From Hemileia vastatrix (lineage: Eukaryota; Basidiomycota; Pucciniomycetes; Pucciniales; Zaghouaniaceae): 64,000 nucleotides of DNA. A program made the translations under genes and the position numbers. Location: contig JASXTE010000007.1 of NCBI GenBank assembly GCA_030280995.1, positions 14,561,501-14,625,500 of the forward strand. Direction: 5' to 3'. Below the pieces are notes generated by a model. It had not been told where the DNA came from, did not search any database, and was given only the letters and a program-made list of their open reading frames with translations. Of this stretch, positions 1 to 64,000 are shown piece after piece; positions within the stretch are counted from its first letter, which is position 1, and every line of letters begins with the position of its first letter.

Positions 1-464
1 TGTTTCATTTACTCTTTGATATATTTGTTTTATTCTATTCTAATCATTGTATTTACAAATATAGTAGCGCTTCAGAGGACCCATTGCCTATAAAAGGGCC
101 TTGGATAATCCCCTGTAGCCTCATCACTTATTAAACACTCAACAAATTAAATAACAATTTTATTACGTTTATATTTTTTTTATTAGTAATACAAATCTAA
201 TTAAAAGTCTATATAACAAATTGAAGGTTGCTTTAAGTCTGATAGTAATTAAAAGTGTTTGCTGCGCAGAACCCTTACATTAAATAATATTATTATTAAT
301 AAATACCAAGCTTTTGTCATCTCTCAAAGTTGCTCACCGTTGTTTTCCCTCTTAAATAAAATTAAAATACTATTACAAATTATACCTCTTATTTTCCTTG
401 TCCTCCTCCTTCTCTTCTCCTTTTCTCCTATTTTTCTTACCTTCTTCTAGACAACTGACCGACA
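1..464 (+). repeat. 5' LTR of element 1a (3' part only)
   Basis: This stretch matches 8028-8488 almost base for base and ends in GACCGACA, directly before the primer-binding site. It covers the promoter, R and U5 portion of the LTR. The 5' end of the LTR lies to the left of the window. The small open frame at 259-450 lies inside the LTR, recurs in the other LTR only as repeat sequence, and is not a gene. Confidence 0.93.
89..97 (+). promoter_or_regulatory. TATA box of 1a 5' LTR
   Basis: TATAAAAGG lies in the LTR upstream of gag. The same element recurs in the 3' LTR at 8114-8122, and equivalent TATAAAAGG boxes occur in the 1c and 1s LTRs. It is the likely core promoter for the element's RNA. 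Confidence 0.7.
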
Positions 465-466
465 AC

Positions 467-479
467 TGGGGACCTTTCC
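467..479 (+). other. Primer-binding site of 1a
   Basis: TGGGGACCTTTCC starts two bases after the LTR end, as a tRNA-primed binding site would (complement of a tRNA 3' end in ...GGUCCCCA). The same or near-same string lies next to the 5' LTRs of 2a, 2b and 1c, and a variant next to 1b. I did not identify the tRNA. Confidence 0.65.
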
Positions 480-1153
480 AAATGACGACGACGATCGAGC
501 CTGGCAACGAACGACAAAATGCACGGACCACCTAGCAAAAACAAAACTTTTGCCGCAACTGTGTTTCGAACTTGGGTTCGAAATCTTAGGTTTATATTAT
601 ATTAATTTTTATATTATTTTGAAGTGATTTTTTGATCACTATAGTAAGTTCACCTTTGCGCCTCTCACTCATATTACTATATTTTTATTGCAATAACAGT
701 GATTGTGGCTTAATTGCTGATTCACTGAGTGTAAGTGTTCAATTTTTAAAATTTTTTTTTCCTAGTTGACCATTAAAGAGTGTTAAATCCTCTTAGTCCT
801 AGAAGAATTGACATTTTTTATTAATACAAATTGAATTATTAATTTAATTTTTTATTATTATTAATTATTGTTAATTTTGGTTGACTTAAAAGTACATTGT
901 GCTTAGTCCCAAATATATTGCCATATTTAATATTGGTAATTAATTGGTTGAATTAACTTGATTGTTATTCCCAATTTAACCTTGCAATCCATTTTTTTTT
1001 AAAAATTAATTTTTTTTAATTATTACTTTATATTGAAAATTATTTTTTCTATAATTTAATTAATAAAATTTTTTTTTATTTGGAGCAATTATTGACTAAC
1101 TTTTATTATTTTTTTTATAAAATAAAAAGTAAATTATAAATCTTCCCACTAGT
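480..1153 (+). other. AT-rich 5' leader of 1a
   Basis: Untranslated leader between primer-binding site and gag exon 1. It is very AT-rich with poly-T runs and no supported open frame. Its reverse complement resembles the leader of 1b (51193-51872), which shows that it belongs to the family. Confidence 0.7.
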
Positions 1154-1834
1154 ATGTCCAACAATTTGGCAGAAAAAATGGATAACATGCAAGTGGATGA
1201 AATAGAAATTGACTATGATGCTGACACTGTAAGTTCTTCTAAAGTTGGTCATAAAAATCTTATACTAACACAAATAATTCACATACTGCAGGATGTGGAA
1301 ATGACAGGAAATGCAAACAAACCAAACCCCCTTCCCCCAGTACCACAGAAGGAAGTAAAGCCTCTAGTGCCTCAAGAAGGTCTTCCACAAAGCTTCAAAA
1401 TAAAAAAGCTTCCTCTGCCACAACAAATCAGCAACCTATCCAGTCATATAAAAGAGTTGAAGACAGAAAATATGACGTACAAAGCAAAGGTAGACACATT
1501 GTGGGATCAGGTCCAAGAACTCAGGAACCAGATTCAGGCCCAGGCCCCTCCTCAGTTGCCTCCAAATCAGCCTCAGTTTCAGGCTCAACCTTCACAGCCA
1601 CCCAGCTCAACCATCCAAAATCCAAATACTATGGAAGTAGAGCAATGGAAATGGGATTATCTAATGAGTCACTACCAACAGAATGTGCAACACCCTCCTC
1701 ATCATCAGCCTGGCCCATCCAAAACACCCAATTTCCATCCACCTCCTCATCCCTACCAACAAGGCAGGAGAAAGAAGGCCCAAGCACAATCCCAAACCCA
1801 GTCCCAGGGGAAGTTTCCTCCTCTGCCATGGTAA
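1154..1834 (+). CDS. 1a ORF1: gag-like coiled-coil protein, spliced
   Basis: Exon 1 (1154-1228, 25 codons, acidic) joins exon 2 (from 1292) after removal of a 63-nt intron. Exon 2 starts D-V-E-M, as in the other family 1 and 2 copies. The protein has a predicted coiled coil (QQISNLSSHIKELK...), a Pro/Gln-rich linker, a conserved aromatic patch (QWKWDYL), an HPYQQGRRK tail, and ends in PLPW followed by TAA. The Trp-stop ending is shared by 1b, 1c, 2a and 2b, which argues that the frame is real. It probably forms part of the particle (inference). The next frame, ORF2, overlaps its 3' half in the -1 frame. No lesion is visible. Confidence 0.75.
   Translation: MSNNLAEKMDNMQVDEIEIDYDADTVSSSKVGHKNLILTQIIHILQDVEMTGNANKPNPLPPVPQKEVKPLVPQEGLPQSFKIKKLPLPQQISNLSSHIKELKTENMTYKAKVDTLWDQVQELRNQIQAQAPPQLPPNQPQFQAQPSQPPSSTIQNPNTMEVEQWKWDYLMSHYQQNVQHPPHHQPGPSKTPNFHPPPHPYQQGRRKKAQAQSQTQSQGKFPPLPW
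1229..1291 (+). other. Intron 1 of 1a ORF1
   Basis: GTAAGT donor, CTAAC-like branch point (tatactaacac) and CTGCAG acceptor. Equivalent introns sit at the same place in 1b (55 nt), 1c (58 nt), 2a (58 nt) and 2b (58 nt). Here the length is a multiple of three, so the unspliced frame also stays open. Confidence 0.8.
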
Positions 1835-2976
1835 GTAATTTGGTTGATAGTCACTTGGGTATGTTTTCTAATAAATCTTCTTTTGCAGGTAATATTATTG
1901 AACATGGTGAAAGAACAGTTAAACCTGTTAAAAGACAGCTTCCTGTAACTAGTAGCCCTATTGATGTAATTAGCAAATTGTCATTTGATGAACCTTTACA
2001 TTTAACTTCTACATCTTTAATTAATCCTTCTCTTGCAATTAAAAATGATTCTGTTCCCCCTGAAATCTATACCTTAATTGAAAAAACTTCTGAGGAAATA
2101 TTGAAAGATACCCTTGATTTTAATATTGTGAAAGACAAACATGTGAGAGATGTGTTAATCCATGAAAATGATAGATTAAATAATTTACACTTGCAATGTA
2201 AAGTGAGCTCTTCTGTACAAGATACAGCTTATTTAAAAATCAAAGAAACCTTGAATATTGTTCTTAGTCAAAAAAAACAAATAAGAAGTGACCATAGAGC
2301 TATCTCAGATAGAAATATCAGTCTACATAAGACCTTGAGTGAATTGAAACCCCTTATTGAGGAAAATTATTCATTCAAGAATGAAATAAAATCTCTGCAA
2401 AATGAGTTTAAGAAGCTAAAAAATGATTTCCATGCACTAAGTACCAAACACTCAGTTTCTGAGGACAGAAATGTTCTATCTCTTGCAAAAGTAAATGACC
2501 AAATGTCTGAAATTCCAAGAATAAGAAACTATGTGTCTGACCTGCAGGAAAAGTTCTCAACCTTAACCATCAATAATGAATTAAATGAGATTTCTGTAAA
2601 TAAGCTGCATAAAAATAAAGGGAAAAAACCTGAGCAAATTTCATCCTTTCTCCCTCATATTTCAACCATTAAACAAACTGACAATGAGTCTGTAAAATCT
2701 TTTGCTACTAGCAAAAAATCTTGTGATGGTCATGCACCAGCTGTTTCTGTAAATAATGAAATTTCTGAACACCTGGCTAAACTTCAGGAATTATTAATAA
2801 TAAATAATTCAAACCAAAAAGTGGACCATCCCAGTAGTCAGAAAAATTGGCCTAAGTTAGACCAATATCCTACCTTTGATGGTGATTCTTCCTCTGATTG
2901 GCAACACTTTATCCAAAGAATTGATAATTTAAGAAATCTTATAAACTACCTGATGAGGAAATTGTTTCTAAGCTAA
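1829..2976 (+). pseudogene. gag: 1a ORF2, gag N-terminal and capsid start (frameshifted)
   Basis: ORF2 starts at an ATG that overlaps the ORF1 Trp-stop (CCATGGTAAG), in the -1 frame relative to ORF1. It encodes a long coiled-coil region, then the conserved capsid entry KNWPKLDQYPTFDGD and SDWQHFIQRIDNL. About 2935 a 1-nt deletion throws the frame, giving a false tail and stop at 2976; the right frame resumes at once and runs into the long polyprotein below. The frame is open upstream back to about 1501, all of it overlapping ORF1. The start codon choice is inference; other copies have TTG or GTG at this position. Confidence 0.8.
1831..1888 (+). other. 58-nt GT-AG intron-like segment at ORF1/ORF2 junction (1a)
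   Basis: Begins GTAAGT inside the ORF1 stop context (TG|GTAA) and ends TTTTGCAG before GTAAT. All five copies in the window have this segment at exactly 58 nt. Splicing would leave TGG-TAA as the end of ORF1 either way, but would move the downstream gag-pol frame relative to the ATG at 1829. Confidence 0.65.
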
Positions 2977-5900
2977 TTTCTTTATTTTCCAATGTAGCCT
3001 TGATGTGGTATGAATCTGTCCTCTTAGATAACAATCATTATACATGGAATGATTGGAAATCCTTGATTGAGAATCAGTTTGGTGGTTCAAAATTCAGGTT
3101 AGCTCAACAGAGACTGTATGAGAATACTAGATATGTATCCTCCTCTGTTGAAAAGCCCATTGTTTTTCTGATGAAAATAACTAAAATCCTTAGAGCAATT
3201 GATCCAAAGATGGATTATGATATTTGGAGAGATATAATCTTGTATAAATTACCAAATTCTCTTAGGGATTTGATTGTTGCTAGAACTGAGCATGTAAGGG
3301 AAAATTCTTCTTTCATTAATATCGGTAATGAAGTACTGCTCAACCATAGATATGAACCAAAGAATTACCTTAGTAAATCTTATAATGATCAGAATAAACC
3401 TTCTATAAAGCTCCCAGAAAAATCTGGTAAACCCTCTGCCCCAGTTGCACCTAAAAAATATGCAACAAATACTTCTTATAAATGTAACAAACCGTGGCAG
3501 AAGGGTCATGTTTGTGACAAGAAAATTCATCTTGTTGAACAAAATGAAGACACTGATGAAGTTGAACTTGATGTCAATAATTCTTCCAGTGACTGTGAAA
3601 GTAATATCTCCTATGACAATGAATCTGTTAAAGATGTTTTAATGTTGGAACATGATGTCCATTATTTAAATAATATATCTGAAGATTGTGTATTGAATTT
3701 ATCTTCAGTAGAAAATGCTGAGATAATTAAAGATATTACTAACAATTCTATTCCTATATCCCCTTTAAAGGCACCTGTTATCATTAATGGTAAAAATGTT
3801 GATGTAGTTCTTGATTCTGGTGCTGGAGGAAGTGTAGCATCTGAAAAAGCTTTGGCTTCAGTGGATAAGGAATATTTGAGTAAATTATTACCTATAAATT
3901 CTGAAAAATGGAGAGGGTATGGTTCTACCTTATTTCCTATTGGCAAATACAAAACCTCTGTATTCTTCAAATATAATGGTGGTTTTGTCAGAGCTATTTG
4001 TGAGTTTTTTGTCATGAAAAATGATAATTTGAGCAATTGGTTTATTATGGGAAATGATATTTTAACCATGTTTGGTGTGAAACTGGACCCAGAAAATAAT
4101 TTCTTTACCTTAGGAATGAATGGGAAAAGAAAATTCAAAATTTCCTCTCCTAGAACTTCTGGGCATTTGTTGAAATCTTGTAACTCACTGATCCAGTGTA
4201 AAGGTAGAACAACAACTGAAATGGATGATTTATTACATGAAATAAATACCGCTTCTTTTGGTGATCAGTTGACTAGTGAACAAAAGAATTCTATTGTTGC
4301 CTCTATTACCTCTTTCCCTATGGCTTTTGCTCATGGTTCTCATGTCTTGGGAATTGTTCAGGAAGAGATGAAAATTACCTTATCCTGTAATTTGAGTGAT
4401 ATTCCTCCTACCCTTAAGAAAAAACCATATCCTGCTTCTCCATCAAAAAGAAAAGATATTGAAGATAATATTGAAACATTATTGAAAATGAATATCATTG
4501 AGAAAGTGGATGTCACCCCCAAATATTGTGTCATCTCCCCAGTCTTGATTTCTTATGAAAAGGATAAAGCTAGATTATGTGGATATTACAGAGCTTTAAA
4601 TACTTATACTGTTGATGATATTTATCCTTTACCCAGAATTAATTCAATACATGCTACCTTGCAAGGTGCAAATTTTATTAGTTGTCTGGATGGTAATAAA
4701 GGTTATCATCAAGTTCCAGTTGAGAAAAATTCTCAAAATTTTTTGCTTATTGCTACTCATATGGGAATATATAAGTATGTTAGGATGCCATTTGGCCCTA
4801 AAAATGCTCCTTCAGTTTTCCAGAAAGTCATGGATAACACTTTCCATCAAGAAATTATTGAAGGTTGGCTCTTGGTTTATATTGATGATATTATTGTTTT
4901 TTCTAAAACTTTTGATGAACATATGATTCACTTGAATAGAGTTTTCCAAAAAATGGATGAAATCAATATGACCTTATCTTTAAAAAAGTGTAAATTTGGT
5001 TTTCAATCTTTGAAAGTCCTTGGCCATGTTGTGTCAGGCTTACAAATTTGTGTAGACCATAATAAAGTTGCTGCCATTCAAAATGTGAAAGCACCAACTT
5101 CTGTAAGAGAAATCCAAAGTTTTTTGGGTATGTGTGGCTATTATAGACAATATATTAAAAATTATCAGGTCATAGCCTTGCCTCTTACAAAACTGACAAG
5201 AAAAGATGTTGCTTTTCTCTGGAATAATGACTGTCAGAAAGCTTTTGATACATTAAAAAGTTGCTTAATGACAGCCCCTATATTGGCTCTTCCAGATTTT
5301 AACAGGCCATTTGTCCTTTATACAGATGCTAGCTTTATTGGTCTGGGTGCTGCCCTTCACCAAAAGCAAATTATTAATGATAAATCCTCAGAGGTTGTAA
5401 TTTGTTATATTTCAAGAACCTTAAGAAATAGTGAATTGAAATATGGTGCCACTCAATTGGAGTGCTTAGCAGTTGTTTGGGCTCTTGAGAAACTTCATTT
5501 CTATTTGGATGACCAAAAATTTGAGTTGGTAACTGACTGTAGTGCTGTGAAGTCTCTCTTAAACCTCAAGACACCTAACAGACATATGTTCAGGTGGCAA
5601 CTTGCTGTTCAAGAATACAGAGGAAGGATGACTATTATCCATAGAGCTGGAAATGTTCACTCTAATGTTGATATGCTCTCCAGATTGCCTCTGCCAAATA
5701 ATGACTCCAATCCTGCTTATGTACCTGAAGATGATACTGTTCATATCCATGGTATATTTATAGTTGATATGGAAGAAGAGTTATTACAGTTAATACTGGA
5801 TTCATATGATAAAGATTCTGATTTAAATAAATTGTTTACTATTTTGAATGATCCTAAGAATGCTTCAATTCAAGCATTAATAAAAACTCTTCCTGCAAAG

Positions 5901-6068
5901 TACCAAAATGCTTTAAATAAAGGAAAGTTCTCTATTGAAGATGGTTATATATATTATAGAAGGAAACTTACCAATGTAATTGTTATTCCTCCTTCAATGA
6001 AAGAAACTATCCTCAAAATTTGTCATGATGACATATTAGCTGGTCATTTTGATCTTGAAAAACATTGA
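2935..6068 (+). pseudogene. pol: 1a gag C-terminus, protease, reverse transcriptase, RNase H
   Basis: This is one long open frame of over 1000 residues. In order it holds the capsid C-terminal half (from NVALMWYESVLLD), a knuckle of the CX2CX7HXC type in which the first Cys is Ser (NTSYKCNKPWQKGHVC), protease with VVLDSGAGGS near 3811, RT with YIDD at 4878-4889, and RNase H with TDAS, ECLAVVWALEK and VTDCSAV. It then enters the integrase zinc-binding region (CHDDILAGHFD). Loss of one A in a run near 6060 breaks the frame into integrase. The family normally reads gag and pol here as one polyprotein with no stop between them. Confidence 0.92.
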
Positions 6069-7318
6069 TTAGAATCAAAAACACTGCATGGTGGGCTAAT
6101 ATGTCTGAAGACACAAAATTATATGTTGAATCTTGTGATTCCTGCCAAAAATCTAAAAGGTTAACAGGTAAGAGAGCAAGGTTATTACAACATATTGAAG
6201 CACCTAGTGCTCCCTGGCAAATCATTAATATGGATTTTGTCACTGGTCTTCCTGTTGCAGGTAAAGACAGCTTTAACTCTTGTTGGGTAATAGTTGATAG
6301 ATTCACAAAAATGTGCAAATTTATTCCAACCCACAAAGATGTATCCACCAAAGAATTAGCTTTCTTATGGTGGTCTTACATGTTTAATATTATTGGTTTT
6401 CCAAAAGCCATTATCTCTGATAGGGATCCAAAATTCACTTCTGAGTTTTGGACCTCTTTGATGGATATTTGTGGCTGTGAGTTAAAATTGTCTACAGCTC
6501 ACCATCCTCAGACTGATGGTCTAGCTGAAAGGATGATTCAAACTCTGGAAGATATGATTAGAAGGTATTGTGCCTTTGGTTTAGAATATAAAGACAATGA
6601 CAGATTTACTCATGATTGGGTCACTCTTTTTCCTGGTCTTGAATTTGCATATAATAGCACTGTTCATTCTGTCACTGAGAAAAAGCCTTTTGAGCTTTGG
6701 TTAGGTTATGTCCCAAACACTCCTGCTTAGATTCTCAATAATAAATTACCTAAGTTGGAACTACACCCTGGTGTAAAATCTTTTATGCAAATGCAACAGC
6801 TATGCAGAAAACATGCTCAGAGTTGTATTGATAAAGCATTTGAATATGAAAAGAAAAGATGGGATAAATCCCATAAAGAATACACATTTAACAAGGGTGA
6901 TGAAGTGTTGATCTCTACTGTCCATTTCAATTTACAAGGTAACCACAAATTAAAAGATCCTTTTGTAGGACCATTTGTTGTTAAAAGAATGGTTGGTGAT
7001 AATGCAGTAGAAGTTGTATTGTATTCTCCATATGATAGGAAACATCCTGTCTTTCCCATTTCTTTTCTTAAGCCTTATACTTCCAACAGTGACTTATTTC
7101 CCAAAAGAAGAGGAAGACCTAAGAAGAACCCTCAGGAAGTCACAGAAACAGCAGAAATTGATAAAATTCTCAATGATAGAATTATCACTTCTGAGAGAGG
7201 TACTGAATATTTATTGAGATATAAGAACAAATCATCTGAACATGATGCATGGATACCTGGCAAGGAAATTTCAAATCTGCCTACTCTGTTGAAAAAATAC
7301 AAAAAGAAAAAATCTTAG
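6065..7318 (+). pseudogene. int: 1a integrase with AT-hook and chromodomain-like tail
   Basis: The integrase continues after the frameshift with CDSCQK of the HHCC domain and catalytic D (NMDFVTGLP), D (ISDRDPKF) and E (TDGLAERMI). An in-frame TAG at 6728 replaces the CAG seen in 1c (NTPAQIL), a C-to-T change. The second half (6731-7318) has the GPFVV fold, the HPVFPISFLKPY motif, an AT-hook KRRGRPKK, and a chromodomain-like end (EIDKILNDRI...EYLLRYK...DAWIP). Its likely job is insertion and target choice in heterochromatin (inference). Confidence 0.9.
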
Positions 7319-7341
7319 CATTTTTTTTATTGTTTTTTTTT

Positions 7342-7353
7342 AGAGTGAGGGAG
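7342..7353 (+). other. Polypurine tract of 1a
   Basis: AGAGTGAGGGAG lies directly before the 3' LTR. The same tract on the - strand borders the 1c 3' LTR near 38799. It is the plus-strand primer site. Confidence 0.8.
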
Positions 7354-8488
7354 TGTCAGCCAGGCTATTCCAGGAGTCCAGTAAATGATATGTAACTTAT
7401 AAAACCTGAAAGAGTGGGTAATAATTGTATTTAATGAATATAACTTAATATTTTATTGCATAATAAAATTATATAAGTATTTTATTATATACAAGTGTTA
7501 CATTAAATTTATTGGTTATATAAATTTTTATATACAGTTAAATTGAACATAATATAATATATTCTACAAATAATGGCACATTTTTATGTATTTAATAATT
7601 ATAAATTTATATTTAATTAATTGAAAAACATATATTATAATTATAAGTGGAAAATTGACTTATAATATATTTAAATTAATTACTTAAATTTATATATTAA
7701 ATAATACCTCTCATATAATACTAAACAATAATTAATGACGCTTCTTTTGACCCTTAATTGTGTTAGAAAAAACAAATAAATTAATTTATACTAAATTGAG
7801 ATTAATTACACGTTTTGTTGCATCAAAGTATTTTTTGTTTCACTTAAAATATCCTTTAATCAGACTGTACCATCTGTTTGGAATTATTTTTCTCATAGTT
7901 CCTATGTTCCAATCTTGTTTAGTTATTCACTATTTTTACTTACTAATTTGGGAATTAATGGCGGGAAAATTGGATTCTTAATTGGGGTTTTAACTAATTG
8001 TTTCATGTTTTTCTCTATATTGTTATGTTTCATTTACTCTTTGATATATTTGTTTTATTCTATTCTAATCATTGTATTTACAAATATAGTAGCGCTTCAG
8101 AGGACCCATTGCCTATAAAAGGGCCTTGGATAATCCCCTGTAGCCTCATCACTTATTAAACACTCAACAAATTAAATAACTATTTTATTACGTTTATATT
8201 TTTTTATTAGTAATACAAATCTAATTAAAAGTCTATATAACAAATTGAAGGTTGCTTTAAGTCTGATAGTAATTAAAAGTTTTTGCCGCGCAGAACCCTT
8301 ACATTAAATAATATTATTATTAATAAATACTAAGCTTTTGTCATCTCTCAAAGTTGCTCACCGTTGTTTTCCCTCTTAAATAAAATTAAAATACTATTAC
8401 AAATTATACCTCTTATTTTCCTTGTCCTCCTCCTTCTCTTCTCCTTTTCTCCTATTTTTCTTACCTTCTTCTAGACAACTGACCGACA
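7354..8488 (+). repeat. 3' LTR of element 1a
   Basis: A 1135-bp LTR from TGTCAGCCAGGC to GACCGACA. The TATA box is at 8114-8122. The U3 part is AT-rich. The open frames at 7760-8118 lie within it and are not genes. The start resembles the 1b LTR (TGTCAGCCAGGTTATACCAGG), which places both in one family. Confidence 0.93.
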
Positions 8489-9144
8489 AACAAGGTCAAT
8501 GCACTATTAATTAAGCTAGGACACTAAATAAGCGCCTGTTGCCTATTTTAGCATGTTTTCCCACAGTGGGCATAGAATGTGGGGTAATTATAGTGTGAAA
8601 AAGCTAACTTTGATAAAAATGCAGCTATTCACATGGGAAAAAAGCAGGAAGTATGTGGCCAGTACACAGAAGCCATTTCTGGCATAAAAAACACCAAATT
8701 TGAAAAGTGTAATTTTTATGCATTTAAATAGCCAAATAAATAGTCCTAAATGAGACAAATTGATCTGTCAAAGTGCAATTTTGATATTCTCAAATTTATG
8801 GCGCATATAGTCAAATTTTAAGTGAAATAAAGCACATTTCTTGTTTTTTGCATAAAACAGTGAAAATAACAGCTTTAAGTGTACTTAAAAATTATGTAGC
8901 CTTATACTTAAGGCTCTTAAGATTTCCCTAAAATATTTCAACTTAATATTAAGTACCTAAGACTTATAAAAGGTGGATATATGCGTGCATATAAGGTGTT
9001 ATAATGGCATTTTTTGTGTATTATCATAATTTTACTTATGTATACTGTTTGTGTACTCTCATTTATTGTTCCCATGTATAGTTCATGTGTTTAACATAAC
9101 TTATAAGCACTTTTTACTCAGTCCTGGGGATATACAGGCTGACA
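8489..9144 (-). repeat. 3' LTR of 2a, partial (split by 1a)
   Basis: Aligns along its length with 16626-17280 and ends in TACAGGCTGACA, which on the - strand is the LTR start TGTCAGCCTGTA. The missing part lies beyond 1a, outside the window. Confidence 0.92.
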
Positions 9145-9156
9145 CTCGCCCACCCA
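9145..9156 (-). other. Polypurine tract of 2a
   Basis: On the - strand TTGGGTGGGCGAG borders the LTR start. Between it and the integrase stop (9157-9322) there is only AT-rich 3' untranslated sequence. Confidence 0.7.
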
Positions 9157-9322
9157 AAAAAAACAATAAAAAATGATAAGTTATACATTTTATTTATTTA
9201 TTTGTAATTTTCAGGTATTCAGATTAATTCTGTAGCATTAAAGATTATACTTTAAAGAAATAAAACATAATAGAATATTATGAGTTCTGGTTTCTTAACC
9301 CCTCAGCTGATTGAACAGAAAT

Positions 9323-10627
9323 TTATTTCTGTATAAACTTTTTAAGAAGGGTGGATAAATTAGAAATTTCTTTTTCAGGTATCCATTTATCAAATTGATT
9401 TGATTTCCCTTTAAATCTTAGTAAATACTCAGTTCCTTTTTCATTAGTAAGGATTCTTTTCTTGAATATTTTTTCAATCTCTGCTTTTTTCACAATTTCT
9501 TCAGGTTGCTTTTTAGGCCTTCCCCTTCTTTTTGGAAATAAGTCAGGATCATTTGCATGGTAAGATTTTAATAATGAGATAGGGAAAACTGGATGTTTCC
9601 TATCATATGGAGCATATAATATGACTTCCACTGCATTATTACCAACCATTTTACTTACTAAAAAAGGTCCTACAAAGGGATACTTTAATTTAACATTACC
9701 TTGTAAGTTAAAATGTAGTGTTGATATAAGGACTTCATCTCCCTTTTTAAATTCAAATTCTTTATGAGATTTTTCCCACCTTTTCTTTTCATATTCAAAT
9801 TCTTTTTGGATGCATTCTTCTGCATGTTTCCTACACACTTGTTGCATATGAAGAAAGGATTTAGTACCAGGGTGTATATCTAACCTTGGTAATTTATTTA
9901 AATGGTTTACTGGGGTATTTGGTACGTATCCCAGCCAGAGTTCAAATGGTTTCTTCTCTGTTACAGAATGAGTTGTGCTGTTATAAGCAAATTCAATGCC
10001 AGGAGTTAATGTTACCCAGTCATGTGTGAGTTTCTCATTGTCTTTGTATTCTAATCCAAAGGCAAAATATCTTCTGATCATGTCTTCTAGAGTTTGTATC
10101 ATTCTCTCAGCCAGCCTATCAGTTTGTGGATGGTGTGCTGTAGACAATTTCAATTGACAACCTGTAACTTCCATCAAAGATGTCCAGAACTCTGAAGTAA
10201 ATTTAGGGTCTCTGTCAGAGATTATGGCTTTGGGGAACCCAGAAGTATTCATAATCTGAGTCCACCATAGTAATTCCAAGTCTTTTGCAGATACCTCTTT
10301 ATAAGTAGGGATAAATTTACACATTTTTGTTAATCTATCCACTATTACCCAGCAAGAATTGAAGCTTTCTTTTCCTGCTAATGGCAAGCCAGTTACAAAA
10401 TCCATGTTTATAATTTCCCATGGAGCTTTTGACTGCTCTATTTGTTGTAGCAACCCAGCTCTCTTCCCAGTTAATCTTTTAGATTTCTGGCAGGAGTCAC
10501 ATGTTTCAATGTATTTTTGTACATCTTCTTTCATGTTTATCCACCAGGCTGTATTTTTAACTCTTGTTAATGTTTTGTTAAAGTCAAAATGACCAGCTAA
10601 TATGTCATCATGACAAGTACTCAACAT
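9323..10627 (-). pseudogene. int: 2a integrase with AT-hook and chromodomain-like tail
   Basis: A 434-residue open section begins at an in-frame stop and runs unbroken to the end of pol. It holds the HHCC domain (CHDDILAGHFD, CDSCQKSK) and the catalytic D, D, E set (NMDFVTGLP, ISDRDPKF, TDRLAERMI). Then come GPFLVSKMV, HPVFPISLLKSY, an AT-hook KRRGRPKK and a tail EIEKIFKKRI...EYLLRFK...KWIPEKE like a worn chromodomain. It is the best-preserved integrase of the window. The TAG just before it (near 10630) cuts it from RNase H. Confidence 0.92.
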
Positions 10628-10630
10628 TAA

Positions 10631-11935
10631 CTATTTTATAGAAGGTGGTATCACTATTACATTACTTAACTTTTTCCTGTAATATATATATCCATCTTCA
10701 AATGATGATTTACCTTTTTCCAACACATTTCTATACTTTGGAGGCAAGGTTTTAATTAATGCACTCATGGAGGCATTTTTTGGATCATTAAGAATGGTAG
10801 ATAGTTTAGACAAATCTTTATCAGATGAATAATTTTCTAATATAGTTTGCATAGACATTTCTTCTAAATCCACTATATAAATCCCAAATATATGTTTAAC
10901 CTCATTTTCAGGTACATAAGCTGGGTTGTCAGCATCATTTGGCAAAGGACTTCTGGATAATAAATCCACATTAGAATGAAATGTTCCTGCTCTGTGAGTG
11001 ATTTTCATTCTTCCTCTGTACTCTTGTACAGCTAGTTGCCATCTAAAAATGTGCCTATTAGGGGTTTTCATGCTTAGTAATGATTTTACTGAACTGCAAT
11101 CTGTTATAAGTTCAAACTTCTGGTCTTCCAGATAGTAATGAAGTTTCTTCAAAGCCCACACCACGGCTAAACATTCTAGCTGTGTGGCACCATACCTTAA
11201 TTCTGTTTTTCTTAAGGTTCTGAATATATAACAGATAACTACTTCAGATAATTTTCCATTTATTATCTGTTTCTGCTGTAAAGCAGCACCTAAACCTATG
11301 AAGCTTGCATCAGTGTACAAGATAAAAGGTAGGGTGAAATCTGGCAGTCCCAATATTGGAGCTGACATTAAACATTCATTTAATTTATTAAAGGCATGTT
11401 GTCTTTCATTCTTCCAAATGAAAGCCTCATTTTTCCTGATTAATGTTGTCAAAGGAGCTGCAATGGATAGGTAATTTTTAATATATTGTCTATAATATCC
11501 ACACATACCCAAAAAACTTTGAATCTCTTTTACATTTTTAGGTATACGAATGTTTTTAATTGCTGCCACCTTACTCTGGTCAACACAAATTTGTAATCCA
11601 GATACAACATGTCCAAGTACTTTCAAGGATTGAAATCCAAATTTACATTTCTTTAATGCAATTGTCATATTAATTTCATCCATCCATTGAAAGACTCTTT
11701 TCAGGTGATTTAAATGTTCATCATATGTTTTTGAAAACACTATGATGTCATCAATATAGACCAATAGCCATCCTTCAACCATTTCCTGATGAAAAACACT
11801 ATCCATCAATTTTTGGAAGACTGAAGGCGCATTCTTTGGGCCAAATGGCAATCTCACATACTTATATATACCCATATGTGTGGTTATTAATAAGTAATTT
11901 TGAGAATTTATTTCCACAGGAATCTGGTGGTACCC
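10631..11935 (-). pseudogene. pol: 2a RT C-terminal part and RNase H
   Basis: RT palm and thumb with YIDD at 11747-11758, followed by the connection and RNase H (LYTDASFIGLGAAL, ECLAVVWALKK, ITDCSSV). At about 11920 one T is missing in the GYHQIPVE motif, which separates this piece from the RT fingers. It stops at an in-frame TAG next to the integrase. Confidence 0.92.
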
Positions 11936-12972
11936 TTGTTTCCATCCAGACAGGAAATATATTTTGCTCCTTGTAAAGTAGCATGGATAGAAGCTATCCT
12001 TGGTAGAGGGTAAATATCATCTACTGTGTATGTATTCAGAGCTCTATAATCACTGCATAATCTTGCCTTATCTTTTTCATAAGAGATCAATACTGGTGAA
12101 ATGACACAATACTTAGGTGTTGTGTCCACTTTTTTGACAATACCCATTTCCAACAAAATTTTTATATTGTCTTCAATATCTTTCCTTTTTGCAGGAGATG
12201 CTGGGTAAGGTTTCTTTTTTAGGCTGCCAGGAATATTATCCAAATCACAGCTTAGAGAGATTTTCATCTCATGGTCTTTGAACAATCCTAGTTCATTTGA
12301 ACCATGAGCAAATGCCATAGGATATAATTTAATCAATCTCAAAATATTTTCTTCTTCAATTTTTGAGAGTTGAGGACTGAAAGAGGCTTTTTGGATTTCA
12401 TTTTCCAATTCAACCATTTCAGTGGTGGTTCTTCCACCTTGCAGTTGCTCTTCCCTAGGAGAAATGGCATACACTGAATTTTCAGAACATATTTTGAATT
12501 TTCTCTTACCATTCACGTCTATAGTGAAGCAACTGTTTGCAGGATCTAGTTTAATGCCAAATTTTTTCAATAAATCATTTCCAACAATAAACCAATCACT
12601 ACAATTATTATTATCCATTACTACGAATTCACAAACTTCTCTAACATATCCATTATTATATTTAAAGAATAAAGCAGTTTTGTACTTGCCAATTGGATTT
12701 AATACTGAACCAAAACCCCTCCAGTTCTTTGTCTGAACAGGTTCTAGTTTTTCCTGGTACTTACTATCAAGTTTCATTAATGTATTAATTGAAACTACAC
12801 TACCTGCAGCCCCAGTGTCAAGAATGGCATTCATTTCTTTTCCACATATGATAACAGGTGCTCTGATAGGTGTTATTTTGTAAGTATCATGAGATACATC
12901 TTTAATTATTTCAGCTTCCTCAATGGAAGTTAAAGATGTGTCAGTATGAGGTATAGCATCATTCAAGAACAT
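11908..12972 (-). pseudogene. pol: 2a protease and RT N-terminal part
   Basis: Starts at a Met after a broken gag tail. The protease has AILDTGAAGSVV with flap and core regions, then a linker with SFSPQLS, then the RT fingers (KKKPYPASPAKRKDIEDNI, CVISPVLISYEKDKARLCSDYRALNTYTVDDIYPLPRI). The frame is lost at GNKG, where the shift at about 11920 occurs. Confidence 0.9.
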
Positions 12973-13589
12973 AATATCCTGTTCTAATAAAAATATCTAA
13001 TTTTCATCATCACTGTAAGATATGTTACTTTTATCATCCTCACTAGATTCCACGTTCTCATTTTCTGATTACTTGGTTCAGAGTTCTGTGAGGTTTCAAT
13101 AACATTTATTCTCTTCTTACATGTGTGACCCTTAACCCAAGGTTCATTACATTTTTAACAAGTGTTATTCTCTTGTCTCTTAGGGACAAGGGGAGCTGAA
13201 GGGTTTTTCTTCTCCACTGGTAACTTACTTGTAGTAGGTTTTACCACGTCAACACTTTGTCTGTAATTACTATACTTGGTTTCATACTTGTGGTTTAATA
13301 ATATCTCATTGCATATATTAATGAATCCAGAGGTATCTCTGATGGTTTCAGTTCTAGCTACAATAATGTCTCTAACTGATATAGGTAACTTGTATATTAT
13401 TTTTTCTTTCCACTCTTCATAATCCATTTTTGGATCCATAGCTTTCATGATTTTTATTCAATTCATCAAGAAGACCATGGGTGTATCTCCAGCATTTGGA
13501 TTATATCTTGTTCTTTCATACAATCTTTGTTGAGTGATTCTAAATTTTGGGCCACCAAATTTCCTTTCAATTAGTGCCTTCCATTCATT
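12973..13589 (-). pseudogene. gag: 2a gag C-terminal part (capsid end, zinc knuckle), multiply stopped
   Basis: Translated pieces give the capsid C-terminal half (13155-13448 open: MKAMDPKMDYEEWKEKIIYK, ETIRDTSGFINICNEILLNH) and a CX2CX7HXC knuckle in which a stop replaces Tyr (NTC-stop-KCNEPWVKGHTC). The copy in 2b reads Tyr here. Further stops follow toward the protease. Confidence 0.85.
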
Positions 13590-14661
13590 TCAGGAGTAAT
13601 GAATTCCCTCACTCAATACAGATTCAAACCATAATAAAGCCACATCTGTAAATAAAGATATTAACTTTGAAGTAATTTCTTCATCAGGTAATTTGTATGA
13701 AAATTTTAAGTTATCAATTCTTTGTATGAATTGCTGCCAATCAGATTTTGAATCCCCGTCAAAAGAAGGGTACTGATCTAACTTAGGCCAGTTCTTTTGG
13801 CTAGTTTTTGCTTCCCTAACCTGAGGAATATTGAGTAATTCACTTACTTTAGAAAGATGATCATTTATTTCATCTTTTACTGGTTTTATATTCTCAGAGC
13901 CCATGACACTATGTTCATGTTCCATCATTGGTTTATCATCAGAGTGTTTCATAAAAACTGGTACTCTTTCCACATAAGAGGTATTATCTTTTATTTTTTC
14001 AGTATTTTTCAAAATGTTAGCTACTTCAATTTCTACTCTTTGTAACCTATGTTTTATTACAGGTACATGAGTTAAGGTATCATTTACATTTGAAAAAGAC
14101 AATTTTACATGTCCCTCTATGGTAGCCATAATATTCTGAGAATGTTCCAATTTATTTTCTAAATTTTTAATCTCAGAGTTTAATCTTTTATTTTCATTTA
14201 TTAATTCATTATTTGAATTCTCAATAATTTTTAACCTATTGGCCATTGTACTCAATGATTGTGTGAGGTTTAATAATACACTTTCTGTATTATTGTTGGA
14301 CTCTCTAGAGAATTCTTCCAATTTTTCAATTCTTGAAAATAATTTACTAATTATTTTTGATTCCATTGGATTTTCTTTTAGAAAATATTCAATTTTTTCT
14401 GTGTCCAATTCAGAAGACTCATCATCAGGGTCAAGATTTAATTCATTTGGTTCCATTTTTATATTAATAGTATTTTCCTGGTGGTCAATAAAACTATGTA
14501 CATTGTCCTTAATTGAAAGACAAGTTTAACATGTTATTTTCAAATGAATAATTTTTTAAATCCTTATCAATTATATCCAATACCTCTTTATCAATTTCAT
14601 TACCTATAAGTAATTCATTGTTAGGATTATATAATTGATCCTGAGAAGATGGATGAATTAC
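13590..14661 (-). pseudogene. gag: 2a ORF2, gag N-terminal coiled coil and capsid start
   Basis: From the 58-nt segment (KTVVIHP) to NNMLNLSF, then a small insertion breaks the frame near 14506. The main open part is 13590-14456, with an acidic stretch, a long coiled coil (RIEKLEEFSRESNNN, NENKRLNSEIKNLENKLE), then KNWPKLDQYPSFDGDSKSDWQ and the capsid. It ends at a stop at 13590 where 1a reads on (HYTWNDWK). Confidence 0.85.
14604..14661 (-). other. 58-nt GT-AG intron-like segment (2a)
   Basis: On the - strand it runs from GTAATTCATCC to ACTTATAG, then GTAATG. Same length and position as in the other four copies; here the donor is the weaker GTAATT. Confidence 0.6.
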
Positions 14662-15192
14662 CACAGTCTTATTCCATTTCCCCTGCCTCTCCTTGGATTT
14701 CCCCTGTAAGGGTGACTGCTGGATCCCTGTTGAGGAGGGTTGTTGTAGTTTTGGCAATACCAATCCCACTTCCATTTTCTGACTGTTATCTTTTGGTCCT
14801 CTTCTGGGACTGGAGGTGTTGCTGTGGTATTTGGTGCCACTGGTTGTGGATGAGACCTTATATCCACTAGAGCCTGGTTGACTTATATAAAGCCCTGTGC
14901 CGCCCTTTTCTCCAGATTGTTGATCTGGTCTACCATATTGTTTACTCTTATTGTTAGTGTATTCAGTAGGGTTGAGAGGCAGTGAATTTGCTATTGTAAC
15001 ACGTTTTTGGACTTCTTTATTGACATTTGTTTTAAGAGCCTTTCCTTTTCCTCCATGGACATTTGTGGGGTGTTGTTTATTATGGGTGAGTCTTGACCCT
15101 CCATTTGAATGTCCTGTAACAGGTCTTTCAGCTCTAGGTCTTAAGTCATAAGGTTTTGCCTTATTACTTACAATGTCATTGTTGTCACACAT
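14658..15192 (-). pseudogene. 2a ORF1: spliced gag-like coiled-coil protein
   Basis: Exon 1 is 15172-15192 (MCDNNDI). A 58-nt intron (15114-15171, GTAAGT to TTACAG) leads to exon 2 starting D-I-Q-M-E. Exon 2 encodes a coiled coil and the patch RKWKWDWYCQNYNN, then HPYRGNPRRG and a Trp-TAA end at 14658. An in-frame TAA near 14880 (GFI-stop-VNQ) replaces the Glu codon seen in 2b. A second frame also stays open through the whole region (to 15240), so the DNA reads in two frames. Confidence 0.75.
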
Positions 15193-15779
15193 GTTTACAT
15201 GGAATTTAAAGAATTGAAAGTTTAGATATGAAAACTTCAAAAAGGAGTTTTATCAGTATTTATTAATACCACTGAAGACAATTTTTATTGCTTACTTATT
15301 GGTATTAAGTGAATTTATAAGTGCCAAAAGTCAAATATGCTTTTATGTGGTCACTTGATTTAACTGGTCTACAATATGTAGCTGTGTTTTTATATTTAAA
15401 AGAAAACAACTGTCAGTAAGATTCTTTCTAAATATTTAATGAATGTTACAGACCAATATAAAGAAAATATTAAGAGTCCTGTTAAAAGAAAACAATTAAT
15501 CAGTTTAATTGGTTTATTATCTGCAAAGATCACAAATTTAATTGGTCTATTAACAGACTCCCATTAATAACAATTTTATGTTAAATTAGTGGTAAAATTG
15601 TTGATTCAATATCACAATTTTATTATATAACAGGGCTTCTTTTTCTGAAATCACTATATAATTGACCACAACCTGTTGTAATTTTCCAAATAGTTCTATA
15701 GGGATATTATTTACGTGTACCTTCTTTGAAATTTTTACTTACTGGATTATAACAGATTTCTTGAGGAAAGGTCCCCAAT
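15193..15779 (-). other. 2a 5' leader with primer-binding site
   Basis: AT-rich untranslated leader. On the - strand the primer-binding site TGGGGACCTTTCC (15765-15777) lies two bases after the 5' LTR. No open frame is supported in the rest. Confidence 0.75.
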
Positions 15780-17280
15780 TGTCAGGCTGAGGTCAAGTAA
15801 AAAGACGTGAACTAGATTTAATGGTCAGTTGTCTAGAAGATTTAAATGGTCCTGTATGAATACTGTAGTACTAATCCACTAAGTTGTAAAATATAATCAA
15901 ATTTAAAGGTCTCAGTAATATAATTCTCACTATTTTTATATATGGCTTACAATATTTGTAGTTGGTAGAAAAATAGATTTCATAATTCAGATACTTATTC
16001 AAAAGTCTTATAAAAGTACTATTTGATATGTAGTGTAATTTATTTAGTTATATTGGTAGATTGTAAATGATAAAGAATGTAGAAACAAGACCCAAAAACC
16101 TCCTCCTTTTATACACACTTAGTTCCCCCATAAATCCCTTGATGTACCATCCAATACAAAGTTAATGACGCCTCAAATCAGCTAATAGACCTACCCATCA
16201 ACATCCCTAGTTACCCATGACATAATTAGACAAGTAACAACTGTCAAAATCCTGAGATAATAAGGGAAATCCATCAAAATTAAAGAAAAAGACAAAAAGA
16301 GAGTATATGCGTATAAAACAAGAATATAAAAGACTAAAGGAGACTTTTTAAGGTTAATAATAGCATAATAATAAGGGGGATTTAATGTAGAAATGGAGGG
16401 GCGAATACTGACATTATACTACATGAAATTCCCATCCAAAAATAACCAATATTGACTGAGAAACCACCCAAAAACTCAAAAAAGGGTGTGAGATGTGGGG
16501 TAACTACATGCAGTCCTTGGCAGGTGCTTGCACGGGTAAATCTTTGACTAAAATTAGGCAAATTTAAGCATGGTGATAAAATAAGATGCCAAGAGTGAGG
16601 TTATTAATGAAATTAGTGCATATAAACAAGGTCAATGCACTATTAATTAAGCTAGGACACTAAATAAGCGCCTTTAGCCTATTTTAGCGTGTTTCCCCAC
16701 AGTGGGCATAGAATGTGGGGTAATTATAGTGTGAAAAAGCTAACTTTGCTAAAAATGAAGCTATTCACATGGGAAAAAAGCAGGCAGTATGTGGCCAGTA
16801 CACAGAAGCCATTTCTAGCATAAAAAACACCAAATTTGAAAAGCGTTATTTTTATGCATTTAAATAGCCAAATAAATAGTACTAAATGAGACAAATTGAT
16901 CTGTCAAAGCGTAATTTTGATATTCTCAAATTTATGGCGCATATAGTCAACTTTTAAGTGAAATAAAGCACATTTCTTGTTTTTTACATAAAACAGTGAA
17001 AATAACACCTTTAAGTGTACTTAAAAATTATGTAGCCTTATACTTAAGGCTCTTAAGATTTCCCTAAAATATTTCAACTTAATATTAAGTACCTAAGACT
17101 TATAAAAGGTGGATATATGCGTGTATATAAGGTTTTATAATGGCATTTTTTGTGTATTATCATAATTTTACTTATGTATACTGTTTGTGTACTCTCATTT
17201 ATTGTTCCCATGTATAGTTCATGTGTTTAACATAACTTATAAGCACTTTTTACTCAGTCCTGGGTATATACAGGCTGAAA
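15780..17280 (-). repeat. 5' LTR of 2a, 1501 bp
   Basis: On the + strand from TGTCAGGCTGAGG to CAGGCTGAAA, where the last bases should be GACA (one C-to-A change). A TATAAAAGG box on the - strand is at 16105-16113. The right 655 bp repeat the 2a 3' LTR remnant, and the whole length aligns with 2s (45951-47530) and the 2b LTR. Confidence 0.93.
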
Positions 17281-18056
17281 CTTGCTATAGCTTGCAAGAC
17301 AATAACAGAGAAAACAGTTGCTAGTAAAGTTAAATGAAGAACTTACTTGCAACAAGACACAGCCAAATTGTGGCCAACAACAGTGAAAACTGAGTGAGGA
17401 ACAAGGATATCACCTCTGGATGGTTGTATGATAATTAGAGATTCCCCAAACTGTCTTATACATTAAATACACACAGACCACCCTCTAAGATTGATGCACA
17501 GCAACACATTTGGCACCTGTACCAGCCAAATTGAATAAAAACCCTTCAGAAGTGCTCCCCAACCTCCTAAAACAGAGGCAGCCAGGCCGCCTCAAGCAGC
17601 CCCACCTCCCTGGAGCCAGAAAACCACTAAAAACATCTAATCTACTTAGAAAAATGCACTACCACTACTAAAACCCTTAAAGCACGAAATTAAGCTATGA
17701 CAACATTGTGACATAAAATGTAGAGCCAAATTAGCCCTATCTAATGATACTAAGCACTTAACCCTAAGACTTAAGGTTAGTCCATAAAACGTGAAAAATA
17801 AAATTAAACAGCTATCTTTTATAATGAAATATAAGGAAATGACCCCTTAAAACTTAGAATATGAATAATGTCCACAAGACATGAAATTTAGAGAAATACT
17901 GGGGCTATCCAATGGTAGTACCCACATACCTGCAGGTCAAATATTTATGGAATAAATACAGAAAAATGCCCAATTCTTCAACCAATGTCAATTAAGACAT
18001 GCACAAACAGCACCAAACTGCACAACAAAGGCCCCTGCCAATGTTGGAAGACCACA
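17281..18056 (-). repeat. 3' LTR of 3a, partial (cut by 2a)
   Basis: Aligns with 29663-30465 and ends TTGGAAGACCACA, which on the sense (-) strand is the LTR start TGTGGTCTTCCAA. The missing 290 bp lie beyond 2a, outside the window. Confidence 0.9.
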
Positions 18057-18068
18057 TCCTTCCTCCAA
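18057..18068 (-). other. Polypurine tract of 3a
   Basis: On the - strand TTGGAGGAAGGA directly borders TGTGGTC. The same tract (GGAGGGAGGA) borders the 3b LTR at 30466. This fixes the sense strand of family 3 as opposite to the zinc-cluster genes. Confidence 0.8.
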
Positions 18069-18074
18069 TAGAGA

Positions 18075-18745
18075 ATGTCCACATTCTCCTATACCACAAC
18101 CACCATGTTCAGCTTTCTTTCCAAATCTGCTACTGACATGGGCCCCTTCCAATACTGCATTGAAAATAATCTAATCTGCACCATCACACCTCCAGCCCAT
18201 CCATACAGAACGTCCTGTGATGTTTGCCACTCCAGAAAGAAGACCTTCCACAGACCTGGTCCATTATCCTCTGCAACACCTTGGCCTCCACCTCAGCCTG
18301 GTCCATCTTCTACCAGCACCAAAAGATCTAGGCCATCCATCCTGATACCTAGAATCATCAATAAGCTACACCCTTCCCAGAAGAGTGCCACAACTCTTAA
18401 AACCACAAGTTCCACCGTCCCTGGTACATCTGATGGTAAGGAACTTTAATTTCTTCCTTCAACTTTAAAACTGATGACCTCTCAGTTCCTCCATCTTCTG
18501 ACAATGATGATGACACTGTAGGATCTATTGCACCACCAACACCAAACCACTTGCCCACAATTAAGGCCAAGCTCCAACAACACACATCTCAACAGAGGCA
18601 ACTTCTTCTTCACTACTTCCAATCCACTCCTGCTAGAGATCCACAGGACATTGAGAAAAGAAGGCACCTCATCCATCAGTTCAAGGCTAATTCTGAACAC
18701 TTCATTTCATCTCTTGATTCCCTCTGTAATTCTACTAGTACTTGA
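18075..18745 (+). CDS. 3a opposite-strand gene 1: Zn2Cys6-like protein, spliced
   Basis: Exon 1 (18075-18435) and exon 2 (18486-18745) are joined by a 50-nt intron (GTAAGG...CTCTCAG); the join keeps frame and gives about 206 residues. Residues 25-58 match a fungal Zn2Cys6 cluster as in copy 3b, but Cys1 and Cys6 are Phe here (F25, F58), so this copy should not bind two zincs. A Pro/Ser-rich basic middle follows, then an acidic patch (SSDNDDDT) and a Gln/His-rich helical end. The ATG is only 18 nt from the LTR, so its promoter would lie in the LTR, reading against gag-pol. I do not know its function; DNA or RNA binding is inference. Confidence 0.7.
18436..18485 (+). other. Intron of opposite-strand gene 1
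   Basis: GTAAGG donor, CTGAT branch-like site (aaactgatgac) and CTCTCAG acceptor; 50 nt. Without splicing the frame stops a few codons later (DGKEL-stop). Confidence 0.7.
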
Positions 18746-19322
18746 TTTTGATTTAGAAAATTTTTTTTGACCACACCCTCTATAGGATGTAACCAAAAAC
18801 AACCCTCAGTTTTAAGTCTTGGGGGACCATCCTCATTTTATAGTCTTGGGGAATTCAAAAACCCTCAGTTTATAGTCTTGGGGGACTCAAAAACCTAAAT
18901 CATAAACCCAGAACCAGAGATCAACCACATTAAGACACAGAGAAAAAACTAACATTCTGGGGTAATTGTGAATAGAGCTGCCAGCCCATCAATTACCCCC
19001 AAAATTGCCTTTGCTAAATTCAGAGGCTCCCCCTGTGGATACCCTCTGCCAATCTTTTAAACCAACTCCAACAACAAAACCCATTCCTCAGTTTATAGTC
19101 TTGGGGGACTAACACAGTTTTCAGATTAAAGTCTTGACGGACCTAGTTTGAGTTTAAAGTCTTGAGGGACTTTGAATTTACATAGAAAAGACCCAGCCAA
19201 TTCCATGCAGAATACCGCCACAGCCAGTCTTCTGAACTTACACCTTTCACTTCATGATCTACCCAACCACTGACAAAAACCTTCTTCTTATCTCTTTCTT
19301 CATCTACTTCTCATCACACATC
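18746..19322 (+). repeat. Spacer with repeated TCTTGGGGGACT units and hairpin copy 1
   Basis: No gene is supported. The phrase CAGTTTATAGTCTTGGGGGA recurs about six times with changes between 18808 and 19165. Unit 18862-19049 recurs at 21578-21768 and 21842-22025. It contains arms GGGGTAATTG (18959-18968) and CAATTACCCC (18990-18999). Confidence 0.75.
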
Positions 19323-20837
19323 ATGGCCGGATCTCCTAATGTTGACCCTTCTAACCTTCCTTGCTTCACTACTACCAAGGACTATGCCTGCAAGCAGTGC
19401 ATCCACATGTGCAGACCTTTCACATTCACTCTTCCAGCTCCTGAAGCCAAACTCTACAACAAGGCCTGTGACTCTTGCTACTCCAAGAAGAAGAAATGTG
19501 ACAGAGACGCAAATTACCCTATTCCTCCTCCTTCACCTTCTCATAAATACCTCTCAAGATCCCCTACCAGATCCCCAGAGCTTGGTCAATCCTCTTCCTC
19601 TTTATCTTCAGCACCTTCCAGAACTCTTCCCAAAGAACCAGACTTAGATCCCCAAGAAGCAGATTTTATCTCCACTAATCCAGCTTCAAAAGCTTCGAAA
19701 TCGGCTCCTAGGCTGCTAGAACGCGTCCAGGCGGCCTGCCCGCCTCACTAGACAGTGAAACTCTGGCTCAAAACTTCCAAAAACAACAAGAAAAGAACCA
19801 AATTCCTCCAACCAACAAAAAAAACTCTAAGCAACCACCCCCCACTGCTCCCAGAGCAATGAATCCAACCTTTCCAAGGTCAAAAAATACCAAATTTTCC
19901 CAAACTTCTAAGAGACCCACCAGAGGACTTCAGGAAGGCACCAGAGCCCCCAACACAGCACCAAAGCAAAATCTTCACCCCAAGTTAAGGCAAAGAACCT
20001 ACACCTCTCCTCTTTCAGCCATCTATTCTTCTGACAGTTCCATTCCTTCAAGAGCTCCATCCAAAATAGATCAATCCGCTTCCAGATCACCCTCTCCTGC
20101 TCCATCCTATAAAAACCTTGGTACTCCATCACCAGCACCTCATCCAACTGAAACCAACCCAAATATTAACAACAACAACAACAGCCCTGCTGCTCCAACT
20201 AGGCCCCAGGAACATCAGCCTCCTAGTTCACCTTCTCAAAAACTTTCAGAGGAAGACCAAGAGAATCCATATCTTTCCCTGATTGATCCCCAAGCTATCA
20301 CCCTTTCAAAATCTTCAGAAGTCCAAATCCTGGCTGCTTACAAATTTGATGAGCTCCCAATCTGTAAAAACCAAATTAATTCATCCCATTTCTTCAGTAA
20401 CCAAAAATAATTAATGATCCAATTCTTCTAGTCTAGTTGGCACCCCTCCCCCTGAATCTACTATTGGAGTTGGCCAACCTCTTGAAACTTCATTAAACTT
20501 GGATTATGGAGACATGAAGCAACACCTCAGTACCATGTGTTCTAACATGCTGAAAGCCTTTGCTCTCCATGGACCTTTAAATGACTTTGAGAAATCCCTG
20601 AGAAAGCAACTGTTGGAGGACCACTGGAAGATTTCTAGGATCATGAAGCACACATTCCAGCACTCCATTCCTGCCTCTTCTTCTTCCTCCTCTAATCTTC
20701 CTTCTAATCAAATTCCTGCCCATTACAACCCGCACCATATTTCCAGCAGGATCAACTTCAAGGATCACCACACTTCCCACAATCCCAACAAAAAGCAAAA
20801 ACGTCAACACAATACAGACCAGCCTCCAGAAGCTTAA
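19323..20837 (+). pseudogene. 3a opposite-strand gene 2: Cys-cluster protein, spliced, one frameshift
   Basis: The first part (19323-19751) starts MAGSPNVDP and has a cluster CX2CX3CX18CX2CX6C at residues 23-59 (ACKQCIHMC ... ACDSCYSKKKKC), like Zn2Cys6 but with Cys3 moved. A frameshift near 19690-19735 breaks it. The reading goes on in another frame to 20370 (Pro/Ser-rich, ending DELPICK), then an intron to about 20433, then a helical end (DMKQHLSTMCSNMLKAF, GPLNDFEKSLRKQLL) with a basic tail to 20837. Copy 3d keeps the same intron with a clean GTAAGT donor; here it is GTAAAA. It lies between integrase and LTR on the strand opposite pol. Function unknown. Confidence 0.65.
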
Positions 20838-22111
20838 TCATCCAGACAATGAGCTCCTGCAACACAATAACAAATTAAAAGAAAACAATTAATAATAATA
20901 ATAAAGCAATAATAAAAAATAATTTTAGAAATTTTTTTTTTTGTATGATTGTTATCTTTACTAAACTACTAATCATAAGAAAATTTGAAAATAAAATTAA
21001 AATGAAATAAATAAAATAATATGAACTAAATAATTATAAAAAATGGTATCCCCCAGCAAATTGATGAGCTGATCCCCTGATACCTTACCCACATCCAAGT
21101 GCACCTTGATGTGGATACACAATTAAATATTTTAAATGATTAACAATAAAAATTTAGAAATTAAAGAAAATGATTAAAATAATGAAACACAGAAATAAAT
21201 GAAATAAATAAAAAAAGAAAATAGCATTGCCCGGCCAATCAATGAGCCTTTCCCCACCAATGCTTGCCCACATCCAGGTGACCCTGATGCGGTAACACCC
21301 TATATTTTTGATTTTATAATTTTAAACAACCCCCATAAAAAATTAAAAGAAAAAAAGAGAAAAAAGAAAATAATCTAAAACTACTATCTAGCAAACACAT
21401 GAATACAAATTCAAAGACAGTCCAGCTCCATAGATGGTCCAGATTCAGAGAAGGTCCAGTAAGAGAAAGTCCTGTCCATAGAAATGATCACTGAGTGGGC
21501 TCCCTCCAATAAGTAAAAATGATGGGAGACCACCAGTGATCCACCACCAATCAAAAAGCACCAAGAGACATCCAAGGCAGTCCAGTTTAAAGTCATAGAG
21601 GACTAAAAACCTGAATAATTACAACAGAACTAGAATTCAACTAGGACAAACAAAAGACTTGAGACAGACATTCTGGGGTAACTGTTTTACAGAGTAGCCA
21701 GCTCATCAGTTACCCCCACACTTTCCAAAATAAAATCTAGAAGCCCCCCCGGGTACCCTCTTACCAACAAAACACAACATCCAACACAAAAACCAAAGCC
21801 AATAAAAGTGAAGAGTCTGGCACTTGAAGACCAAAGGAATTTCCAGTTTAAAGTCATAGAGGACTAAAACCTGTGAAAAGAAACCAATACTAGGGTTCAA
21901 CCATATTAAGAGAAGGGGTTGGAAACAGACAATCTGGGGTAACTGTTGATAGAGCAGCCAGCCCATCAGTCACCCCCACACTTGCAAAGGCAAAATCTAG
22001 AGGCCCTGCCCATGGGTACCCTCTAACAAAAGTTTCCAACAAACAGATGCACAGCATCACCACAAAAAACCAAAATTAAAGAATGGTCTGTAGTTTATCC
22101 TCATTGTGGAG
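20838..22111 (-). other. 3a 3' region with repeated hairpins, no gene
   Basis: AT-rich sequence with two copies of a double hairpin. Copy one: GGTATC/GATACC at 21045-21050 and 21079-21084, then CCACATC/GATGTGG at 21089-21095 and 21108-21114. Copy two: GCATTG/CAATGC at 21224-21229 and 21258-21263, then CCACATC/GATGCGG at 21268-21274 and 21286-21292. It is followed by repeat units 21578-21768 and 21842-22025, each with a GGGGTAACTG hairpin. It may serve as 3' untranslated sequence for both strands. Confidence 0.7.
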
Positions 22112-24025
22112 TCAATCTTCTTCATGTCTTGTTCCTCTGGGATAAAATCTCTTCACCATATCCAAAGCCACTCTCTTCTTTAAGACTGCACCATCCAACT
22201 CTTCCAAAAAATAAGAACCTCCAGACACCTGAGATCTGACTCTGTAAGGTCCATTCCATCTGTCAGCAAATATCTTTCCCCACTGGCTCTCCAAACTTCT
22301 ATTATAAACCAAAACCAAACAGCCAAGTTTCAAGGGATTCCTGAGTCTATGAGCCAACTTCTTGTCCCAGTATCTGACTGATTGATTTCTTATCTTCATC
22401 ATTCTAGAGTATGCCTTCCCCTGACATTCCTCTCTACATTCATACTGTTCCATCCGGGCACAGAGCAAATCTTCTGTTGAGTGCACATCATCCCAATCAA
22501 TTCCAAGATAGGATACAGCTTCCAAGTCCACTGGCAGAACCGCTTTCTGACCAAACATTAATTCATAAGGAGAATAGCCAGTTTTCCTCTTCACAGTGAC
22601 CCTATCAGCAAATAACACCAAGGGTAAATAATGCCTCCACTTTTCAGCACTATCTCCACACATCTTCACCAAAGCATTCTTGATAACTTGATGGCCTCTT
22701 TCAACCATGCCTTCAGTTTCAGGATAATAAGGTTTTACTACTCTAACTTTAGAAGCAACACTTTCTACAGCTTCTTTAAATTCAGCACCAAACTCTGGCC
22801 CACCATCAACAGTCACCAACTTCATCAACCCATATTTATAAATCCACTCTTTCTTCAAAAATTCTGCCACGTTCTTGGAAGTCAAATTAACCAGAGGCAC
22901 TGCCTCAACCCAACCAGACAAATCATCCCTAGCAACAATCAAGTATTTATACCTGCCCTCTTTAATATGGACAGCATCCAGACTGACTCTTCCAAACACA
23001 GTTGATTCACCAGTAGCATGGCCAACCTCTTTAGGTTTCAAATGACTTCTTCTTTGACATTCTTCACAAGATTGAACCCAACCCTGCACAGCCAACTTCA
23101 TACCTGGCCACCAAAATCTGTCTGCTACTCTTTGATAAGTCTCCCCAAAGCCTCTATGACCAAGGTCTTCATGCAAAGACTTCAACACAACTTCTTGACC
23201 CTTCTTCTGAGTCACCACAACTTGAGGATTAGGATGTCTCCTTCTCATCAGCCTTCTTTCTGACACATAGAATCCAGGACTCTTCTTCTTGATTGCCAGC
23301 CAAGTATCATCATCACAACTATCTGGCCCCTCCAAGGTAAACAGATATTCCACCATAATAAAATAAAACCCAGACTGACCCCAGGTCTCATCTTCAAAAT
23401 CCAACAAAACAACATCCAAGGGTACAAATCTGTCATGAAAATCACCAGTGTGGACATGAGCCAATTGACCAGCCCAGCCAGGACACCAATCCTTGAATTT
23501 CGGCATGTCCTTCTCTTTCCACTGAATCTTATGAGAATCCAGTTCACTAACAAAAACACCCTTCTCCAATTTTGAGCTGTCCCAAACAACAACTCCATCT
23601 TCATCAACAAAAACATCCTGATCACCAGAATCAAGATCAGATACAGCCAGTTTAGCCTCTTGGGGGAGGTCAGAACAATCATCCAGTTTAGCCTCCTGGG
23701 GTAGGAGAGAAAAATCTTCAGCACCCTTTGTGCTGGCCCTAACCACTGGAACATCTTCGTCAAACTCTTCAGAATCAGAATCCTTGTCTGTAGGTGGCCT
23801 CCTTGATAATCCATCAGGCATCATAAAATTTTTGCCTGGTTTGTGTACCAGGTCAAAAGAAAAATGTTGAATAAATGCCACCCACCTAGTCATTGGAGCA
23901 TTTGGAAGACTAGGTGTGTTGATAATCTGAATTAGAGATTTTGAATGCACCTGCAGCACAAAATGCTGCCCCCACAAAACAGTTTGTAGCTTCTTCAAAA
24001 TTTTTGCTACTCCAAACAATTCCAA
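22112..24025 (-). pseudogene. int: 3a RNase H end and integrase
   Basis: A 637-residue open section. It begins in RNase H (LELFGVAKILKKLQ, FVLQVHSKSLIQII), followed by a long acidic linker, then the HHCC domain (HEDLGHRGF, CEECQRR), catalytic D (SLDAVHI), D (TVDGGPEF) and E (ETEGMVERG), and ends with DRWNGPYRV. There is no chromodomain or AT-hook, unlike families 1, 2 and 4. The stop just before it (near 24030) reads TAG where CAG is expected (GYP-Q). Confidence 0.9.
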
Positions 24026-24031
24026 CTTAGG

Positions 24032-24358
24032 CTAAGGATAACCAGATTCCACTTTGTTGAACACCACAGACTCATACCTTACTGTTCTGACCCTCCCAGT
24101 TTTATCTTCCTGAGACAAACCCGAACCAGCAGCAATATAGCTTGATTCCACTGCCAGATAAATTTTTCCAGCATCAACACCATAATCCAATTTGTGAAGG
24201 ACAATATCTTCACCAACCACCTTCTTCAACTTCTGAAAAGCCTCTTCACACTCTTCAGTCCATTCCCAATCTGCGCCTTTCCTGGTCAGCCTCCTTAAAG
24301 GTGAAGCCAACAAAGAAAAATCCTTAATAAACATCCTGACATAAACACACACACCCAA
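24032..24358 (-). pseudogene. pol: 3a RT thumb, connection and RNase H start
   Basis: Reads FLGVCVYVRMFIKDFSLLA, LRRLTRKGADWEWTEECEEA and LAVESSYIAAGSGLSQ (RNase H start; the first catalytic Asp position is not clear). A TGA near 24360 stands where CGA (Arg) is expected in EVK-R-FLGV, so it is cut from the RT palm. Confidence 0.85.
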
Positions 24359-24361
24359 AAA

Positions 24362-25111
24362 TCACTTGACCTCAGTAGTATTTTTAGGCCTTGGCCATGA
24401 CTGAATTTTATTAATCTTTTTCTTTGCCATAATCCTTCCTTCTTTACATACCACATGACCAAGAATTTCCAAAGCAGGAACACAACAACAGAATTTTGAC
24501 CCAGAAATGGTCAAACCAGCCTCATCAATCCTAAACAACACTCTCTCTAGAGTTATTGCATATTCCCAAACAAATCTCCTTATGCCAGGGTTCTCCGCTA
24601 ACACCTCATTATCATAATCAGTGGATGGTCCTTTAATTCCACCATCATCAATAAAAATACCAGCATGAGTAGGGGCCTCATCCTGCAAAATTCAAGCCAT
24701 CAGCGCTTGATATACCACCACTGAATTAGTTGCTCCATGAGGCAACCTAGTGAGCTGAAATCTTCCCAAAGGAGTCTAAAAAGTTGTGAGAGGCCTTGAA
24801 TCCGTATGGAGTTCCCTCTCATCATAACCACCCATAATATCACCCAATCCATAACACACCCTTCCAACAAAAGCATCAACAAACTCCTCTGCACTTGGTG
24901 GCATACCAGCATCCTTGATTGTGACTCTATTCAAGGCTCTAAGATCATGAAACACCCTCAACTTTCTATTCTGTATCTTTACACAGAACACCGGACTTCA
25001 GTAACTGGATGTTGATTGTTTGTATAACCCAGTCCTGACTCTTTCCCTAACAATCTCCACAAAATCCTCTCTGATAGCAGCTGGAATCAGAATAGGTTTT
25101 ATTTGCCAAGA
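24362..25111 (-). pseudogene. pol: 3a reverse transcriptase core
   Basis: Pieces read SPVFCVKIQNRKLRVFHDLRALN (fingers), GYDERELH, LTRLPHGATNSVVVYQALMA and the active site FIDDGGIKGP at about 24635-24665, then LEILGHVVCKEGRI. FIDD replaces the more usual YIDD or YVDD. A TGA in place of Trp (QALMA-W-ILQDE) and a stop near 25010 break it. Confidence 0.87.
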
Positions 25112-26014
25112 TTAATGACAAACCACAGGAATCAAGTAAGGTTCCCCATAAGAGTGTTTCAATACATCCCTTTCCTCCTCAGCAAATGCCACAGATCTTT
25201 CCCTTAGCACAATAACGTTCAACAAAAACTTCTTCTCTTCTTCAGACAACCACCCATCAGGACGAAAATTAACAACTTTCAACCTTTCCACCATGACCCT
25301 AGCCATCACTACAAAATCTGGAGGATTCTTCACCAAAGGAGTACAGTATGGATCTCTTGACAATGGAGGTCTCTTCAGAGGGGGATTCAATCCCACAGGC
25401 ATAGGCTCATTGACAGGCCTAATCTTCTGCGCTACCTTCTTATACTTTGCGGCTCCACCTTCAACTTGAGGGATCTTCAGGAAATCTTCATCACCAGACA
25501 TGAAACAAAAACCAATGGTTTCCCCATTTCTCACATGTGTGGCCCAGGTAATGTTTTTGAAAGGTGTAGAAGAAACCCTAGCGGTGAACAATTGGGAGGA
25601 CTTACTTTTAGACCCCAATCTCACCACTCCAAAACTTTTCTGCAATCCGAAATCTTCATCTCCACTTCCATCTTCCAAATCTTCAAATCTTGATTCCTCT
25701 TCAGAATACACTCTTCTTAAATAGTGTAGTTTATCCTCTTGCTGGAGGCCCAAAAATTGATCTTGATGATCTTCTTTATTCATTATCTTCAGATTTTTTT
25801 CTTTATTTTCTTGAATTATCTTGAAATTTTTATCTTCTTTTCTTGAGTTTTCTTCTGACCTACAAAAATAACCAGGGGTTTCACCAATGATCACAGGTGT
25901 GGCCCAGGTAATGTTTTTGAAAGGTGTAGAAGAAACCCTAGCGGTGTACAATTGGGAGGACTTACTTTTAGACCCCAATCTCACCACCCCAAAGCTTTTC
26001 CGTATATCTTTCAA
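25112..26014 (-). pseudogene. pol: 3a linker and pre-RT region with internal duplication
   Basis: A 300-residue open section between protease and RT. A stretch of about 33 residues (KSFGVVRLGSKSKSSQL ... SSTPFKNITWAT) occurs twice, encoded by near-identical DNA at about 25540-25640 and 25900-26000. The C-terminal part (KKVAQKIRPVNEPMP, EEEKKFLLNVI, FAEEERDVLKHSYGEPY) leads into RT, as in other fungal Ty3/gypsy polyproteins. The duplicated block is not a domain I recognise. Confidence 0.8.
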
Positions 26015-26244
26015 TAAAGATATATAACCAATCTTCTTTTTTGAATATGAGTTAAAACTAATTGAGAGTCTTGAGAGAGAACAGAGACTTGATAAAAAAC
26101 TTGAAGAATACTTTCAGAGAAAAGAAACATTAAAAAGAGAATTTTGAAAATCCACTTTGTATATCTCCAAGGGAGCTGACCTACTACAACCTGGGATTTC
26201 CTCATCTTTGGGAGAGGTTGTAGCACTAGGGTGATCAGCCCTCG

Positions 26245-27180
26245 TCACTCTAAAAAAGACAGACCCTCACTATAGCCTGAGCCACACTCCAAAAAACCAG
26301 AGGCAGCACCCACATCTCTTCTTCTCCTACAACAATCCATGCATTGACACATGGAAGACAAACCAGGCTTGGTTTCCCAACCATCATCTCCAGGAGATGA
26401 CAACCTCAGGTGAAACCTTCTCTCATCTTCACCAGTCAACTCCAAACTGATACCCATGTCAAACTGATAACCAATTCTTGCCTGAAAATCCATCAAGAAT
26501 GGCCCACCCAAAACAGCTTTAACTGTTCCTTAAGATATATAAAAATGAACCTTCCCTGAGGCTCCACCAACATCTAACTTCACGAACTCGGAAGTTCCAA
26601 CCAATTCAGTGACATGGCCACCAATCCCTCTGAAATTTCCACCAATACCAGTTTTGATGGGGAGGCCCATATGAGTTGCCTCAAACAAAGAAATCAGGTT
26701 TATCTGAGAACCTGAATCCACCAATGCCCTTGCCTCCCTGCCATTCAGAGTGACATTGACATATCCCAGAGGAGCAGAAAAATGAGTTTCCAACCTCTCA
26801 CCAAACTTTTCAGAAGAATCACATATGTATTCAACTTCCCCAGAAGACACTCTTCTCCTGGTCAACAACCTTTTTTGTCTATCAGCCAACCCAGGACTGA
26901 TAGCCTACAATTCCCCATAAGAAAGGGAAACCTGACACTGATTCATCCTTTCCAGAACATAGTCCATAACATTAGATTGACCAGAAACCACTGGCCTCTC
27001 AAAGTGAGCCCTGGGCTTCACCACCTTGGTCCTAGAAGATTCTTGAGGACCAGCACCACCAACAGGAACCAAACCAGATCCCTCACCAGACCCTCTAACT
27101 CCAGCAGGCTTTTGGAAATGAAGCCAAAGGTACATCCTACTCAGAGTCAGAATCAACATCCATGGGCATTGGCTCAACAT
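26245..27180 (-). pseudogene. pol: 3a protease
   Basis: 26530-26889 reads EARALVDSGSQINLIS (catalytic DSG), then a flap region (GGNFRGIGGHVTEL). 26245-26511 continues GGPFLMDFQARIGYQFD. The part upstream to 27180 is linker. A stop at 26527 (YIS-stop-GTV) and one near 26903 (GEL-stop-AIS) fit CAA to TAA and CAG to TAG. 26015-26244 is linker with no clear domain. Confidence 0.85.
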
Positions 27181-27690
27181 TCATGTCCAATGCACCAAAA
27201 CTAGGGGGGCCCATGTCTGCCATACCCTTCTCCATCTTGTACAGCTCCTCTTTGATGTACTTCTTCATAGTTGCACTCAGCTTAGGATCCATCTTTGAAG
27301 CCTTTGGCTTTGGTTGTGCCTGAGAACTACTCTTAGGCCTTCCCACCTTTCCGGCTTCCACATCGTAAACACGAGCCAAGCATTCACCACTTGACTGTCC
27401 ACCACAAGAATACAACTCTAAGCCACCAAAGGAAGTAGAAAAAGAGACCTTATTAGCCTCCTTCCCCTTTCCCTTGACATCATCCTCTTCCTTACCAGAC
27501 GACTTCCCCTGATCAGGAATCTCCTCATACCTTGGCCTCCTTTAATTGAGACCACCCCTTCTCCTGACCAAATCAACAGGAGCCTGCCCCTCACTGGGCT
27601 TCACAAATAAACCATCAGGGAAATTGAAAACCCTGCCATCAAACTCCACCTTTCCATCAGACACATCCCTGTTCAGAGCCCAACAATCAT
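27137..27690 (-). pseudogene. gag: 3a gag C-terminal part with altered zinc knuckle
   Basis: After a frameshift near 27740 the gag reads CSYCSRRGNKSNDC: a CCHC knuckle whose His is Asn (CX2CX4NX4C), so zinc binding should fail. It goes on to 27550, where there is a TAA, then a Lys-rich linker and an acidic end (PMPMDVDSDSE) at 27137. Confidence 0.8.
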
Positions 27691-28386
27691 TGGACTTGTT
27701 CCCCCTCCTGCTGCAATAAGAGCAGACCCAAGGATCACTCCTACCAGCCTCCTACCAAAATCTCTAGGCTGAGAAGGAGCCTTATTAACCTTCTTAGCCT
27801 CCTGAACAAAAATATTTAGCTGTTTTGTCAGATAAGCCAACTGTTCCACCACTGGGTCCCTCTCCTGTTTGGGAACCTGCAACAAATTCTTCTCTTCCCT
27901 CTTTACTCTAACCTCCTCTTCAGCCAAAGCCTCACTGACTCTGCTGACATACTTGGCACACCCCTCCTGATAGGTGTCCACAGCCAATAACTTCAAATGG
28001 GCCTCCACAGCCTCCTTAACCTTTTCCAAGGCAGGCAACTTCTGATCCCCATTAGAAAGAGTCTTCATCAAGTCCTTCCTTGACAGCTCCTTCAGCACAT
28101 CCATCCTGACATCTCTAGCCAGGGCAGACCAAAAAACATCCTTGGCAGAATTTTTATGTGCCAGCTCCTCCACTTCCACCAAATATTCCACCACAGGATC
28201 AAACTGTATCAGAAACTTCCTGTAACTATGCAAGTTACCAACACCACCAAAAGATTTCCATTCACTGACAACCTTGTTAAGATCCACCATAGTGAACCTG
28301 ACACCCCATCTGTCCACCATCCCCCTACACAGCAACTTCCAATCCCTCTTCTTGTAGCCAGGCATCACCACAACCTCCTTCTCCAT
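27673..28386 (-). pseudogene. gag: 3a gag N-terminal part (capsid)
   Basis: I choose the Met at 28386 (MEKEVVVMPGYKKRD), because the upstream 32 residues fall in repeated leader DNA. The protein is mainly helical (WKSFGGVGNLHSYRKFLIQF, LARDVRMDVLKELSRKD, ALAEEEVRVKREEKNL), as gypsy capsids are. A frameshift before the knuckle gives a false tail ending at 27673. Confidence 0.8.
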
Positions 28387-28570
28387 GTAAAGACTTAAGA
28401 ATAATAATAATGTTAGTTTTAAATAATAGGACTGGACTGGACACTGAGTAAATTGGACAACGAAGAGGACTGGACTGGACAATGGACTGAGAACTGAATT
28501 TTACCTTAAGAATAATAATAATTTTAGTTTTTAATAATAGGACTGTACTGGACAATGGACTGAGAACTGA
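28387..28570 (-). repeat. Leader with short duplicated GACTGGACTGG units
   Basis: A block of about 75 bp (taagaataataataat ... gactgagaactga) occurs twice, at about 28392-28500 and 28505-28570, with changes. No gene is seen. The border between 3a and the copia LTR must lie here or just to the right, but I cannot place it. Confidence 0.6.
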
Positions 28571-28852
28571 CTGAAAAGAAATATAGTTATAAGATATTGA
28601 TAATTGGATGCTTCAAAGAGTACAAACGCAAGCATCCTTTATATGGAAACGTTCAGTGAAGATGGAGAAAGAATGTGGATTGAGAATATGAATATAGATA
28701 GTAATAAATTGTTAAGAAAAGAGAAGAATTGAAATAATTTAGATAAAATAACTGATAAATTAAAATTAATTAAAACGGAATAATTGAAGATTATTTTCTA
28801 TTATATTAATAATAAGAAAATATGATTGGTGATAAGAATAAATTAACTTGAC
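28571..28852 (-). repeat. Ty1/copia 3' LTR, probable, partial
   Basis: On the - strand a purine tract (GAGCAAGGGAGGG) at the end of the copia coding remnant is followed by TGTCAAGTTAATT, a typical LTR start. A CCATATAAAGG box lies near 28640 on the - strand. The LTR end is not found. Confidence 0.6.
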
Positions 28853-29374
28853 ACCCTCCCTTGCTCAATAAAGTGATTCAGTAGAGATTTAACTTTAATA
28901 GATAGTCTTCATGAGTTGATTTTGGAAGCGATTTAGTTAATAAATCAGCAACATTGTTAGAGGTAGAGATATATTCAACATTGATTTCTTTGTTATCAAC
29001 AAGGTCTCGTAACCATTGAAGTCGAGATATCATATGACATTTCCTATGTTGAAATAGTGGATTTTGGCTGAGAGAAATGGCACCTTGATTATCTCCTAAT
29101 AAGTTGGTTTGAGTAATTTTAATTTTGAAATTTTCAAGTAAAGTTTTGAACCAAAGTAAATCTTGTCAACATTCAGTCATCGCCCTATGTTCAGATTTGG
29201 TAGTTGAAAGAGATACAACTTGTTGTTTACTGGTTTTCCATAGAATAGGACCCAAATGAAAAACAAGACTACCAGATATAGATCTACAATCACTAGTACT
29301 ATTATGACTAACATCAGAAAAACCAGTTACAATATAAAAATTATAATTATCTAATTTACCAAGAGTAATGCCGT
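28853..29374 (-). pseudogene. pol: Ty1/copia RNase H remnant
   Basis: The - strand translates to TGFSDVSHNSTSDCRSISG, SLVFHLGPILWKTSKQQ, VVSLSTTKSEHRAMTEC, LLGDNQGAISLSQNPLFQHR and a tail with NNVADLLTKSLPKSTHE. These are the copia RNase H and C-terminal signatures. An in-frame stop follows TEC. The upstream RT part is missing: element 3b begins at 29375. This is the only copia sequence I see. Confidence 0.85.
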
Positions 29375-30465
29375 TGTAGACAATCCTATAGTACTAGCTA
29401 TAGGCCTTGACCAAGGGAGTTGGAGAAAAACCAGAGAGAAAATCCCCTGTCCCTTTGGAAAAATAAGTGAGATTTACCTGCTACAGTAAATTGGTTCCTG
29501 TTTACCAAAAGCCCCTTTTCCAATACACTTGACTGCTTGATGAGCCGTCAAGTGTATGACCAGACAGACTAACAGACCAAAGAACTGAAATGTAGACCAA
29601 TGTCCACACCAGAGACAGCAAAGATACTTGATGTAGGCTTCAAATCCACACCAGAGACTGCAATAATACTTGCTATAGCTTGCAAGACTATAACAGATAA
29701 AACAGTTGCCAAAGTTAAGTTAAATGAAGAAGTCACTTGCAACAAACACAGCCAATTGTGGCCAGAAAACAGTGAAAACTGAGTGAGGAACAATGATATC
29801 ACCTCCGGATGGTTGTATGATGATTAAGGTTGCCCCAAACTGTCTTATTCACTATATACACACAGACCACTCTCTAAGAGCCCATGCGCACCCACCAATC
29901 TGGCGCCTGTACCTGCCAAATTGCATAAAAACCCTCCAGAGGCGCTCCCCAACCCTCTAAAACAGAGGCGGGCAGGCCGCCCGACGTCAGAGGTGCCGCC
30001 TGAAGCGGCACGGCCTCCCTGAAGCCAGAGAACCACTAAAAACACCCAATCTACTTAGAAAAACTAACTACAATTGCTAAAACCTTTAAAACACAGAATT
30101 TCACTATAACAACATTGAGACATGAAATATAGAGAAAAATTAGCTCTATCCAATGGTACTAAGCACTTAACCCTAAGACTTAAGGCTAGCCTGTAAAACA
30201 CAAAAAACAAAATTAAACAACTATCTTTTTAAATGAAAAATGAGGAAATGACCCCTTAAAACTTAGAATATGAAAAATGTCTACAAGACATAAAATATAG
30301 AGAAAAACCGGGGCTATCCAATGATATTATCCACATACCGGCAGACCCAATATCCACGGAGTAAAACCAGAAAATCACCTAATTCCTTAACAGATGTCAA
30401 TTAAGACATGCATAAACAACGCCAAATCACACAACAAAGGCCCCTGCCAATGTTGGAAGACCACA
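29375..30465 (-). repeat. 3' LTR of 3b, 1091 bp
   Basis: On the + strand from TGTAGACAATCC to GGAAGACCACA. It contains a GC-rich patch with a perfect inverted repeat GTGCCGC/GCGGCAC (29993-29999 and 30005-30011) around loop CTGAA. A TATATA stretch on the - strand near 29855-29862 may be the promoter. Confidence 0.9.
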
Positions 30466-30483
30466 TCCTCCCTCCAATTAAGA

Positions 30484-30762
30484 ATGTCCACATTCTTTCT
30501 TCCTCAAACCACCATGTTCAACCTTCTTCCCAAACATGCCTCTGAAATGGGTCCTTGCCAATACTGCATTGACAATAATCTAATCTGCGCCATGACACCA
30601 CCTGTCCATCCATACAGAAAGTCCTGCGATGTCTGCCAATCTAGAAAGAAGCCCTGCTACAGACCTGGTCCATTATCTTCTGCAATAGATTTACCCCCAC
30701 CTCAACCTGGTCCATCTTCTACCAGCACCAAAAGATCTAGGCCATTCATCCTGATACCCTGA
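30484..30762 (+). pseudogene. 3b opposite-strand gene 1: intact Zn2Cys6-like cluster, truncated
   Basis: I choose the Met at 30484, which matches the 3a start; the longer frame upstream runs into the LTR. Cysteines at residues 25, 28, 35, 48, 51 and 58 give CX2CX6CX12CX2CX6C, inside the Zn2Cys6 consensus, with SRKKPC after Cys5. A stop at 30760 and loss of homology at about 30825 cut the rest. This copy shows the ancestral cluster that 3a has partly lost. Confidence 0.75.
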
Positions 30763-30825
30763 TTAATCAAAAAACTTCACCCTTCTCAGAACAGTGCCAC
30801 AACCCATAAAACAACAAGTTCCACC

Positions 30826-30925
30826 ATTATTTTAACCTTATTTTTAAGATATAAGCTTAATCTACTTAAGGTTATCTTATTTTAAGCATAAGAAATACTC
30901 AGTCCTAAGGATATTTAGGCTGACA
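30826..30925 (-). repeat. LTR-end fragment of uncertain source
   Basis: The last 25 bp (actcagtcctaaggata ... ggctgaca) match the family 2 LTR start on the - strand; the rest does not align well. It joins directly to gag of 2b with no polypurine tract, so it is not a normal 3' LTR junction. Confidence 0.5.
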
Positions 30926-32564
30926 ATGTGTTATTTTTACAATCCTCACTGGATTCCACGTTCTCATCTTCATGATTACTTGGTTCAGAATTCTGTGAGG
31001 TTTCAATAACATTTATTCTCTTCTTACATGTGTGACCCTTAACCCAAGGCTCATTACATTTATAACAAGTGTTATTCTCTTGTCTTTTAGGGACAAGGAG
31101 AGATGAAGGTTTTTTCTTCTCCACTGGCTATTTGCTTGTAGTAGGTTTTACTATGTCAACACTTTGCCTTTAATTACTCTACTTGGTTTCATACTTGTGG
31201 TTTAATAATATCTCATTGCATATATTAATGAACCCAGAGGTATCTCTGATGGTTTCAGTTCTAGCTACAATAATGTCTCTAACTGATATAGGCAACTTGT
31301 ATATTATTTTTTCTTTCAACTCCTCATAATCCATTTTTGGATCCATAGCTTTCATTATTTTTATTAAATTCATTAAAAAGACCATGGGTTTATCTTTAGC
31401 ATTTGGATTATATCTTTCTCTTTCATACAATCTTTGTTGAGTGATTCTAAATTTTGGGCCACCAAATTGCCTTTCAATTAGTGCCTTTCATTCATTCCAG
31501 GAGTAGTTAATTTCCTCACTCAATACAGATTCAAACCATAATTAGGCCACATCTTTAAATAAAGATATTAATTTTGAAGTAGTTTCTTCATCAGGTAACT
31601 TTTATGAAAATTTTAAGTTAGCAATTCTTTGTATGAATGGTTGCCAATCAGATTTTGAATCCCCATCAAAAGAAGGGTACTGATATAACTTAGGCCAGTT
31701 CTTTTGGTTAGTTTTTGCTTCCCTAACCTCAGGAATATTAAGTAATTCACTTAATTTGGAAAGATGATCATTTATTTCATCTTTTACTGATTTAATGTTC
31801 TCAGAGCCCATGACACTATGTTTTTGTTCCATCATTGGTGTTTCATTTGAGTGTTTTGCAAAAACAGGTACTCTTGCCACATAAGAAAAATTATCTTTTA
31901 CGTTTCCAGTATTTTTCAAAATGTTTGCTACTTCTATTTCTACTCTTTGTAACTTATCTTTTATTACAGGTACATGAGTCAGAGTATCATTTACATTTGA
32001 AAAAGGCAATTTAACATGTCCCTCAATGGTAGCCATAACATTCTGAGAGTGTTCTAATTTACTTTCTAAATTTCTAATATCAGAGTTCAATCTTTTATTC
32101 TCATTGATTAATTCATTGTTTGAATTTTCAATAATTTATAATCTATTGGCCGTGATACTCAATGATTGTGTTAGCTGTAATAATACACTTTCTGTATTAT
32201 TTTTTGACTCTTTTGAGAAATCTTCCAATTTTTCAATTCACAATAATAATTTTAATTATTATTTTTGATTCCATTGGATTCTCTTTCAAAAAATATTCAA
32301 TTTTTTCTGTGTCTAACTCAGAAGAGTTATCATCCTGTTGAAGATTTGATTCATTTGGTTCCAATTTTATATTAATAGTATTATCCTGGTGATCAATAAA
32401 ACTAATTACATTGTCCTCATTTAAAGACAAGTTTAACATATTATTATCAAATGAATAATCCTTCAAATCCTTATCAATTATATCTAATAATTCCTTATCA
32501 ATCTCATTACCTTTAAGTAACTCATTGTTAGGCTTATACAGTTGATCATGAGAAGCTGGGTGAC
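30926..32564 (-). pseudogene. gag: 2b ORF2, gag (coiled coil, capsid, knuckle), broken
   Basis: Sections read the coiled coil (31602-32090), KNWPKLYQYPSFDGDSKSDWQ, capsid (31179-31430) and a good knuckle NNTCYKCNEPWVKGHTCKK at 31020-31075 (CX2CX7HXC). The first part after the 58-nt segment is joined in frame to ORF1 through a run of nine A (about 32692). Stops and shifts occur near 32230, 31600, 31430 and 31125. Confidence 0.85.
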
Positions 32565-32568
32565 TTAC
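32511..32568 (-). other. 58-nt GT-AG intron-like segment (2b)
   Basis: From GTAAGTCACCC to ACTTAAAG on the - strand, then GTAATG. Same length as the other four copies. Confidence 0.6.
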
Positions 32569-33109
32569 CAAGGTCTTATCCCACTTCCCCTGCCTCTCCT
32601 TGCCTTTACCCTGTAAAGGTGACTTCTGGAGCCCTGTTGAGGAGGTTTTTGTAATATTTGGAATACCAATCCCACTTCCATTTGCTGACTGTTTTTTTTT
32701 ATCCTCTTCTGGGACTGGAGGTGTTGCTGTGGTATTTGTTGGTGCCACTGTTTGTGGTTGAGACTTTATATCCACTAGAGCCTGTTTGACTTCTATGAAA
32801 CCCTGTGCTGCACTTTTCTCCAGATTGTTTATCTGGTCTACAATGTTGTTTAATCTTATTGTGAGGGTATTCAGTAGGGTGGAGAGGGTGTGAATTTGCT
32901 CTTGCAACATGTTTTTGGTCTTCTTTATTGACACTTGTTTTAAGAGTTTTTCCCTTTCCTCCAAGGACATTGGTGGGGTTTTGTTTATTATTGGAGATTC
33001 CTGTCCCTCCATTTGAATGTCCTGAAACAGGTCTTTCAGCTCTAGGTCTTAAGTTATAAGGTTTTGCCTTATTACTTACAATGTCATTGCTGTCACACAT
33101 ATTGTACAT
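32565..33109 (-). pseudogene. 2b ORF1: spliced coiled-coil protein
   Basis: Exon 1 33080-33109 (MYNMCDSNDI), intron 33022-33079 (58 nt, GTAAGT to TTTCAG), exon 2 from D-I-Q-M-E. The coiled coil is long (MSLEEREKLLKQ, LNNIVDQINNLEKSAAQ). Near 32692 a run of nine A shifts the frame so that ORF1 reads on into ORF2; in 2a this place has no A run. The original Trp-TAA is still present at 32565-32570. Confidence 0.75.
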
Positions 33110-33696
33110 GGAATTTGTTTAAAAAATTGAAATTGAGATATAAAAATTTCAAAAAAGGAGTTTTATATGTATTTATGAATACCTAAAGACAATTATATTG
33201 CTTACTTATAGGTATCAAATGAATTTTCTAAGTGCCAAAAGTCAAATATGCTTTTTAAGTGGTCACTTAATTTAACTAGTCTACAATATATAGCTGTGTA
33301 TTTATATTTAAAAAAGAACAACTGTTAGTAAGATTCTTTTTAAATATTAAATGAATATTACAAACCAATAGAAAGGGATTAAAAGTCCTGTTGAAAGAAA
33401 ACAATTAATCAGTCTAATTGGTTTATTATCTGCAAATTACACAAATTTAATTGGTCTATTGACAGACTCCCACTAATAACAATTCTATTATGTTAAATAA
33501 GTGGTAAAATTGTTGATTAAATATCACTATTTTATTATATAACAGGGCTTCTTTTTATTTTATCACAATATAAGTGACCCCAACCTGTTGTATTTATCCA
33601 AATATTTCTATAGGGATATTATTTATGTGTACCTTCTTTGTGAATTTTTACTTACTGGATTATAACCAACAGAACTCTTGAGGAAAGGCCCCCAAT
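33110..33696 (-). other. 2b 5' leader
   Basis: AT-rich leader like that of 2a. The primer-binding site reads TGGGGGCCTTTCC on the - strand two bases from the LTR (about 33682-33694). No gene. Confidence 0.75.
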
Positions 33697-36274
33697 TGTC
33701 AGGCTAAGATCAACTTAAAGTACGTGAACTAGCTTAAAAAGTCTGTGTATATAAGATTTATATGGTCGTATATGAATACTGTAAAATAAATCCAACAAAT
33801 AGTAAAATATAATCCAAAATAAAGGTCTCAGTAATATAATTCTCACTAGTATTATATATGGCTTACAATCTTTTTAGTTGGTAGAAATATAGATTTTAAT
33901 AATTCAGATACTATTCAAAAGACTTCTAAAAGTACTAATTGATTTGGTTATATGGTTTAAATTGTAATGATAAAGAATGTAGAAACAAGACCCAAAAACC
34001 TCCTCCTTTTATACACACTGAGTTCCCCAATGAATCCCTTGATTTACCAGTCCAATACACAGTTTATGACGCCTCCATCCAACTAATAGAAATGTCCATA
34101 AACATCCCCAGTGACCCATACCATCATTAGAAGAATAAAAACCGCCAAAATGCTGTAATAATAGGGAAAATCCATCAAAATTAAAGAATTAGTTAAAAAG
34201 AGAGTATATGCATATTATACATCAATATAAAAGACTAATGAGGGAATTTTTAAGGTTAATAATAGCTTAATAATAAGGGGGATTCACTGTAGAAATGATG
34301 GGGCTAATCCTGACATTATACTACGTGAAATTCCCATTCAAAAATGACCAAAATTGACTGAGAAACCACCTAGAAACCTAAAAAAGAGCATGAAATGTGG
34401 GGTAACTACATGCAATCTTTGGAAGGCGCTTGCATGGAAAAATCCTTGACTAATTTTAGGCAAATTTAAGTGTGGTGATGAAATAAGACGCCAAGAGTGA
34501 GTTTATTGATGAAATTAGTGCATATAAAGATGGTCAATGCATTATTAATTAAGCTAGGACACTAAATAAGCGCCTCTTCTCTATTTTAGCATGTTTCCCC
34601 ACAGTGGGCATAGAGTGTGGGGTAAATAAAGTGTGAAAAAGCTAAATTTGATAAAAATGAAGCTATTCACACGTTGTGGTCTTCCAACATTGGCAGGGGC
34701 CTTTGTTGTGCTGTTTGGTGCTGTTTGTGCATGTCTTAATTGACATTGGTTGAAGAATTAGGTGTTTTACTGGATTTATTACGTGAATATTTGGACTGCG
34801 GGTATGTTGGTACTACAATTGGATAGCCCTGGTTTTTCTTTATATTTCATGTCTTGGGGACATTTTCATATTCTAAGTTTTAAGGGGTTATTTCCTCATT
34901 TTTCATTATAAAAGATAGCTGTTTAATTTTATTTTTCACGTTTTATGGACTAACCTTAAGTCTTAGGGTTAAGTGCTTAGTATCATTAGATAGGGCTAAT
35001 TTGGCTCTACGTTTCATGTCACAATGTTGTCATAGCTTAATTTTGTGTTTTAAGCGTTTTAGCAGTTGTAGTGAATTTTTCTAAGTAGATTAGATGTTTT
35101 TATTGGTTTTCTGGCTTCAGGGAGGCGGGCCCCTTAAGGCGGCCCCTCCGACGTTGGGTTGCCCGCCTGCCTCTGTTTTAGAAGGTTGGGGAGCGCTTCT
35201 GGAGGGTTTTATTCAATTTGGCTGGTACAGGTGCCAAATGAGTTGCTGTGCATGGATGTTAGATGGATGGTCTGTGTGTATATACTGCATAAGACAGTTT
35301 GGGGCAACTTTAATTATCATACAACCATCTGGTAATTATATACTGTTTCTCACTCAGTTTTCACTGTTTTTGGGCCACAATTGGCTGTGTTGGTTGCAAG
35401 GTTAGTTCTTCATTTAACTCAACTTTAGCAACAGGTTTTCTCGTATAGTCTTGCAAGGTATATCAAGTATTATTGCTGTCTCTGGTGTGGATTTTCAGCC
35501 TACATCAAGTATCTTTGCTTTCTCTGGTGTTGACATTGGTCTACATTTCAGTTCTTTGGTCTGGTAGTCTTCCTGGGAACTACTTTCTTGGCTGACCAAG
35601 CAGTCAAGTGTGTGGAAAAAGGGGCTTTAGCAAACAGGACCCAAATTTACTGTAGCAGGTAAATCTCACTCTATTTTTCTAAAGGGACAGGGGATTTTCT
35701 CCCTAATTTTTCTCCAACTCCCTTGGTCAAGGCCTATAGCTAGTACTATAGGGTTGTCTACAATGGGAAAAAAGCAGGCAGTAAGTGGCCAGTACACAGA
35801 AGCCATTTCTGGCATAAAAAACACCTAATTTTAAAAGTGTTATTTTTATGCATTTAAGTAGCCAAATCAATAGTCCTAAATGAGACAAAGTGAACTGTCA
35901 AAGCGCAATTTTAATTTTCTCAAATTAATAGCGCATATAATCAACTTTTAAGTGAAATAAAGCGCATTTCCTATTTTTTTCATAAAACAATGAAAATAAC
36001 AGCTTTAAGTGTACTTAAAAATTATGTAGCCTTATAATTAAGGTTCTTAAGGTTACCCTTACATATCCCAAATTAATATTAAGTACATAAGACTTATGAA
36101 AGGTGAATATATGCGTGTATATAAGGTTTTATAATGGAATTTTTTGTGTATTTTCATAATTTTACTTATGTAGACTGTTTGTGTACTCTCATTTATTGTT
36201 CCCATGTAAAGTTCATGTGTTTAAAATAACTTATAAGTACTTTTTACTCAGTCCTGGGGATATACAGGCTGACA
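33697..36274 (-). repeat. 5' LTR of 2b, split by solo LTR 3s
   Basis: 33697-34674 and 35763-36274 together make about 1490 bp, the family 2 length, and align with the 2a and 2s LTRs. It ends TACAGGCTGACA at 36274. Confidence 0.9.
34675..35762 (+). mobile_element. Solo LTR 3s (family 3)
   Basis: A 1088-bp LTR in sense (+) orientation from TGTGGTCTTCC to GTCTACA, opposite to 3a and 3b. It splits the family 2 LTR between TTCACACGT and ATGGGAAAAAAG. The uninterrupted site reads TTCACACGGGAAAA in 2s. The duplication is imperfect (ACG against ATG), as CpG decay could explain. Confidence 0.88.
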
Positions 36275-36560
36275 TCACTGCAATCAGTAAGTAATTCAAA
36301 TTTTTGATCATCTAAATAATAATGAAGCTTTTCTAAAGCCAGACAACTGCTAAGCACTCTAATTGAGTGGAACCATATTTCAATTCACTTTTTCTTAAGT
36401 TTCTTGAAATATAACACATTACTACTTCTGAAACTTTTTCATTAAAAATTTGTTTTTGATGAAGAGCAGCTCCAAGTCCAATAAAACTTGCATCTGTATA
36501 AAGAACAAAAGGCTTATTAAAATCTTGAAGGGCAAGGATTGAAGCTGACATTAAACATCT
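36275..36560 (-). pseudogene. pol: 1b RNase H fragment
   Basis: 36333-36551 reads FVLYTDASFIGLGAALHQKQ, CYISRNLRKSELKYGSTQLE and CLAVVW, then a stop in place of the next residues. It is cut at VTDC by the 2b border. The family 1 copy 1a is continuous here. Confidence 0.9.
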
Positions 36561-36562
36561 TT

Positions 36563-37430
36563 TTAATGTATCAAAAGCTCTTTGACTGTCCTCATTCCAT
36601 ATATATTGGCCACATCTTTTCTTGTTAGCTTGGTAAGTGGTAAGGCTATGACTTGATAATTTTTTATGTATTGTCTATAGTAGCCACACATTCCCAAAAA
36701 ACTCTGTATATATTTTAAAGAAGTTGGTGCTGACACATTTTGGATAGCAGCAAATTTTCCTTGGTCCACACAGATCTGTAAGCCAGATACAATATAACCC
36801 AGGAATTTCAAGGATTGAAACCCAAATTTCACTTTTTTAAGGATAAAGTCATGTTAATTTCATCAATTTTCTGGAAGACTCTATTTAAGTGTTGTATATG
36901 TTCATCAAAAGTTTTAGAAAAAACTATGATATCATCAATATAAACCATTAACCAACCTTCAATTATTTCCTAATGAAATGTGTTATCGATTACTTTTTGG
37001 AATACTGAAGGGGAATTTTTAGGGGCAAAAAGCATCCTAACATATTCGTAAATTCCCATATGGTTTGCAATTAGCAAAAATTTTTGGGAAGACTGTTCCA
37101 GAGGTATTTGATGATAACCCTTATTACCATCCAGACAGCTTATGAATTTTGCAAATTGTAAGGTAGCATGTATAGAGCTAATTCTGGGTAATGGGTAAAT
37201 ATCATCCACAGTATAAGTATTTAATGCTCTATATTCTCCACAAAGTCTAGCTTTATCTTTTTCATAAGAGATTAAAACTGGAGAGATGACACAATATTTG
37301 GGTTTAAAATCTACCTTTTCAATTATATTCATTCTCAATAAAGTTAAGATATTATCTTCTATATCTTTTCTCTTTGTGGGAGAAGCAGGGTAAGGTTTTT
37401 TCTTTAGGCTAGGAGGTATTTCATCCAAAT
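36563..37430 (-). pseudogene. pol: 1b reverse transcriptase
   Basis: 36970-37428 holds the fingers and palm (KKKPYPASPTKRKDIEDNI, DKARLCGEYRALNTYTVDD, GNKGYHQIPLEQSSQKFL, MLFAPKNSPSVFQKV). The palm goes on after a stop near 36970 with VYIDD (about 36930-36945). 36563-36832 is thumb (FLGMCGYYRQYIKNYQ). There are several shifts. Confidence 0.9.
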
Positions 37431-37431
37431 T

Positions 37432-37994
37432 TCAGGATAGAGAAATTTTCATTTCATATTTAACAAAGCCCAAGACATGGGAACCATGAGCAAAAGCCAT
37501 TGGGAAATATGTTATTATGGCTACTATTGAATCAGTTAATTGATCACCAAATGAAGCTCTTTCAATTTCAGACAATAAGACATTCATTTTCTCTGTTTGT
37601 CTACCTTTGAATTGGATCAAAGAATGACAAGATTTTAATAAGGGTGCAGAATGCTTTTTAGAAGAAAAAATTTATAATTTTCTTATCCCATTCATTCCCA
37701 AAGTAAAGCAATTGTTTTCAGGATCCAAATTAATTCCAAACATGGTTAAAATGTCATTTCCCATGATAACCCAATTGCTTGAATTGTCATTTTTCATCAC
37801 AAAAAATTCAAAAAAAGCTCTGACAAAACCACCATTATATTTCAAGAATAAAGTGGTTTTGTATTTGCCAATGGGACATAAAACAGAACCATAACCTTTC
37901 CATTTTTCAGATGATATAGGTAATGATTTGAATTGATAATCCTTATCTACAGAAGCAGGTGCTTTTTCAGACACTACACTTCCTCCAGCACCAG
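37432..37994 (-). pseudogene. pol: 1b protease core and linker
   Basis: 37672-37974 reads SEKAPASVDKDY, KWKGYGSVLCPIGKYKT and NWVIMGNDILTMFGINL, the retropepsin core of the family. 37432-37620 is linker. It is split from the DSG loop by element 1c after AGGS (37989). Confidence 0.87.
37990..37994. repeat. Target duplication of 1c, left (ACCAG)
   Basis: ACCAG directly precedes the 1c LTR; the same five bases follow the other LTR at 47706-47710. Confidence 0.9.
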
Positions 37995-38798
37995 TGTTGA
38001 TGGTTCTCTTGGTTTAGAAAGTAGAACTGGAGGTCCTATGAGGGTTTGAAGAGTTTTATTGGGCTCTCAAAGATGTGGTACATATTTCTTTTAAGTCTTA
38101 AAGCTTATACTAAAATAATAAGAGGTAGATCAAATTATTATTATCATTTATAGATTAGGAGTACAGGATTGTAACTACTAAAATGAAAAAGAATAGTAAT
38201 AAATGTTGTAAATAATAATGTGTAAGATATGTAAGTAAGTAAGGAATGAGATGAAAAGTACAAAAAGTGAGGGCCTTTTATAGGCAAAAATACAAGAAAT
38301 AAACACACAGAGATAAAACCACCTAATACAAAGGTGTGAGAAGAAAAATGAATGGAAAAAGAAAGTGATATGAAATAAATAAAAATAAATTAATTGGTAC
38401 GTCAACAAGGGTATCATTCCAATTTGCAATAAAATAAGAGTTCCCTTGGACAGTCACAATTAATACAACATATTTTATTCAAATATATTGATTTCATGGA
38501 AATCCAATTCTCTCAGAAAAAGTATTTGATAATTTTAAGAATTTTATTGAATTTTATTACTATTTTTATTCCCAATCAGCTGTAGTATTGAGCCAGTGTT
38601 AGGGAGTAAATATTTATGGGAAAATTACTTAAATATATTAATTATTTTTATTACTTTATATACTTAGCTAATTAATTGTAAGAAATACATAAGTAAGTAA
38701 AAACTAATTAATTATTAATAAGTATTAAAAAATGTGTAGCTTTATCTCAGTAAAATAATTAATTATTTTACTGGATAAGTCTAGTAGCCTGGCTGACA
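37995..38798 (-). repeat. 3' LTR of 1c
   Basis: From TGTTGATGG to TAGCCTGGCTGACA. It carries a TATAAAAGG box on the - strand near 38274-38284. The next bases on the right (- strand TTTAGAGTGAGGGATG) are the polypurine tract. Confidence 0.92.
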
Positions 38799-38835
38799 CA
38801 TCCCTCACTCTAAAAAAACAATAAAAAAAATGCAA

Positions 38836-40140
38836 TTATTTTTTCTTTTTATACTTTTTTAATAGAGTAGGAAGTTTAGATATCTCCTTTCCAGGTATCC
38901 AAGAATCATATTCAGATGATTTCTTCTTGAATCTCAATAAGTATTCTATACCTTTTTCAGCAGTGACTATTCTGTCATTCAGAATCTTTTCAATTTCTGC
39001 TGTTTCAGTGATTTCATTTGGGGTTTTCTTTGGTCTTCCCCTCCTTTTTGGAAATAAATCACTATTGGATGTGTAAGGTTTCAGAAGAGATATTGGAAAA
39101 ACAGGATGTTTTCTGTCATATGGAGAATAAATAATAACTTCAACTGCATTATCTCCAATCATTCTTCTGAAAACAAATGGACCAACAAATAAGTATTTCA
39201 ATTTTTTTTTACCTTGTAAATTGAAGTGGACTGTATAAATCAACACTTCATCACCCTTTTTAAAAGTGTTTTCTTTATGGGATTTGTCCCTTCTCTTCTT
39301 CTTATATTCAAATGATTTTTAAATACATTTTTGAGCATGAATTCTTCAAAGTTGTTGCATTTGAAGAAAAGATTTTACACCAGGATGTAAATCCAATTTA
39401 GGTATTTTGTTATTGAGAATTTGGGCAGGAGTATTTGGAACATATCCAAGCCAGAGCTCAAAAGTCTTTCTTTGAGTAACAGAATGAACAGTGCTATTAT
39501 AAGCAAATTCCAACTCAGGAAGTAAGGTAACCCAATCATGAGTAAATCTGTCATTATCTTTATATTCAAGGCCAGAGGCACAATACCTTCTTATCATGTC
39601 CTCTAAAGTCTGAATCATTCTTTCTGCTAATCCATCAGTTTGAGGGTGATGGGCAGTAGAAAGTTTCAGATCACAACCACAAAAATCCATCAGAGACATT
39701 CAAAATTTAGAAGTAAATTTAGGGTCTCTGTCAGAGATTACGGCTTTATGAAAACCAGCAGTATTAAACATATGAGACCACCATAAGAAAGCTAATTCTT
39801 TAGTGGAAACATCCTTGTGAGTAGGGATAAATTTACACATTTTAGTGAATCTGTCCACAATAAACCAACAAGAGTTATAGCTATCTTTTCCCGAAATAGT
39901 TAATCCTGTTACAAAATACATGTTTATTACCTTCCATGGTGCATCAGGAGGTTCACAATGTTGCATTGATCCAGCTCTCTTACCAGTCAATGTTTTTAAT
40001 TTTTGGAAAGAATCACAAGATTCAACATATACTTTTGTGTCTTCAGACATATTAACCCACCAAGCAGTGTTCTTAATTCTGGTCATTGTTTTATCAAGAT
40101 CAAAATGTCCAGCTAATATGTCATCATGAAAAATTTTCAA
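38836..40140 (-). pseudogene. int: 1c integrase with AT-hook and chromodomain-like tail
   Basis: Three open pieces: 39700-40140 (FHDDILAGHFD, CDSFQKLK with Cys2 to Phe, catalytic D in INMYFVTGL changed to Tyr, ISDRDPKF), 39346-39699 (TDGLAERMI, FAYNSTVHSV) and 38836-39246 (GPFVFRRM, HPVFPISLLKPY, KRRGRPKK, EIEKILNDRI, YDSWIPGKE). Loss of the HHCC Cys and the first catalytic Asp shows decay apart from the frame breaks. Confidence 0.9.
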
Positions 40141-41030
40141 AATGATTTATTTCATAGAAAGAGGAATAACAATAACATTACTCAACTCTCTTCTTTAATA
40201 TAGATATCCTTCATCTATAGAAAATTTACATTTTTCCAAAGCCTTCTGGTACTTTGGTGGAAGGTTTTAATTAATGCTTGTATTGAAGCATTCTTTGGAT
40301 CATTTAAGATGGTGCATAGCTTTTTTAATTCAGTTTCCTTATCATATGAATCCAAAATAAGCTGTAATAGCTCTTCCTCCATATCCACCACATATATCCC
40401 ATGAATATGATTAATTTTATCCTCAGGATCATAAGCAGGATTAGAGTCATCATTTGGTGAAGGTAAACTTGATAACATGCCACATTTGGGTGAACAATAC
40501 CAGCCCTATGAATAATTGTCATTCTCCCTCTGTATTCCTGAACAGCTAACTGCCATCTGAATGTATGTCTGTTAGGTGTTTTCAAGTTTAAAAGGGACTT
40601 AACTGCACTGCAGTCAGTGACAAGTCCAAATTTCTTGTCATCTAGGGAATAATGTAGCTTCTCCAGAGCCCACACTACAGCTAAACATTCAAGTTGAGTA
40701 GCACCATATTTCAATTTACTGTTTCTCAAGGTTCTTGAAATATAACAAATTACTACTTCTGATACTTTATCATTTATCACTTGTTTTTGATGGAGGGAAG
40801 TGCCAAGACCAATAAAACTGGCATCAGTGTACAAAAAAAATGGTTGGTTAAAGTCAGTTAAAGCAAGAATAGGTGCTGACATCAAAAAGTGTTTCATAGT
40901 GTCAAAGGCTCTTTGTCTTTCACTATTACAGACAATAGTAACATCTTTTCTAGTTAATTGGGTAAGGGGTAAAGCTATGACTTGGTAATTTTTAATATAC
41001 TTTCTATAGTATCCACACATTCCCAAAAAA
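40141..41030 (-). pseudogene. pol: 1c RNase H and connection
   Basis: 40325-41026 reads MGMCGYYRKYIKNYQ, FLYTDASFIGLGTSLHQKQ, ECLAVVWALEK, VTDCSAVKSLL and HRAGIVHPNV. 40215-40478 is the tail toward integrase. There is a frameshift near 40470 and stops near 40200. Confidence 0.9.
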
Positions 41031-41748
41031 TCTGTAGCTCTCTAACTGTAGTAGGAGCCTTCACCTGTTGTATTGCTGCCACTTTGATTTGGTCAACACA
41101 TATCTGTAAGCCTGAAACAACATGACAAAGAACTGTTAAAGAATGGAAAACAAATTTAAATTTCTTCAAAGAAAGTGTCATATTTATTTCATCCATTTTC
41201 TGGAACACTTTAAACAGGTGTTTGAGATGGTCCTTAAATGTTTTGAGAATATAATGATATTTCAAAAGAGCAGAGATATTGTCTTTAATATCTTTTCTCT
41301 TTGTGGGAGAAGCAGGATAAGGCTTCTTCTTTAAACTAGGTGGTATATCAGTTAATGGACAAGACAATGAAAGTTTCATTTCTTCTTCAACTAATCCCAG
41401 TTCATGTGACCCATGAGTTTAGGCCATAGGAAAAGACTTTATTAAGTTAATGATGGAATCTTTATCCTCACCAGAAAGTTGTTCTCCAAAAGAGGCATTG
41501 TCAATTTCAGACACAAGGGCATGCATTTCTTTTGAAGATCTTCCTTTATATTGAACCATAGAATTACATGTGTTCAATTGTGGTTTTACTAATCTTTTAG
41601 GGGAGGATATCTTGAATTTTCTCTTCCCATTTATCCCCATTGTGAAACATTGGTTTGAGCGATCCAATTTTATGCCATACTTGGTTAAAATATCATTCAC
41701 CACAATAAACCAACTGCTTAAGTTATCATTTTTCATTAAAAAAATCAC
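40975..41748 (-). pseudogene. pol: 1c protease end and RT with internal deletion
   Basis: Reads the protease core end (NDILTKYGIKLD), linker, KKKPYPASPTKRKDIKDNI, and then jumps at about 41250 from SALLK to KTFKDHLKHLFKVFQK. Compared with 1a about 390 bp are missing, including DYRALN, GNKGYHQ, the FGPKNAPSVFQ motif and YIDD. This copy cannot make an active RT. Confidence 0.9.
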
Positions 41749-42811
41749 AAATAGCTCTTACAAAACCATGGTTATATTTAAAAAACACTGTGGCTTTGTA
41801 TTTACCAATGGGGGACAAAACAGAGCCATAACCTCTCCAGTTTTCAGGAATGATAGGCATAAGTTTTGATTTATAGTCTTGATCCACTGAAGCAAGTGCT
41901 CTTTCAGATACTACACTTCCTCCAGCTCCAGAATCCAGAACAACATCAATGATGGTTCCATTAATCAAGACTGGTGCCTTTAGAGGGGCAAGAACAATTG
42001 AGCTATCCTCAATGTTCTTTATGATCTCAGCATCCTCAACTGTAGATAAAGCATTATTATAAATATCAATAGTATTTAAATAATGAATATCCTCTTCCAG
42101 AATCAAGATTTCTTGTTGAGATTCATATGAAATATTGCTGGCACAATCACTTGAAGTATCATCCAGTGCTACTGTGTCATCAGCATGCTCCTCTGTTTGT
42201 TCCACAAGATTTATCTTCTTGTCATAAACATGGCCCTTCTTCCAAGACTTGTTGCACTTGAAGTAAGTGTTTGTTGCATACTTCTTTGGTGCAACAGGGG
42301 CAGAAGGTTTACCAAACTTTTCCAGAGGTTTCTGTTGGTAATTGAAGGGTTTATTCAAAGTGGATCTAGGAATGAATCTTCTTGCCTCATACTTGTTGTC
42401 TAGAAGAATCTCATTACAAGTATTGATGAAAGAAGAAGGTTCTCTGGTGAACTCAGTCCTAGCCACAATCAAGTCTCTCAAAGACATTGGTAATTTATAA
42501 AGGATCCTGTCCTTCCATAACTCAAACTCCATTTTTTGGTCCAAAGCTCTCAAGATTATTACAAGTTTCATTAAGAACTCAATAGGTTTATCAGTAGAAG
42601 AACTATATCTAGTTTCCTCATACTGCCTTTGTTGAGCCATCCGAAACTTGGAGCCTTCAAATTGTGCTTTAATTAATTTTTTCCAAGCCTCCCATGAGTA
42701 ATCATTCTCATCCAGGAGGACAGATTCATAACACATTAGGGCTACATTGGCAAATAAAGAAATTAACTTAGACACAATTTCCTCATCTGGAAGTTTGTAA
42801 GAGTTTTTCAA
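41726..42811 (-). pseudogene. gag: 1c gag C-terminal half and protease
   Basis: A 361-residue open section: capsid (NVALMCYESVLLDENDY, QFEGSKFRMAQQRQYEETRY, EFTREPSSFINTCNEILLDN), knuckle with changes (NTYFKCNKSWKKGHVYDKK: first Cys to Tyr, last Cys to Tyr), acidic spacer, then the protease VVLDSGAGGSVVSERAL. Confidence 0.9.
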
Positions 42812-43778
42812 GTTATCAATTCTGCAAATGAATTGCTGACAATCAAAAGAAGAATCACAATCAAATGTTGGATACTGGTCAAGTTTTGGCTAATTCTTTT
42901 GATTTGAAGGAGTCTCCTTAGTACTAGCTTGTTTCTGAGTCAGAAGCAGCTGTAACTTCTACAATTGTGCAGCAATCTCATTGTTTACTCCCTCTGTTGA
43001 AGATCCTGGTGCATCATCAATTTTTGATGGAAACTCAGTGGTATCAACAGGTATTTCTGGAACTAATTTTACTTTAGATGAACTAGCCACAGGTAACCTT
43101 AGAGAATCCTGCACCATATGTTCCTTCAAAGAAATGTCAGAATATTTTTGATCATTAAAAAATGAGTTCAATTTCTCTTCAATGGTTGTTAGTCTGGTTT
43201 TCACTCTTGGAAGACAAGATAAAATCTCATTGATTGTTGCAAAAGATAACTTATTTTTATTTTGAAAAGATGAATAATGATCATTCAATCTTTTCAGATT
43301 CATCTTATCTATCTAGAGCTCCTGGAAATAGATAGACACAGTATTTTGTAATTTAGAAAAATCATTTTTAATATTTTGCCATAAAGCAACCTTCTTTTCA
43401 TGAGTTGATTTATAATTAAACAAATCATCAGAAACTCTCTGCAATTCACTTCTAAATGATTGATAACCCTGTTCAGTTAACAAACTATTAAACTTTTGAG
43501 TTAATTGCATATTGTTCATAATATGATTTTGCTTTGCAATAATATATCTCAAATACTCATCATTAATTTTTGCTGCATCTGGAGTGTTTCTCAATAAGGA
43601 AACAGAGTAGCTTTCCAGATTCTCATAAAACTCAGGATCAAGTGTTTCATCAATAACAGCATATCAGGATTTATCATTGAAGTAGCAATTAAAACTAAAG
43701 GATTAGATACATGAGTGATTTGTCTACTACTCTCAGCCCCTACTGATCTCAAAGTTTCATCTCCTCTTCCAAAATTAC
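42812..43778 (-). pseudogene. gag: 1c ORF2, gag N-terminal coiled coil, broken
   Basis: Pieces 43591-43778, 43313-43594 and 42959-43303 read coiled-coil and Ser-rich sequence; 42812-42958 should hold the capsid start (KLDQYPTFD-like residues around 42880) but has stops. The divergence from 1a is larger here than in pol. Confidence 0.75.
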
Positions 43779-43836
43779 CTGAAGGAACAGAATCAGCTAC
43801 ATGAAATGGTACTTGAGAATCAATAGAGGGGCTTAC
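43779..43836 (-). other. 58-nt GT-AG intron-like segment (1c)
   Basis: From GTAAGCCCCTC to TCCTTCAG on the - strand, then GTAATT. Sequence inside differs strongly from 1a, yet the length is the same. Confidence 0.65.
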
Positions 43837-44448
43837 CAAGGTTTTCTGGGAAAGATCATATTGTTTTTTCATTTTCTGCCTCCTTGATAAGGGTGAGGAG
43901 GTGTGGGGTTGAATTGGCTGGGTCTTGATGGACCTGCTTGAGGCAATTGAGTGTGTTGATTTTGAGACAGGTAATCCCACTGAGTGTTCAGCCAATCCCA
44001 CTGCCATTTGGATACTTCCACCCTCTCTGTCTGCTGGGGAGCCAATTGTTGAAGATCCCTGGGGGGAGGAGGTCTCCTCTTCTCTTGAAGAAAAGCATCT
44101 CTTCTTCTTACCTTTTCTTCTAGAGCATCTACTCTTGACCTCAATTTCAAGTTTTCTGTCCTCAATTCTTTTATGTGGGTTGAAAGGTTCTTTACTTGTT
44201 GAGGCAGTGGCATCTATATTATTTTGAAGTCTTTTGGAAGTCCTTCTGGGGGGTTGACTAAAGGTTTCTGTTCCTGAGTTGTCTCTACCAGAATTTCTAC
44301 TTCCTCCATTTCCACATCCTGATTAGGTCAATGATTGATTAATTTGAGATAATTTTTTAGTTAAAGGAGAACTCACAGAAGTAGCCTCATCATAATCAAT
44401 TAAATCCAATTCCTCTTCACGTGCAGAAGAAACACCTTGATCAGTCAT
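43833..44448 (-). pseudogene. 1c ORF1: spliced coiled-coil protein
   Basis: Exon 1 is 44377-44448 (24 acidic codons from MTDQGVSS), intron 44319-44376 (58 nt, GTGAGT to AATCAG), exon 2 from D-V-E-M-E. Unspliced reading hits a stop inside the intron, so splicing is needed. Exon 2 has MPLPQQVKNLSTHIKEL, SKWQWDWLNTQWDYL and HPYQGGRK, then a TGA at 43869 before the usual Trp-TAA at 43833-43838. Confidence 0.75.
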
Positions 44449-45315
44449 TTTTTAAATTGTATAAACTGAAATGAGGGAGGGAAACAATAAGATGAATTAG
44501 TTTTTTATTTTTTATTTTTATTTAAAAGAAAAATAATAATAAAAAAGAATTAAAAAAATCCTTCAGGATAAAAATCAACTAAAATAATAATCAATTATTT
44601 TATTAATTCAAAACAATTTAATAACCAGGATTATAAAATAATCAACTGAAGAAATAAATTTAAATTTTTATTAACAAATTTATGATAATTATTATCAGCA
44701 TTTTAAATCAACTGAAAAAAAAATTAATTACCAGAACTTAATGTCAACTGAAATAATTAAATATGAATTTTATTTTTATTAATTAAAAAAAATTTATTGT
44801 CAGGATAATTTGTCAACTGGAACAAATAAAATTTAATTTATCATGACAAAATTCAACTGAAAATTATAATAATTAATTTTTTTTAATATAATTTTATTAC
44901 CTCCAGGACTAAGAAAACAATTGCTCTATCTTTGTCAAATAGGAAAAAAAAAATAAACAAATAAAAAAAAGGAATTCCAATTTACTAGACACCTCCCTCT
45001 GTAAAATTAGCAAATTAATGCCACTTACAGAGTTCTGAGTAAAAGGAAATTCTTAGAGAATGAAGAGTGAAAAGTGACCCACAAATAGTAATTACAATAA
45101 TTACCACAAAAATATATGAATTTAGTCAATATATGAACCTAAGTTTTGGAGTGCGGTTTGATTCCCATTTGCAGCAAAAAAATAAGTCATGTGATATATG
45201 ACATTTGTTGTTTTTGTCATCCACTCGTCATTATAGGTACCTCGATGGCAATGGTCCCCACGGTCTCTGGCCTCAATTAACAATGCACTGTCGACGATTC
45301 AAAAGGGTCCCCAAC
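44449..45315 (-). other. 1c 5' leader with primer-binding site
   Basis: AT-rich leader with no gene. Next to the LTR the - strand reads TGGGGACCCTTTTGAATCG (about 45295-45313), the primer-binding site, longer than in 1a. Confidence 0.75.
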
Positions 45316-47705
45316 TGTCGGTGGCTCTCTTGGTGTAGAAGGTAGAACTGGAGGTCCTACAAGGGTTTGAAGGGTTTTCTTGGGCTCTCAAAGATGTGGT
45401 ATGTATTTATTTTAATTTTTAAAGCTTTTACTCAAATAATAAGAGGCAGATCAAATTATTATTATTATTTATAGATTAGGAGTACAGGGATTGTAACTAC
45501 TAAAATGATAAACAATAGTAATAAAGGTTTTAAATAATAATGTGTAAGATATGTAAGTAAGTAAGGAATGAGATGAAAAGTACAAAAAGTGAGGGCCTTT
45601 TATAGGCAAAAATACAAGAAATAAAGACATGGAGATAACACCACCTAATACAAAGGTGTGAGAAGAAAACTGAATGGAAAAAGAATGTATATGAAATAAA
45701 TAAAAATAAATTAATTGGTACGTCAACAATGGTATCATTCCCATTTGCAATAAAATAAGAGTTCCCTTGGAATGTCACAATTAATACAACTTATTTTATT
45801 CAAATATATTGATTTCACGGAAATCCAATTCTCTCGGAAAAAGTATTTGATAATTTTAAGAATTTTATTGAAGTTTATTACTATTTTTATTCCCACTCAG
45901 CAGTAGTATTGAGCATGGTGTTGGGGAGTAAAAATGTATGGGACAATTACTGTCAGGCTAAGGTCAAGTACAAAGACGTGAACTAGCTTGATTGGTCAGT
46001 TGTCTAGAATATTTCAATGGTCCTTTATGAATACTGTAATCTAAATCCAATAAGTAGTAAAATATAATCAAAATTAAAGGTCTCAGTAATGTAATTCTCT
46101 CTATTTTTATATATGGCTTACAATCTTTTTAGTTGGTAGAAAAATAGATTTTATAATTCAGATACTATTCAAAAGTCTTTATAAAAATTACTAATTGATA
46201 TGTATTGTAATTTATTTGGTTATATTGGTTAAATTGTAATGATAAGGAATGTAGAAACAAGCCCCAAAAACCTCCTCCTTTTATACACACTAAGTTCCCC
46301 AATAAATCCCTTGATTTACCATCTAATATACAGTTAATGACGCCTCAAAACAACTTATAGTCATGCCCATCAACATCCCTAGTGTCCCATGACATAATTA
46401 GACAAGTAACAACTGTCAAAATCCTGTAATATTAAGGGAAATCCATCAAACTTAAAGAAAAAGACAAAAAGAGAGTACATGCATATAAAACAATAATATA
46501 AAAGACTAAAGGAGACTTTTTAAGGTTAATAACTGCTTAATAATAAGGGGGATTAACTGTAGAAATGAAGGGGCTAATACTGACATTATACTACGTGAAA
46601 TTCCCATCCAAAAATAACCAATATTGACTGAGAAACCACCCAAAAACTCAAAAAAGAGCGTGAGACATGGGGTAACTACATGCAGTCCTTGGCAGGCGCT
46701 TTCATGGGTAAATCCTTTACTAAAATTAGGCAAACTTAAGCGTGGTGATGAAATAAGACACCAAGAGTGATGTTATTAATGAAATAAGTGCATATAAACA
46801 AGGTCAACGCACTATTAATTAAGCTAGGACACTAAATAAGTGCCTGTCACCTATTTTAGTGTGTTTCCCCACAGTGGGCGTAGAATGTGGGGTAATTTAA
46901 GCTAGGACACTTAATAAGCAACTGTTGCCTATTTTAGTGTTTTTCTTCACAGTGGGCATATAATGTGGGGTAATTATAGTGTGAAAAAGCTAACTTTGCT
47001 AAAAATGAAGCTATTCACACGGGAAAAAAGCAGGCAGTATGTGGCCAGTACACAGAAGCCATTTCTGGCATAAAAAACACCAAATTTGAAAAGTGTTATT
47101 TTTATGCATTTAAATAGCCAAATCAATAATCCTCAATGAGCCCAATTGGTCTGTCAAAGCGCAATTTTGATATTCTCAATTTTATAGCGCATATAGTCAA
47201 CTTTTAAGTGAAATAAAGCGCATCTCTTGTTTTTTGTGTAAAACAATGAATATAACAGCTTTAAGTGTACTTAAAAATTATGTAGCCTTATAATTAAGGT
47301 TCTTAAGATTACCCTAACGTATTACAACTTAATATTAAGTACATAAGACCTATAAGAGGTGGATATATGCGTGTATATAAGGTGTTATAATGGCATTTTT
47401 TGTGTATTATCATAATTTTACTCATGTATACTGTTTGTGTACTCTCATTTATTGTTCCCATGTATAGTTCATGTGTTTAAAATAACTTATAAGTACTTTT
47501 TACTCAGTCCTGGGGATATACAGGCTGACAATTACTTAAATATATTTATTATTTTAATTACTTTATATACTTGGCTAATTAATTGTAAGTAATACATAAG
47601 TAAGTACAAAATAATTAATTATTAATAAGTATTAAAAAAGGTGTAGCTTTATCTCAGTAAAATAATTAATTATTTTACTGGGTAAGTCTAGTAGCCTGGC
47701 TGACA
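45316..47705 (-). repeat. 5' LTR of 1c, split by solo LTR 2s
   Basis: 45316-45950 and 47536-47705 give 805 bp, matching the other 1c LTR. A TATAAAAGG box lies on the - strand near 45597-45606. It starts TGTCGGTGG and ends CCTGGCTGACA. Confidence 0.92.
45951..47530 (-). mobile_element. Solo LTR 2s (family 2), 1580 bp
   Basis: Full-length LTR with no internal region, flanked by ATTAC on both sides (45946-45950 and 47531-47535). It aligns with the 2a 5' LTR. A tract of about 75 bp near 46890-46960 (aagctaggacac ... tgtggggtaat) repeats the preceding one, which explains the extra length. It arose by LTR-LTR recombination. Confidence 0.93.
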
Positions 47706-48099
47706 ACCAGATTCAAGAATAACCTCAACATTTTTACCATTAATGATAACCAGTGCTCTCAAAAGTTATATTAATATGGAACTGTCAGTAATATCTCTAA
47801 TTACTTCAGCATTCTATACAGAAGATAAGTCAATATCACGATTATCAGACCAATTATCTAAATATTGGATATCTTTTTCTAAAACCAGAACTTCCTGAGA
47901 AGACTCATGGTCATAAGAGAAATTTCTATTACAGTCACTGGAGGAATCATCAAGATCAGCTTGAGTATTTTCAGATATCTCATTTCATTCAACAAAATGA
48001 ATATTCTTGTCTCAAAGATGTCCTTTTTGCCATGGTTTGTTACATTTAAGACAAGTATTTTTTGCATATTTATTTGGAGAAACTAGGGAAGAGGGTCTA
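47706..48099 (-). pseudogene. gag: 1b knuckle, spacer and protease start
   Basis: Reads toward the left: CLKCNKPWQKGHL (knuckle, CX2CX7H then a change of the last Cys region), acidic spacer with stops, then the protease loop VILESG, in which the catalytic Asp is Glu. It joins 37989 across 1c through ACCAG, and 48915 across 1s through GTCTA. Confidence 0.85.
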
Positions 48100-48909
48100 T
48101 GTCAGCCAGACTACTAGACTTACCCGGTAAAATAATTAATTATTTTACTGAGATGAAGCCATGCCTTTTTAAAATTTTTATTAATAATTAATTATTTAAT
48201 ATTTACTTATGTATTACTTACAACTAACTAGCTAAGTATATTATGTAATGTAAATAATTAATTTAAGTAAGTGTCCCATACAGTTTTACTCCCTAACACT
48301 GTGCTCAATAATACAGTTTATTCGGAATAAAAATTAATAAAAAAAATATAATAAAAAAAACCTTAAAAATATTATATTTCTTCATTGAGAGGTTTGGATT
48401 TCCGTGAAATCAATATATTTAACTCACTTGTGTTTTATTAATTGTGACAGTCCAAGAGAACTCATACTTTATTACAAATGAAAATGATACCCTTGTTGAC
48501 GTACCAATCAATTTATCTTTTATTTATGTCATATATATACTCTTTCTTAGTCAGCTTTTTTCTCACATCCTTGTAATAGGTGGTGTAAATTCCATGTCTT
48601 TATTTCCCTCATTTTTTCCTATAAAAGGCCCTCACTTTTTGTACTTTTCAAATCATTCCGGACTTACTCACTTTATTACAACTACATACAACCTATTTAT
48701 TATTATCTATTATTGTTTTAGTATTTAAATTAAACCGTGATTCTAAATCCTTAAAATATAATATTAATCCACCTTTTACCTCTTATTATTGATTAAATAG
48801 TCTTTAAAAAGTAAGAAAATATGTACCCAAGTTTGAAATCTCTAAAACCTATTTTTGCCGCCCTTGGACCTCCCTGGAAAACCTTCTAGACTTGAAAGAC
48901 CCCTTGAAA
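48100..48909 (+). mobile_element. Solo LTR 1s (family 1), opposite strand to 1b
   Basis: 810 bp from TGTCAGCCAGAC to TTGAAA (end mutated from GACA), flanked by GTCTA at 48095-48099 and 48910-48914. It is the reverse-complement type of the 1c LTR, quite diverged. A TATAAAAGG box lies near 48620. Removing it with one GTCTA restores the 1b gag frame across the site. Confidence 0.9.
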
Positions 48910-48914
48910 GTCTA

Positions 48915-50456
48915 CCAGTCTTTTCTGGAAGTTATGTTGAAGCACTTTGATGGTCATGATAAGGTTAAGCAAGATAATTACTTGTTTCATATCTATGATT
49001 TAGTAGGACTTCATTACAGATATTAATAAAGGAATAATTCTCTCTCACATGCTCAGTACTTGCCACAATCAAATCTCTCAATGAATTTGGTAATTTATAG
49101 AGAATTTTGTCTCTTCAAATATCATAATCCATTTTAGAATCCATGGCTCTATGAATTTTTGTAATTTTCATAAGGAAAACAATAGGTTTTTCAGGAGAGG
49201 AGGATGCATATTTAGCATTCTCATATAATCTCTGCTAGGCAAGCCTGAATTTAAAACCACCAAATTGATTTTCAATTAATGTTTTCCACTCTTTACAAGT
49301 ATAATTTTGATTGTCCGGAAGACAGATACATACCACATTAAAGCTACATTAGAAAATAAAGAAATTAATTTAGATATAATTTCTTTATCTTGCAATTTAT
49401 GAGAGTTTTTCAGATTATCAATTCTCTGAACAAAGTGTTGCCTGTCAGATGAAGAGTCACCATCAAAAGTGGGATATTGATCCATTTTTGACCAATTCTT
49501 CTGGCTACTGGGATGGTCCATCTTTTGGTTTGAATTATTTAAAACCAACAATTCTTGAAGTTTAGCCAGTAGTTCAAAAATCTCATTGTTTACAGAGACA
49601 GCTGGTTCATTACCATTAAAATATTTTTAGCTAGTAGTAAAAGATTTTACAGACTGGTTGTCAGTTTGTGTAATGGCTGAAATATGGTGAAGAAAAGAGT
49701 TGCTTTGTTCAGGCTCCTTTCCTTTATTCTTATGCAGCTTAAGGGCAGCACCTCTATCTACACCATAATGATTGATGTTAAAGGCTGAAAACTTTTCCTG
49801 TAGGTCAGACGCATATTTTCTTATGCTTGGAATTTCAGACATCTAGTAATTTATTTTTGCAAGGGATAAAACATTTCTGTCCTCAAAAACTGTGTGTTTA
49901 GTACTCAGTGCATGGAAATCATTTTTTAGCTTTTTCAACTCATTGTGCAGGGACTTAATTTCACTTTTCAATGAATAATTTTCCTCAATAAGGGGTTTTA
50001 ATTCACTCAAGGTTTTATGCATATTGATATTCTTATCTGATATACCTCTATGGTCACTCCTTATTTGTTTTGGCTGGCTAAGAACAATATTCAAAGTTTC
50101 TTTGATTTTAAAATTAGCTGTATCTTGTACAGAAGAGCTCACTTTACAATGCAAGTGCAAATTATTCAATCTATCACTCTCATGTACTAATACATCTCTC
50201 AAATGTTTGTCTTTCACAACATTAAAATCAAGTGTATCTTTTAATATTTCCTCAGAAGTTTTCTCAAGTAAGGTATATACTTCAGGGGATATATAATCAC
50301 TCTTAATTGCAAAAGAAGGATTGATTAAAGAAGTAGAAGTTAAATTTAAAGGTTCATCAAATGATAATTTGCTAATTATATCATTGGGGCTACTCATTAA
50401 AGGAAAGTGTCTTTTTATGGGTTTAACTGTTCTTTCACCATGATCCACAATATTAC
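48915..50456 (-). pseudogene. gag: 1b ORF2, gag coiled coil and capsid
   Basis: 49843-50456 is the coiled-coil part, close to 1a (KPLIEENYSLKSEIKSLHNE). 49627-49842 continues after a TAG that replaces CAA. 49276-49551 has KNWSKMDQYPTFDGDSSSD and the capsid start. 48915-49275 holds the capsid end (ENYSFINICNEVLLNHRYET) with stops. Confidence 0.87.
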
Positions 50457-50514
50457 CTGTGGAAGAAGATTTTTTATTATACATACCAACATGTTTATCA
50501 AACAAATTACTTAC
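50457..50514 (-). other. 58-nt GT-AG intron-like segment (1b)
   Basis: GTAAGTAATTTG to TTCCACAG on the - strand, then GTAATATTG; same length as in 1a, 1c, 2a and 2b. Confidence 0.65.
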
Positions 50515-51192
50515 CATGGAAAGGGAGGAAATTTACCCTGTTCCTCCTTTCTTCTGCCTCCCTGATGAGGATGGGGCTGAGGAGATGGATGGTAGGTTGG
50601 TGTCCTGGATGGGCCAGGGTGTTGAGTTGTTGGTTGCTGAACATTCTGTTGGTAATGGTTCATCAAGTAATCCCATTTCCACTGCTCCACCTACAGAGTG
50701 CTTTGATTTTGAATTCAGGAGCTGGGTGCCTGATGGGGCTGAGGTTGAGGCTGAGGTTGAGGCTGAGGCTGAGGCTGAGGCTGAGGCTGACACTGAGAGG
50801 CTGGGAAAGGAGGAGGTTGAACCTGTTTGTGATTAAATAGCTCCTGCATCTGTTTCCAGAGTGTGTCTACTCTTACCTTGACTTTCATACTTTCTGCCTT
50901 CAGTTCTTTTATGTGACTGGAAAGGTTGTTTATTTGTTGAGTCAGAGGTATCTTTTTTATTCTTATACCCTTTAGTGGATTTTCCTGATTTATCTCAGTC
51001 TTTGCTTCTTTCAGAGGTGTTTGGTGAGGTTGGTTTTCCACTTCTACTGCCATTTCCATGTCCTGAAGGTCTTTTGTCAGTTGAATAATTTTTGTAAGTT
51101 AATTTAGAAGAACCTACAGATTCAGTGTCAACATCCACTTCAATTTCATACACATGTAAGTTACCCATGCTGTTAGCCAAACTACTGGACAT
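50511..51192 (-). pseudogene. 1b ORF1: spliced coiled-coil protein
   Basis: Exon 1 51118-51192 (25 codons, MSSSLANSMGNLH), intron 51063-51117 (55 nt, GTAGGT to TTCAG), exon 2 from D-M-E-M-A. It has LTQQINNLSSHIKELK, a long PQ repeat coded by GGCTGA hexamers (about 50740-50795), a stop at 50715, then VEQWKWDYLMNHYQQN and PFPW-TAA at 50511. Confidence 0.78.
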
Positions 51193-51872
51193 AAAAACTG
51201 TGAACAAAGAATCAAAATGATTTCAATGATTCAAATTAGTATTTTCAAAATAAAATATAATCAAATGATTTTTTAACAAAAATAAAAAGTTTAAATTTTT
51301 ATTCAAAAATCAATTAACAAAAAATGTAATAAGAAAATATTTAATTGAAATTGTTTATTAAGAAATACCAATAATTATTATGGGACCAACCAATAAAGGT
51401 TTAATAAGTCAACCAAAAATATATTGGCAATATTGGGACAAAGCACTGAGTACTATTATGGTTAACCAATAAATCAAAAAAAATTTAATAAAAATTAATT
51501 TAATAATTTATTAAAAATTTAATGATCTTCTAGGACTAAGAGTATGACTCTATTGTGGTCAACTAGGAATAAAAAATTAAAGAAAAAATTTGAACACTTG
51601 CACTCAGTGATTCAGCAATTAAGCCACAATCACTGTTATTGCAATAAAAATTTACTAATATAAGTGAGAGGTGTAAAGGTTAACTTACTATAGTGATCAA
51701 GAAATCACTTCAAAATTAAATGTTATTTAATATATTAAAAACCCAAAAGTTTGAACCCAAGTTTGAAACATGGCCACAGCAAAAATTTGCTTTTTTGTTT
51801 TAGGTATTCTGTTTGCAATGTCATTCTTTGAAAGTTGGTGTATTGTCTTTGTTGTTCAGAAAGGCCCTCAAT
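51193..51872 (-). other. 1b 5' leader
   Basis: AT-rich leader that aligns with 1a 480-1153 on the opposite strand. Primer-binding site variant TGAGGGCCTTTCTG lies two bases from the LTR (about 51857-51870). No gene. Confidence 0.75.
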
Positions 51873-53174
51873 TGTCGGCTGGATGTCTAGAATAATTAGA
51901 GTAAAAGGGAGGGATGAAGACTAGGAAAAGGAAAATATAAAGAAATAGTTTTACAAAAGATGAAAGAAATAAAATTAATAAAATAATTGAGTTATTTAAA
52001 AGAGATGCAACGACTATTTCTTAAGATTGACACAACGGTGAGGTTTTTTTTATTTATAATATATTTATTTAAGTAATTACTATCTTCAATGCGCGGCAAA
52101 CAAATACTATTATTAATAGACTTACTTCAACCTTAGAAAATTTATTTACTTTTTATATTAGACTTATAATACTAATAAAAATAAAATAAACATGTTGTTT
52201 ATTTATAAAATATTTTTAAAGTTTAGTGTAACAAGTGATCAGGCTACAGGGGGTTACCCAAGGCCTTAATATAGGCAACTGTCCCTCTGAAGCATCACAA
52301 AAAAGTATATACAAAGAATAATAAAACATAATTTACAAATAACTGATTTTGAGTAAGTGTAATGGGAAATATGACACAATTAACTAAGACACATGAGTTA
52401 GAGCCCAAATATCCACCAATTTAAACCCAAACAGTAACCATAAAATCAGTGAGTAATTAAATAAGTTTATGACACATGAAAATAATTAATTTAATTTAAA
52501 ACATCTCTTATAATCTTTTAAGTATTAACCAATTTAAATGAAACATGAAAAATAAACTTATTTTAACACATAAAAATAATGTAATTAATTAATTTAGTAT
52601 AAAACATGAGTAATCAATTATTTTAATTATTTTTATTAGTGTAATAATTATTTTAAAATAAAAGAAATAATTATTATAACAAAATTACTAATTTTTAGAA
52701 TAAAACATTAATAATATATTTAATAAAGTGTTTCAACTTTTTCAATACTTTGATAACAAAATAAGAAATCTGAAAAGCGCCCAAAATTATTGTTTAAGAA
52801 CATATGTAAGGTTTAATTTAATATAGAAACTTAATAAATTAACTCAATTACATTATAAGTTATTGTTATACTTATAATTATAATGTATGTTTATAATTAA
52901 TTAATTATTAATTTATATTTATTAAATACATAAAAATGCGCCATAATTTATAGAATATAACATTTATTGAGCTTAATTTAGATGTATATATAATTTATAT
53001 AATAATAAAATTAATATAATACTTATTTTACCTATATATAATAAAATACTTATATAATTTCATTATTCAATATAATATTAATTTATATACATAATTAGCA
53101 TGTTTTTACACCCTCTTTTGGTTCCAGTAAATTGACATAAAATTTACTGTGCTCCTGGTATAACCTGGCTGACA
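51873..53174 (-). repeat. 5' LTR of 1b, 1302 bp
   Basis: On the + strand from TGTCGGCTGG to AACCTGGCTGACA. Its U3 start on the - strand resembles 1a (TGTCAGCCAGGTTATACCAGG is 21 bases in the genome; the first 11 are shared). A CCTATATTAAGG box on the - strand near 52266-52277 replaces the TATAAAAGG of 1a. The right side meets 3d at 53175. Confidence 0.88.
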
Positions 53175-53450
53175 ATTTGTTTCATTTTTTATTATTTCCT
53201 TCAATTTCTAATTTTTTATCTTAAATCATTTAAAATATTTAAAGGTGTATCCACATCAAGGTACACTTGGATATGGGTAAGGTATCAGGGGATCAGCTCA
53301 TCGATTGGCTGGGGGATATCATTTGTAATTATTATTTATTTCATATTATTTTATTCATTTCATTTTAATTTTTCAGCTCTCATAATTTTGTTGGGTGATT
53401 TTGTTTAATTATTTTCAAACTTTTTTTAGTATGTTAGTAGCTTAGTAGTT

Positions 53451-53861
53451 AAAAATAAAAATAAAAATAAAAATAAAAATAAAAATAAAAATAAAAATAA
53501 AAATAAAAATAAAAATAAAAATAAAAATAAAAATAAAAATAAAAATAAAAATAAAAATAAAAATAAAAATAAAAATAAAAATAAAAATAAAAATAAAAAT
53601 AAAAATAAAAATAAAAATAAAAATAAAAATAAAAATAAAAATAAAAATAAAAATAAAAATAAAAATAAAAATAAAAATAAAAATAAAAATAAAAATAAAA
53701 ATAAAAATAAAAATAAAAATAAAAATAAAAATAAAAATAAAAATAAAAATAAAAATAAAAATAAAAATAAAAATAAAAATAAAAATAAAAATAAAAATAA
53801 AAATAAAAATAAAAATAAAAATAAAAATAAAAATAAAAATAAAAATAAAAATAAAAATAAA
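53451..53861. repeat. (AAAAAT)n microsatellite, about 68 units
   Basis: Near-perfect hexamer array of 410 bp within 3d. At the same place 3a (about 20900-20960) has only ordinary AT-rich sequence, so the array grew in this copy. The long FYFYFY and IFIFIF frames here are artefacts of the repeat. Confidence 0.97.
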
Positions 53862-54081
53862 CAAATTTTTTTATATATTTGTTAGTCATTATTACTTTTT
53901 TCTATTTATTGAATTATAAATTCTTTTATTTAATGACGTGATGAAGAAGCTTCCGGCGGTTTGTCCGGATTGTGCTGGTGTTTTTGTTTTTTGTTTGGAT
54001 TAGATGTAGAACTGTGTCTTTGTAGTGCAGGCTGCTGGAAAAGATATATGGGTTATAGTGGTCAGGTACCGCATCAGAAGG

Positions 54082-54465
54082 TTAACTTTGTGAAGAAGAG
54101 GAAGAAGCAGGAATAGAGTTCTGGAAGGTGTGCTTGATAATTCTAGACATCTTCCAATGCTCATCAAGGAGTTGTTTTCTCAGATTCTTCTCAAAATCAT
54201 TCAATGGACCATGGAAAACAAAGGCCTTGAGCATGTTAGAACACATCAGGCTAAGGTGTTGCTTCATATCAGTATTATCCAGCTTCAAAGTAGTTTCTAG
54301 GGGTTGGCCAATTCCAAATGCAGCTTCAGGAGGCGGGGTTCCAACTAAACAGAAGAATTGGATCAATAATCATTCTTTGTTGAAGAAATTAGATTTTTGT
54401 TATTTTATTTTGGTACTTACAGATTGGTAGATCTTCAAATTGGTATGCAGCCTGAATATGGACGG
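54082..54465 (-). pseudogene. 3d opposite-strand gene 2, two exons at the 3' end
   Basis: The upstream exon ends at 54421 (QFEDLPICK), intron 54345-54420 (76 nt, GTAAGT donor, GTTTAG acceptor), next exon from 54344 (VGTPPPEAAFGIGQPLE, DMKQHLSLMCSNMLKAF, GPLNDFEKNLRKQLL, IPASSSSS) to a stop at 54082. 3a has the same exons. The 5' part with the cysteine cluster is lost to 3c. Confidence 0.75.
54345..54420 (-). other. Intron of 3d opposite-strand gene 2
   Basis: 76 nt, GTAAGT...GTTTAG, flanked by coding sequence that is conserved in 3a while the intron itself is not. Confidence 0.75.
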
Positions 54466-55077
54466 TGTAGACAATCCTAAAGTACTAGCTATAGGCCTTG
54501 ACCAAGGGAGTTGGGGTATAACCTGAAGAAAAACCCCTGTCCCTTAAGAAAAATATAGTGAGATTTACCTGTTACATTAAATTGGTTCTTGTTACCACAA
54601 AAGCCCTTTTCCAAACACACTTGACTGCTGATCAGTCAAGAAAGTAGTCTCCAGACAGACTACCAAACCAAAGAACTGAAATGCAGACTAATGTCCTACC
54701 ACAAAAAGCAATGATACTTGATGTAGGTTGGAAATCCACACCAGAGACAGCAATGATACTTGCTATAGCTTGCAAGACTATAACAGAGAAAACAGTTGCT
54801 AAGCTAAGTTAAATGAAGAACTTACTTGCAAAAAAAACAGCCAAATTGTGGCCAACAACAGTGAAAACTGAGTGAGGAACAAGGATATCACCACCAGATG
54901 GTTGAATGATAATTCAAGTTGCCCCCCAATCTGTCTTCCTCACTATATACACATAGACTACTAATCAAGAGCCCATGCACAACTGCAAATTCAGCGTTCC
55001 TGAACACCTAATTGCACAAAACCTCCTTAGAAGCGCATCCAGCTCTCTATAACTGAGGCAGACAGTCTGCCCGCCTG
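54466..55077 (-). repeat. Family 3 LTR 3c, left part (interrupted by element 4)
   Basis: From TGTAGACAATCC to the GC-rich patch, where element 4 starts after GCCTG. It continues at 63576-64000 and leaves the window. Whether it is solo or part of a full element cannot be seen. Confidence 0.88.
55073..55077. repeat. Target duplication of element 4, left (GCCTG)
   Basis: GCCTG directly before the LTR; repeated at 63571-63575 after the other LTR. Confidence 0.93.
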
Positions 55078-55849
55078 TGTCACTGGACAACCTACGCACA
55101 AGGTCGAGGATGTTCCTGAAAGTGAGATGAGGGATTTAGAAACTTCTTCAAAGCACAGAGAAATGATTCGAGGAAATGGTTCAAAGGTCACTCGAAGTAA
55201 GAGCTACAGGTTCGAGGTTCGTTTGAGAAGAATTATAAACTAGTTTCAAAGGTAATAGGAATTCTTAAGATCTCACGAAGGGTTGGAAACTCAATAATCA
55301 AAGATTTAGGATTTAGAAATGAATATTGAGAAAATAAAAGAAAGATACAATAACAATGATTTTAACTTTAAAGATTTACCACTATTAATGTAAATATGAT
55401 TTTATAATTTAATTCTAAGGAATATTGAACCAAATACCTAACCCCTTTTATATCCTTTGTTCCTCCTGGCATTGACCTCCCTTCCATCGCACCATTCCCA
55501 TTCCATTGACCATTACTAACATACACTTAGACCCTCTTCGCTAAATATCCGTCCATGCTCAATTTACCCCTTTTTAATTAATTAACAAAACTTTAATGAA
55601 AACTACTACTGTACTATTTCGTTGAACCTAGCGCTGTGCGTCGCTTATTGAAAAGGACTAAGGCACCCTATTGGGAGATTGACTAATTTAGATTTAGAGT
55701 TTAGACTAGCGCAGTTAAATAGTAAGTACACAAAGGAGAATTGCAGTTGCTATGGAGAATTGCTTTCTGCGCTTCGAGTATAGATTTAGGACTTGATATT
55801 ATTGATTTAATGAGCTGCTTTCGCCTCAAGTGTCACGTGGCGCGTGACA
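55078..55849 (-). repeat. 3' LTR of element 4, 772 bp
   Basis: TGTCACTGG to GCGCGTGACA on the + strand. The last 19 bases form a 7-bp inverted repeat TGTCACG/CGTGACA with CACGTG inside. A TATAAAAGG box lies on the - strand near 55446-55455. Confidence 0.95.
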
Positions 55850-55859
55850 GATGCCCGGG

Positions 55860-55865
55860 TATAAG
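55860..55865 (+). promoter_or_regulatory. Possible TATA box of the opposite-strand gene
   Basis: TATAAG lies 11 bases inside the LTR border and 100 bases before the ATG of the Zn2Cys6 gene, on its strand. No purine tract is present at this border. Confidence 0.4.
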
Positions 55866-55959
55866 AATTGTGAACTCAGTTGAGCTTGAGCCATCCTCCC
55901 ACACTAGTTTCCCTTCTTCTAATAATTTTTTCCTCACTTATTAATTTCTCTTTTTTATA

Positions 55960-56910
55960 ATGAACTGCCCCACTCCCACACCTACGCCTCCACACCCTAA
56001 AGCGGATGGGGGAATGATCACGCGAAATTTTTCACAAACTTGCACGGCTTGTGAAAGCATGGAGTTTTTCTGTGTCGAAATTACGGCGACTCGAGGCCCT
56101 CACCAGAAATGCGAGTTTTGCCGTTGGCGACGAGTGGCGTGTGATGCGTTGACGAAGAACGCAGAGATCGAGAAGCAATTTACCAAGACCAAGTTTTGGG
56201 TAATCCCTAAAACCAAAGAGGTGGTCGAAGACATTTGGGATGTCTTGATTGAAGATGAACAATCGGTGGGGGAAAATGATAAGGAATTAAATAACGAGAT
56301 CTCAACCTGGGTAACCCAGGCCACGAGTTCAAAGTGAGGTGTCGAGGAAGAGGTTGACGAGTTGGTGGAGGAAGATGAAGATGAAGTCCCTGTTCCAGGG
56401 CGGGCACCCAAGAAACGACGGGTGGTCATCAAAGACAACGAGGAGGAGAGAGAGGCAGAGGTCGAAGTGGCGCCAAGGTTATTTTTAGAGCCTGACCCCA
56501 TCTTTGAGGTAAGTTTTAATTGTTATTTTTTAAGGATGAAGTTACTGATGAGTTATGTTTAGACATCGAATACCCTTGAAGAGCCGATTGGGGAGCCTGC
56601 GCCGGTTATACCAACTGAGGCAAACCCTCCGGCCACGGAAGTAGTTGAAGAACCTGAAGACACCCTGGACCAGGTGTGGTCAAAGAAACCTCGTCAAGGT
56701 CGACGAGTAAGGTTCGCGGAAGAATTATGTGGGAAGGTTGACACAATTATCGACGCTGCTTCCTTTGACTTGGCAGAGGAGCTCTTGGAGATGGGAGAGG
56801 TGGTTCCGGTAGGAGAGGAGGAGGTATTTGAGAAATGCAGGAAGGAGATAAGGGTAGTTTTGGAGAAAATGAAAAGATTGGTTAGAGAGAAATTAAAAGA
56901 AAAGATTTGA
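55960..56910 (+). pseudogene. Element 4 opposite-strand gene: Zn2Cys6-like protein, spliced, one stop
   Basis: Exon 1 is 55960-56508, exon 2 56563-56910, with a 54-nt intron (GTAAGT...GTTTAG); the join keeps frame and gives about 298 codons. Cysteines 28, 31, 38, 51, 54 and 61 give CX2CX6CX12CX2CX6C with a basic loop RWRRVAC, a good match to the fungal Zn2Cys6 consensus. Then come acidic stretches, a basic patch APKKRRV (possible nuclear signal), a Pro/Glu-rich part, KKPRQGRRVRF and a helical end. One in-frame TGA (56335) sits where CGA would read through. The usual role of such clusters is DNA binding in transcription factors; a role for the element is inference. Confidence 0.8.
56509..56562 (+). 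other. Intron of the element 4 opposite-strand gene
   Basis: 54 nt, GTAAGT donor, TTACTGATG branch-like region, GTTTAG acceptor, phase 0 on both sides. Confidence 0.8.
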
Positions 56911-57852
56911 AATGAAAAGGAGATGTAAAGAAGTAGAAAAAAATTTGTATTTTACTTTTATTTTATTTTATTTTATTTTATTTTTTATTGTAGGTGAATA
57001 TTATTAATTTTATAAGATTTGGGAGTGAGAGAAAAAGAAAAAAGAAGTTTAAAATAAAAAATTTTAGAATTTTAAAGAAGAAATTTAAAGAAAGAAAAAG
57101 GTTGTTTAATTGAAGGAAGTTTTAATGTTTTTAAAAGGAAAATTTTATGTAAGAAAAGAGAGAGAAAAAGAAACGGTTTTGTCATTGAGATGAGTTTGTT
57201 AAATTGAGGATTTAATGAAAGAAATTTTTTTTTTTAAAAAAAAAGAAATTTTAGTTGAAAAGAGAGGAAGAAGAAAGAAAAGAAAAAAACAGAATTTAGA
57301 ATTTAAGAGAATTTGAAAAGAAGAATTATTTGTTTCAAAGAATTATTATAGGGAGATTTAGAGGTTGAAGTTAAGTTCGAGGAAATGGTCGTGTCTTACA
57401 AGATTTGATGATTCGAAGGAAAGAAAGTTTTTAAAGAGAGAATAAATTTTTAGAAAAGAAATTTTTAAAGAGAATTTTACATTTAAGAAAAGAATGTATT
57501 TAAAGAATTGAAAAAAGAAAAGGAAGAAAATATTTAGAGAGATTTAAGAGTTTTTTTTTTAGTTTATTTTATTATTCATGTTTATTCTTTTTATTTTATT
57601 TTATTTTTATTTCTATTTTATTAATTATGTTTATTCTATTTATTTTATTTTATTTTATTTTTATTTTATTTCATTTTATTTTATTTAATTTTAATTTTGA
57701 TTATACTTTTAGTTGGTTTTGGAGAAAATTTTATAGAAGGAGAAGAATGAAAAAAGAAGAGAGAAAAAGAAAACAAGGCTAAGAAATTTAAGAGGTGTTT
57801 TAGATTTTAAAGAAAGAAAGAAAAAGAAAAGAAAATTTTAAATAAAGAAATT
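56911..57852. other. Purine-rich AT spacer in element 4, no gene
   Basis: The + strand is almost all A and G with T runs (aaagagagaaaaag type), with TTTTA repeats at about 56953-56990 and 57590-57690. It separates the 3' ends of the two opposing genes. Confidence 0.8.
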
Positions 57853-58185
57853 TTAAGGTTTTGGTTTTAAAGGATATTTCAAATGAAAAGATATTAGGAG
57901 TTCAGGGGCTTTAGAAACATTGATGGCTGGTTCCCAGGATGTTTTGTCTGAGTCATTGAGGAAGCCTTCCCATTCCACGAGGTATTGAAGTTTCCCCTTG
58001 CCTATTCTTGAATCAAGGATACCACTTACTTCCCACTCTAGATGATCTTCTACTTCGACCGGTTCCGGAGGGGGTTGGTTCTTGCCCGGGTATATTTCTC
58101 GAGCCAGTTCCAGGAGAGATACATGGAAAACAGGGTGAATCGCCTGCCATTTAGGAGGTAAATTGATATATGACTTAGGATCCAA
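57853..58185 (-). pseudogene. int: Element 4 integrase end with chromodomain
   Basis: Reads INLPPKWQAIHPVFHVSLLE, then chromodomain VSGILDSRIGKGKLQYLVEW, EGF and TSWEP (aromatic cage residues present), about 110 residues. The frame to the core integrase is broken near 58200, where about 50 bases with GTATAT...TTTCAG look either like an insertion or a small intron. Confidence 0.9.
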
Positions 58186-58218
58186 TCCATCTGTACCTGA
58201 AATGGGCCCACATAGAGA

Positions 58219-59472
58219 TTAGAAATTATATACAAAAATAATGAATCTTTCAAACAAGCGCTTTTCAGCCAGTTTCTTTGATGGTCTTGTTGTTAGAATG
58301 TTTCGTGCGTCAAGCCATACTTTGTCACCTGGTTTAAAGGAAGGAGCAGATTGTCGATGTTTGTCGGCCTGTTCCTTGTATCTTCGAATCGCTGATTCCA
58401 AATTTGTTTTAATTTCTTCTTGGAGTCGTGATATAGTTAAAAGATAATGTTCCGCAGGATGATTAGTTCCTACATGGATTGAGTTGAATTGAGGATGTCG
58501 TCCATAAATGGTTTCGAAGGGAGATTGTCGTGTCGAAGAATGAGTCAAGTTATTATAAGCAAATTCGGCCAATGGTAACCATGTGGTCCAATCGTCTTGT
58601 TGGTAACTGACATACATTCGAAGATATTGTTCGAGGATTTGGTTAACTCTTTCTGTTTGACCATCGGTTTCAGGGTGATAGGCCATGGAGAGATTCGTCG
58701 TGATATTGAGTTGTCGACACAGTTGGGTCCAGAATGTGGATACAAACAATGAGCCTCTATCTGAAATAATATCATTTGGTAAGCTGTGTTTAGAAAATAC
58801 ATATTCTAGAAACAATTTTGACAAATCTTCTGCTGTAGCAGTAGTAGTGGTTTTAATAAAAATAGACATTTTTGAAAATCTATCTACTATTACTAATATA
58901 GCATCAAAATCATTAGAAATAGGAAGTTGAGAAATGAAATCCATCGATAAAGATTCCCAAGGTTTAGAGGGAATAGGAAGTGGTTGAAGCAACCCATGCT
59001 TTTGGTGATGGGGAGCCTTATTCCTATTACATTTGTAACAAGCTTTTATATAGGCCTTGATTTCCCTGGTCATACCTGGCCTGAAGAAATCCCTCGCTAT
59101 TAACTGGTAGGTTTTATCAACCCCAAAATGACCAGCTAATGGAGAATCATGCCAACTGTTGAAAATCCATAATTTTATCTCATTGTTGTCGGGTATGACT
59201 ACTCTACCTTCGAAGACTAATAGACCTGATTCAATACTAAATCTTTTGGCCCCTTGCTTCGAGAGTATTTTATCTTTTAACCCTAAACAATATTCGTCCT
59301 TCGACTGAGCTTTGAGGATGTTGGATAGTGGATTTCGAAAAGATTGAATTGTCATCGAATTAAGTTGATGAGTCGTTAACATTGATTCGTTGAAGATTGA
59401 TTGCACATTTGCTGGGTTCTTATCAGCAAATGCGTCCCCCCGCTGTGGGTAAACGTCGTCCCGACGTGACAA
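58219..59472 (-). pseudogene. int: Element 4 integrase core
   Basis: 417-residue open section. HHCC: HDSPLAGHFGVDKT and CYKCNRNK; catalytic D (SMDFISQLP), D (ISDRGSLF) and E (TDGQTERVNQ). Then FAYNNLTHSSTRQSPFE and PGDKVWLDARNI. A TGA at 59488 in place of TGG (PGKN-W-IVPDILSR) cuts it from RNase H. Confidence 0.93.
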
Positions 59473-59487
59473 GATATCTGGGACAAT

Positions 59488-60110
59488 TCAGTTTTTTCCT
59501 GGGTGATAGGAAATAGAGAAAGAAAATTCAGACAAAAATTCAGCCCACCTGGCTTGACGCCTGGTTAACACTTTAGAAGACATGAAGTATTTCAAAGCAT
59601 TATGATCTGTTAAGATTTGAAAAGGACTATCTAGGCTGAGAAGAAAAGAATGCCATTTTTTAAGACAATGGATAATAGCTAAAAGCTCTTTGCCATGAAT
59701 TTCATAAATTAATTCTGCGGCTATGAGTTTGCGTGACTCAAAAGCAACAGGATGAAACAAATTTGTTCAGGATTTAATTGGGAGATGACCCCTGCAATAG
59801 CATAATTGCTCGCATCCGTCTCAACTATTGTCGAGGCAGAAGGATCAAAATGTCGAAGAATTGGGGCTGTGGTGAACGCCGTTTTTAGTGCTTTGAATTC
59901 CTTTCGTGCTGTAGAAGTAAAAACAAAAGGAATATCTTTTCTAAGAAGAGAAGTAAGATTGGAAATAGTTTTAGAGTAATCTTTAATAAATCTTCTATAG
60001 AAGTTTGCAAAACCCAAAAATCCTTGGAGTGATTTAATGTTTTTGGGCTCAGGCCATTCCAGGATTTTCTGGACTTTCTTGTTATCCATGACTAAACCGT
60101 CAGTGGACAA
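59488..60110 (-). pseudogene. pol: Element 4 RT end and RNase H
   Basis: 59721-60110 reads FLGFANFYRRFIKDYSK, and RNase H start VETDASNYAIAGVISQ. A frameshift near 59758 leads to 59488-59760 ([39 protein letters not shown]). Active-site D, E, D are present. Confidence 0.92.
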
Positions 60111-60658
60111 TGAAAAACCAAAAAAATCAATTGATTTGAGGTGGAATTCGCATTTATTATGCTTGGCGTAGAGACCATGATCTCAAAGACGATTTAGGAC
60201 CTGTTGAACATGATGAATATGTTCATCTAGTGTTTTCGAGAATATTAAAATATCATCTAAATAGACGACTACAAAGTGTTCAACAACATCTTGAAAGATA
60301 TCATTAACAAAAGTTTGAAAAGTTGAAGGTGCGTTACATAATCCAAAAGGCATAACTAAATATTCAAAACTACCAAATCTAGTGCGCATTGCAGTCAGTG
60401 GTTCATGACCTTCCGCAATGCGAATCAGATTGTAAGCGCCTCTAAGATCAATTTTAGGAAAGAAATTAGCACCATTGAAAAGGGTAAGAAGTAATGACAT
60501 AGGAGGAACAGGATATGCATTCTTCTTCGTGACTGTGTTGAGCTTTCTATAGTCAACACACAACCTAAGACTACCGTCCTTCTTTTTTACAAAGAGGACA
60601 GGGGAGCCAGTTGGAGATTTACTGGCTCTGATAAACCTTTGGCTACATTCTCTGCAAT
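60111..60658 (-). pseudogene. pol: Element 4 reverse transcriptase
   Basis: 60183-60563 holds [44 protein letters not shown] and YLDD in [17 protein letters not shown] at 60181-60183 stands for CGA (RL-R-DHGLYAKHNKCEF). Upstream a TAA (60656-60658, LQD-stop-IAEN) and a 1-base loss near 60625 separate it from protease. Confidence 0.93.
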
Positions 60659-61539
60659 TTAGTCTTGAAGAACTTGAGATTCGTCCTTCGATAAAGAATA
60701 GACAGGACCTGCCGGAGGTACTGGGCCTATTAACTCTATTTGATGATTGTAGGGTCGATGAGGTGGTAACTTATCGGCCCTACAGATTGAGAAAACATCG
60801 AGGAAATCATGGTAGATTTCTGGTAGAGTTGATTTAATGGCTTCAACGTTGATTTGGTCGTCCTCTTCATCTTTGAGAGAATCTGTCGAGGGGATACCTG
60901 TATTGAGAGAGCAGAATTCGATTACTTCGAGGCAATTTAAATCCTCTTCGAGTGAAGTCATCGAGCTAGAAGGGTTAGCCAATTGCTCATTTAGAGAAGG
61001 ATCAGATGCTTGCAAGTCATCTGGCAGAGACTTGTCCTCTAGAAGGACGTTGTCAGGCGGGTTGTTTAACTCCCTATTGACCTGCATTGAAGAATCAGAA
61101 ATATACTTAGATCGTGGGGTGATCAATCCCTTAGTCCAATCAATTTTGGGATTCCAATGCGTTAAAAAGTCATGGCCAATAATGGTATCGTCCATCCTTG
61201 GGGCGTCCAAGACTGATAATTCCCACTCGAAGGGAGGAAAGTTTGAAAAGTTGAAAACCCATAAAACTTTCTTCCTTACCCAATATTTGGGTTCCTCTGA
61301 TTTGACCAAATAGATTGGAGTTCGATCGATATCTTTAAATGTTAGTTGAAGCTTCTCGGCAAAAGATAAACTATTAAAAGAAATTGAAGCTCCAGAGTCT
61401 ATAAGACAACTGAAGGGGATATCCTCCTTAAAAAGAATGAATCTCAAGTGGTTTAAGGCAACTCCAGTCCTTAAGACATGGAGGTTCTGTGCACTGGGAG
61501 AGATAAGATAGTTTGCTTTGCACACAAGTAACTTATCTA
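60659..61539 (-). CDS. pol: Element 4 protease and linker, reached by -1 frameshift
   Basis: Open from the frameshift site through [15 protein letters not shown]. Retropepsin loop [14 protein letters not shown] near 61385-61430, then [13 protein letters not shown], an acidic linker and the entry to RT ([25 protein letters not shown]). It ends at a premature TAA. The start is set by the -1 shift, not by an ATG. Confidence 0.88.
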
Positions 61540-62727
61540 CTAGTTTTTTGACTTCGAACTAGTACCTTCTCTTTCCTTCAACTTTACACAGTCTTCCAAC
61601 TTGTGCTTACCCCCACAATACATACATAACCCATTATCTGCTCGTCTCTTCCTCTCAGCTTCTTTAAGTTCCCCTTTAGGATCCAGTACTTTGCTGATAT
61701 TGCCTGGGGTCGAGACTTTTGGTCGAGGTTTATCCTTTCCCTTATTGGGTTTGGATTGAGTCGAGGAGGATTGATTTGGTTGTGGGTGTGAAGAAGGTCC
61801 CGATTTAAAATTTAGGCCTTGAGATTTGTTGGCATATTGACGATGTTGAAGTTGTCCTTGATAAACGCCGTCAAGTTCGAGGGTTCGATCCATTAAATCC
61901 GTTAAAGTAGTCATCTTCTGACCGTGAAGATTTAATTGATCTAGAATCCTCGAAGGAAGTCCTTTCTTGAAATGATACTTAAGGGCAGCATCATTCCAAC
62001 CTACTCGAGTTTGAAGTGCTCTGAAGTTTGATATATATTCAGAGGCTTTACCATTATCACTCATGCGAAGAAAATCAAGTTCAATTTCCGCGTTGTCCGT
62101 TTCATTAGGTTCCCCAAACAATGTAAAAAGTTGATCTTCGAACTTTTCCCAATTATTGATAAGTAAGTGGGTTTCTGTCGAAGAAAGCATGAGTAGATAA
62201 GGTTCGAACCATCTTGCTGCTTTCCTGGCTAGGAATGAAGAAGCGTAAACAACCTTTGATCGGTTGCTGTTAAAGGTTCGAGGGTCATTATTTAACAGTA
62301 GCTTGCAGGTTTGCAAGAAGGGTCGCAATCTGTCGGGGTGATCTCCGTCGAATTTGTCAGGAGATTTCATAGAAGGAGTTTTGAACTTAGATCCCTCTGA
62401 GGACGTTGGATTTGAAAGGGTTTTCATGAAAAGTCTCATGAAATCTTCCAGAGAGTTAGATGGTCCAGGTTCTGAGGATTGGCCAGAAGGGTGATTGGCA
62501 GGGGCGGATGGTGCCTCGTGCATTGTATCCTCTCCTTCTTTTTTGTCACTAGAATCCTCAAAATCTTGTGGGATGTCTTCTACAGATTGAACTGAATGTT
62601 GCCGTTCCCTAAGGCCGAGTGGTTCCAAAGAGTGAGTGCGGGAAACAGACCTTGTGGCTGTTGGCCTGCCTCTAGCGCGAGCTCTAGTAGTAGCGCCCGT
62701 AGGAGGAGTGCGTTGAACAGGTGCCAT
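61540..62727 (-). CDS. gag: Element 4 gag
   Basis: Intact 395-residue gag with no lesion. The N-terminus is basic and then acidic. The capsid has KFDGDHPDRLRPFLQTC, ARWFEPYL, NNWEKFEDQLFTLFGEPNE and FLRMSDNGKASEYISNFRAL; the C-terminus is basic, with a knuckle CMYCGGKHKLEDC (CX2CX3HX4C, one residue shorter than usual). The ATG is 71 bases from the 5' LTR. It ends with two stops, TAG TAG, right after the slippery heptamer. Confidence 0.93.
   Translation of the reverse strand: MAPVQRTPPTGATTRARARGRPTATRSVSRTHSLEPLGLRERQHSVQSVEDIPQDFEDSSDKKEGEDTMHEAPSAPANHPSGQSSEPGPSNSLEDFMRLFMKTLSNPTSSEGSKFKTPSMKSPDKFDGDHPDRLRPFLQTCKLLLNNDPRTFNSNRSKVVYASSFLARKAARWFEPYLLMLSSTETHLLINNWEKFEDQLFTLFGEPNETDNAEIELDFLRMSDNGKASEYISNFRALQTRVGWNDAALKYHFKKGLPSRILDQLNLHGQKMTTLTDLMDRTLELDGVYQGQLQHRQYANKSQGLNFKSGPSSHPQPNQSSSTQSKPNKGKDKPRPKVSTPGNISKVLDPKGELKEAERKRRADNGLCMYCGGKHKLEDCVKLKEREGTSSKSKN
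61543..61549 (-). promoter_or_regulatory. Programmed -1 frameshift heptamer A AAA AAC
   Basis: In the gag frame the codons are TCA AAA AAC TAG TAG. A slip by -1 on A-AAA-AAC reads CTA GTA GAT and enters the protease frame. This heptamer is an established strong -1 slippery site in retroviruses. I did not fold the sequence after it. Confidence 0.8.
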
Positions 62728-62783
62728 TTAAAATTTTAGAAACACCTAAAAGGATGTAGTAGTGCAAAGAATGAGAACTACAG

Positions 62784-62797
62784 AGAATTAAATTATA
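62784..62797 (-). other. Self-priming binding site of element 4
   Basis: One base from the 5' LTR, the RNA reads TATAATTTAATTCT, the exact complement of AGAATTAAATTATA in the LTR (63124-63137). That LTR stretch begins 36 bases after the TATA box (63167-63173), where the RNA should start. No tRNA-type TGG site is present. This is the Tf1-type arrangement. Confidence 0.75.
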
Positions 62798-62798
62798 C

Positions 62799-63570
62799 TG
62801 TCACCGGACGACCTACGCACAAGGTCGAGGATGTTCCTGAAATTGAGATGAGGGATTTAGAAACTTCTTCGAAGCACAGAGAAATGATTCGAGGAAATGG
62901 TTGGAAGGTCACTCGAAGTAAGAGCTACAGGTTCGAGGTTTGTTCGAGAAGAATTATAAACTAGTTTCAAAGGTAATAGGAATTCTTAAGATCTCATGAA
63001 GGGTTGGAAACTCAATAATCAAAGATTTAGGATTTAGAAATGAATATTGAGAAAATAAAAGAAAGATACAATAAAAATGATTTTAACTTTAAAGATTTAC
63101 CACTATTAATGTAAATATGATTTTATAATTTAATTCTAAGGAATATTGAACCAAATACCCAACCCCTTTTATATCCTTTGTTCCTCCTGGCATTGACCTC
63201 CCTTCCATCGCACCATTCCCATTCCATTGACCATTACTAACATACACTAAGACCCTCTTCACTAAATATCCGTCCATGCTCAATTTACCCCTTTTTAATT
63301 AATTAACAAAACTTTAATGAAAACTACTACTGTACTATTTCGTTGAACCTAGCGCTGTGCGTCGCTTATTGAAAAGGACTAAGGCACCCTATTGGGAGAT
63401 TGACTAATTTAGATTTAGAGTTTAGACTAGTGCAGTTAAATAGTAAGTACACAAAGGAAAATCGCAGTTGCTATGGAGAATTGCTTTCTGCGCTTCGAGT
63501 ATAGATTTAGGACTCGATATTATTGCTTTAATGAGCTGCTTTCGCCTCAAGTGTCACGTGGCGCGTGACA
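62799..63570 (-). repeat. 5' LTR of element 4, 772 bp
   Basis: Same length as the 3' LTR, with about 18-19 mismatches, ten of which are CG against TG or CA. TATA box (minus strand TATAAAA) at 63167-63173. The hairpin end TGTCACG/CGTGACA is kept at 63552-63570. Confidence 0.95.
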
Positions 63571-64000
63571 GCCTGAAGCGGCCTGACCACCCCAAATCCA
63601 GAAAAACCACCAAAAACACCCAAACTACTTAGAACTACTAAAACCCTTAAAACACATAATTACACTACAACAACATTATAACATGAAATGTAGAGAAGAT
63701 TCTGCTCTTTCCAATGGTACTAAGCACTTAACCCTAAGACATAATGTGAGCCCAAAAAACACAAAAACAAAATTCATCAGCAATCTTTTCTAAAAATGAA
63801 AAGTGAGAATTTGTCCCCCAAATACTTATGCTATGGAAAATTTCCCCTTATCATAAAATATAGAAGAAAACCAGGGATATCCAATTGTAGCCACCATATC
63901 CCCATAGTCCTAATATTCACTGCGTAATTCCAGAAAAATACCCAGTTATTTGAAACAATGCCATTTAAGGAATACCAAGATACCACCAAAAAAACCAAAA
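63571..64000 (-). repeat. Family 3 LTR 3c, right part, with GCCTG duplication
   Basis: 63571-63575 is the target duplication. From there the sequence follows 30000-30400 of the 3b LTR (GAAGCGGCC ... ACCACTAAAAACACC) to the window end. No gene. Confidence 0.88.

What the first reader, a model, noticed from the sequence alone, without database searches (positions are those of the whole stretch)
55860..56910. Unrelated chromovirus (element 4) has an opposite-strand Zn2Cys6 gene in the same place and with the same cysteine spacing
Seen: cysteines at residues 28, 31, 38, 51, 54 and 61 give CX2CX6CX12CX2CX6C, identical to the 3b gene, while the rest of the protein is different. A 54-nt intron fits in frame. 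The gene lies between integrase and 3' LTR on the opposite strand, as in family 3, although the pol genes belong to different lineages. Inference: either repeated capture of a host factor or exchange between elements, and so a recurrent function.
Basis: partly seen in the sequence, partly recalled or inferred. Interest (0 to 1): 0.88.

Follow-up and report, generated by a model that had tools for sequence, protein, structure and literature searches.

The report
Antisense zinc-cluster gene in retrotransposons
A fungal retrotransposon carries, on its opposite strand, an intron-containing gene for a small zinc-cluster-like protein that looks like a DNA-binding regulator, and selection has kept it while the element spread.

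Summary
A full-length chromovirus (LTRs 55078-55849, 62799-63570) carries a convergent two-exon gene (55960-56910) between chromodomain and 3' LTR, with family 3's cysteine spacing. This copy is broken: TGA at codon 126. It is no one-copy accident: an exon-1 probe matches 1,899 places, reversed control 0; ten of ten chromodomain-ranked loci, the window's own included, carry exon 2. The intron recurs. Omega is 0.10 in protein-ranked copies (simulated 0.65) and 0.31 in copies ranked by non-coding DNA (simulated 0.62). A TATA box stands in 29 of 30 copies. The family-3 cluster model matches only Zn2Cys6 chains, 16 of 16 but at E 2-8; family 4 gave no usable model. The basic half seems to come second, reversed from Gal4. 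Families 3 and 4 show no kinship beyond cysteines; among chromoviruses the gene has a deeper history than pol, suggesting module exchange. Likely an antisense-transcribed nuclear regulator of the element. Antisense extra genes are known (Boty brtn, Grande gene23, Retand); I found none described with a zinc cluster.

The parts
55073..55077 (.). target-site duplication GCCTG, left
   Evidence: GCCTG directly outside both LTRs
55078..55849 (-). 3' LTR of element 4 (TGTCAC...GTGACA)
   Evidence: 97.7% identical to the 5' LTR over a 773-base alignment; ends read
55831..55849 (.). 7-bp inverted repeat with 5-bp spacer (TGTCACG/CGTGACA) at the inner edge of the 3' LTR; proposed, untested binding site
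   Evidence: 19-base block exact in 20 of 30 loci
55858..55867 (+). TATA-like core promoter of the antisense gene
   Evidence: TATAAGAA or TATAAAAA in 29 of 30 loci
55960..56508 (+). exon 1 of the antisense zinc-cluster gene (TGA at 56335-56337 in this copy)
56041..56142 (+). six-cysteine cluster CX2CX6CX12CX2CX6C
   Evidence: each cysteine kept in 26 of 26 aligned loci
56509..56562 (+). 54-nt phase-0 intron, GTAAGT...TTTAG
56563..56910 (+). exon 2 with stop; C-terminal charged stretch, helix by inspection only
57853..58185 (-). chromodomain at the C-terminus of pol
   Evidence: PF00385 E 1.5e-10
58219..59472 (-). integrase
   Evidence: PF17921 1.4e-17, PF00665 5.5e-11
59488..59760 (-). RNase H
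   Evidence: PF17917 6e-24
60183..60563 (-). reverse transcriptase fragment
   Evidence: PF00078 1.1e-24
61540..62727 (-). gag
   Evidence: PF03732 1.9e-08
62799..63570 (-). 5' LTR of element 4
63571..63575 (.). target-site duplication GCCTG, right
18105..18446 (+). family-3 gene A in element 3a, with two of the six cysteines replaced
19323..20837 (+). family-3 gene B, a second opposite-strand cysteine-cluster gene, broken in this copy; another copy (L083) reads CX2CX6CX15CX2CX6C

Best explanation
The element carries its own regulatory gene. SHOWN by sequence: a two-exon gene convergent with gag-pol, kept in place across copies, under codon-level purifying selection; against a diverged subfamily the cysteine cluster is the best-kept part. 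INFERRED: it is transcribed from its own TATA promoter just inside the 3' LTR (upstream sequences would lie in the LTR), spliced, and made into a roughly 298-residue nuclear protein with an N-terminal zinc cluster, an acidic middle, a basic PKKRR stretch and a C-terminal charged helix that could pair two copies. MOST LIKELY it binds DNA through the cluster and sets how much the element's LTR is transcribed or silenced, as HBZ does for HTLV-1 (recalled) and as has been proposed for the antisense proteins of plant Retand elements. A specific untested guess is the 7-bp inverted repeat at the LTR edge as the site of a dimer. The opposite strand explains how the intron survives: the full-length genomic RNA holds it in antisense, where it is not spliced. 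Members of the chromovirus group appear to have exchanged this 3' module.
For: Copies and place. Intron. Selection: exon 1 of 26 protein-ranked loci pS 0.199, pN 0.023, omega 0.10, simulated mean 0.65, minimum 0.545 of 20 runs; 9 loci ranked by non-coding DNA: omega 0.31 (exon 1) and 0.29 (exon 2), simulated exon 1 mean 0.62, minimum 0.486 of 30 runs. L007 against L082: codons 24-64 pS 0.81, pN 0.056; 65-101 pN 0.12; 102-150 pN 0.23. TATA 29 of 30, palindrome block 20 of 30. Zinc-cluster fold for family-3 gene A: pLDDT 75; 16 of 16 Foldseek matches are Zn2Cys6 chains. Protein layout read from L007. Module exchange.
Against: No transcript or protein data. Pfam Zn_clus stays below its cut-off of 21 bits for each element protein tried: 12.2, 14.6, 13.2, 14.3, 13.7, 12.9. 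The family-4 model failed (pLDDT 42.5), so its fold rests on cysteine spacing and on the family-3 model. Foldseek E-values are 2.1 to 8.2, none significant alone. No protein relative in the database. No CGG/CCG pairs of the Gal4 type in this copy's LTR or leader. The palindrome lies at the LTR end, which integrase needs anyway. Many copies are decayed: of 9 loci ranked by non-coding DNA 4 have an exon-1 stop and 2 more an early exon-2 stop.
Confidence: 0.55

Rival explanations
1. The protein is a DNA-binding cofactor of integration or nuclear import: it holds the LTR ends or carries the pre-integration complex into the nucleus, rather than acting on transcription.
For: The proposed palindrome is the very LTR end; a basic PKKRR stretch; nuclear roles are discussed for plant antisense genes (PMC7264820, passages).
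Against: pol already has integrase and chromodomain; an own antisense promoter gives timing apart from gag-pol, odd for a particle component.
Confidence: 0.2
2. An anti-silencing factor: the protein binds element copies and frees them from host chromatin or DNA-methylation silencing, like VANC of VANDAL elements (recalled).
For: High copy number; separate promoter; fast-changing tail beside a fixed cluster.
Against: No direct evidence; cannot be told from a plain activator by sequence.
Confidence: 0.15
3. A zinc-binding RNA or protein-interaction module (nucleocapsid-like helper), not a DNA binder.
For: Sub-threshold Pfam scores; first half of the family-4 cluster is acidic and resembles neither half of the reference clusters.
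Against: The second half resembles the first, DNA-contacting half of Gal4-type clusters in each of the five sequences tested; gag already has a near-CCHC knuckle of its own (motif recalled).
Confidence: 0.1
4. The antisense transcript is what matters (RNA regulation or dsRNA); the frame is a passenger.
For: Antisense RNA roles are discussed for LTR elements (PMC7264820, passages).
Against: Omega 0.10 to 0.31 with cysteines kept in 26 of 26; synonymous sites saturated while the cluster is kept.
Confidence: 0.04

Closest known systems
Boty (Botrytis chromovirus) antisense gene brtn
   Same: Fungal LTR element with chromodomain pol and an extra antisense gene between pol and 3' LTR (PMC7264820, PMC4227169, PMC8365987: passages; Zhao 2011 itself is not held).
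   Different: Ascomycete; the passages seen do not say what kind of protein BRTN is, so a zinc cluster there is neither reported nor excluded.
Plant aORF-3R genes: Grande gene23, RIRE2, Retand TRP28, PvRetro13
   Same: [quoted passage not shown] own promoter and nuclear protein for gene23; predicted DNA binding for TRP28 (PMC7264820, PMC11963269: passages).
   Different: The word zinc occurs in neither main text; Retand is a non-chromovirus lineage of plants.
HTLV-1 HBZ antisense gene (recalled; an antisense promoter in the HTLV 3' LTR is mentioned in PMC7264820)
   Same: Antisense regulatory gene started at the 3' LTR, nuclear.
   Different: bZIP protein, not a zinc cluster (recalled); retrovirus of animals.
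Fungal Zn2Cys6 transcription factors (Gal4, Ppr1, Leu3; Pfam PF00172)
   Same: Six cysteines with fitting spacing; the gene-A model overlays Ppr1 (rmsd 1.6) and Gal4 (rmsd 1.9) over 36 residues.
   Different: Below the Pfam cut-off; halves look reversed; encoded by a retrotransposon.
Bdelloid rotifer LTR elements with captured ORF3s
   Same: Repeated acquisition and sharing of extra ORFs between different retroelements (PMC5408684, passages).
   Different: Esterase, DEDDy, coiled-coil and membrane ORFs; the word zinc does not occur in the main text.

Membership tests
Zn2Cys6 (PF00172) | CX2CX6CX5-12CX2CX6-8C spacing (recalled) | tested here: met
   Family 4 and gene A, X12; gene B has X15, outside the recalled range.
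Zn2Cys6 (PF00172) | Score over Pfam's gathering cut-off | tested here: not met
   12.2 bits (family 4), 14.6 and 13.2 (gene A copies), 14.3 and 13.7 (gene B copies), 12.9 (spliced gene A) against 21.
Zn2Cys6 (PF00172) | Basic, DNA-contacting half first (recalled; seen in the six reference clusters) | tested here: not met
   Swapped order scores better: 10 of 5000 shuffles reach it for gene A, 25 and 10 for two gene B, 189 and 199 for two family-4 sequences; six reference clusters, two with first half only. In family 4 only the second half carries the signal: its first half fits neither reference half.
Zn2Cys6 (PF00172) | Zn2Cys6 fold | tested here: inconclusive
   [not shown]
Zn2Cys6 (PF00172) | Binds two zinc ions and DNA | not testable with these tools
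   Needs protein.
Chromovirus (Ty3/gypsy) | LTRs, gag, RT, RNase H, integrase, C-terminal chromodomain | tested here: met
[quoted passage not shown]
   10 of 10 chromodomain-ranked loci, the window's own included; 16 of 30 listed exact exon-1 sites on contig C2 pair with one of 100 listed exact chromodomain sites at 1590-1730 bases, none in the other orientation. Chromodomain probe sites outnumber exon-1 probe sites, 4,710 to 1,899.
Antisense aORF between pol and 3' LTR (aORF-3R) | Transcribed from its own promoter | tested here: inconclusive
   Conserved TATA only; no RNA data.
HBZ-type antisense regulator | Antisense transcript or protein acting on LTR transcription | not testable with these tools
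   Needs RNA and reporter assays.

The most novel reading that the evidence does not exclude
Retrotransposons of this fungus run on element-encoded zinc-cluster regulators with a reversed half order, recruited independently in two pol lineages and traded as a promoter-plus-gene module between chromovirus backbones: an antisense, intron-keeping control gene comparable to retroviral HBZ.
Probability: 0.35. Interest if true: 0.82.

Novelty: new variant of a known kind. Interest (0 to 1): 0.66.

Why it matters
Antisense extra genes in LTR elements have been described since the 1990s (Grande1, 1997, cited in PMC7264820), and their function is stated there to be unknown. One that carries a recognisable DNA-binding-type cluster, a conserved TATA box and an intron gives a concrete, testable case: which DNA does it bind, and does it switch its own element on or off? 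The genome is 748 Mb and holds thousands of probe sites for these genes. The pol/accessory discordance suggests that such control modules move between elements.

Tried and rejected
Protein relatives: none at E<=0.01 for a 186-aa family-4 frame, none at E<=1 for a three-sequence alignment, while the integrase found 6,675 proteins among the 7,995 candidates scored; of the 120 listed the named ones are almost all from the rust Austropuccinia psidii, the two best are unnamed. So the host is probably a rust, and the accessory protein is absent or too diverged in that database. PDB sequence searches: no zinc-cluster match for the element proteins tried. Family-4 fold model: pLDDT 42.5, not searched further. 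CGG/CCG sites in this copy's LTR and leader: none. First attempt at gene A codon statistics used wrongly oriented or misread copies and is replaced. Two alignments of the four clusters misaligned family 4; one search uses three sequences, and the second fold job rests on it. Other chromoviruses: of 150 PF00385 matches listed I fetched downstream DNA of four picked by hand; three proved to be family 4 with the gene, one (L088) is another family without a six-cysteine frame in 1.8 kb. I could not test why chromodomain probe sites (4,710) outnumber exon-1 probe sites (1,899): diverged genes as in L070/L082, loss, or elements without the gene.

Rows dropped before counts: the exon-1 codon count used 26 of 30 loci (L008, L009, L016, L027 left out: intron not found, shifted exon end or frameshift) and exon 2 used 22 of 29 with open frames. 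In the sample ranked by non-coding DNA, L079 was left out (exon 2 missing), so 9 of 10. The window's own copy is one of the loci in each sample (L002, L032, L062, L072). The 36-pair count leaves out L070; 45 pairs were computed; pairs are not independent, loci were ranked by chromodomain similarity, and 9 of 10 have one to five stops in the compared integrase stretch. Omega 0.10 comes from protein-ranked loci and is biased low; 0.31 is the fairer figure. Exon-1 stops: 8 of 26 protein-ranked loci, simulated 17.95 of 25; 4 of 9 loci ranked by non-coding DNA, simulated 7.7 of 8. For L081 the script did not find the promoter; the other nine of that sample show TATAAGAA.

Full report
WHAT IS THERE. 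Element 4 is a full-length insertion: LTRs 55078-55849 and 62799-63570 (97.7% identical over a 773-base alignment), ends TGTCAC...GTGACA, 5-bp duplication GCCTG on both sides. On the minus strand lie gag, RT, RNase H, integrase and a chromodomain. On the plus strand, convergent with pol, a gene starts at ATG 55960, 111 bases inside the 3' LTR, and runs through exon 1 (55960-56508), a 54-nt intron and exon 2 (56563-56910). The window copy has TGA at codon 126. Intact copies exist: 14 of 30 fetched loci give a 298-aa spliced frame.

IS IT REAL. (a) Copies: a 30-base exon-1 probe with up to 3 mismatches matches 1,899 places, a chromodomain probe 4,710, a family-3 gene-A probe 3,384; the reversed probes match none. 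(b) Linkage: ten of ten loci ranked by the chromodomain protein, the window's own among them, carry exon 2 in convergent orientation, L070 in diverged form; on contig C2, 16 of 30 listed exact exon-1 sites lie 1590-1730 bases from one of 100 listed exact chromodomain sites, each in the window's orientation. (c) Intron: found in 26 of 30 loci, 54-57 nt long, while exon 1 keeps 549 nt in 25 of those 26; the odd one, L016, has GC for GT at the donor and a frameshift. (d) Selection: 26 protein-ranked loci omega 0.10, simulated 0.65; 9 loci ranked by non-coding DNA omega 0.31 and 0.29, simulated 0.62 with minimum 0.486 for exon 1. Against L082, from a diverged subfamily found through its chromodomain, synonymous differences are saturated (0.81) yet nonsynonymous ones are 0.056 in the cluster, rising to 0.12 and 0.23 downstream. 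Against this: in the sample ranked by non-coding DNA 4 of 9 loci have an exon-1 stop and two more an early exon-2 stop, so recent copies decay.

PROMOTER. TATAAGAA or TATAAAAA stands 100 bases before the ATG in the window and at the like place in 29 of 30 loci (L007 has TATTAGAA). Ten bases further upstream, at the LTR edge, is a 7-bp inverted repeat with a 5-bp spacer, exact in 20 of 30. That edge is also the integrase site, so conservation alone does not prove a regulatory site.

FAMILY 3. The second lineage shows no chromodomain in its integrase frame and 25% integrase identity. It has two tandem opposite-strand genes: gene A (each cysteine kept in 29 or 30 of 30 protein-ranked loci, omega 0.41, cluster 0.25) and gene B. 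In the two listings at least 12 A/B pairs stand 1.28-1.64 kb apart on the same strand (read by eye). Clusters A and B are related (8 of 28 positions identical, 5 of 20000 shuffles as good); family 4 is not detectably related to A (1928 of 20000) or B (14861 of 20000). Identical spacing is therefore evidence of a shared type of fold, not of common descent.

EXCHANGE. Among nine chromodomain-ranked loci without the outlier L070, exon-2 synonymous divergence exceeds that of integrase plus chromodomain in 35 of 36 pairs (medians 0.162 and 0.057), without clear correlation (rho 0.20, p 0.25, pairs not independent). For L070 against the window the figures are 0.65 for exon 2 and 0.16 for integrase. 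Recombination between elements with a breakpoint near the pol stop is the simplest reading; faster mutation of the 3' region or homogenised pol are not excluded.

HOW IT MOST LIKELY WORKS. Antisense transcription from the LTR edge gives a spliced mRNA; the protein enters the nucleus, pairs through its C-terminal helix and binds DNA through the cluster, tuning transcription or silencing of the element. Shown: gene, frame, intron, selection, place. Inferred: transcription, zinc, DNA binding, dimer, target. The antisense position explains intron survival, because the genomic RNA carries the intron in the wrong sense for splicing (established reasoning, not tested here).

COMPARISON. [quoted passage not shown] A 2025 study of rust-fungus elements has no occurrence of antisense, zinc or additional ORF in its main text (PMC12210899, word counts and passages). 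Nine paper searches, of which I saw titles and abstract beginnings, listed no zinc-cluster antisense gene in an LTR element; most subscription papers are not held. The verdict is a new variant of a known kind.

HOST. Integrase relatives point to a rust fungus. Standard Zn_clus matches in this assembly number 13 among 150 candidates scored of 3,254; 12 lie on contigs other than the large ones seen in the element searches, one on C34; the four read have the usual half order.

Noticed in passing
window 19323-20837 and 54366-54082: Family 3 has a second tandem opposite-strand cysteine-cluster gene (gene B); part of its tail also lies beside element 4 on the minus strand.
   Followed up: partly
window 54463-54978 and 63571-63969: Element 4 seems to be inserted inside a family-3 LTR: both flanks match it.
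   Followed up: partly
G000:C19:2616586-2639641: Four exact exon-1 sites spaced 7.67-7.69 kb, close to one element plus one LTR: probably a tandem array of element 4.
   Followed up: no
G000:C26:34334265-34348614: Three chromodomain matches with identical scores spaced about 7.1 kb, perhaps another tandem array.
   Followed up: no
G000 contigs C472, C511, C313, C446, C632, C698, C520, C89, C696, C738, C104: 12 of 13 over-cut-off Zn_clus matches lie on these contigs (lengths not shown), several in long uninterrupted frames; possibly another organism in the assembly.
   Followed up: no
L082: In the diverged subfamily copy the zinc gene is interrupted by what looks like a family-3 LTR piece.
   Followed up: no
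window 53442-53889: Long simple repeat reading (FY)n or (FI)n beside element 4.
   Followed up: no
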